Origin: a virus
Reading direction: 5' to 3' (one strand)
DNA length: 33,967 nucleotides
Virus record (IMG/VR): IMGVR_UViG_3300028025_004450
Location: 1 to 33,967 of that record
The notes beneath the pieces are model-generated. The model saw only the letters and a list, made by a program, of their open reading frames with translations, was not told where the DNA came from and did not search any database. A program made the translations under genes and the position numbers. Of this stretch, positions 1 to 33,967 are shown piece by piece. How positions within the stretch are numbered: position 1 is the stretch's first letter; every line of letters starts with the position of its first letter.

Positions 1-303
1 ACAATTTTGTTTACATATTTTACATACTTCACCTTGCAAAGAAAATAATTCAACATATTGATTAATAGATATACCATACAATCTTTGTAATTCACTATTT
101 TTTTTAGCAAGAGGATTCTTACTTTTGCGTTTTCTTTCACGCATTTGTCTTTTAATTTTTTGACTAGGATCTGATGCATATTTTTCACGTTGTATTTTAT
201 TATGACATGCTCGACAATATGTTTGTAAGCCATCTCTTCTATTGCTTTTATTAAAAGATGATGCTGGCAAGATCTCAAGACATTTTGGACATTGTTTTGT
301 CAT
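1..303 (-). CDS. Endonuclease VII-like HNH nuclease (3' end outside window)
   Basis: The frame is open from an ATG at 303 to the left edge (101 codons), so the C-terminal part is missing. The visible part has an N-terminal zinc-ribbon-like pair of CxxC motifs (C5/C8 and C30/C33), a very basic linker (about residues 40-70), then LYGIS (75-79) followed by CKIC (94-97). That last arrangement is typical of the recombination endonuclease VII family (T4 gp49-like, His-Me finger), whose zinc site begins with such a CxxC. Members cleave branched DNA, and related proteins are common in actinobacteriophages. The catalytic His/Asn region lies beyond the edge and cannot be checked. The gene follows the helicase by 12 nt. 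It has no Shine-Dalgarno, but an extended -10 box ends 6 nt before the ATG. Confidence 0.8.
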   Translation of the reverse strand, partial: MTKQCPKCLEILPASSFNKSNRRDGLQTYCRACHNKIQREKYASDPSQKIKRQMRERKRKSKNPLAKKNSELQRLYGISINQYVELFSLQGEVCKICKQNC

Positions 304-309
304 ATGCCA

Positions 310-318
310 AGTATATCA
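310..318 (-). promoter_or_regulatory. Extended -10 leaderless promoter for the endonuclease VII gene
   Basis: On the minus strand the sequence reads TGATATACT, then 6 nt, then the ATG at 303. There is no ribosome-binding site. The box overlaps the helicase stop codon. It matches three other gene starts in the window (near 3045, 24949 and 33117) in both sequence and spacing. Initiation 6-7 nt after the box would put the RNA 5' end at the ATG. Confidence 0.6.
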
Positions 319-1539
319 TACGCTGTCCTCGTAGTCTTTATATTTATAAAAACCTTTGTCAAAATCGACTTGAACTAAAAACTCACCCATGAACCCATTT
401 CTATTTTTTCTAAAAACACATTCTAAAATATCACTGTTAGGGCCACGACCCATTGCTAGAACAAAATCAGCATCGTAAGCAATCTGTCGTGACCACGAGG
501 TCTGTCCAAGTGTTGGAACAGTGTCTAGCTTATTAACATCATCTGGCGTTGCAGAAGAGATAGCAATAATTGGAATCTCGTCTGAGATAGCCAGAAGCTT
601 TAGCTCACGAGACAAGTTCTTCATACGAACAACTTCAGACTCTGACTTCTGGTTTGGAGACATAAGCTGAAGGTAGTCAACAATAACTAGATCAGGACTG
701 TACTGGTCAATCTTTCCACGAATAACTGATGGCGTAACTTCTCCACCAGAATCATTAGAGATAATGTGAAACTCTGGACGACCCTCTACATTCTTCTTGT
801 GCCACATCTTTAGCGTATCAATCTCTACATTACCTGCAGAAAGTTGGCGGTGTGACCACAGACCCTCGCCCATGATTGTAAAGACACGGTTACGAACCTC
901 TGTCTCTGACATCTCAAGGCTGATAATGAGTGGTGACTTGCCCTGCTTCCATGCTTGTACTGCAAAGTAAAGAGACAGCCAAGACTTACCAATACCTGGA
1001 TATGCTAGGAATACTCCAAGCTGTCCTGGCATAATGCCAGCAGGTAGATAGTTATCAAACCCTGGAAGACCAGTCTTAATACCAATCTGACCAAGTTCGT
1101 TTTGCTTCTGAACATTCTCGTAGTAAGCAACTGCAGACTCAAGGTCGGTAACATCAACATCTCGAATAACAGCGGTATCTTTCTTAAGCTCAGAAGTCTT
1201 TGAGATCAGCCCCTCAAGAGCCTCTACGCCCCTACCACTCTGAACCTCTGTTGCTGCATTACGAAGAATGTCCTTTAGATTATCATTAAGGTATTCTGCT
1301 TGTAGTTCGTCTAGGTGATGCTTGGTTGACCCAATACCCTGCACAGGTTCAAAATCACGAAACTTCTCTACAATCAGAGATGTTGGTGGCATTGCACTAT
1401 TCTGCTCAAAATAGTGACGTATGAACTCCCAAATATCTCCATGAGTACGAAGAAGCTTATCTGCGTTTGCCTGTAGCATAACGTGCATCTGCTTGTCTTC
1501 TAGGACAGCAGAAATAAGCTTTGACTCTGTGTTATTCAT
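316..1539 (-). CDS. DnaB-type replicative helicase
   Basis: This 407-aa protein has a RecA-fold helicase core. The Walker A is PGIGKS at about residues 181-186, SLEMS (207-211) is the usual DnaB segment with the catalytic glutamate, the Walker B is VIVDYLQL (285-292), and RKNRNG (377-382) resembles the arginine-finger/beta-hairpin region. The N-terminal 120 residues are helical and probably form the DnaB collar/loader-interaction domain. DnaB proteins are hexameric ATPases that unwind the replication fork 5' to 3'. The length is slightly below that of full bacterial DnaB (about 450 aa), which is usual in phages. The start overlaps the end of the preceding gene by 8 nt, with GGAAG as a modest ribosome-binding site, so the two genes are probably translationally coupled. 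Confidence 0.92.
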   Translation of the reverse strand: MNNTESKLISAVLEDKQMHVMLQANADKLLRTHGDIWEFIRHYFEQNSAMPPTSLIVEKFRDFEPVQGIGSTKHHLDELQAEYLNDNLKDILRNAATEVQSGRGVEALEGLISKTSELKKDTAVIRDVDVTDLESAVAYYENVQKQNELGQIGIKTGLPGFDNYLPAGIMPGQLGVFLAYPGIGKSWLSLYFAVQAWKQGKSPLIISLEMSETEVRNRVFTIMGEGLWSHRQLSAGNVEIDTLKMWHKKNVEGRPEFHIISNDSGGEVTPSVIRGKIDQYSPDLVIVDYLQLMSPNQKSESEVVRMKNLSRELKLLAISDEIPIIAISSATPDDVNKLDTVPTLGQTSWSRQIAYDADFVLAMGRGPNSDILECVFRKNRNGFMGEFLVQVDFDKGFYKYKDYEDSV

Positions 1540-1840
1540 TTAGCCACTTCCTTGCTTGCTCACGACGGATTGCACGTTCCCTCTTATCTTCTTCCACTTG
1601 TTCTCTAGCAGTAACAATCTTGTCTGCATAGTTAGCAAAGTATTTCCATGTAGGAGACTCTGCAACATCAAAGTAATAGTCTAGCAGATCATAACATTGC
1701 GACATGCCGTATGATTCAATGAGAGCGTCTGCTGCCCATTGTTCAACATTAATATTGTACGATGGTCTTTGCTCATACCTTGCGGTATGTAGCTTAGAAT
1801 AGCGACTGAGCAAAGCCATACGGTCTTTGCGTTCAACCAT
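1532..1840 (-). CDS. Small protein upstream of helicase, possible helicase loader/accessory
   Basis: This 102-aa protein is not recognised from sequence. It is rich in aromatic residues in the middle (YDLLDYYF, then PTWKYFANYADKI) and ends in a charged, probably helical segment rich in E, R and K. It overlaps the preceding gene with a TAATG junction behind a good ribosome-binding site (CCAGGAGT). It overlaps the DnaB-type helicase start by 8 nt. Small helical proteins directly before a phage DnaB gene are often helicase loaders or replisome organisers, so that role is possible by position only. No HTH or Walker motif is visible. Confidence 0.6.
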   Translation of the reverse strand: MVERKDRMALLSRYSKLHTARYEQRPSYNINVEQWAADALIESYGMSQCYDLLDYYFDVAESPTWKYFANYADKIVTAREQVEEDKRERAIRREQARKWLNE

Positions 1841-2046
1841 TACTCCTGGACTTCTTCCTTTGCATCGTTGATCTTAGCAATAAGCTTCTCTTCTACAAAT
1901 CCGTAGACACGCTCAAACGCCTGATCGATGTTCTCTCCATCACGGCGTGAATCAACAACGCCCAAATCAATTCGAAGAGACTGAAAGTTACCAAGGTTAA
2001 GAGTATAACCAAGAGTAACATTGATTTTAGTATTTTCATTTTCCAT
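1840..2046 (-). CDS. Small acidic hypothetical protein
   Basis: The protein has 68 aa from the ATG at 2046. A GTG at 2064 in the same frame would add six residues, but a purine-rich ribosome-binding site (GGAAAGAGAG) precedes the ATG, so the shorter form is preferred. The N-terminal half looks like two beta strands (NVTLGYTLNL and SLRIDLGVVD). The C-terminal half looks like an amphipathic helix rich in E and K. The family is not recognised. It lies between the MerR-like gene and the putative helicase accessory gene in one unit, so a role in replication or regulation is plausible but unproven. Confidence 0.6.
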   Translation of the reverse strand: MENENTKINVTLGYTLNLGNFQSLRIDLGVVDSRRDGENIDQAFERVYGFVEEKLIAKINDAKEEVQE

Positions 2047-2064
2047 TTGTTTCTCTCTTTCCAC

Positions 2065-2589
2065 TTATAGTGTTTCGGACCAAACAGGAATGAATTCCCC
2101 ATCTGCAGTCCTCGTATATGTAAGGATACCATCTCCCATACGCCTTGTCAACTCCTGGCGTGTCGGAGTTATATTGTTATTGATAAGACCATCCTTACGA
2201 GGCCTACCAATATTCTGTTTAGAAAGTATATCACGAATCTCAAGAACTTGCGACTCAGAGTAGTAACATCTAATTTGCCATCCTCGTACTTTTCCAATTG
2301 AAGACCCTGTTGGCTCTGGTATCAGACCAGACTTCATAAGATCGGGAAGATACTTTTTGTTTCTGTTTACTAGCAGTGCTGTTTCTGCAACACTATATGC
2401 TCGCTCTCTTTTACTTCTAAAGTCACCAAGAAGGCAAGACTCTATCTGTCCTTTATTAATATTGTATACAGACATAATGCCACTTGCACGACTAAGGTGA
2501 TGTACACGAACCAGGTCACCATTAAGAAAGTATACTTTTTTATTCCCTGGAATTACTGGGGCATTGTTATAATCGTCAAGACTAATCAT
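2065..2589 (-). CDS. MerR-like helix-turn-helix DNA-binding protein
   Basis: This 174-aa protein has a central MerR/excisionase-like winged-helix region at about residues 64-122. YSVAETALLVN forms the first helices, LPDLMKSGLIPEPTG is the recognition helix and turn into the wing, and YYSESQVLEIRDIL is the closing helix. It is followed by GRPRKDG (128-134), which resembles an AT-hook and would suit minor-groove contacts in AT-rich DNA. No effector-binding domain is obvious. The gene sits where fibre genes give way to replication genes, so it could be a transcriptional switch or origin-binding protein; this is inferred from domain and position. The ribosome-binding site is weak and the gene starts 6 nt after the previous stop. 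Confidence 0.72.
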   Translation of the reverse strand: MISLDDYNNAPVIPGNKKVYFLNGDLVRVHHLSRASGIMSVYNINKGQIESCLLGDFRSKRERAYSVAETALLVNRNKKYLPDLMKSGLIPEPTGSSIGKVRGWQIRCYYSESQVLEIRDILSKQNIGRPRKDGLINNNITPTRQELTRRMGDGILTYTRTADGEFIPVWSETL

Positions 2590-2595
2590 GTTAGC

Positions 2596-3045
2596 CTAAA
2601 CGTTAGGTGGAAGTCCCACAGCAATAATATTAACACCAATAGTTGAAACACCAGTTGTGCCAAATTTAGCTGATACGGTTACGTCTGTAGATGTAATGCT
2701 CTTAATTGTAAGAGTTACGTCAGTACCGCTTTTTGTGTCTGAAGTGTTTTGGACAGTTGCTGTAACAATTGGAGGTGTTGAGAATGCTTGATTAAAAGAA
2801 ATGCTGGATGTATACTCATCTCCACTCTTAACAGATGTTGCAGAGATAGTTGTATACCCTCCAATAACTTGTGCCTTAAGAAGCTTAGAAGATTTATTTC
2901 CACCAACCTGTCCCTGAAGAACAAAATTATTACTTTGAGTTAGTGCTGATCCTTCTCCTGCAAGATCATTAATGGCCTGTGCCATTGCATAGATATATGA
3001 AAGGTCAAGTGGTTGACCACGTTCTGGTAAAGGTATTCTAGCCAT
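2596..3045 (-). CDS. Small structural protein, possible H-type lectin-like fibre tip
   Basis: This 149-aa protein has a helical N-terminus (LSYIYAMAQAINDLAG) followed by a beta-rich region. The segment FNQAFSTPPIVTATVQN followed by an alternating T/V/S strand pattern resembles H-type lectin-like folds seen at the ends of phage fibres. A repeated TSVKSG/TDVTVSA strand rhythm suits an all-beta trimer. Its position directly after the collar-type fibre gene supports a role in the adsorption apparatus. It lacks a Shine-Dalgarno and has an extended -10 box 6 nt upstream, so it may also be transcribed separately. The lectin assignment is tentative. Confidence 0.6.
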   Translation of the reverse strand: MARIPLPERGQPLDLSYIYAMAQAINDLAGEGSALTQSNNFVLQGQVGGNKSSKLLKAQVIGGYTTISATSVKSGDEYTSSISFNQAFSTPPIVTATVQNTSDTKSGTDVTLTIKSITSTDVTVSAKFGTTGVSTIGVNIIAVGLPPNV

Positions 3046-3051
3046 AGTTAT

Positions 3052-3060
3052 AGTATATCA
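3052..3060 (-). promoter_or_regulatory. Extended -10 leaderless promoter for the gene at 3045
   Basis: The minus strand reads TGATATACT, then 6 nt (ATAACT) to the ATG at 3045. There is no ribosome-binding site in the 18-nt gap. Sequence and spacing are the same as at 310-318. No TTGACA-like -35 box is seen at 17 nt, consistent with an extended -10 promoter. Confidence 0.6.
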
Positions 3061-3062
3061 GA

Positions 3063-4901
3063 TTAGAGTTCTGCAGTAGCATTAAATGTAACTTGAGCAC
3101 GAGCACCATCTCGATAAGCTGCTCCAGTCCATTCAAATCCAACACTATGTGGATATGCATAAATTGTGGTGGGCAAAGTGGTGTGATGACCTGCAAAGGT
3201 AACAGCTGTTGCTGTAGCTACTGGGGTTGTTCGCATAGTTGTTGGAAGTGTTACACCCATATTATTTCTGCTATAAACCACATCAGCAGAAACTCCACCA
3301 TCAAAGTTCATGGCAACATAGTATCGTTGACAAGCAGCCAACTCTGCCTGAATGCTTGGAGCGTTACGTTTAAAAGATGTTGCATAAGATCCAGCTTCGA
3401 CCTGTACTCCCCAGATGTCAATTGTCTGAGTAGCATTAATTGTCGAAGACTGTATTGTAAGAATTAGACAGTCGTTATTTCCTGTGCCAATTGTTTTGCC
3501 AGACATTGAAGGCAGCGTTACCGTGCTTGTGTACCTTGCCCAAGACGTAGTTAATGTTTCTAGAGTTCCATTAGTGGTTGTACTGCTAGATGGCGAACCA
3601 CCTGTTCCAAAGTACTGTGTAAAAATAGGTCGGACCGTTCTTGTTGCATCTGCTTTTGCCCAAAATGAAACAGTAATTGTTTGACCAGAAAGAGTTCGTA
3701 CATCCTCAATTGGTTGTTCTAGTACGTTGCTAAAAGTTGCACCAGTACCAGCTACAGTTTGTGCATAGCGGTAGAAGTACTCTCCCTCGTATCCAGCTGC
3801 AGGTGCAGATCCCAAGGGAAAAGCTTGTTGTGAAACCGTGCGAGTAACGCCAGATCCATCAAAACCTGCTCGCCAGCGGTCACTAGAAAAAGTTGCAGTC
3901 ACAGGATTACTAAAAGAAGTGCCTCGTTGCCAAATATCAAATGCACCATTAATAATATAATTAGTTCCACCAGCCTCCAGTGCATCGATCCTTGGAACAA
4001 GCTCAGATTCCTGGGGTACATAAGCAGCAGCATATTTAATAATATAGTTAATAACACCATAAGGCTGCATGATATTTGATTTTAATCCAAGACCAGAGCT
4101 TTGGTTTGTTGCTGCGGTACTGCTTACAGCATTGTTACTGTCTCCAGCACTCCAAAATGGTGAGTTTGTTGCAAACAATGAACGGTACTGACCAGCAGAA
4201 CCACCATCACTAATAGCAACAGGGGGATTGTGGCTGTGAGCATCTTGAATGTGCGTGTGCGAAGCCAACTCTATTGTTGTTTGTGCGTGAGTTTTTTCAC
4301 CATTGTATCCACCTAATTCAAAGTCTACAGAATAAACAGTGTGAGTTCCAGAACCAGTAACAGTAGTTGCAACTGATGTTCCTGCCAAAGCATTCGCAAG
4401 AGACGTAGAAAGTCTAAATGTAGAAGAGGTCAAAACATTTACCCAATATCGAGTATTTGCTGTAAGTCCTGTTGGAAGTGCTCCTGTTGTAGTAAAGTAA
4501 ACAAGTTGACCTGTTGCCAATCCATGATTAGCTAATGTTACTACCGCTGGTGTAGCAGTTGTAATGGTGGGATTTCCTGCTAAAGTTATTGCAGACTGTG
4601 ATCCAACAGGAACACGACCACGAAGATCGGGTAGATTAAATGTTGTACTTCCATCACCAACACCATATGTAGTACCAATAGCTGCATATAGTGCTGAGTA
4701 TGTTGATCTTGATACCGCCGTACCGTCACAAATTATCCACTGTTCTGGAGCAGTTGATCCACCCCAACCCATAATTGTTCCTGCTGGAACACCTGCAGGT
4801 AGTCCAGGTATTGATTGCCAAACATTTTTTGACGCAACATATGTATAGTTGTTATATGTCTGTCCATCAACTGGTGATGTTGGAAAATTTAAATCAGCCA
4901 A
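3063..4901 (-). CDS. Tail-collar domain fibre / receptor-binding protein
   Basis: The protein has 612 aa from a TTG start that overlaps the previous stop; the next in-frame ATG would remove part of the collar domain. Residues about 38-101 form a phage Tail Collar domain (PAGTIMGWGG through NLPDLRGRVPVG). It is interrupted by an inserted beta module at about 110-190, after which the collar sequence resumes with LGGYNGEKTH and an HTH/HSH histidine cluster like the metal-binding HxH motifs of T4-type fibres. The C-terminal half begins with NYIINGAFDIWQRGTSFS, a common entry to jelly-roll carbohydrate-binding domains in phage fibres. It probably recognises cell-surface sugars. The inserted module shares near-identical DNA with the gene at 6152-6829. 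Confidence 0.85.
   Translation of the reverse strand: MADLNFPTSPVDGQTYNNYTYVASKNVWQSIPGLPAGVPAGTIMGWGGSTAPEQWIICDGTAVSRSTYSALYAAIGTTYGVGDGSTTFNLPDLRGRVPVGSQSAITLAGNPTITTATPAVVTLANHGLATGQLVYFTTTGALPTGLTANTRYWVNVLTSSTFRLSTSLANALAGTSVATTVTGSGTHTVYSVDFELGGYNGEKTHAQTTIELASHTHIQDAHSHNPPVAISDGGSAGQYRSLFATNSPFWSAGDSNNAVSSTAATNQSSGLGLKSNIMQPYGVINYIIKYAAAYVPQESELVPRIDALEAGGTNYIINGAFDIWQRGTSFSNPVTATFSSDRWRAGFDGSGVTRTVSQQAFPLGSAPAAGYEGEYFYRYAQTVAGTGATFSNVLEQPIEDVRTLSGQTITVSFWAKADATRTVRPIFTQYFGTGGSPSSSTTTNGTLETLTTSWARYTSTVTLPSMSGKTIGTGNNDCLILTIQSSTINATQTIDIWGVQVEAGSYATSFKRNAPSIQAELAACQRYYVAMNFDGGVSADVVYSRNNMGVTLPTTMRTTPVATATAVTFAGHHTTLPTTIYAYPHSVGFEWTGAAYRDGARAQVTFNATAEL
4338..4571 (-). repeat. Dispersed repeat copy 1 (beta module inside collar fibre)
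   Basis: This stretch and the one at 6508-6739 are homologous at DNA and protein level, in the same orientation. The core 4396-4448 matches 6561-6613 at 52 of 53 positions. Both encode the module with GALPTGLTANTRYWVNVL and FRLSTSLANALAGTS. The flanks diverge mostly at third codon positions. Confidence 0.9.
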
Positions 4902-5136
4902 TTCCTATTACCGCCTTTGCTTCTTCTATAGTTAATCCAAGTTGTGCAAGTTTTTCAATTGCAGATTCTCGGACTGTTGCTCTATCTAATTCTTCTTGTG
5001 TACGAGACTCAATTTCTATAGCAATTTGTTCATATTGAACAATTTCTTGTTCTGTTAATGGAACAAGATAAACAGGGACAACAGAATCGTTGGGGGTAAT
5101 GTCTAAAGGCAAATTTAAATCACTCATGATTTCCAT
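4894..5136 (-). CDS. Small fibre-associated protein, possible chaperone
   Basis: This protein has 80 aa, or 77 aa from an alternative ATG at 5127, which forms an ATGA overlap with the upstream stop and begins MSDLNLP. Both starts have a plausible ribosome-binding site (AGGTG or GGATGG). The N-terminus resembles the MADLNFP start of the next fibre protein. The rest is a charged helix with a predicted coiled-coil character, ending in a UBA-like LAQLGLTIEEAKAVIG segment. Small helical proteins between fibre genes are often fibre assembly chaperones. That role is inferred from position and shape only. Confidence 0.65.
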   Translation of the reverse strand: MEIMSDLNLPLDITPNDSVVPVYLVPLTEQEIVQYEQIAIEIESRTQEELDRATVRESAIEKLAQLGLTIEEAKAVIGIG

Positions 5137-6155
5137 CCAAACACCTGTAATCTACCACTCATTGTTCCTGAAGATGCAGCAATTGCAAACCCATCAAAGT
5201 CTGCTCCTACAAAATAATCGTGAACAGCCGCAACGCTGTAAGATGTATTAGCGGTGTTGTATCCAGACGCTGTTCCTGTAAATTTTGTGCGTACTGTTGC
5301 TATATTTGGAGAGTAAACATCCATACTCATTGAGTTGTCCCCAGCACCTGAAAGCAAATACCAGACAGTTGTAGATTGTGCTTGCCAATTTGACGGTGTT
5401 CCACTTCCTATTTGTTGTACACCATTAGTTGAGTAAACTGATTGTGCGTCTGTAACTCCACCTTTTCTAAGTTTCATAAGCATTTGAACACTAACTCCAC
5501 TTGTAATAACAAAGTTAATATGATAATCGCTATATTGACTAGAAAAAATACCATCTAAACGCAATTCACTAGCTCCAGATAGTGTTACAACACCAGTTGA
5601 TGAGACGCTTGCTGAGCCACTAGCAACTGTAACTGATGTTGGAAGAAGAGGGACAAGACCCGAACCTAGTGTTACACCTGTTCCACCACTAGCAATACCT
5701 AAAGGAGTTGAAAGAGTTACAGAAGTAAAGGTATTAGATTGCTGTGCAATTGTTTGATTAATCTCTACCCACTGTGCAGCACCAGTACCGTCATCATAAT
5801 ACCTATAAAGTCTTGCATCTTCTGGATCAAACCACAACGCACCGTCTGTAGCTGGTGAAGGCTTTGTTTTTGCAACTGATGCTGCAGCAATTGGTGTTTT
5901 GTTCGTCCATTGACCAGTGTCATAAACAAGAGCCTGATCGTCTTGAGGGTCGTCAATATTTACATCTGGAACAGTAGAATAATATAAACTGTTCCAGGCA
6001 GTTGTTCCATCACCAATTTTTACCTGTTTGTTTGTAAGGTCATAACCCATTTCTCCTTTACGAAGAACAGGATTTTGAGCTGTCCAAAATTCTGCAGACG
6101 CTCTTCTAAGTTGAATAACTGAAAAGCCAGTTTGTGGGGAAGTGTAGTCTGTCAT
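5124..6155 (-). CDS. Tail fibre with Mtd N-terminal-like domain
   Basis: In this 343-aa protein, residues about 13-62 match the pattern of the N-terminal domain of the major tropism determinant and hyaluronidase-like fibres: IQLRRASAEFWTAQNPVL, then KGEMGYD and KIGDGTTAWNSL. This domain usually trimerises and attaches the fibre to the baseplate. The middle is threonine/serine/glycine-rich beta structure (ASGGTGVTLGSGLVPL). The C-terminal 150 residues are a beta-sandwich-like receptor domain of unknown ligand. It overlaps the previous gene by 4 nt. No reverse transcriptase or variable-region signature was seen, so there is no sign of a diversity-generating retroelement despite the Mtd-like domain. 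Confidence 0.8.
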   Translation of the reverse strand: MTDYTSPQTGFSVIQLRRASAEFWTAQNPVLRKGEMGYDLTNKQVKIGDGTTAWNSLYYSTVPDVNIDDPQDDQALVYDTGQWTNKTPIAAASVAKTKPSPATDGALWFDPEDARLYRYYDDGTGAAQWVEINQTIAQQSNTFTSVTLSTPLGIASGGTGVTLGSGLVPLLPTSVTVASGSASVSSTGVVTLSGASELRLDGIFSSQYSDYHINFVITSGVSVQMLMKLRKGGVTDAQSVYSTNGVQQIGSGTPSNWQAQSTTVWYLLSGAGDNSMSMDVYSPNIATVRTKFTGTASGYNTANTSYSVAAVHDYFVGADFDGFAIAASSGTMSGRLQVFGWKS

Positions 6156-6829
6156 TCTTCACCACCATCAAGATAGTTAAACGAAGAGTCTTCCTGATAT
6201 GTGTTTTTAACTGCAAACAATGGCGACCATTGAGAATACTGATTTTGATTATTTACTACTCTGTATTTAATAAGGTATGTGTCTATTGATGGATTGACTG
6301 GTACTTCAATGTACCCCCCAGAAATATAGGCAGAGGTAACTGTTTTAGAAATTGTAAAAGACAGATCGTTTGGTACAGCTATTACCTTAGCGTTTGTTTG
6401 ACTAAATTCTACAGGTACTGCACTAGAAATATTAACAATGTATCCAACTTCAGCTCTATGTGGTTTACTAAAAGTATAAGTAACTGTGTCTCCTGAGTAA
6501 ACTGTGTGCGTTCCACTCCCTGCAGAACTAGTTGCAATTGATGTTCCAGCCAAAGCATTTGCAAGAGACGTAGAAAGTCTAAAAGTAGAAGAGGTCAAAA
6601 CATTTACCCAATAGCGTGTATTGGCAGTTAGACCTGTAGGCAATGCCCCAGTAGTTGTAAAATAAACAATGTTACCAGTAGACAAGCCATGTGCTGCACG
6701 AGTAACTACAGCTGGCGTTGCATTTGTAATTGTGGCTGTTCCTATAGAGTCATTGCTTGCTCCACTAATGTTAATTTTAATTAATGAAGGTAGCTCAGAT
6801 CTTAGAACTCTAACTCTTTTTACAACCAA
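6152..6829 (-). CDS. Minor tail/baseplate protein with two tandem beta modules
   Basis: The protein has 225 aa from a TTG, two nt after the previous stop, with GGGAGTGG as ribosome-binding site; no better start exists. It consists almost entirely of modules. Residues about 30-107 are the long module (TATITNATPAVVT, GALPTGLTANTRYW, STFRLSTSLANALAGTS). Residues about 112-165 are the shorter module (DTVTYTFSKPHRAEVGYIV and NISSAVPVEF). The last 60 residues resemble a fibronectin III-like strand set (YLIKYRVVNNQNQYSQWSPL). It overlaps the Mtd-like fibre gene by 4 nt, which suggests it forms part of the same fibre or its adaptor. Confidence 0.75.
   Translation of the reverse strand: MVVKRVRVLRSELPSLIKINISGASNDSIGTATITNATPAVVTRAAHGLSTGNIVYFTTTGALPTGLTANTRYWVNVLTSSTFRLSTSLANALAGTSIATSSAGSGTHTVYSGDTVTYTFSKPHRAEVGYIVNISSAVPVEFSQTNAKVIAVPNDLSFTISKTVTSAYISGGYIEVPVNPSIDTYLIKYRVVNNQNQYSQWSPLFAVKNTYQEDSSFNYLDGGEE
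6508..6739 (-). repeat. Dispersed repeat copy 2 (beta module in minor tail protein)
   Basis: Partner of 4338-4571. The 53-bp core 6561-6613 differs from 4396-4448 at a single base. The near identity is local and decays outward, as expected for a recent duplication or gene conversion between two fibre genes about 2.1 kb apart. Confidence 0.9.
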
Positions 6830-6831
6830 AA

Positions 6832-8208
6832 CTAACCACTCCCAAAACCAAATTTAAACTCTACGAAGTTAGTGGTGTTCTGTTGCTTTACTACAGGAAG
6901 AGCATCTACGTCTTGAATAGGAGAATATCCAGTTAGTCCATAAAGTGGATTAATTGATGAAACGTTTTCAAGCCTAAGAGCGTCAAGAGATACATAATAG
7001 TTTGAACTAGGAGTAGCTGTTCCAGTTGCAAAAACACTTGCATAAACTTTTACAGTAGAAACAGCACTCCAAGTAAAGCCAGGAGACTTTACAAGATCTC
7101 CAAGTGTTGTCTCTGCTACAATATATTTATTTTTACTAAAATCTGTTCCATAAGAGTCACCCTGAATTCTTTCAATTTCAAAGTTAGCATACTCAACTCC
7201 AGATGTTTCTTTTTCTGTTGAAACAAATTGAACAAGAAGCCTGACTGCGTTTGGAGGAGTAGGGTTTGGATAATTTGTAATTGGGCTTCCACCAGTTTTA
7301 TTTACAACTGAAAAAGCAAGCTTAAGCTTGTCTGTAGAAACATTAAGATCTAAGGCTAAAGAGGTTCCGTTAAGATGAATATGATTTCCAACAACAGTAA
7401 AGTCGTCTGCAATATCTGAATCGTTACCAACAATAAAAACAGAATTGTTTAAGAATCTTCCACGTTCGTGAAGCCTAACTCTGTCTGGGCTTGTAAAAAT
7501 TGTATTGTTAGAATTTGCTTGAAAAACTGGAATTTCTGAATTTGTTGTTGGCGATAGTGGGGTTAAAACATTTTCTCCATCATCCAATGATTTAGTAATA
7601 GTTTCAACTGCTCTTGAGCTTGTAGAGGTATGATGCTCCCAGTTTTCTTGAGTAGAAAAAGAATAAAGAATTTTGCTATCTGCAGATCCTGCCGATGGAT
7701 TTGCTGCTGCAGAATAGATTCCAATCTCACTAATTTCATATCTATCATCTGTTGGAAGCTCTGCAGTAAAAACAACATTAGAGATATCATCTTCTACAAC
7801 ATAACCACGAGAAATAATAGGAACTCTAAACATTTCAAAGTCTAAATTTTCTTTATATGAAGAATCGAGATATACAGTGCATCTTGTAGAATCCATACCA
7901 GTAGTATTAGCTACATTGGTTAATGAAACAAAAGTAAACGTTGACGCTTCAACACTTGTTATTGTACGATATCCATCAATATTTGCATTAGCTGTTCCAG
8001 AAATAGTTACGTTATCTCCAACAATAAAACCATGTACTACAGAGGTTGTAACTGTTGCAACTCCTGCAGTAGCAACCATAGCTGTAATGCCTACTGCTAA
8101 AGTATTTCTTGGCTTTGCTCCGCAACCAACAGCAATGTGAGAGGCATAGCTAGGTGTCTGACCAATTAAATATTTGGCAAGAATGGCTTTTCCATTATTT
8201 GTAATCAT
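6832..8208 (-). CDS. Minor tail / baseplate protein
   Basis: This 458-aa protein begins with MITNNGKAILAKYLIGQ, followed by SHIAVGCGAKP. This is a recurrent start among baseplate fibre-connector proteins of actinobacterial phages. Residues about 48-95 hold one copy of the short beta module (HGFIVGDNVTISGTANAN, STFTFVSL). A segment DDRYEISEIGIYSAA resembles the tail-collar-fibre N-terminal element that docks on the baseplate. The remainder is beta-rich and may form a carbohydrate-binding fold. The ribosome-binding site AGGAGA is good, and the ATG overlaps the stop of the preceding gene. Function is inferred from position and composition. Confidence 0.72.
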   Translation of the reverse strand: MITNNGKAILAKYLIGQTPSYASHIAVGCGAKPRNTLAVGITAMVATAGVATVTTSVVHGFIVGDNVTISGTANANIDGYRTITSVEASTFTFVSLTNVANTTGMDSTRCTVYLDSSYKENLDFEMFRVPIISRGYVVEDDISNVVFTAELPTDDRYEISEIGIYSAAANPSAGSADSKILYSFSTQENWEHHTSTSSRAVETITKSLDDGENVLTPLSPTTNSEIPVFQANSNNTIFTSPDRVRLHERGRFLNNSVFIVGNDSDIADDFTVVGNHIHLNGTSLALDLNVSTDKLKLAFSVVNKTGGSPITNYPNPTPPNAVRLLVQFVSTEKETSGVEYANFEIERIQGDSYGTDFSKNKYIVAETTLGDLVKSPGFTWSAVSTVKVYASVFATGTATPSSNYYVSLDALRLENVSSINPLYGLTGYSPIQDVDALPVVKQQNTTNFVEFKFGFGSG

Positions 8209-8987
8209 TATTCTCCTACTGTATATATTGTATCACTAAAGATAGTTGAAGAACTAATGATATCAACCTCTATCTGCTCTTCATCCAACATGTTGTCTAC
8301 TTCAATAATTAAATCACCAGTATAAGGCTCAAAATAAATTGTATTAACTGTTGCTTTGTATGGAGCTGTTACTGTTTTTGTAATAACAAAAGTATCTTTT
8401 GTTGGTGTATCAATAACTGAAACATTTGTAGCGTTATATTCTGTTGGTGTTATGCCAGAAATAGTAACCACATCAGAAACTGTAAGGCCATGATCTTGAA
8501 TTGTTGTATAGGTGACTTCGGCAATATCTGTTTGTCCTGCATTTGTAATTTGAATATACTCGTTTTTTGTTGTTGTAATTTTTGTATCTGTAATTGAACT
8601 AACTGTTTTAGTTAGCATATGATTGCTCACACTTAAATCATTTATTGGAATATGAGTATCTAAATTAATTTGATAGTTATCTAAATAAAACGCTGACTGA
8701 CCTGGTAGCTGAATAAGGTTATTTGAATTATACTGATTTGATGTATTTTCAATATCTGCAAGTAGCTGGTAAGAATTGTTTGTCCCATTAACAAGATCTG
8801 TTCTTGCAATGTTTATAATTTCTTGACCACCAATATCATCAAAGATAAGGTCTACCATTGTGTCAACAGGCAAGGCCTCTTCTCTTATAAGAATTAAGTC
8901 TGGAGTTGCTACCCTTGTAGATGGATCTTGTTTTGTAATCTTAATTTCTGGGGTAGGACTAGATGAGGATACTTCAAAGTCTGTCAT
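8208..8987 (-). CDS. Minor tail protein
   Basis: This 259-aa protein is beta-rich, with no transmembrane or catalytic motif. Residues about 153-205 are a copy of the short beta module (IQDHGLTVSDVVTISG, PTEYNATNVSVI, DTFVITKTV). The C-terminal strand set (GDLIIEVDNMLDEEQIEVDI) may be an attachment domain. It follows the giant hub gene directly, with the ribosome-binding site GCGAGGTAAAG, and is followed by an overlapping minor tail gene, so it is probably a baseplate component. No specific family is recognised. Confidence 0.7.
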   Translation of the reverse strand: MTDFEVSSSSPTPEIKITKQDPSTRVATPDLILIREEALPVDTMVDLIFDDIGGQEIINIARTDLVNGTNNSYQLLADIENTSNQYNSNNLIQLPGQSAFYLDNYQINLDTHIPINDLSVSNHMLTKTVSSITDTKITTTKNEYIQITNAGQTDIAEVTYTTIQDHGLTVSDVVTISGITPTEYNATNVSVIDTPTKDTFVITKTVTAPYKATVNTIYFEPYTGDLIIEVDNMLDEEQIEVDIISSSTIFSDTIYTVGE

Positions 8988-11900
8988 TTACTTTACCTCG
9001 CTTACATAGAGAACTGTGTCTGGTCCATTTACTGATCTTGAATATTCGATATCGTAAACAACAAATCTTGATCCAGATAGTGCAACCTGGTCTACGTTTG
9101 CATCTTTGCTTTTATAGTCTATTTCAACAATGTCTCCAAGTTGTATGTTTGGTAATCCAAAAACTTTTAATCCAACAGACTTTCTTGGTTTAAGAATTTT
9201 TGAAATCATCCAAGACATTAGGCTTTTAGCAGAATCGCTGTCTTGAATATATGGAGCGTTTAAGCTAAACTGTTTTTTACCATACATAAGTCTACTATTT
9301 TTAATATCCTGATAGTCTTGTTTTGCTTTTGTATATGAGCCAACATCGCTACCCTGCCCAATTTCAATATTTGAAAAATCTCCTGTATGTTCAAAATGTT
9401 CGTCAACAGTGTAGTTGTGCTGTGACTGTTGAGTAAACGTTGCTCCCTGGATTCTTAGATAGTTTCCAGAACCTTCATCAAGATTAAGAACCGTATCTGT
9501 ATTATTGAAAATAAGGAATTCTGCACCATATGCTCCTGCCATAAAACCAGAAACGGTATAGCCTTTTACATTATTAAATGTTGGTGAAAGCTTTGCGTAA
9601 AGTGCTGGATACGCCTTGTCATATTTAATATTAAAGTGAGCAGCTTCACGCATGATTGTTCCAAACTCATCAAAGTAAATATTGTATTGTGGTGGAACGG
9701 ATGGATTAATGCCAGACAAGTAGGTTGACTGTACTAGTCCATTCATTGCATATTTTTTAAATGATTCATTTACTGTTACTTCTTGGTCGCCAAACACGTT
9801 TGATAATGCTGGGGTGTCTATTTTTGTAGAAGTATTCTGACTATAATTATTAGCAACAGCATAGATATTTTCAAACATGCACCTGGCAGAGCCACGAACA
9901 AACATAGCCATATTATTATAAACTGGTAATGGATCTGGGTCATCTACTGTACTAATAAGCTTTCCATTCAGATATATGTAGAACCTTCTTGTTTTACCGC
10001 CAGCTCCTACCTGTTCATACTCCACAGCTATATCGTATACCGTTGGATTTTGTTGAGCCATAGATCTTTCTTGACCAACAAAGGTTCCATCATCAACAAT
10101 AATTTGTGTAGTTCCACCCCATAGCTTAACTGGAATTGCGTCTTCCCTTACATTAATATATGCAGTAGGTTTACCTTGAATTGCTGCATCACTTTGACTT
10201 GCTGTATTTGAAATTAAGTATGTAAAAGTTTTTGTAGTTGGTACGGTGGCAACTGTAAAAGATCCATCAAAGTTTGTAAGGGTAGTTCCATTATCAACAC
10301 CTCCTATAACAATAGGATCATTAACTTGAAATCCATGATCATTTATTGTAGTTATTGTTACAGTTCCTGAAGCTCTTGATACCGCTGAAATTGCAAGTCG
10401 ATTAATACTTCTTTGAACTAACTTATAAAAAATAACATTGTCAAATTGTTCACTAGTAAAATAGTTACTAATATTATTTTGCGTTAGTCCTATAAGCTCA
10501 AGGTAATATCCATTGTTTGTTTCTGGATTAAGCAATAGTCCAATTCCACCAGATCCACCAGAAACTGTTAGTGTTTTATCAATTTGAGTTCCTTCAGCAA
10601 CAGAATAATAAACAGAGCTTCCTGCTGGGCTTTGCTTGTCTTGTGTTCCATCAATTCTGCCAATAATTCTCATACGAGTTCCAAAATGCGAAAACTTGTC
10701 TGTTAATGGTTTATATACATAAGACAAAAAGTTAATCGGGTCTACTCCTAAAGTTGTAGAAGTTCCTGTTGGGAAAATTCCAGATGATGGACCAGTAAGA
10801 ACAAAAGCAGAAGATTGTATTGTTCCAGTTTGTGTTGAAAGAAAAGTGTTTGCCTGAGTCTCTGTTACTTTAGAGCTTGTCATAAAGTTTTTAATAACAC
10901 CAGTTCGTGATGCTTTTCTTGCCAAAATATTATTATTTTCGCTTACTCCTGCTGGACCAACAATTGTTGATGGAGTTGCTGGTGCTCTGTTTATTATTCT
11001 TATTGTATTTGTAATAAAGTCTCCAGTAACTGGATCTGTATAGTTATCAATAATAGGCTGCTTTAAAGGAGGGTCAATCACAATAATATCGTTTGCGTTT
11101 TCATTATTTGTAATTGACATAATTTTAGTATTGTTTGACTGAACTTCTCCAGTACCTTGATAAATTTCTACAAAATATCCAGGCTGCATATTTGTAGCAT
11201 CTTGAACTTCTATTTTGTCATTTAGGAATACGCTGCCGTCTTTTTTAGTAAATATATTTGAAATAAGAAAGTTCGTATTTCTTCCAAACAAATACTTAGA
11301 GTCCATTGCAACACCTTTTACTGGAGCTGTATTTGTTTTATTTGTCCAATAAGAATTAAGTCCTGCAGGATGACTTGTTACGACTGTTCCAAATTGTCCA
11401 CGACCATGCTTTGCCACTGCTCCAGCTTTTAGAGTGGTTACTCCATTTGCAACTTGATAGTTTGGCTCAGAAAATATTCTAACAAGTCCTGTTGGATAGA
11501 GCTTTCCGTTAAAAGGTATTTTAGAAAAATAGTTGTTGTATTCTTCTGCACTTGTAATCCATTGATTTCCTTGACCAGGAATATTGTATTGTACAGCATC
11601 ATACTTTATGATTTCTCCATTAGCAAAAAAGTATCCGTTGTAACGACTTATCCAATAAATACCCTCGCCAAAATTCATAGTATTGTTAATGACCTGTCCA
11701 CCCGAAACAGTTGGAAGACTAGAAGACAGCTCTGTGTTTAGTGGAATTGCGGACAAAGAATATGCTGACTGTCTTCCAACATCATCATTTTGAGATTTTG
11801 TTTTTTCAGTTCCTGCGACTTCCCAAAGAAGTACTGGCTTATATACCCAGGTTTGATCTTGGTCAACAAGGCTTGCTTGTTTTATTGAGCCATATGTTTT

Positions 11901-14165
11901 TTGAATATAACGAGTATTGTACGCAATAACACCATCATTAAAAATATTATTGTTTGAAGCACTAACAGCTACAATATTTGCCAATGCTGTACTTGGATTC
12001 TTCAAAGAAAGTGTGTGTGTTCCAGTTTGTGATCCACTTAAAGTTATTGCATTACCTCCAGATGTTGTAGACAACTTAAAAGTGTTTGCCGTAATGTCTC
12101 TTGCATAATATGTTGTTCCTGAAACAATTCCAGTTGGCAACGTACCTGTTGTGCTAATGGTTATCTGAGTGTTTAACGTTAAATTGTGTGACTTTGAAGT
12201 AAAAGTAGAAGTTGATATGTTCACTGTTAACGGTTTTGCATTAAAAGAGTTTTTGATTATTCCTTTTTGACCATAGTCTACAGATCCTCTAAGAACCAAG
12301 TCTGTAGCTCTTTCGGCTTCAGTTGGCATAATGTAATTTTTACTCATTAAAACAAAGTTATTATACTCATCAAAGAACATTGATGTTTGAGTTGATACAG
12401 CAATATCTTGAAGAATTTCAGCAACGCTTTTATCTGGTGGCACAAAGAAAAAAGGAATTATTGGCTCTGTGTTTTCAAGAGGGTTACGCTTAAAAGTGTA
12501 GTTAGAAAAACCTATTGAATCAAGCAATAGAGATACGGCATAACTTACAGAAGTATTTTGAATAAGAACTTGTGGTGCAATCGTTGACTCAAAATAAAAG
12601 AAAAGATCTCTAAGTGGAATTGAGACTGCTCTTGTTTCTTTATCTATCTGTGGGAAGCCGTCTGCATATAGTGTTTTAATTGGAATATAATAGTCAGACC
12701 TAGAAACAATTATGTCATTATCATAAATTGGCACATCTACAATACCCTCGTAAAATTTTACTTGTATGTTTTTTGACAAAGTATAGCTAGACAAAATGCT
12801 ATCTGGATTGTTTTCATTAAAGGCATTTTGATAATCGAATAGACTTAAAGATCCGTTAGATGCCAATAGCTGTCCTACTGGCATACCTGTAGAGCCAAGA
12901 TCAGAAGCTGTTTTTTTAACTGAATAACTAGTGGTCATATCTGAAAGATCTGCACAAAGTCTTGGAGACAACTCAATAAGATCAAACGAGCAATCGTTTT
13001 GATTCATAGTTTCTACAACAAGTCTAAGACCACAAATTTTTTCAAACTCTCTATACTTAGTTTTTCCTGCATCAGAGTAACTTGGGGTATCTACAAGTTC
13101 TGTTATTACTCCAAGTAAATCAGTGAGGCTATCTGTTTTTTTGTACCAACCATATTGTGGGGTAAATGAAGTATAGCCAAGATATGCACCGTTTCCAGTA
13201 TAGACATAGTATAGTCCAATGTCTGTTTCAGATGATGTAACAAGATAAGACGAGCCAACTTCTGGAGTTACTGGCAATAGCTCTCTGGCTGAATATTGAC
13301 CTTTAATTTTAAAAATTGAAGAGTATTCGTTAGGAACAATTAATCCATAAGCAAGTTCCAGGTAGCCATCTTGTTCAATGATGTTAGGGTCGTCTGCAGA
13401 GTAAGCATCTTTCCATGTATAAATGTCTCCATTTTTTTCAAGGTATTGAAGAGTCCATGTCCTAGGCACTGTCTTGTTGTTGTCTCCAAAAAATGGATCA
13501 GAGTATGAACCAGAGTTGTCATAGAATGTCCCTAAGTTAGTGCTTCCAACATTAGTCTGAACTTTAATTATAATTCTATTTGTAGGCAATTCATTTTTAT
13601 AAACAACAAAAGGAACAGTGTCGTCAATGGTATATTCGTTAGCATTGAATTTTGAAATTCCCCTTTCAATTCCAGACTCTACTCTGTAAGAAGTCCAATA
13701 TTTAAATAGGTCATTTTTGTGTCCCATATAATATCTTGGACGACTACCCATATCTTTGTTGTCAAAATGAGTGTATCTGTTATCAAAATAACGAAGCTTG
13801 TTAATTCCTGAACGTGGTCTAAACCTAGCAAAACAATCTTCTAGGGAATATAGAAGTCTTTCTTTTTCTTTTACAGATGTAAAAGTAAGTGGTGTTACAT
13901 TATCGTCAGCCAAGCCACCATCAATAGTTGTGTCAGAATATGTTGCATTAGCTATTGCTGGAATTTCTGCTCCTGTATAACTAAATGTAGTAGGTAAAGT
14001 CTTATAGTCAGAATCGTCTTCTGTTGGACGGTATCTAAAGTTTCCAATTTTATGAATATTGTCTGGATTATTCATATTCCATTCTGCAAGAACTACAGAC
14101 CTAATATTAATATTTGCAGAAGTTTCTAGGTGATTACTTAGTTCTGAGTTTTCGCTATCAAACAT
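8988..14165 (-). CDS. Giant baseplate hub / Tal-like minor tail protein
   Basis: This 1725-aa protein sits one gene after the Dit-position protein, where siphoviruses encode the hub or tail-associated (Tal) protein. The N-terminal ~600 residues look like the conserved hub region; a segment near 590-620 (PPDKSVAEILQDIAVSTQ then MFFDEYNNFVLM) resembles gp27/Tal-type hub domains. Residues about 645-720 hold a divergent long beta module (GTLPTGIVSGTTYYARDI, NTFKLST). Residues about 1160-1440 look like a concanavalin/LamG-type sandwich (FYIYLNGKLIS, MAMFVRGSARCMFENIYAV) interrupted at about 1264-1317 by a short beta module. The C-terminus (LGDIVEIDYKSKDANVDQ) resembles the hub closing domain. No lytic catalytic motif was identified. 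Confidence 0.82.
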   Translation of the reverse strand: MFDSENSELSNHLETSANINIRSVVLAEWNMNNPDNIHKIGNFRYRPTEDDSDYKTLPTTFSYTGAEIPAIANATYSDTTIDGGLADDNVTPLTFTSVKEKERLLYSLEDCFARFRPRSGINKLRYFDNRYTHFDNKDMGSRPRYYMGHKNDLFKYWTSYRVESGIERGISKFNANEYTIDDTVPFVVYKNELPTNRIIIKVQTNVGSTNLGTFYDNSGSYSDPFFGDNNKTVPRTWTLQYLEKNGDIYTWKDAYSADDPNIIEQDGYLELAYGLIVPNEYSSIFKIKGQYSARELLPVTPEVGSSYLVTSSETDIGLYYVYTGNGAYLGYTSFTPQYGWYKKTDSLTDLLGVITELVDTPSYSDAGKTKYREFEKICGLRLVVETMNQNDCSFDLIELSPRLCADLSDMTTSYSVKKTASDLGSTGMPVGQLLASNGSLSLFDYQNAFNENNPDSILSSYTLSKNIQVKFYEGIVDVPIYDNDIIVSRSDYYIPIKTLYADGFPQIDKETRAVSIPLRDLFFYFESTIAPQVLIQNTSVSYAVSLLLDSIGFSNYTFKRNPLENTEPIIPFFFVPPDKSVAEILQDIAVSTQTSMFFDEYNNFVLMSKNYIMPTEAERATDLVLRGSVDYGQKGIIKNSFNAKPLTVNISTSTFTSKSHNLTLNTQITISTTGTLPTGIVSGTTYYARDITANTFKLSTTSGGNAITLSGSQTGTHTLSLKNPSTALANIVAVSASNNNIFNDGVIAYNTRYIQKTYGSIKQASLVDQDQTWVYKPVLLWEVAGTEKTKSQNDDVGRQSAYSLSAIPLNTELSSSLPTVSGGQVINNTMNFGEGIYWISRYNGYFFANGEIIKYDAVQYNIPGQGNQWITSAEEYNNYFSKIPFNGKLYPTGLVRIFSEPNYQVANGVTTLKAGAVAKHGRGQFGTVVTSHPAGLNSYWTNKTNTAPVKGVAMDSKYLFGRNTNFLISNIFTKKDGSVFLNDKIEVQDATNMQPGYFVEIYQGTGEVQSNNTKIMSITNNENANDIIVIDPPLKQPIIDNYTDPVTGDFITNTIRIINRAPATPSTIVGPAGVSENNNILARKASRTGVIKNFMTSSKVTETQANTFLSTQTGTIQSSAFVLTGPSSGIFPTGTSTTLGVDPINFLSYVYKPLTDKFSHFGTRMRIIGRIDGTQDKQSPAGSSVYYSVAEGTQIDKTLTVSGGSGGIGLLLNPETNNGYYLELIGLTQNNISNYFTSEQFDNVIFYKLVQRSINRLAISAVSRASGTVTITTINDHGFQVNDPIVIGGVDNGTTLTNFDGSFTVATVPTTKTFTYLISNTASQSDAAIQGKPTAYINVREDAIPVKLWGGTTQIIVDDGTFVGQERSMAQQNPTVYDIAVEYEQVGAGGKTRRFYIYLNGKLISTVDDPDPLPVYNNMAMFVRGSARCMFENIYAVANNYSQNTSTKIDTPALSNVFGDQEVTVNESFKKYAMNGLVQSTYLSGINPSVPPQYNIYFDEFGTIMREAAHFNIKYDKAYPALYAKLSPTFNNVKGYTVSGFMAGAYGAEFLIFNNTDTVLNLDEGSGNYLRIQGATFTQQSQHNYTVDEHFEHTGDFSNIEIGQGSDVGSYTKAKQDYQDIKNSRLMYGKKQFSLNAPYIQDSDSAKSLMSWMISKILKPRKSVGLKVFGLPNIQLGDIVEIDYKSKDANVDQVALSGSRFVVYDIEYSRSVNGPDTVLYVSEVK

Positions 14166-14810
14166 TTAAACCTCTTCCAATGAAAGAGATACATTCCAAA
14201 AGTCAAAATTAGTTGCTCCACGTTTTTCAATGGTATAAGAAAAATCTGAAAAGAACACTTCTACAATTTCGTTATACTTTAAAAGGTTTCCATAATCTGC
14301 GGTAGTCTTTCCAAAATTATCATACTTGTCATATGCGAGGTATACCCAAAAAGATCCAGTATAGTTTTCATACCAATCTAAAAGCTCTACACCCCCAGCT
14401 CCACCATCAGAAGTATGAGAAACACCACCATCAATAGCAACACCGCTAGAGTTAAAGGTTGGATTTACATCAAATGCTCTTGAAGGAAGTCTTTGCCAAG
14501 AAGTAGAAATACCCAGCTTGTCTGCAACATGATATGAACGCATACGACCATTAACAGTTCTTTCCCTCTTTTCAATACGACTTGGCTTAATATCAATTGG
14601 TTGCCTATTATCATCTGATAAAATTAAAAACTCGTCTGCACCAGTAGAATAACCAGAAGAGTTAATTTCCTGGCCAAGAGGAATATAAAATTTATTCGTT
14701 GCGTCTCCTGGCTCTTCAACAATAGTCCCAGGGTTATTTGCAAAAAGCATTGCTTGGGGTCTACTGTATTGTTTACGACCTTGCATGTAAGCATAACTGT
14801 TAGCTACCAT
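14166..14810 (-). CDS. Distal tail (Dit-position) protein
   Basis: This 214-aa protein lies between tape measure and hub, which is the Dit position in siphoviruses. Dit forms the ring joining tail tube and baseplate. The sequence is beta-rich, with RERTVNGRMRSYHVADKLG in the middle and a C-terminal FDFWNVSLSLEEV strand of the kind that pairs in ring-forming tail proteins. Its ATG overlaps the tape measure stop (TAATG), and the hub begins directly at its stop, so all three are translationally linked. It was assigned mainly by gene order. Confidence 0.72.
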   Translation of the reverse strand: MVANSYAYMQGRKQYSRPQAMLFANNPGTIVEEPGDATNKFYIPLGQEINSSGYSTGADEFLILSDDNRQPIDIKPSRIEKRERTVNGRMRSYHVADKLGISTSWQRLPSRAFDVNPTFNSSGVAIDGGVSHTSDGGAGGVELLDWYENYTGSFWVYLAYDKYDNFGKTTADYGNLLKYNEIVEVFFSDFSYTIEKRGATNFDFWNVSLSLEEV

Positions 14811-17800
14811 TAAAACCTATTGCTCCTAATTCTTTGTGCATCAACCTGTTTGATCTGTGCAAGTACTGTGTTTGCAATTTCTCTTGGGTTTGCATTAGTA
14901 CTTGCATTAACGCTAATACTATAATTATACACTGAATCAAATCTGTTGTTTGAGTTTCTGTCATACCCTCGATTTAGTTCTGCCAGTCTACCTGCACCAA
15001 GCTTATCTACTGCAGGTTTGCTCATTACAAATTCTCCTGCGGTAAGCATAGCAGGAATTGTGTCAGTCCCCTTTGCAAGCATATTTGCAATACCACCCAT
15101 AGCCATATAAGGGACCATGCCTCCACTATTCATATATGACATCATTCCACCCTTTTTCATGTATGAAACGAGTCCGCCCTTTGAGTAATAAGTGTCAACA
15201 ATGGCTTGCACAGCAGCGTAGTCGGCCCCAAGAGCATTTCTTCTTGCTTGACCGTTGCCAAACTCTCCACGCATAACTCTTTGAGCCATATCATTTAACC
15301 AAGCAGCACTACGACCTGTTGCGGCAGGTGCAGGTGGTGGAGCAGGTGGTGGGGGAGGAGGAGTATAAACACTTTGAACAGTAGCTCCAGCTAGTGCAGC
15401 TCCAAGTTGAGTCGCAATAGAAAGTGCTTGTCTCATTGACTCTTGGAATTCGTAAGTCTTAGTATTAGCAAGTTCAAGACTTGCGTTTATAGAGTTCCAT
15501 TCATCTTTTGTTTTTCCAAGAACTACAAGAGCATCAATTTGATCCTGTTGCATTCTATCAAGAAGCTCCATTTGACGCTGAGCAGGTTCAACTCTTTTTT
15601 CTTCAATTTCAAGAATTTGTGCTTTAAGGTCACGAATCTTTTCTTCAATCTGTTCTCTTGTTAGACCACTTGTTCCAGTAAGACCTTCAATTTCTGCTTT
15701 TCTTGCTTCGTCAAGAGCAGTTCTTTGATCTGCAATTGAGTTTAAAGATCCCTGGGCTTGCATGTCTTGTGCTGCTCTAGCAGCTGCTGCAATATCACCA
15801 GTAGACAAAGCATTCGCAAGTCCAAGTTGTGATTTTTGCTGAGAAATAATTCTGTCATTAATTCTAGAAACTTCGTTAAGAGCTTTTGCTTTTTCATCAT
15901 AAGCTTTATTAATTTCAAATTCTTTGGCAGCAATTCTTTGAAGATCTGCATCTAAATCATCAAGACCACCAGCTCTATTTTGAATATCAGATATGGCTCT
16001 TTGTCCTGCTTCAACAATGTCTTTGAGTGGATCTTTTTGAACTTTAAAGTTTAGCTCAATTACGTTTTGTTGTGCAGAAAATGCTGCAGCTGCATTGCTC
16101 ATACCCTTTTGCCAAATATCTTGAAGCCCAGGAATCGTAACTTTATTAATATTAAACTCATAAGTTTTTGCATTTTGTGCATCAATTAATGCTTGATTAA
16201 GTGCAGCTGGATCCAGTGTTGGTGTCATATATAGTCTTGCTGCATCAGCATTTTGAAGCAAGAATGTTTTTTGAGTGTCTGTAAGGGTTTTATCTGCTGC
16301 TAGTTTAGCTGCAAGAGCATTCTTGTCCTTAGTCTCCATTAATGAATTAGAAACGCTTTGAGCTGCTGCCAAGTCTTTTGTTGCTTTTTCAGCTTCCCTA
16401 GTTTTAGCAACAAGTTCAGCAAGCTGTTCAGTACTTGCCTCACGAGCAATAAGGGCTGCATCTTCCGCATTACTTGCAATTGCATATGCATCTGCAAGGC
16501 TTAGGCCAGCTGCCACAAGTTTTCTAACTGCAGATGTTTGGTCACCGATTGCCGTAATTCGTTTTTGTTGGTCTGCAATAACATCAACAACTGTTCTTGG
16601 TGGAGGCTCTGGGCTTCCACCACCTCCTCCTCCTGATGTATCTCCTGTGTCATCATCACCTGTGTCACTTACATCTGTGTCGTCTGTGCTTGTTGTAATA
16701 GATGTTTGAGCTTCACTTGCAGCAAAGTCTACAATGCTTTTACCCTTATTTGTCTCTAACCATTTTAGATACGCAGGATTATTTTTATCACCAGTTGTAG
16801 TAAAGTTAGTTGTAAAGTTCATAGCAAACGATGCCTGATCTTTTTCTGGAATTGCATCCCATTTAGCTTTAAGTTCTTGAAATTCTGCTGAAGCTGTGTC
16901 GATACCATTTGTGTCTGCTAAAAATTGAAGGCTAATTTTTGGTTGTTTCTTTAAATCATTTACCCTCTTATTTATTAATCTTAAGGTTGCACCAGACTTA
17001 TCTTTCATAACAGTTTCAAGTTGAAGTCTACGAATTTTTGGATCACTGTTGGCTTTGCTAATTTGAGTTAATGAATTTGTAATTGCTTGTTGACCTGCTT
17101 TATCTTGCTTAACAAATACATCGGTTTGGAATTTTTGAACCATTTCTGGATTGTCTGTAAATTGACTATATACACTAGAAAGATCAGCATACTGTGCTGG
17201 ATCCATATTAATTTGAAGATCAAGCATTTGCTGAATTGACTCTGTGCTACCACCAAAAATTTTCATCATGTTTGCCATTGTTGCTGGGTCTAGACCTGTA
17301 TCGCTTCCAAGATTAACAAGCAGTTGAGCTTCTTGAGTCTGTGTCGCATTTGCGTTTCCGATAATATTGTTTGCTACATTTGAAGCATTTTGCTGTTGTC
17401 CAGTATCTCCCTCATATCGTCCTGCAATATTTTGCTTAAAACCTTCAACCATTGCATCATTTCTGCCCTTGTCAAGTTGTGGGGTAACTGTTGCCACTTG
17501 TCCATATAGCTCTTGTTGTTTTGCAATAATTCCAGATGTATCTTCTCCTGGCTTTGCTGAAGCAAGGGCTTGCTGAATAGAGCTTAGCTGTGAACTAAAT
17601 GCCTGTGCATATGTTGCACCTTCATATCCTACTGCTCCTGCTGAAGTAGTCCCTACGTTTGCACCACTTTGAACAACCTTTCCACTTGCATCTGTATATG
17701 TAGATACAGACCCCTTTATTCCAACAACAGTAGATTTTTTGCCGACTAGATTACCTTCTGAATCATAGAACTCTTGCCCAAGGCCATCTTTCTTTGTTTT

Positions 17801-20800
17801 AGTTTCATCAATGGGTTTTCCTAAAATATCGCTAGCAGCAGACTCTACAGTTTTTGCTTCTTCAATGCTGTCAATAACGTTTTGCCAAGCACCCTCAGTT
17901 TCTTCAATAATTTTTATTCTAACGCCAATTGGATCTTTTGTGAGGTCTTCTCCGTTTGGACCAAGAAGCTCCAGAAGTTTTCCGTTTACATCCATTCCAA
18001 ATGTGGTATCGCCCATTTCTGTTGCTATTGCTGAAACAACGCTCCTTGCATCTACAGCGTTCATTGCACCAGAAGCCACGGCATTGGCCATTCTTGAAAC
18101 TAAAAGATTTTCTGCATTCGACTTTCCGACCTTATTAATTGATTCTTGAGTTGCTGCAACCTGTTGCTTATTTTCACCTTGTTCTAGATAAGCCTGTCCA
18201 AACGTAATCTTTCCAGATGTTGATACACCGCCCTGTCTTTCAGAACGATTTCTCATTTCAATCTCACCAGCTGTTACGTTTCCAGTAGCTTCAGCAAACG
18301 ACTTTAATGATTTTGCACTAGTTCCCAAAGCATTTCCTAGTTCTACTGCTTTTTTGATTCCATCGTTATATTGCTGAATGGACACTCCAATTGCAACAGC
18401 AAAAACTCCAAGAACTGCAACTACAGCCATTAGTGGTCCTGGTAGCATTGCTAACATTGGTCCAACTGTTGATAGAATCATCATTGGTCCAGACAACGCT
18501 CCTGCGATCTGACCAACAGGCCCCTCTACTCCTTGTGCCATCATGAGTCCCATAGATGCTCCCATGCCAATGCCAGCACCCTTACCACTCTTTACAAACT
18601 CACCAATTTTTCCTGGAGCTGCTTTAATTGCAGAACCAGCTGATTGTGCTGCTGCAGCTGCAATTTGTTTTGCACTGTTTGCAATTCCTATTGCTGCTTG
18701 TTGTGCAGATATTGTCATATTTTTTACAGATGTTGAAACTTTAGTTGCAGCATTAATTGAAAAATCTTTCATAGACATTGCAGCGGCAACAAGACCATTT
18801 TTAGCAGAAGTAGCAGCATTTTGCAACATTGTTATTGGAGATCTTGCTAGCTGTAACTGTGCAGACATATTCTTAATATTAGTACCCATGATACTAAAGT
18901 CACCGTTAAGTTTTTGAATTGGTGATGCAGAAGCAAGGAGTGTAGCTATTGCACCAGAAGACATCATCTTCTTGCTTTGCTGTTCAATAAATGCTTTCAT
19001 GCTTCCAGATACTACTGGAGCTACTTGTGGTACACGACCAAATGCAGGATTGGTATTAACTTTTCTATTTGCTATTGCTTCACCAGCAGACTTGGCTTTT
19101 GCTATGCCCTCTTTTGCACCTTCTGTAAATCCTTCAGAGTGAGCAGCACCAACCTTCTTTGGCACTTTAGCTGGAGAGGCCACACCGCCTTCTTCTTTTG
19201 CACCTTCATTAAATGCATCTTTTTGTTCTTTAACAGCTTTTTTACCAGCAGTTCTTGCAGCCTTAACGCCTTCTGGTGTTGAAAAGTCTCCTGGCTGTAG
19301 GTCTAAGTACATAGGTCCTCTTGGAAGTGTAGACCTTACACTATTTGTAGTTCTACTTTTTCCTGGCTTTGATCCCATTGCAGCATCTACAAGTGCTGCG
19401 TCTTCTGGATTTCTTTCTTTATATTGTTGCTGTTCTTTTGTTGACCAAGAAACCCTAAATCCACCAACAGTATTTTCAGCTCTTCTGATAGCTGCCTTTG
19501 CCCTATTTTCTGGCATTTCAGCCATAGCTTTTTTATGAACTTTATCTAAGTCTGTATCTGAGATTATTGCAGATTTACCAGCTGCTAGTTGTGCAGCTTC
19601 TAGTTCTGCAATGTACTTTCTCATTGTTGCATCATATTGCTTTATTTCTTCTTGAAGCTGTGGATCATCAAATGCCTCTTCTGCCATTTCAAAAGTTGCT
19701 CTCCACTTTTCAAGGCCGCCTCTGTCCCAATCTGCAAGAACTTCTTGAATTTTTGCATTACCATTTTTCATAGCAGAATTTATTGCCATTAATTGATCAA
19801 AGAAGAATGAAGACTCTGCTGTAAGCTTTGGACTAAAACCTTGACTTTGAGCTTTTTCAACTACAGAAAACATATTCTTTTCTTTTGAACTTGGTGTTCC
19901 AACTAATTGCCTTGCTTCTGCTGGAGAAACCTCTCTTGTTGCCCCAACATGTTGTTGACTTATTGATCCAGCTTGTCCTAATTGAGCAGCTATAACCTTT
20001 CTTCCTAATTCAAGATCATTTTCTGTAAAGAATTTTTTAAGCTTATCTCTTGTTGGCTTAGCTTCTGCTTGTTCAAACTGTGCTAATGCTTGGTGTAAAC
20101 CATCTGTCAGTCCAAGCTCTATTGCCTTGCCAAGGCTGTCTGATAGCTGTTCTTGCAGTCTTGCTTGTGACCCAGTAGCTGCTTTAGAAACAATTCTTCC
20201 TATAAGCTCTTCTGTTCCCACTTCATCTGTTCCTAGCTTATACCCTGGAAGATTACCTGCAATCATTCCTCTAATAAGTGGTCTGTACTTTTCTGCTTGC
20301 TTCTTTGGAATTACCGCTTCGCCAGGGGTAAGTAGAGCAGGAACAGTGTCTTTGTTACCTGTACCAGGAACCATTTGAGAACCAGAAGCAAATTTAAGTG
20401 GGTCAAATACATTAACCCCTAGACCTGCAACTGCATTTCTATTGTCTTCCATGTCGTCAAAGAATGCTTCAAGATCATACTCGTCCATAACATTCTTAGC
20501 CTGTACGGCTTTTAGTTCTGCCGTGCTTAGTCCAGAAAGTGACTTGTCTGCAATATCTCTTGAAATAAGCTTTACATTTTTTGGATTAATGCCAAGTGCC
20601 TTTAGGTGGGCAGTTGTCATTGGATCCATAGTGTTTGGTCTGGCAGTCATAATAATAATCTTTTTGCCAGCAGCCTGTGAATCCAAAAGATTCTGAATAA
20701 CCTTTGGCATTGGTGCTGCACCCTTAATTGCTTCCCAGCCCCAACTCTTACGTTGTTCTTTTGGAAGCTTTGCATTAGCTTCTCTGTGTCCTGGCAGGAA

Positions 20801-23800
20801 GCTTGACAAGTTAACTAGTGTGTCGTCAAAATCGTAGCCCCTTGCTACAGGTTTCTTTGTTACTCTTGATGTTCCTCTTGCAAGCTTTTGTGGCTTAGGC
20901 TGAACTGCTGAGTGAATACCGTGGAATTTTGACCAGTCTACATTTCTACCTTCCCTTAGTCTGTCAACCATTTTCTGATATGCTGCAATTTCTTGTGGGT
21001 CTGTTAGCCCAAAGCTTGCAATAGTTTGTTGAAGTTTTGGCAGAACAGTATCAATTTCAGAAACAATCATATCGTTATACTGTTGTGGGGTCATAGACTT
21101 TGCAATGTCTGCAGTACTTTCTGCAAATGCTCTCTTTGCTCCTCCACGAACGGCAAGAAGGTTAATATTTGCCTGTTCTTCCATTGTTGGCATTTGTGGG
21201 GCAAAGTCACGGAATCCAGAAGCTCTGTCAAACACACCAGCAGTACCAACATCAGCCAATACGTTTGAATACATGTTAGACTGTGAAAGATCTTTGTCAC
21301 CACGAAGTAGAGATGCTACAAGTTGCTTTCCCATTTCTTCTTTTGTAAAAGTTCCAGTTGGATTTGCTAGTGCTTCATCAAAAGGTGACTCTAATGCAAA
21401 GACTTTTCTTTGTCCCTTTTCATCATTAGGATCTTTCATTACTCTTAGACTTTGCTGTGGAGTCTTTAGTCCATGTGCTTCACGAGCAATTTGTGTAGCT
21501 CTTAGCTCTGCAACTGCTCCTCGTTCATCCATTTGTGGTTTAACAAACACAAGAGAGCCATCTGGCTTACGGTAAAGGCCTCCCATTGCCTTATTGCCAT
21601 AAGGGTTGCTTTCAAAGTCTGGGAAGCTGTGTCCTTTACTTGGAGAGATAAGCTCACCAAAATCAGTAACAGGCATCTTTGACCTTTTACTCTTTTTGAA
21701 TCGCTTGAAAATTTCCATGAGTGGATTGCCAACAATTCCACCTTTAGAGAATCCTGGAACATTGCCAGCAATAAGACCTTCTACAAGACTTCTGTTAGCG
21801 GCAACTTGCTTAGCTGGAATAACTGCTTCACCATTTGAAAGCATTGCAGGGATTGAATCAGAAGTGCCTGTACCTGGTCCACTTATAATTCCTCCACTAG
21901 CTTTTTTAACTGGAGCTGTTCTTCCTACAGTACCACGATTTACTGGTGCAGACATAAATCTACCCTGAGCAACTGATGCTTGCTCATAGGCAGTAATTAG
22001 CTGTCTAATTGCAGCCCTCTCAGATGTAAACGCTTGTGTCAAACTATTGTGTGCTTGCTCTAGAGATGCAGCTGCAGCCATAGCGTTAATCTGTTCTTGC
22101 GACATGTACTTAGTTTGTTCACCAAGGACCTTAGACTGTCCACCTAATCTTTTAAAGAAGTTAAAAAGACCCATAAGGCCTTTAATTAGGTTTGCTGCAC
22201 CGTTAGCAATAAGACCAAAGCCCATCAAAAGAATTGGTCCAAGACCTGCTACAGCACCAACAATAAGCATTGTAAAGTTCTTTGCACCGTCTCCCCAACT
22301 ATTAAAACCATCAAGAAGCTGTTTTCCCCATTCAATAATGGGAGTGATAAGCTTTAAGAATGCTTCTCCTACTGGAGCCAGTGCAGCTTGAAACTTTTCT
22401 AATGCCGCCTGAAATTTGAACATTGGAGAGTCTGCAACTTTTTTCATTTCTCGTTCAGATAAGATTGAAAGCTCTACGGCGGACCTTGCTGTTAACTCAA
22501 GTACACGACCTGCCTGAGTTCCGTCTTTAATAACATTCTGGAATAAAGTAGACATACGAGCAAACTGAAACTTTCCAAAAAGTTGTTCAATTGCCTGTGC
22601 TCTGTTTGTTGGATCAAGTCCGTCTAGGGCTAAACCTAGATCAACAATCATCTGCTTTACATTGCCCTTGTTTCCATCCACAATTCCCTGAAGATTAACG
22701 CCAAACTTGGCAAGCATTTCTGTTGCTGCTGTTGTTGGATTAATCATAGATGCAAGACCAGACTTAAGTGCGTTAGCACCTTCAGAGGCGTTAATACCAC
22801 CTTCACGCATGGCTGTAAGGAAGAATGCTAGGTCTTTTACATCTCCACCAAGTTGTTGAATAACTGGAGCAGCGGTTGGGATAGCTGTAGTTAGGTCTTC
22901 AATAGAAGTGACTGTTTGGTTTTCAACTGCGTTAAGAAAGTTAATGTCTTTTGCAAGATCTCTAGTTGCAGTACCGAATGCACTTGTAAGAGAGATAGTT
23001 GTTTCTAGGGCTTTTTGTTGATCTACCCCACCTAGCACAGCAAGCTTTGATGCTTGATCAACTTGTGCTAAAAGATCTGCACCAGTTTTACCCATAGCAG
23101 CTGCGTCAGCAGCAAGACTCATTGTCTTTTCAACAGCTAATCCGTATGTTGTATATGCATTAGCAAGGCCTTTAATCTCTTCAACCATCTTGTCGGTTTC
23201 ACCAGTTGGAGTAAAGGTGTCTCCATATACACGCTTAAATCTAATAGCCTGTTCTTCAAGTTTCATAAACTCTCTAGCAGCTGCTGCACCAGCAATTCCA
23301 AGCGGAATAGAAAAACCAACCATAAGCTGACGACCAGCCCACTGGGTGTTCTTACCAAAATTTAGAAGGTTTGTAGAGCCTTGCCTCATTAACTCATTAA
23401 AGAGTTGTTGTTTCTGTGCAGCAATAGCTGTCTTTGTTCCAAGATCCTGTAGATCAAGTGTTAGTGGCCTAATGGCAATTGTCTTAATTGCACCATTTGC
23501 CTCAGTGCCAAGTTTAATATATTGAGTCTGTAAATCTTTTACACGTTCTCTAGCAACCTTATCAATAGTTGCCATTTCGGTTTGAAAGACCTTGCCGAAT
23601 GTTTTTGTAGATGCCCCAGCATATTTAAAATATTCTCCAAGAGAAAACTTGTTCTTCTCAAGGGATGTTGTAAAGGCATCTGCACTACTTTTAACATTTC
23701 TAAAACCTGCTGAAAAATTTCCAGTAGCATTAAGAGAGTTAACGAGTTCTTTTTGAAGTTGTGAAGAGGTAGCAGCAGCTTGTGCTCCACCTCTAGCCAT

Positions 23801-23902
23801 TGAGGTGTGGAAGGCTGATATTTCGGACTGGAGTCTCTTAATAGCTGCAAGAGCATTAGACGTATCAATATTTACATTAATATTGGATTCAACATCAGCC
23901 AT
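14810..23902 (-). CDS. Tape measure protein with embedded enzyme-like domains
   Basis: At 3030 aa this is the largest gene. Residues about 244-457 form the TP901/PhageMin_Tail core (AAMGKTGADLLAQVDQA, MREGGINASEGANALKSGL). Hydrophobic stretches lie at about 537-577 and 1807-1842. Between two copies of a GT-x-D-[ST]-[IV]-PA-[ML]-L-x-x-GE-[AF]-V repeat (about 667-723 and 1170-1226) lie a possible kinase-like region (about 760-930) and a HAD-like domain (about 1020-1165: DFDDT, MTARP, FFDDMEDN). A Gly/Pro linker (about 2421-2432), a coiled-coil region (about 2520-2790) and a proline run (about 2846-2862) follow. A CW_7-like motif (about 2866-2905), four tandem GG-x-x-x-YM repeats and a third PAML repeat end it. 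The ribosome-binding site AGAGGTG fits the ATG at 23902. The core sets tail length; the added domains may act on cell wall or host during genome entry, which is inference. Confidence 0.95.
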   Translation of the reverse strand: MADVESNINVNIDTSNALAAIKRLQSEISAFHTSMARGGAQAAATSSQLQKELVNSLNATGNFSAGFRNVKSSADAFTTSLEKNKFSLGEYFKYAGASTKTFGKVFQTEMATIDKVARERVKDLQTQYIKLGTEANGAIKTIAIRPLTLDLQDLGTKTAIAAQKQQLFNELMRQGSTNLLNFGKNTQWAGRQLMVGFSIPLGIAGAAAAREFMKLEEQAIRFKRVYGDTFTPTGETDKMVEEIKGLANAYTTYGLAVEKTMSLAADAAAMGKTGADLLAQVDQASKLAVLGGVDQQKALETTISLTSAFGTATRDLAKDINFLNAVENQTVTSIEDLTTAIPTAAPVIQQLGGDVKDLAFFLTAMREGGINASEGANALKSGLASMINPTTAATEMLAKFGVNLQGIVDGNKGNVKQMIVDLGLALDGLDPTNRAQAIEQLFGKFQFARMSTLFQNVIKDGTQAGRVLELTARSAVELSILSEREMKKVADSPMFKFQAALEKFQAALAPVGEAFLKLITPIIEWGKQLLDGFNSWGDGAKNFTMLIVGAVAGLGPILLMGFGLIANGAANLIKGLMGLFNFFKRLGGQSKVLGEQTKYMSQEQINAMAAAASLEQAHNSLTQAFTSERAAIRQLITAYEQASVAQGRFMSAPVNRGTVGRTAPVKKASGGIISGPGTGTSDSIPAMLSNGEAVIPAKQVAANRSLVEGLIAGNVPGFSKGGIVGNPLMEIFKRFKKSKRSKMPVTDFGELISPSKGHSFPDFESNPYGNKAMGGLYRKPDGSLVFVKPQMDERGAVAELRATQIAREAHGLKTPQQSLRVMKDPNDEKGQRKVFALESPFDEALANPTGTFTKEEMGKQLVASLLRGDKDLSQSNMYSNVLADVGTAGVFDRASGFRDFAPQMPTMEEQANINLLAVRGGAKRAFAESTADIAKSMTPQQYNDMIVSEIDTVLPKLQQTIASFGLTDPQEIAAYQKMVDRLREGRNVDWSKFHGIHSAVQPKPQKLARGTSRVTKKPVARGYDFDDTLVNLSSFLPGHREANAKLPKEQRKSWGWEAIKGAAPMPKVIQNLLDSQAAGKKIIIMTARPNTMDPMTTAHLKALGINPKNVKLISRDIADKSLSGLSTAELKAVQAKNVMDEYDLEAFFDDMEDNRNAVAGLGVNVFDPLKFASGSQMVPGTGNKDTVPALLTPGEAVIPKKQAEKYRPLIRGMIAGNLPGYKLGTDEVGTEELIGRIVSKAATGSQARLQEQLSDSLGKAIELGLTDGLHQALAQFEQAEAKPTRDKLKKFFTENDLELGRKVIAAQLGQAGSISQQHVGATREVSPAEARQLVGTPSSKEKNMFSVVEKAQSQGFSPKLTAESSFFFDQLMAINSAMKNGNAKIQEVLADWDRGGLEKWRATFEMAEEAFDDPQLQEEIKQYDATMRKYIAELEAAQLAAGKSAIISDTDLDKVHKKAMAEMPENRAKAAIRRAENTVGGFRVSWSTKEQQQYKERNPEDAALVDAAMGSKPGKSRTTNSVRSTLPRGPMYLDLQPGDFSTPEGVKAARTAGKKAVKEQKDAFNEGAKEEGGVASPAKVPKKVGAAHSEGFTEGAKEGIAKAKSAGEAIANRKVNTNPAFGRVPQVAPVVSGSMKAFIEQQSKKMMSSGAIATLLASASPIQKLNGDFSIMGTNIKNMSAQLQLARSPITMLQNAATSAKNGLVAAAMSMKDFSINAATKVSTSVKNMTISAQQAAIGIANSAKQIAAAAAQSAGSAIKAAPGKIGEFVKSGKGAGIGMGASMGLMMAQGVEGPVGQIAGALSGPMMILSTVGPMLAMLPGPLMAVVAVLGVFAVAIGVSIQQYNDGIKKAVELGNALGTSAKSLKSFAEATGNVTAGEIEMRNRSERQGGVSTSGKITFGQAYLEQGENKQQVAATQESINKVGKSNAENLLVSRMANAVASGAMNAVDARSVVSAIATEMGDTTFGMDVNGKLLELLGPNGEDLTKDPIGVRIKIIEETEGAWQNVIDSIEEAKTVESAASDILGKPIDETKTKKDGLGQEFYDSEGNLVGKKSTVVGIKGSVSTYTDASGKVVQSGANVGTTSAGAVGYEGATYAQAFSSQLSSIQQALASAKPGEDTSGIIAKQQELYGQVATVTPQLDKGRNDAMVEGFKQNIAGRYEGDTGQQQNASNVANNIIGNANATQTQEAQLLVNLGSDTGLDPATMANMMKIFGGSTESIQQMLDLQINMDPAQYADLSSVYSQFTDNPEMVQKFQTDVFVKQDKAGQQAITNSLTQISKANSDPKIRRLQLETVMKDKSGATLRLINKRVNDLKKQPKISLQFLADTNGIDTASAEFQELKAKWDAIPEKDQASFAMNFTTNFTTTGDKNNPAYLKWLETNKGKSIVDFAASEAQTSITTSTDDTDVSDTGDDDTGDTSGGGGGGSPEPPPRTVVDVIADQQKRITAIGDQTSAVRKLVAAGLSLADAYAIASNAEDAALIAREASTEQLAELVAKTREAEKATKDLAAAQSVSNSLMETKDKNALAAKLAADKTLTDTQKTFLLQNADAARLYMTPTLDPAALNQALIDAQNAKTYEFNINKVTIPGLQDIWQKGMSNAAAAFSAQQNVIELNFKVQKDPLKDIVEAGQRAISDIQNRAGGLDDLDADLQRIAAKEFEINKAYDEKAKALNEVSRINDRIISQQKSQLGLANALSTGDIAAAARAAQDMQAQGSLNSIADQRTALDEARKAEIEGLTGTSGLTREQIEEKIRDLKAQILEIEEKRVEPAQRQMELLDRMQQDQIDALVVLGKTKDEWNSINASLELANTKTYEFQESMRQALSIATQLGAALAGATVQSVYTPPPPPPAPPPAPAATGRSAAWLNDMAQRVMRGEFGNGQARRNALGADYAAVQAIVDTYYSKGGLVSYMKKGGMMSYMNSGGMVPYMAMGGIANMLAKGTDTIPAMLTAGEFVMSKPAVDKLGAGRLAELNRGYDRNSNNRFDSVYNYSISVNASTNANPREIANTVLAQIKQVDAQRIRSNRF
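14950..15105 (-). repeat. Tape measure internal repeat, copy 3
   Basis: This stretch encodes KGTDTIPAMLTAGEFVMSKP followed by a conserved helical tail. It is the most divergent of three copies (the others are at 20225-20392 and 21735-21900). The motif is common in tape measure proteins of Gram-positive phages and usually marks domain borders. Confidence 0.75.
15074..15183 (-). repeat. Tandem 9-residue repeats in tape measure C-terminus
   Basis: Four consecutive units have the form [SKNA]-[KSM]-G-G-hydrophobic-x-x-[YM]-[ML]: KGGLVSYM, KGGMMSYM, SGGMVPYM and MGGIANML. They lie between the CW_7-like motif and the third PAML repeat. The glycine/methionine-rich hydrophobic pattern may be flexible or membrane-interacting. 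Confidence 0.8.
20225..20392 (-). repeat. Tape measure internal repeat, copy 2
   Basis: This stretch encodes PGTGNKDTVPALLTPGEAVI, then KKQAEKYRPLIRGMIAGNLP and GYKLG. It aligns along its whole ~56-residue length with copy 1 at 21735-21900, including the IAGN-[VL]-PG-[FY] end. It closes the segment that contains the enzyme-like domains. Confidence 0.85.
21735..21900 (-). repeat. Tape measure internal repeat, copy 1
   Basis: This stretch encodes SGPGTGTSDSIPAMLSNGEA, then AANRSLVEGLIAGNVPGFSK and GG. It opens the segment holding the kinase-like and HAD-like regions and is matched by copy 2 at 20225-20392. The direct-repeat flanks suggest the segment could have been gained by homologous recombination. 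Confidence 0.85.
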
Positions 23903-23920
23903 CCAGTAGCACCTCTAATC

Positions 23921-24232
23921 TTAACCGATAAGGTTTGTATCTGACAGCTTAACGCCAGAAGCCTCTTCTACAATCTTATAGACTGTAGGAAGGTCAAGGT
24001 TATCCTCCAAAGCTTTTAGGTCCTCTGAAATTTCAGGCTTATACTGCTTCATAGCAATCTGGACACACTCCATAAGAATACTCATAGACTTGTCGTTATC
24101 ATCAGCTACCTCGGCAATAGCCTGGAACTTCTTCATAAATGGACGAAGTAGCGAAATCTTTAGGGGTCGCACACTAATGGTTTGTCCATCGATAAGAGTG
24201 ATAACCTTATCTTCATTTACAGTTGTAGACAT
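23921..24232 (-). CDS. Tail assembly chaperone paralogue (short form)
   Basis: The protein has 103 aa from the ATG at 24232, which is preceded by a strong AAGGAGG site; an upstream in-frame codon at 24268 would add 12 residues without a ribosome-binding site. It aligns with the N-terminal half of the gene at 24272-24949: VRPLKISLLRPFMKKF against ISPLKIKFLREFMIEF, CVQIAMKQYKPEIS against CVAVCMKQFRPEIS, and TVYKIVEEASGVKLSD against MIYKIIEFAANIKLNE. Tail assembly chaperones (lambda G/GT role) bind the tape measure protein during tube assembly. Its position directly before the tape measure gene fits. Confidence 0.82.
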   Translation of the reverse strand: MSTTVNEDKVITLIDGQTISVRPLKISLLRPFMKKFQAIAEVADDNDKSMSILMECVQIAMKQYKPEISEDLKALEDNLDLPTVYKIVEEASGVKLSDTNLIG

Positions 24233-24258
24233 TAAATCCTCCTTGTTTGTCTTAATCA

Positions 24259-24267
24259 ATTGTATCA
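24259..24267 (-). promoter_or_regulatory. Possible extended -10 promoter for the short tail chaperone
   Basis: The minus strand reads TGATACAAT, 26 nt before the ATG at 24232, with a full Shine-Dalgarno in between. It resembles the TGNTATACT boxes but would give a transcript with a short leader. No clear -35 is seen. The AT-rich context makes chance occurrence possible. Confidence 0.35.
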
Positions 24268-24271
24268 TAGA

Positions 24272-24949
24272 CTAGTCCCATTTTTCATAGGACAATCCTT
24301 GACCAATACCAAATCCTGCCATATCTGCATTTACTCCTTGTAAAGCAAGTACGTCCCTTGGATCAGTTGTAGCACCTTTAGTAAATACTTTTGTTTTTAG
24401 TTTTTCCCATGCATCTGGCTCACCAGATTGTGCATCAAGGTCTACTCCCTGAATTGCAGCAAAAAACTTTTTTTCTTTATAGTCTAGTTCTCTTTTTGAA
24501 CTTAGAGTAAGTGTTACTTCTGGTAAAGAAAGTGAGGATTCCAGCTCTTCGTAGTCTTTCCAATTCCCCAGCAAAAACAACTCACCTTCAATTGCTGCCA
24601 AATCAAACTCCGACCAGGAAGATCCTTTTTCTGCTTGCTCTTTTACTGGTTCTTCTGAGGCTTCGTTTAGCTTAATGTTTGCTGCAAACTCAATAATCTT
24701 ATAAATCATAGACATGTCGCAAACATCTTCTACTAATTCTTTGGTTGATATTTCTGGTCTAAACTGTTTCATACATACCGCTACGCATGATGCAAGTCTT
24801 TCAATTGCCTCTTCATCATCCCTTGCCATTTTTACGTTTTCAAACTCAATCATAAACTCTCTTAAAAATTTAATCTTAAGAGGAGAGATTATTAACTTGT
24901 GTTCATCAAGAAGTTCTACTTCGCAAGTTTCGTATATTTTTGTAGCCAT
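24272..24949 (-). CDS. Tail assembly chaperone (long form)
   Basis: In this 225-aa protein, residues 1-95 are a helical G-like domain, a linker rich in E and K follows (about 96-110), and residues about 111-170 carry a tryptophan-containing region (WSEFDLAAIEGELFLLGNW and KKFFAAIQGVDLD) typical of the longer GT-type chaperone. Normally the long form arises by -1 frameshift from the short form. Here it is encoded in one continuous frame, and a separate short paralogue follows. It sits between tail tube and tape measure genes, the standard chaperone location. There is no Shine-Dalgarno; an extended -10 box 6 nt upstream suggests leaderless translation. Confidence 0.82.
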   Translation of the reverse strand: MATKIYETCEVELLDEHKLIISPLKIKFLREFMIEFENVKMARDDEEAIERLASCVAVCMKQFRPEISTKELVEDVCDMSMIYKIIEFAANIKLNEASEEPVKEQAEKGSSWSEFDLAAIEGELFLLGNWKDYEELESSLSLPEVTLTLSSKRELDYKEKKFFAAIQGVDLDAQSGEPDAWEKLKTKVFTKGATTDPRDVLALQGVNADMAGFGIGQGLSYEKWD

Positions 24950-24955
24950 TGTTTA

Positions 24956-24964
24956 AGTATAGCA
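24956..24964 (-). promoter_or_regulatory. Extended -10 leaderless promoter for the tail chaperone genes
   Basis: The minus strand reads TGCTATACT, then 6 nt (TAAACA) to the ATG at 24949, with no ribosome-binding site. It lies directly after the T-tract of the terminator at 24963-24992, so the tail tube unit ends and the chaperone/tape measure unit starts within about 45 nt. Confidence 0.65.
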
Positions 24965-24992
24965 AAAAGAAAGGCCCAGGTTTCCCTGGGCC
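24963..24992 (-). terminator. Rho-independent terminator after tail tube gene
   Basis: The minus strand has a perfect 8-bp stem, GGCCCAGG / CCTGGGCC, with a GAAA tetraloop, followed by TTTCTTTTTGC. It starts 16 nt after the tail tube stop codon. GNRA loop, GC-rich stem and U-tract together make a strong terminator. Confidence 0.92.
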
Positions 24993-25008
24993 AATCTAAT
25001 ATGTTCAA

Positions 25009-25692
25009 TTATGAACGTGGTGTTGAGTCTGCAGTGTATGTGCGGTCAACAATCTTGCCGTACACTCCTGAGTCATTCGGTAGAAGACGGAAGGATACTT
25101 CGAACATTGTTGCTTCCTCACGCTTTGCTGCGACCGTTACGCTCTCAATTGAGAGAGCACGGTATGCAACATAGATACGCTCGACCTGTTCTGCTGGAGC
25201 ACAGTCACCTGTACCTGGACCAACAGCAACAAGACCTCGCTCGATTGGACATTCTCCAAGCTCTCCTGCCTTTAGGACAAGAGTCTTTTCGCTTCCAATA
25301 CCACCTGTTGTCTTGGTTCCAAGATCAGCCTCGGCTGCTGCAGTTGCAAGAAGAAGGTTCTCTAGAGTTGCTTCTGCGAAAGAAGTCTTCATGTTTACCT
25401 TCATGCCCTGCTTGTAGAGCTTTGCTGTATCAAGGATCTGATCTACAGTAACCTCACCAAAATCAGGCTCGAACATTAGTTCAAGACCGTTTGATGTGTA
25501 ACCTACGTTACGGAAACCTTCTGATCCAGTGTTGTTGTTTGCTGCGTTTGCACCAAGTGACAAAGCTGAAACATAAGAGTTAGCTGCAATTGCTGTGGGT
25601 AGATCTGCATCTGTTAGGAGTCCCTCTTCAAATGTGAAAAGAGACGCTGCACCAACAATAATGTTGTTGCTTGTTCCTTTTGAATATGCCAT
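25009..25692 (-). CDS. Major tail tube protein
   Basis: This 227-aa protein lies between the tail terminator candidate and the tail chaperones. It has the composition of a tube protein: beta-rich, many A/G/T, with a start like those of other siphovirus tube proteins (MAYSKGTSNNIIVGAASLF). The segment DFGEVTVDQILDTAKLYKQG contains a helix between strands, as in tube subunits. Tube proteins stack as hexameric rings in hundreds of copies. High expression fits the strong GAGGTG ribosome-binding site and the immediate terminator. Codon choice here appears more GC-rich than in the neighbouring fibre genes, another sign of high expression. Confidence 0.85.
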   Translation of the reverse strand: MAYSKGTSNNIIVGAASLFTFEEGLLTDADLPTAIAANSYVSALSLGANAANNNTGSEGFRNVGYTSNGLELMFEPDFGEVTVDQILDTAKLYKQGMKVNMKTSFAEATLENLLLATAAAEADLGTKTTGGIGSEKTLVLKAGELGECPIERGLVAVGPGTGDCAPAEQVERIYVAYRALSIESVTVAAKREEATMFEVSFRLLPNDSGVYGKIVDRTYTADSTPRS

Positions 25693-25755
25693 ATTTTTTC
25701 ACCTCATTTTTCTGTAAAATTTGGGGCGTTTCCTCATTTAAAGTTTATCATTCAT

Positions 25756-26301
25756 TTATGAATAATCTTTAGTGTGATAACAATAGTCAATAATTATTTT
25801 GTTTCCAGCATAAGTTCTTGCTGTTCCAAAATCAATAATATCTCTTGTTTCTTGAAGCTGAAAAACTTTAAGATAGTGAAAATACACTGGCTTAAACTCT
25901 CTTGCCAAAGATCCAGAGCCAAAAGACACAAGTCCGTTTACAACTTTTTGTTGAAGCCATTCGTTTATCTCTTGTCCAGACTCATCTCCACGATCAAGCA
26001 GATCTGCAACAATCTGAGTAGTCTCAATGAGTGCTTCTGGATCACTGTTAGTCTTATAGAAGTAATAGATAACTTGTTCTCTTTTAATGTGTGGAAATGG
26101 TCCTGGACGCATTTTAAGCATTCTGTCATATACCGCAAAAACATCGCTTGACGCTTCTGGGAAACCTTCTGTTAATGCACTTATGTCTGTTGGCAATGTT
26201 GGAAAAAATCTCATTGCTCCAGAAAATCTATCTGGTATTCTTTCTGTAACTTTTTCTGCTAAGTATTCATTAATAAATACTGGTGGGTATGAAATAGCCA
26301 T
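25756..26301 (-). CDS. Tail terminator / tail completion protein
   Basis: This 181-aa protein precedes the tail tube gene, where siphoviruses encode the tail terminator that caps the tube before joining the head. It has a mixed alpha/beta sequence with IKREQVIYYFYKT, IVADLLDRGDESGQEINEWL and a final strand pair ending in DYCYHTKDYS, consistent with this family. The start overlaps the previous stop (TAATG), with GGAGG nine nt upstream. The assignment is by gene order and general shape. The 63-nt gap to the tail tube gene holds only its ribosome-binding site; no clear promoter or terminator is seen there. Confidence 0.7.
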   Translation of the reverse strand: MAISYPPVFINEYLAEKVTERIPDRFSGAMRFFPTLPTDISALTEGFPEASSDVFAVYDRMLKMRPGPFPHIKREQVIYYFYKTNSDPEALIETTQIVADLLDRGDESGQEINEWLQQKVVNGLVSFGSGSLAREFKPVYFHYLKVFQLQETRDIIDFGTARTYAGNKIIIDYCYHTKDYS

Positions 26302-26978
26302 TACTTAATTCCTCCTGAAATCCACTTAATTCCCATTCTTGTACCAAGTGCTCTACCGCCAGATTTTGCTGAAGAGAATCCATCTTTAAACTCTGAAGCA
26401 GTTTCAAAGTGTTTTCTTAATCCAGTAACATCAAGCAGTGCCTGTGAAATATACTGAGTAAAAAACTGCGTAAATGAATTTTTTAATCCGCCTTCTGCAG
26501 CTGCTCCTCCAGGGTTTTCAACAGTTACTGGTCTTTTTGTAAAAACTTTTTCACCATCAATATCAAAACTTAAAGCTTGAGCTTTAACTGGAGTAATTGT
26601 TACTGGTACGCCATACTCCATAATTCTTGCTTTATCATAAAACGGTGTTGTTGATCCATCTTTAATAGATGTAGATTGTTTTAGCGTAAAGCCAAAAGTT
26701 AGGCCTCTACCAGTCGGGGTATAAAGTATATCAAAAAGTCTTCCTTCTGCACTTCCATTTTGATACCACTCGTAAACATGACTAAGAGATTCTGGATCTA
26801 CTCTAGCACTTGAATCAATAAACTCTTCTAAAATTTCTTTAACGCTTACACCAAGAAGTTTTATTAACTGTGGCTTCCCTGCTATTGCTCCATTAACAAA
26901 GCCTAGCATATACTCCGTGATGCTCTTCATGTCTTTTGTAAATTGATCATCGTTAAAGTTTGCAGAAAGGGTAATCAT
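26301..26978 (-). CDS. Neck / HK97 gp10-like protein
   Basis: This 225-aa protein has an N-terminal helical half (DDQFTKDMKSITEYMLGFVN, LGVSVKEILEEFIDSSARVD) followed by beta structure, with RIMEYGVPVTITPVKAQAL in the middle. This resembles HK97 gp10-type tail-completion proteins, where a similar segment often precedes an aromatic residue. It lies between the head-closure candidate and the tail terminator candidate, as expected. It overlaps the upstream gene by 4 nt. It may bridge connector and tail. The family assignment is moderate. Confidence 0.68.
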   Translation of the reverse strand: MITLSANFNDDQFTKDMKSITEYMLGFVNGAIAGKPQLIKLLGVSVKEILEEFIDSSARVDPESLSHVYEWYQNGSAEGRLFDILYTPTGRGLTFGFTLKQSTSIKDGSTTPFYDKARIMEYGVPVTITPVKAQALSFDIDGEKVFTKRPVTVENPGGAAAEGGLKNSFTQFFTQYISQALLDVTGLRKHFETASEFKDGFSSAKSGGRALGTRMGIKWISGGIK

Positions 26979-27427
26979 ACGTCTACCCCCTGGTTTTCAG
27001 ATCTTCTAATTAAAACCTTATAGTATTCTACTTTTCCAAAAGCACCAACTATTGGATCATTTGTTGCGACCTCAAAAATAGTTGATTTACCTGTTCTTGG
27101 ACCGCTTGTCTCAATGTAAATTGGGTTGCCGTTGTTATCACGAATATTTGTAATAATAATGTTTGTTATAGAGTTTGCTGCAGCTAAACTAGAAATACGA
27201 ATGTCATTTTTTGTTCTTCCAATAAGAATATTGTCTAATGTTATGTGAACATTAGGCTTTACTTCTTCCTTGGTTTTTGAACTAAGTGATGCAAATGAAC
27301 AGGCTATTGTAGCGTCAAGCATCCATTGCTTAGCTACGTTTCCGTAAGGTCCCTGCTCGACAATTGGATAATAAACATCTGCAAGGAGTGGATAGAAGAC
27401 ATTAGTGGTTTCACAAACAATTTGCAT
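26975..27427 (-). CDS. Head closure / head-tail stopper protein
   Basis: This 150-aa protein is mostly beta and falls between the connector-like and gp10-like genes, which is the head-closure (stopper) position. Features include a VFYPLLADVYYPIVEQGPYG start, typical of small beta-barrel closure proteins that begin by describing a bound strand, and a C-terminal VEYYKVLIRRSENQ strand. Its ATG overlaps the preceding stop (TAATG). The function is inferred from order, since the family is very divergent. Confidence 0.65.
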   Translation of the reverse strand: MQIVCETTNVFYPLLADVYYPIVEQGPYGNVAKQWMLDATIACSFASLSSKTKEEVKPNVHITLDNILIGRTKNDIRISSLAAANSITNIIITNIRDNNGNPIYIETSGPRTGKSTIFEVATNDPIVGAFGKVEYYKVLIRRSENQGVDV

Positions 27428-28569
27428 TATAGAATTCCTGGTTTAATTATTGCTGATTTATAATTATCAAGAATTTTATCAACAATAATATTACCAGTAC
27501 CCCCTAGAAATTGTGGAGCAAATCTAACATCAAACTGGTCTGTACTGTATTGAGTAATAAATCTTTGCCAGTATTGATTGTTTCCACACTTAATATCTTC
27601 AATCAGGTATTTAGCTGCAATTTCAATTTCTGGCGGAATAGCCTTATATCCAGCATCAAGAACAAAAATATAGTCATATCCTCTTGGAAATGCTACCCCA
27701 TGACCTCCTCCATAAAATCCAAGATCACCTATTGCAGGTGGAAGTTTTGTAGGGTTGTATTCTAGTCTGTTATATTCAAGATTTGGTCCATCAATTGTGT
27801 TGTATCTATAGATAGCAGATTTGTCTGGGGTTGGCTTGTATGTATTTTCCCACCACTTTTGTGTTGTTCCAAATGTTGTCACAGCAGCGGCATCAATATT
27901 ACCTACCCCAAAAATCTTTAAACTGGTAACGACCTCAACTTCAAAAAGTCCGTTATATTCTGTTGGTACAAATCCAGATATAATAACCTTATCTCCAACA
28001 GCTAGACCATGATCGAGTCCAGTATTAAAATAAGTGTAATCTGCATTTTCTGTTACTGTATTTACAGCATTAGGAACATCTTCACCATTAAATACCAATA
28101 CGCTATTTTCGTAAACTCTCAAAACACGACTAGTTTCATGCCATACTGGAAAATAGTCAGTTCCTTGTCCTACCTGTTGCACAACAAGTTTGTGATTATA
28201 AAAACCGTCTCCCATGTATGAATCCATAATTTTACGAGAAACAATTTCAAGTTCTTTATATTCTGCAATCTCTGTTGCAGTTGTTCCAAGTGTATTTGGA
28301 TCAACGTATGGTCTATAAACTGCTAGGTTTGAGTCTGTAAGAATTTCTCCAGTTACAGAGTCTTGTATTCTAAAAAGAAAATCTCTGTCGAATGCAACTT
28401 TTGTTCTTGGAAGAATGTACTCAATTGTTGAATCTGCTGTTGACGTTTGTGTAGTAAGCTCGTAAGAGTGATCTACAAGGTCTTCTACATAGATGTCATA
28501 ATCTGTATTTGCTTCTGGTACATCCCATGTAGTTGTAATGGGATATGGTGGCACTCTTAAAACTTCCAT
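27427..28569 (-). CDS. Head-tail connector/adaptor with inserted beta module
   Basis: This 380-aa protein follows the major capsid gene, where the head-tail adaptor is usually encoded. Its C-terminal ~75 residues (PPEIEIAAKYLIEDIKCGNN to the end) are helical and resemble gp6/gp15-type adaptor cores, which ring the portal. It is about three times the usual adaptor length. The N-terminal part is beta-rich, and residues about 171-222 carry the short beta module seen in the fibres (DHGLAVGDKVIISGFVPTEY), suggesting a decorated neck. A ribosome-binding site (AAGGAG) lies about 14 nt from the ATG, a rather long spacing. It is the first gene after the capsid terminator. Confidence 0.7.
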   Translation of the reverse strand: MEVLRVPPYPITTTWDVPEANTDYDIYVEDLVDHSYELTTQTSTADSTIEYILPRTKVAFDRDFLFRIQDSVTGEILTDSNLAVYRPYVDPNTLGTTATEIAEYKELEIVSRKIMDSYMGDGFYNHKLVVQQVGQGTDYFPVWHETSRVLRVYENSVLVFNGEDVPNAVNTVTENADYTYFNTGLDHGLAVGDKVIISGFVPTEYNGLFEVEVVTSLKIFGVGNIDAAAVTTFGTTQKWWENTYKPTPDKSAIYRYNTIDGPNLEYNRLEYNPTKLPPAIGDLGFYGGGHGVAFPRGYDYIFVLDAGYKAIPPEIEIAAKYLIEDIKCGNNQYWQRFITQYSTDQFDVRFAPQFLGGTGNIIVDKILDNYKSAIIKPGIL

Positions 28570-28592
28570 AAAATAATCAAACTCCTTAATTA

Positions 28593-28598
28593 ATTATA
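28593..28598 (-). promoter_or_regulatory. Possible -10 box for the connector operon
   Basis: TATAAT lies on the minus strand immediately after the T-tract of the capsid terminator, 23 nt before the ATG at 28569, with AAGGAG in between. The arrangement of terminator then -10 box repeats that at 24956-24992. There is no -35 and no TG extension. Confidence 0.4.
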
Positions 28599-28603
28599 CA
28601 ACA

Positions 28604-28640
28604 CAAATAAAGAAGGGGCGAGGACTATTGTCCTCACCCC
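28604..28640 (-). terminator. Rho-independent terminator after major capsid gene
   Basis: The minus strand has GGGGTGAGGA / TCCTCGCCCC, a 10-bp stem including one G-U pair in RNA, with a 6-nt loop, followed by TTCTTTATTTG. It begins 17 nt after the capsid stop codon. Confidence 0.9.
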
Positions 28641-28657
28641 CTCAATAGTGTTTCTAC

Positions 28658-29767
28658 TTAGGAAGCAGTTGGCTTAGTTGCGTAAGCAACAGCATCCTGC
28701 TCTTCCCAGTTGATACCAAATCGTACAAACACTGTGTACTCAATGGTGTCCTTCTTAGGAACGTAGAAGCGGTTGACAGTAATGTCACGCTGGAAGCCCC
28801 AGATACGGTTCTGTGGGAATGTAAGATCTACATAATCCGCAGGGTAGTAAGGAACCTCAAGCACTGGAATACCGAGAACACGGCTCTGACGAGCATTGCC
28901 AACAGTCTGGTCAATACCACCAAGGTATGAACCACGAGCTGCTTCAGTAGAACCAATAGCGTCAAATACTGTACCGTTATTCTTTACAATGTTTGCAAAG
29001 GTATCGCTTCCAGCATAGAACTTAAGTCCATTCTGAAGAGCACGGTAGCGACGAGGCATAGCTAGAATTAGCTTCTGCATGTCCTCTAACGTCCAGTTAG
29101 CATTGTTCTGAACAACATCAGCTTCGTGGGCAAATCCATCGGTTTCTACACGATTGACAAAGCCTTCCATAATGTTAAGGAATGCGTTGTTTCCAGAACC
29201 AATACCATTAATGGCAAGGTCCTCGATGTCATTTCCGAATGCTGTAGTCATAAGACGTACTAGGTGATCCTCAAGAGCACCACCTTCGATATTGTCTTCT
29301 AGAGCTTCAGCTGAGACTTCCCAGTCTAGACGTAGCTTCTTTGTTGTAAGTTCAACCTTACTAAAGGTTGCACCTGCGTTAGTAAATGTTGAATCGCCCT
29401 GATTTGCAGCACGAACAACACGCTCACCAACGTTGACTTTCTCTAGCTCCATAGTGTTGGCTCGCATAGTTACGCGACGACCATCGTTAGCGAGGGTTGT
29501 TGCATCCCAAATGTAGTCGATAAAACGACGAGCTTGCTCGGGACGCAGGATACCAGCACCTGGGTAGTTAGGGCTTGCGGTGGAAGAAGGGTTAACTGCG
29601 TTAGCCCCTGATGTTTCACCATATCTTGCTTCTCCTGGTACGTTGTTACCAATAAAAGCAAAAGCAGGATCTGCTACACCACCAATACCACCTGCAGCAA
29701 GCTGACCGTCCGAGTTAGGAAACGTTCCACCTGTTCCAGGAATATTTTTAATGATTTCTTCTGACAT
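28658..29767 (-). CDS. Major capsid protein (HK97-like)
   Basis: The protein has 369 aa from the ATG at 29767, which has GGAGGTGA six nt upstream; an in-frame TTG at 29782 overlaps that site and is not the start. It shows HK97-fold features: an extended N-arm rich in G/A/P, a long helix region (TTKKLRLDWEVSAEALEDNI, HLVRLMTTAFGNDIEDLAIN) and the A-domain segment LLRPFQ-like NRIWGFQRDITVNRFYVPKK near the C-terminus. It lies directly after the protease/scaffold gene and is closed by a strong terminator. Codon use is visibly more GC-rich than in the fibre genes, in line with high expression. No cross-linking Lys/Asn pair can be assigned with confidence. Confidence 0.9.
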   Translation of the reverse strand: MSEEIIKNIPGTGGTFPNSDGQLAAGGIGGVADPAFAFIGNNVPGEARYGETSGANAVNPSSTASPNYPGAGILRPEQARRFIDYIWDATTLANDGRRVTMRANTMELEKVNVGERVVRAANQGDSTFTNAGATFSKVELTTKKLRLDWEVSAEALEDNIEGGALEDHLVRLMTTAFGNDIEDLAINGIGSGNNAFLNIMEGFVNRVETDGFAHEADVVQNNANWTLEDMQKLILAMPRRYRALQNGLKFYAGSDTFANIVKNNGTVFDAIGSTEAARGSYLGGIDQTVGNARQSRVLGIPVLEVPYYPADYVDLTFPQNRIWGFQRDITVNRFYVPKKDTIEYTVFVRFGINWEEQDAVAYATKPTAS

Positions 29768-29798
29768 ATATTTCACCTCCAAGTGATTTTTTTATTTT

Positions 29799-30335
29799 TT
29801 ATTTCAGTAGATCGGCATTTGTGAGGAAACGACCGCCCCATACTGATTTTTCAACCATTGCTGGTTCCTGTACGATCTCGCCTAGATCGCCAGACTTGCG
29901 GAAAGCGGTATCTGCTTCTACTGCATCAATACGCTTGCCAAGATTATCAAAGTCCTTTTCTGCATCCCCGAGTACCTCGTTGACATATCCAAGTGACTTC
30001 TTTAGTGCAGCAACTTCATCGCTAAGTGACTTAACCATTGTTGCCATGTCGCTAAAGGCTGATGTAAGAGTATCTGACATTTCGGCAACTGCCTTCGCAA
30101 CTACCTCTTCTGATTTCTTAGCTGCCATGTTTTCCTCTTCAGATTCAGACTCTTTTTCATCGTCTTCCTCTTCAACTTCAACAGAGATTGCCTTTTCAGC
30201 GTCAACAGCCTCAACTGCATCAACAACTTCAGCAGCCTCTACGACCTCTGCAGTTTCTTCGACAACTTCTTCTATTGTGGCATCTGCCTCTGGAGCGACT
30301 TCGACTTCTTCAACATTTGTTGTTTCATCTGTCAT
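29799..30335 (-). CDS. Nested scaffold protein from internal start
   Basis: An in-frame ATG at codon 254 of the protease gene is preceded by AAGGAGG with a 5-nt spacing, the best ribosome-binding site in this region and better than that of the full gene. The product would be 178 aa beginning MTDETTNVEE, acidic then coiled-coil, ending at the shared stop. This matches the known lambda C/Nu3 arrangement, in which a scaffold is nested in frame within the protease gene so that scaffold is made in excess. The sequence evidence for the site is direct; its use is inferred. Confidence 0.75.
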   Translation of the reverse strand: MTDETTNVEEVEVAPEADATIEEVVEETAEVVEAAEVVDAVEAVDAEKAISVEVEEEDDEKESESEEENMAAKKSEEVVAKAVAEMSDTLTSAFSDMATMVKSLSDEVAALKKSLGYVNEVLGDAEKDFDNLGKRIDAVEADTAFRKSGDLGEIVQEPAMVEKSVWGGRFLTNADLLK

Positions 30336-31094
30336 ATTATCCTCCTTGTTAATCTCAGTATTGTTAATGCCTTTAGCACTATTAACCAAGAATTTAATCA
30401 TGTCTACCTTGTCAGAATCTGACTTTTCGACAAAACCAATGTTTTGCATTGGAATTCCATTTGTTGGGCTTATCTCTGATTCATTGCCTGAAACCATTAC
30501 GAGTCCAGACTCCTTGTCCCAAAATACATTTTCAATCTCAATGTCTGCAACCTCTCCCTTTAAAACGATATCTCCATCTTGATTTTTTTCAATTGAGATA
30601 ACGTTGGCAAACTGATTAGCAGGATTATCTACTAGGGAAAGTTCTACTAGATCATAGTCCTTAATAATGCGAATTGCTGAATCCATTTTTTCGTCATAAC
30701 CATCGTCCCACTTGTTCATCTTTCCACCAATGGAAAAACCTGAAAGGGTTCCGTCTAGAACCTTTTCCCATGTGTCCTGAGCACCCTTTGAGACATAAGC
30801 AGAAACGAATACACCATTGTAGAACTTTTTTGTCTCTGGGTCAAAGTACTTGTCTTCTTTAAAGTTAACCATCTTACCTACCGCCATTGGTTGGTGCATT
30901 TCTCGAATGTTCCCACGGAACTTGGCAAATGCTTTTAGTGAAGCATCAGTAGTAACAACATCAGACTGCTTGTCAATGTTGTCAAGGGTCGCAAAGCCAG
31001 AGACAATACGTCTCTCTTGATCTACTTTGCTGAACGGCATTGAGAGGCGAATATTGTCGCCCTCAGATTCCCAGTGTGCTTTTTGAATAGTCAT
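29799..31094 (-). CDS. Prohead serine protease fused to scaffold-like domain
   Basis: In this 431-aa protein, residues about 1-185 carry the S78/XkdF-type prohead protease pattern: a histidine in GNIREMHQPMAVGKM (H67), a serine in GTLSGFSIGG (S118 or S121), and the LVELSLVDNPAN motif (149-160) that ends these domains. Residues about 254-431 are very acidic (runs of E/V/A), then a predicted coiled coil with LSDEVAALKKSLGYVN, as in capsid scaffolds. The protease matures the prohead by cleaving scaffold and itself. No Shine-Dalgarno is evident; a TATAAT box lies 9 nt before the ATG. An internal start at 30335 would give the scaffold alone. Confidence 0.88.
   Translation of the reverse strand: MTIQKAHWESEGDNIRLSMPFSKVDQERRIVSGFATLDNIDKQSDVVTTDASLKAFAKFRGNIREMHQPMAVGKMVNFKEDKYFDPETKKFYNGVFVSAYVSKGAQDTWEKVLDGTLSGFSIGGKMNKWDDGYDEKMDSAIRIIKDYDLVELSLVDNPANQFANVISIEKNQDGDIVLKGEVADIEIENVFWDKESGLVMVSGNESEISPTNGIPMQNIGFVEKSDSDKVDMIKFLVNSAKGINNTEINKEDNMTDETTNVEEVEVAPEADATIEEVVEETAEVVEAAEVVDAVEAVDAEKAISVEVEEEDDEKESESEEENMAAKKSEEVVAKAVAEMSDTLTSAFSDMATMVKSLSDEVAALKKSLGYVNEVLGDAEKDFDNLGKRIDAVEADTAFRKSGDLGEIVQEPAMVEKSVWGGRFLTNADLLK
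30341..30347 (-). promoter_or_regulatory. Internal Shine-Dalgarno deciding nested scaffold start
   Basis: AAGGAGG on the minus strand lies five nt before the in-frame ATG at 30335. Within the longer protein these bases simply encode K-E-D of the sequence NKEDNM. A perfect seven-base match to the anti-SD in a coding region is unlikely by chance at this exact spacing. Confidence 0.8.
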
Positions 31095-31103
31095 ACTAAT
31101 CTA

Positions 31104-31148
31104 ATTATATTCCCTTTTTGATAAAAGTTACTATTTTGTTATATTATA
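31104..31148 (-). promoter_or_regulatory. Possible promoter region before protease/scaffold gene
   Basis: The 63-nt gap after the portal gene holds two TATAAT hexamers on the minus strand (31143-31148 and 31104-31109). The second is 9 nt from the ATG, so the transcript would be nearly leaderless. Neither has a TG extension or a clear -35, and the region is very AT-rich. Confidence 0.35.
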
Positions 31149-31157
31149 CAGTATTTT

Positions 31158-32756
31158 TTAATTTGATGCTCTGCCTTCACCTTTTGGATTGCGTCCAGAG
31201 GTGGTGGCTGTATTATCTGCCTGATTTTGTTGACGCTCTGCATCACGAGTTCTATTCTGTTGATTATTAGCGTTTGCGTCAGCAGACTGTCTAGGTGTCG
31301 GAACAATCATCTTGTCGCTATCTTGACGCTGAGGCAAGTTAAGGGCATCACGAGCTTCGTTAGGGGCCATGATTTGATTCTTTACATAATTAGTTAGAAT
31401 CTGTGACTGAGCAAGCTCGTCTGTAAGAGTAAGCTCGTTAAACTTAAATTCAAGCACATCTGTCTTTTCACGAATGATCTTGTTTAGAATCTTTTCCATG
31501 TTACGCTGTGCAGGTCTGGCAACCTGTTCTTTAAATGTACGGTCTTGTGCAAGAGCAGCAGCGATGTTTGCAGACTCTCCACCACCAAGCTTTGAAAGTG
31601 GAACCTGGTGTGCAACAAGAACATCATCACGCATTTGCTGACGGTACTGGTAAAAAGACCCTTCTTGTATTCCAGCTTCAATAGGCTCCATCTTAAATTC
31701 AACCTTGTTCTGGTCATTATCACCAGGAAGAGGAATATAGAGTGTTCTATGGTTCTGGCTCTTCATTCCTGTTTGTAGGAATCTGAATAGCTTATCCTCG
31801 GCTTCTGAAGAGAGCTGAGCACCTTTTAGTGTAACAATGTAACGAGGAACAGCTTTATTTTGGAAGTAGTCTACGTTGTATTGTGAAGCAAATCCATCAC
31901 CGATCAAAGATGGCATTGCAGAGATAATGTCTGGTACACCATAGAAAGTATTTAGAGGAGAGTATTCCTTAATGTGGATAATCTCATTGGGTCGTGGGTC
32001 TTGTGTAATTGGATTTTTATTCGATGCCCCGAAATTACGGAAGTAAACAACCTTGTTTGAAATCATCTGAACAAAGCCATCATGAAGACGACGAACACGA
32101 ACAGTTGTAGCAGGAATGTGACCAATGTAGCCGATCTGTCCATTTATGGTACGACCAACTTCAATGTAACCGTTTCCTGTTGCCTGAACATCTGTATAAA
32201 CCTTCTCCATTGTAGAAGTAAAGCTGTCATCTGAGTTTAGGCTTTCCATCCAGTCTTTAAGTTCAATCTTTGCTCGTTCAATACGATTACGAGCACGAGA
32301 AACCTTTTCTGTGTCTGTCTCTGTTTCAAGACGCATTAGAGTTCTATCTGAAACAACAAAGTCATAGCCTAAGCCTACAATGTTTTCAACCTTAGCATCA
32401 ATCGCTGCGTGATTTGCAAACGATGTATCGTAGTATCCAGCAAGCTGATAAACATCGTATGGTGGAGTAATAATATCAAAGATACCGTAAGCATTACGAT
32501 AAACTGTACCTGGATTTAGTTTCTTAGACTTTGCATCTTCACGACCAGAGTCAACAGCATTTGCCGAGTCCATGTACGCATCTGACATTACTGTCTTTTC
32601 AATACGAGACTCTCTACGTTTAAAGTTTGTGTCAATGCCAACGTAATTTTTAATTTCATCCCACGACTTTGTAAAAGGATCGTTATTTACAACAATATCT
32701 TCACCAAGATAAGAGTCATCCCTAATCGGAATTGCTACTTTATGAAAATCATTCAT
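31158..32756 (-). CDS. Portal protein
   Basis: The protein has 532 aa from the ATG at 32756, which overlaps the preceding stop (ATGA) and has GGAG ten nt upstream; a longer TTG start in frame is less likely. The sequence matches HK97/SPP1-like portals: TGNGYIEVGRTINGQIGYIG, then IIHIKEYSPLNTFYGVPDII, the FQNKAVPRYIVTLKG segment, and VAHQVPLSKLGGGESAN followed by a long helix. Portals form the dodecameric DNA channel at one vertex and bind terminase and adaptor. The C-terminal ~45 residues are Q/N/R-rich, low-complexity and probably disordered inside the head. Confidence 0.93.
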   Translation of the reverse strand: MNDFHKVAIPIRDDSYLGEDIVVNNDPFTKSWDEIKNYVGIDTNFKRRESRIEKTVMSDAYMDSANAVDSGREDAKSKKLNPGTVYRNAYGIFDIITPPYDVYQLAGYYDTSFANHAAIDAKVENIVGLGYDFVVSDRTLMRLETETDTEKVSRARNRIERAKIELKDWMESLNSDDSFTSTMEKVYTDVQATGNGYIEVGRTINGQIGYIGHIPATTVRVRRLHDGFVQMISNKVVYFRNFGASNKNPITQDPRPNEIIHIKEYSPLNTFYGVPDIISAMPSLIGDGFASQYNVDYFQNKAVPRYIVTLKGAQLSSEAEDKLFRFLQTGMKSQNHRTLYIPLPGDNDQNKVEFKMEPIEAGIQEGSFYQYRQQMRDDVLVAHQVPLSKLGGGESANIAAALAQDRTFKEQVARPAQRNMEKILNKIIREKTDVLEFKFNELTLTDELAQSQILTNYVKNQIMAPNEARDALNLPQRQDSDKMIVPTPRQSADANANNQQNRTRDAERQQNQADNTATTSGRNPKGEGRASN

Positions 32757-33117
32757 CGCCGTACATCTCCAATGTCTTTTTGGCTGCAATCAAAGCACCT
32801 AGATCAGTATTTGATGGAACAAGTCCTTGAGACATTCTGTCTTTTTGTTCTGAATACTCTTCATCTGAGATCTTGCGAACGTTTGAAAAAAATACAGCTT
32901 TTCCTTCTGGTTCTCCATTATATCTAGCTGCGTCAGATAGCTCTTTCATTTTTGATGGGTCATCTTTCATTGATTCAATGCTCAATGCATTACCCTCGCC
33001 ATCTGTAAAAAATTTTCCAGAAGGTAGTTGCCAAACATAAATACCTGCGTTTGAAAACGGTTCTTCAACAACTTGTATCTTGGTCTTACCAATTTGACCG
33101 TTCATAATCTTATCCAT
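32749..33117 (-). CDS. Hypothetical protein upstream of portal
   Basis: The protein has 122 aa from the ATG at 33117; a GTG at 33123 in frame would start only 1 nt after the -10 box and is rejected. The N-terminal half has beta character (GKTKIQVVEEPF, AGIYVWQLPSGKFFTDGEG). The C-terminal half is helical and charged. No family is recognised. It overlaps the portal start, so it is probably co-translated with it and may be a head or packaging accessory. No Shine-Dalgarno is convincing; an extended -10 box lies 7 nt upstream. Confidence 0.65.
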   Translation of the reverse strand: MDKIMNGQIGKTKIQVVEEPFSNAGIYVWQLPSGKFFTDGEGNALSIESMKDDPSKMKELSDAARYNGEPEGKAVFFSNVRKISDEEYSEQKDRMSQGLVPSNTDLGALIAAKKTLEMYGDE

Positions 33118-33124
33118 GAACACC

Positions 33125-33133
33125 AGTATACCA
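33125..33133 (-). promoter_or_regulatory. Extended -10 leaderless promoter for the portal unit
   Basis: The minus strand reads TGGTATACT, then 7 nt to the ATG at 33117. It is the fourth member of the TGNTATACT group. It lies just before the first complete gene of the head module, so it could drive portal and downstream head genes. Confidence 0.6.
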
Positions 33134-33135
33134 TA

Positions 33136-33967
33136 TTATAGTGGTTTAATGATTTTAGATACCGAACTTACGTCTTGATAAACCGAATACTGATATCTAT
33201 TTATAGAAAGATTTACAGTGTCTCCAGCAGAAAACTTATTCGTTCCTGTATAAGAATTATAAAGTTGACCAAGATCTACACCAAGATATGTAGAAGCAGC
33301 AAGAACTAAAATATCTATCCATCCATAAGTATATGCTTTTGCAGAGGTTGCTGAAGAAAATGCCCCAAGCCCTGCTGGCTTAGCAACCTTAAAAGTTGTT
33401 GCAGTTGCGTCTGTAACTAATTCATTTACAACATTAAATCCAATAGGCAATATTCCAGTAACGCTTATGCGTTCTCCAACCTTAACAGTTTTTGCACCAG
33501 CCGTGCCAGCACTATATGTATAGACAATTTTTTCGCCATCTATTGCTGCCAAACTTATAGAAACGTTCTCTTTATTTTTCCAATCTTCCCATTCAAATAT
33601 AGTTGCATCATCTCCAGCGGTATCGTCAACACCAAACTTGACAGCAAACCATTGTCTATTAGATCCAGCAGTAATTTTTTGAAGAACTGTCTCTTCAAAA
33701 TAAGAAATATTGTTGACGACAATTGGGTATGTAATGTTAAAATTTCCAGCCAATCCATTAAAGTCTAAACTATTAACAAAACCAACACCCAGAATTTCCC
33801 ACTGGTTAATATTAATAAATGGGTCGGGAGAATAGTTTCCGTTTAAGTAAAAAACAATTTTTGGATCAGGAACTCCTGCAGAACTTGTAAAAGTATATGT
33901 TATTCTTGCTCTTCCATTTTCTATTTTTTCAAAAAAGAATTTGATAATTTCAGTATTATATTGTATC
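33136..33967 (-). CDS. Structural protein with beta module (5' end outside window)
   Basis: The frame is open from the right edge to the stop at 33136, so this is the C-terminal ~277 residues of a longer protein. A TTG at 33753 is in frame, but the reading frame continues upstream without a stop into a sensible beta-rich sequence (RITYTFTSSAGVPDPKIVFY, then WEILGVGFVNSLDFNG), so that TTG is internal. The visible part looks like a concanavalin-like sandwich followed by a copy of the short beta module (about 33383-33535, VGERISVTGILPIGFNVVNE). The family is not recognised. Fibre-like modules upstream of the portal are unusual; it may be a head decoration or fibre protein. Confidence 0.75.
   Translation of the reverse strand, partial: IQYNTEIIKFFFEKIENGRARITYTFTSSAGVPDPKIVFYLNGNYSPDPFININQWEILGVGFVNSLDFNGLAGNFNITYPIVVNNISYFEETVLQKITAGSNRQWFAVKFGVDDTAGDDATIFEWEDWKNKENVSISLAAIDGEKIVYTYSAGTAGAKTVKVGERISVTGILPIGFNVVNELVTDATATTFKVAKPAGLGAFSSATSAKAYTYGWIDILVLAASTYLGVDLGQLYNSYTGTNKFSAGDTVNLSINRYQYSVYQDVSSVSKIIKPL

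Follow-up and report, generated by a model that had tools for sequence, protein, structure and literature searches.

The tape measure protein (TMP) encoded in a 33,967-nucleotide stretch of viral DNA (the window; positions 1 to 33,967 of IMG/VR record IMGVR_UViG_3300028025_004450) contained a kinase-like domain directly followed by a HAD-superfamily phosphatase domain. Comparison of homologous sequences showed that both domains retained their catalytic residues and were under purifying selection, with the same median dN/dS of ~0.11, and that the cassette they form was gained, lost and moved among related phages. On balance, we favour the reading that TMP residues 640-1750 are an exchangeable slot for tail-delivered effector cassettes, which here would hold a HipA/CtkA-type kinase and a HAD between 'plug' modules.

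The tape measure protein and its relatives

Profile matches identified the product of a 3030-aa open reading frame (14810..23902, minus strand, as are all features below) as a TMP of the TP901 type: TIGR01760 (6e-26; 91 bits against a cut-off of 28.8), PhageMin_Tail (1e-23) and PHROG 10030 (2e-95). Its length agreed with this assignment, as did its gene context, with tail and head genes surrounding the ORF. The virion gene order was the same as in Stanwilliamsviridae (Streptomyces BE-cluster phages LukeCage, BillNye, Wakanda, Comrade, Faust and Annadreamy), whose TMPs had an N-terminal core homologous to that of the TMP here at ~30-34% identity. In contrast, Stanwilliamsviridae TMPs were shorter (~2100 aa), lacked plug modules and the HAD motif in a pattern search, and neither the kinase nor the HAD region matched them by BLAST. 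Searches of viral structures returned matches to portal and prohead-protease proteins, which were not assignable to one domain. An earlier note on this DNA had described the 3030-aa ORF and quoted several motifs from it, all of which lay exactly where it had placed them.

A first conserved core of the TMP (residues 213-556; 22235..23266) was delimited by the TIGR01760 match, and residues 168-470 shared 67-82% identity across 80 IMG/VR relatives. Scans of IMG/VR with single sequences from the window found no relatives; the family, with hundreds of homologues and at least 385 kinase loci, was reached only through an alignment of the TMP core. When bacterial genomes were scanned, the TMP had one relative (42%), in a MAG labelled as a cyanobacterium, which does not settle the host, and the kinase had none.

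The kinase-fold and HAD domains

Homologues and fold prediction together confirmed residues 736-1010 (20873..21697) as a predicted kinase-like domain of HipA/CtkA type. K788, E799, D869, D871, N876, D884 and G886 were invariant in 122/122 kinase homologues, and the recognizable motifs lay at residues 785-790 (VFVKPQ), 865-876 (LLRGDKDLSQSN) and 890-900 (VFDRASGFRDF). The AF2 model of the domain (pLDDT 92, pTM 0.91) comprised N-lobe strands and a helical C-lobe, with five helices after the DVG motif, and placed K788 in a strand and E799 in the next helix. The residue set of protein-kinase-like (PKL) folds was found in full: a strand Lys, a helix Glu, D871 with its Asn five residues on (N876), and a metal Asp at D884. 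The earlier note had instead assigned the metal Asp to VFDRASGF (D892), but this residue was present in only 43 of the 122 homologues and was rejected as a metal ligand, the invariant second Asp being D884 of 'LADVG'.

CtkA was the best PDB fold match of the kinase model (probability 0.97), but the match was weak by E value (1.2e-3) and TM-score (0.34-0.40). Nearly all other PDB fold matches listed were kinases. Together with the invariant residues and the model quality, this made the kinase call firmer than in the earlier note, which had offered it tentatively. Single-sequence searches of Pfam, PHROGs, NCBIfam and the PDB with the kinase found nothing significant, nor did tblastn searches of 50,697 phages and 72,556 plasmids, and a PDB profile search built on 18 kinases found nothing usable; PDB sequence hits to IcmE and a glycosyltransferase were dismissed as repeat or chance matches. 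Like HipA/CtkA Ser/Thr kinases, the domain has Lys, Glu, D-x4-N and a second Asp in order; unlike them, it has low TM-scores, no match to the HipA Pfam domains at E values up to 10, and only 8 residues between the catalytic-loop Asn and the metal Asp.

The adjoining residues 1015-1170 (20393..20860) were supported, by sequence and by modelled structure, as a HAD phosphatase fold with intact motifs, so that the predicted pair spans TMP residues 735-1170. DFDDTL, with D1024 and D1026, occupied residues 1024-1029 (window positions 20833-20816), MTARP residues 1085-1089 and FFDDMEDN residues 1147-1154. Motif I (DxDDT) was kept in 13/13 sequences, in which T1086 and D1149-D1150 were also invariant; the motif III region, lying between these two, had a conserved Lys. 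The domain matched Pfam Acid_phosphat_B (PF03767; E 3.8e-8; 33.6 bits against a cut-off of 27) and, over the phosphatase, PHROG 415 'polynucleotide kinase' (E 3.7e-7), whereas HAD_PNKP (PF25109) fell short of its cut-off (20.3 vs 27.6 bits). Its PDB fold matches were HAD phosphatases (PNKP and acid phosphatase; E 1.5e-5 to 1e-3), and the HAD reported in the earlier note is thus upheld. That note had also named absence of the catalytic aspartates from homologues as a reason to doubt either domain; they were retained throughout both sets of homologues.

The HAD fold and motifs are shared with phage PNKP 3'-phosphatases (T4 Pnkp and the 'polynucleotide kinase' of Gordonia phages). The T4 Pnkp phosphatase matched with a TM-score of 0.75 by target length, homologue L131 had 27-31% identity to Gordonia phage proteins, and the separate PNK genes of Stanwilliamsviridae matched the HAD weakly. 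Unlike phage PNKP, however, the HAD here is embedded in a TMP rather than fused to a P-loop kinase, and Pfam favours Acid_phosphat_B.

The variable slot and turnover of its cassette

The variable slot (TMP residues 640-1750) contained the kinase, the HAD and recurrent 'GTSDSIPAMLSNGEAVI' modules. A profile search across 121 TMPs located three 'plug' modules: one at residues 667-724 (GPGTGTSDSIPAMLSNGEAVIP...; 21731..21904), at the upstream slot boundary; one at residues 1170-1224 (20231..20395), at the downstream cassette boundary; and one near the C-terminus (residues 2935-2979; 14966..15100). Residues 1225-1750 (18653..20230) formed a further variable module, with weakly related segments in the slot of other TMPs. 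Among 60 TMPs sampled regardless of kinase, 13 had the kinase and two the HAD. All 16 HADs found among the 121 TMPs accompanied a kinase, which was upstream in the same chain each time, in support of the pairing proposed in the earlier note, and no HAD without a kinase was seen in that set. Most kinase-bearing TMPs lacked a HAD, which bears on the opposing phosphorylation activities that the earlier note had suggested as one possibility. The TMP tree required at least 11 changes of kinase presence and at least four of HAD presence. Independent pairs were too few for a phylogenetic test of the HAD-kinase link, which rests on the 16/16 co-occurrence and the changes of HAD state. A sister TMP (L010) lacked the cassette, and homology to it broke off at residue 723. 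We rejected inert spacer or ruler filler as the main role, given the invariance of the catalytic residues and a dN/dS of ~0.11.

To our knowledge, the enzymes known in TMPs are envelope- or peptide-cleaving hydrolases. The TMP here departs from these in carrying a predicted ATP-dependent kinase fold and a phosphatase, which would be expected to work in the cytoplasm. With such enzyme-bearing TMPs it shares a catalytic domain within a tail-lumen protein; that of T5 has a built-in zinc carboxypeptidase (PMC11445458). Polyvalent proteins of phages and conjugative elements are large, multidomain and thought to be delivered together with DNA, and some of their kinases keep an active site (PMC5512222). 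The TMP resembles these proteins (Iyer 2017) in being multidomain and, by homology, located in the virion. The polyvalent kinase group, reported mainly in elements of Verrucomicrobia-Chlamydia and Bacteroidetes, lacks the C-terminal lobe, and TMPs are not mentioned in that paper (PMC5512222); the kinase here, by contrast, has a modelled helical C-lobe and lies in a TMP. It was found only within TMPs, as every kinase ORF whose start was on the contig, at kinase- and HAD-seeded loci alike, had a TMP N-terminal domain. Virion-borne polyvalent kinases are thus already known, and we found none described in a TMP in the open-access literature; nor did any of the 50,697 isolated-phage records carry the pair in its TMP, in line with the novelty claimed in the earlier note.

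Possible delivery into the host and other roles

The slot was flanked by the only two strongly hydrophobic segments of the TMP, which are candidate membrane segments: residues 542-569 upstream (22196..22279; Kyte-Doolittle maximum 2.2) and residues 1812-1845 downstream (18368..18469; maximum 2.74). An enzyme pair in a swap-prone slot of the TMP suggests that the tail hands ready-made enzymes to the host at the onset of infection, and entry of the kinase/HAD cassette into the host is plausible. The TMP would be packed in the tail lumen with its cargo part unfolded or extended, and would be expelled before the DNA. Both hydrophobic segments may then insert in the host membrane, and the loop between them could enter the cytoplasm and refold there. 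The kinase would add phosphate to a host protein or small molecule, whereas the HAD would strip phosphate from a protein, a nucleotide or a nucleic-acid end; we postulate that the cassette would be a first strike favouring early infection, ahead of phage gene expression. Expulsion of the TMP and its refolding as a channel have been proposed for siphophage JBD30 (PMC11445458), and virion-injected multidomain proteins with kinases have been described (PMC5512222). Against passage of these domains, the tail lumen measures ~4 nm (PMC9022992), so that the kinase and HAD would need to lie unfolded in it or be placed at the tip.

A variant of this delivery, which we consider unlikely in that specific form, is that the cassette disarms host immunity by acting on a phosphorylated alarm nucleotide or a defence protein. 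Cassettes and modules turn over fast, and host immunity as the target would account for such rapid swapping of cargo, although turnover could have other causes. Anti-defence domains that are injected have been described before (PMC5512222, PMC7824862). Alternatively, the kinase and HAD might be used during assembly, modifying virion, chaperone or host proteins in the producing cell, with carriage in the tail incidental. TMP synthesis takes place late in infection, in the ATP-containing cytoplasm, and intact, constrained domains fit such a role. Folded domains are also a poor fit for a 4-nm lumen (PMC9022992). However, an enzyme used late would not have to be fused to a protein of the tail lumen, and yet all members of this kinase family that were found lay in TMPs; moreover, 47 of the 60 sampled related TMPs lacked the kinase, so tail assembly does not generally depend on it. 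We regard a role in assembly as rather unlikely.

A third possibility, raised in the earlier note as an end-processing pair, is that kinase and phosphatase act like T4 Pnkp on the ends of phage DNA or RNA, or on host tRNA that defence systems have cleaved. The closest relatives of the HAD by sequence and fold include phage PNKP 3'-phosphatases, whose role in T4-type phages is RNA repair (PMC7824862), and to that extent the HAD half resembles such a pair. The kinase half does not, because the cassette had no P-loop (GxxxxGK[ST] was absent from residues 735-1175, and its only match in the slot, near residue 1437, lies outside the cassette) and the kinase model matched protein-kinase-like folds rather than P-loop kinases. 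A PNKP-type kinase was rejected on the first of these grounds, and a classical PNKP is not supported for the pair. The sub-threshold HAD_PNKP score and the many kinase TMPs that have no HAD also count against end repair, which appears quite improbable.

The TMP is usually regarded as a ruler and a channel. Beyond the cassette slot favoured for the TMP here, we tentatively entertain the broader idea that, in this abundant but uncultured group of phages, TMPs act as a general platform for effector delivery. In it, a slot between membrane-inserting segments would take interchangeable enzymes separated by plugs, and a TMP-only kinase family, sometimes with a phosphatase, would be threaded into the cytoplasm before the DNA. 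If this is true, the kinase would represent a new protein-kinase-like family, one that current annotation misses and that isolated phages lack, and the cassette a natural case of enzymes loaded in a long tail tube. A widespread kinase family that is confined to TMPs and retains all its catalytic residues, together with the frequent exchange of cassettes, would turn the TMP into a vehicle for protein delivery and would offer a testable handle on phage takeover in the first minutes of infection.

Genomic setting of the tape measure protein

All genes in the window, a viral record of 33,967 bases, lay on the minus strand, in the order portal, prohead protease, major capsid, tail genes, tape measure protein (TMP), minor tail proteins, fibres and a DnaB-like helicase. 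Judged by this gene order and by TMP homology, the virus is placed near the Stanwilliamsviridae (Streptomyces BE-cluster phages). The TMP (14810-23902, minus strand) was a single unbroken ORF of 3,030 amino acids, ~900 longer than TMPs of the LukeCage group within that family. Its C terminus carried a CW_7 cell-wall-binding repeat (15194-15292, minus strand; residues 2871-2903; Pfam E = 1.7e-9, over the cut-off) that also matched the end of an endolysin PHROG, and could serve as a peptidoglycan anchor for the TMP during entry. This repeat and the Stanwilliamsviridae relation tentatively suggest an actinobacterial host. Two consecutive ORFs preceding the TMP (23921-24268 and 24272-24949, minus strand) shared a match to PHROG 10504, in each case covering the N-terminal 100 residues; this is a gene duplication at the site of the tail chaperone. 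A fibre-region protein (5124-6155, minus strand) contained Mtd_N, the N terminus of a major tropism determinant (E = 3e-13), and a small fibre protein (2596-3045, minus strand) an H-type lectin domain.

Kinase-like and HAD phosphatase domains

An earlier note had claimed a HAD-phosphatase-like domain inside the TMP, preceded by a tentative kinase-like domain; both were upheld. Residues 1015-1170 matched Pfam Acid_phosphat_B above the curated cut-off, as well as PHROG families annotated 'polynucleotide kinase', over the phosphatase portion of the latter. All 13 distinct HADs kept DxDDT, MTARP, the DD pair and a lysine in the region of motif III. An AF2 model of both domains (residues 735-1175; 52 sequences, mean pLDDT 90, pTM 0.66) had PDB matches at E < 1e-3 that included acid phosphatases, plant vegetative storage protein and the T4 Pnkp phosphatase. 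A HAD fold with likely phosphatase activity can be predicted with high confidence. One homologue (L131) shared 27-31% identity with PNKP-type proteins encoded by phages of Gordonia and Mycobacterium, from which the HAD could plausibly have come.

Single-sequence searches with the kinase domain (residues 736-1010) gave no significant match. Across 122 distinct sequences, K788, E799, R867, D869, D871, L872, N876, D884 and G886 never varied (conservation was also computed on a set of 82), which is the pattern of protein-kinase-like folds: a lysine in a strand, a glutamate in a helix, a catalytic loop of the form D-x4-N and a D-x-G metal site. The metal aspartate had previously been assigned to D892, but this residue varied and D884 did not. 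A kinase-only model (67 sequences, pLDDT 92, pTM 0.91) placed the Lys in a strand and the Glu in the next helix, with a helical C-lobe. CtkA chains were its best Foldseek matches in the PDB, and nearly all other matches listed were kinases. These matches were modest (best E = 1.2e-3, TM-scores 0.34-0.40), marking the family as divergent and any closer placement of it as tentative. A kinase-like fold is nevertheless very likely, and the domain is probably an active kinase. P-loop kinase identity was rejected, as the two-domain cassette contained no P-loop.

The two-domain model, in either its kinase or its HAD part, also resembled uncultured Caudovirales proteins in BFVD (A0A6J5S481, A0A6J5S5M9, A0A6J5MJB0 and A0A6J5PWC9; portal, prohead protease, PI3/4-kinase and ADP-ribosyltransferase proteins), a hint that comparable domains occur elsewhere among virion proteins.

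Among close pairs (dS < 1.5), median dN/dS was ~0.11 in each domain (60 kinase pairs, 8 HAD pairs); these pairs have sequences in common and hence are not independent.

Distribution and exchange of the cassette

No recognisable kinase relative was found in the isolated phage records or plasmids searched, nor any relative in a bacterial genome scan. Scans of IMG/VR gave 385 relatives with the kinase and 132 with a divergent subset, the two sets overlapping. Wherever the ORF start was on the contig, the loci inspected (some contigs recurring between scans) had the TMP N-terminal domain in the same ORF every time. Among 60 dereplicated TMPs sampled regardless of kinase, 13 had the kinase and two the HAD; among all 121 TMPs the counts were 74 and 16. 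The kinase was upstream in all 16 HAD-bearing TMPs, and an independent HAD-seeded scan found it in the same ORF at 15/15 loci. The domains adjoined in the window and at homologous locus L139; elsewhere, 300-480 residues separated them.

TMP homology was unbroken up to residue ~640, followed by a slot of 350-1,385 residues differing in length and content, and then a second conserved core. A 'GPGTGTSDSIPAMLSNGEAVI' module (the plug) usually opened the slot, with further copies often bordering cassettes: it lay ≤110 residues upstream of the kinase in 43/74 TMPs and ≤60 downstream in 20/74. Kinase position varied (about residue 740, 1000 or 1350), and the core-1 tree (FastTree, 117 rows) implied at least 11 changes of kinase presence and at least four of HAD presence. 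The nearest relative, L010, was 69% identical up to residue 723 and had neither domain, homology ending directly after the first plug. The cassette is very likely exchangeable.

Other slot contents formed clusters with few or weak family matches. A short H[IVL][GQ] motif (FAHIGPG, FSHIGGM, KSHLQGD, QQHVGAT) recurred near the start of otherwise different modules in L010, L016, L021 and window residues 1225-1750, possibly marking a common unrecognised domain. Single slot members of other TMPs (A3 members) weakly matched acetyltransferase, DUF3626, SPOUT methylase and cytidyltransferase, and these slots may carry other enzymatic cargo.

Possible delivery into the host

The TMP fills the tail channel, the tube lumen is ~4 nm (PMC9022992), and the TMP of phage JBD30 is proposed to be expelled and then refold as a membrane channel (PMC11445458). 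Only two strongly hydrophobic segments occurred in the 3,030 residues (542-569 and 1812-1845), with the whole slot between them. At ejection these segments might insert as a hairpin, which would place the slot at the cytoplasmic side, where the enzymes would refold and act ahead of phage gene expression. Enzymes delivered by the virion have a described precedent in kinase-bearing polyvalent proteins (PMC5512222); however, their kinase group lacks the C-lobe modelled here, and tape measure proteins, where the window kinase resides, go unmentioned in that paper. Kinase and phosphatase acting in opposition is possible, though the kinase mostly occurs alone, so the phosphatase may have a target of its own. 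The TMP contains intact, constrained and exchangeable enzyme domains, and we lean slightly towards the view that these are carried into the host and act there.
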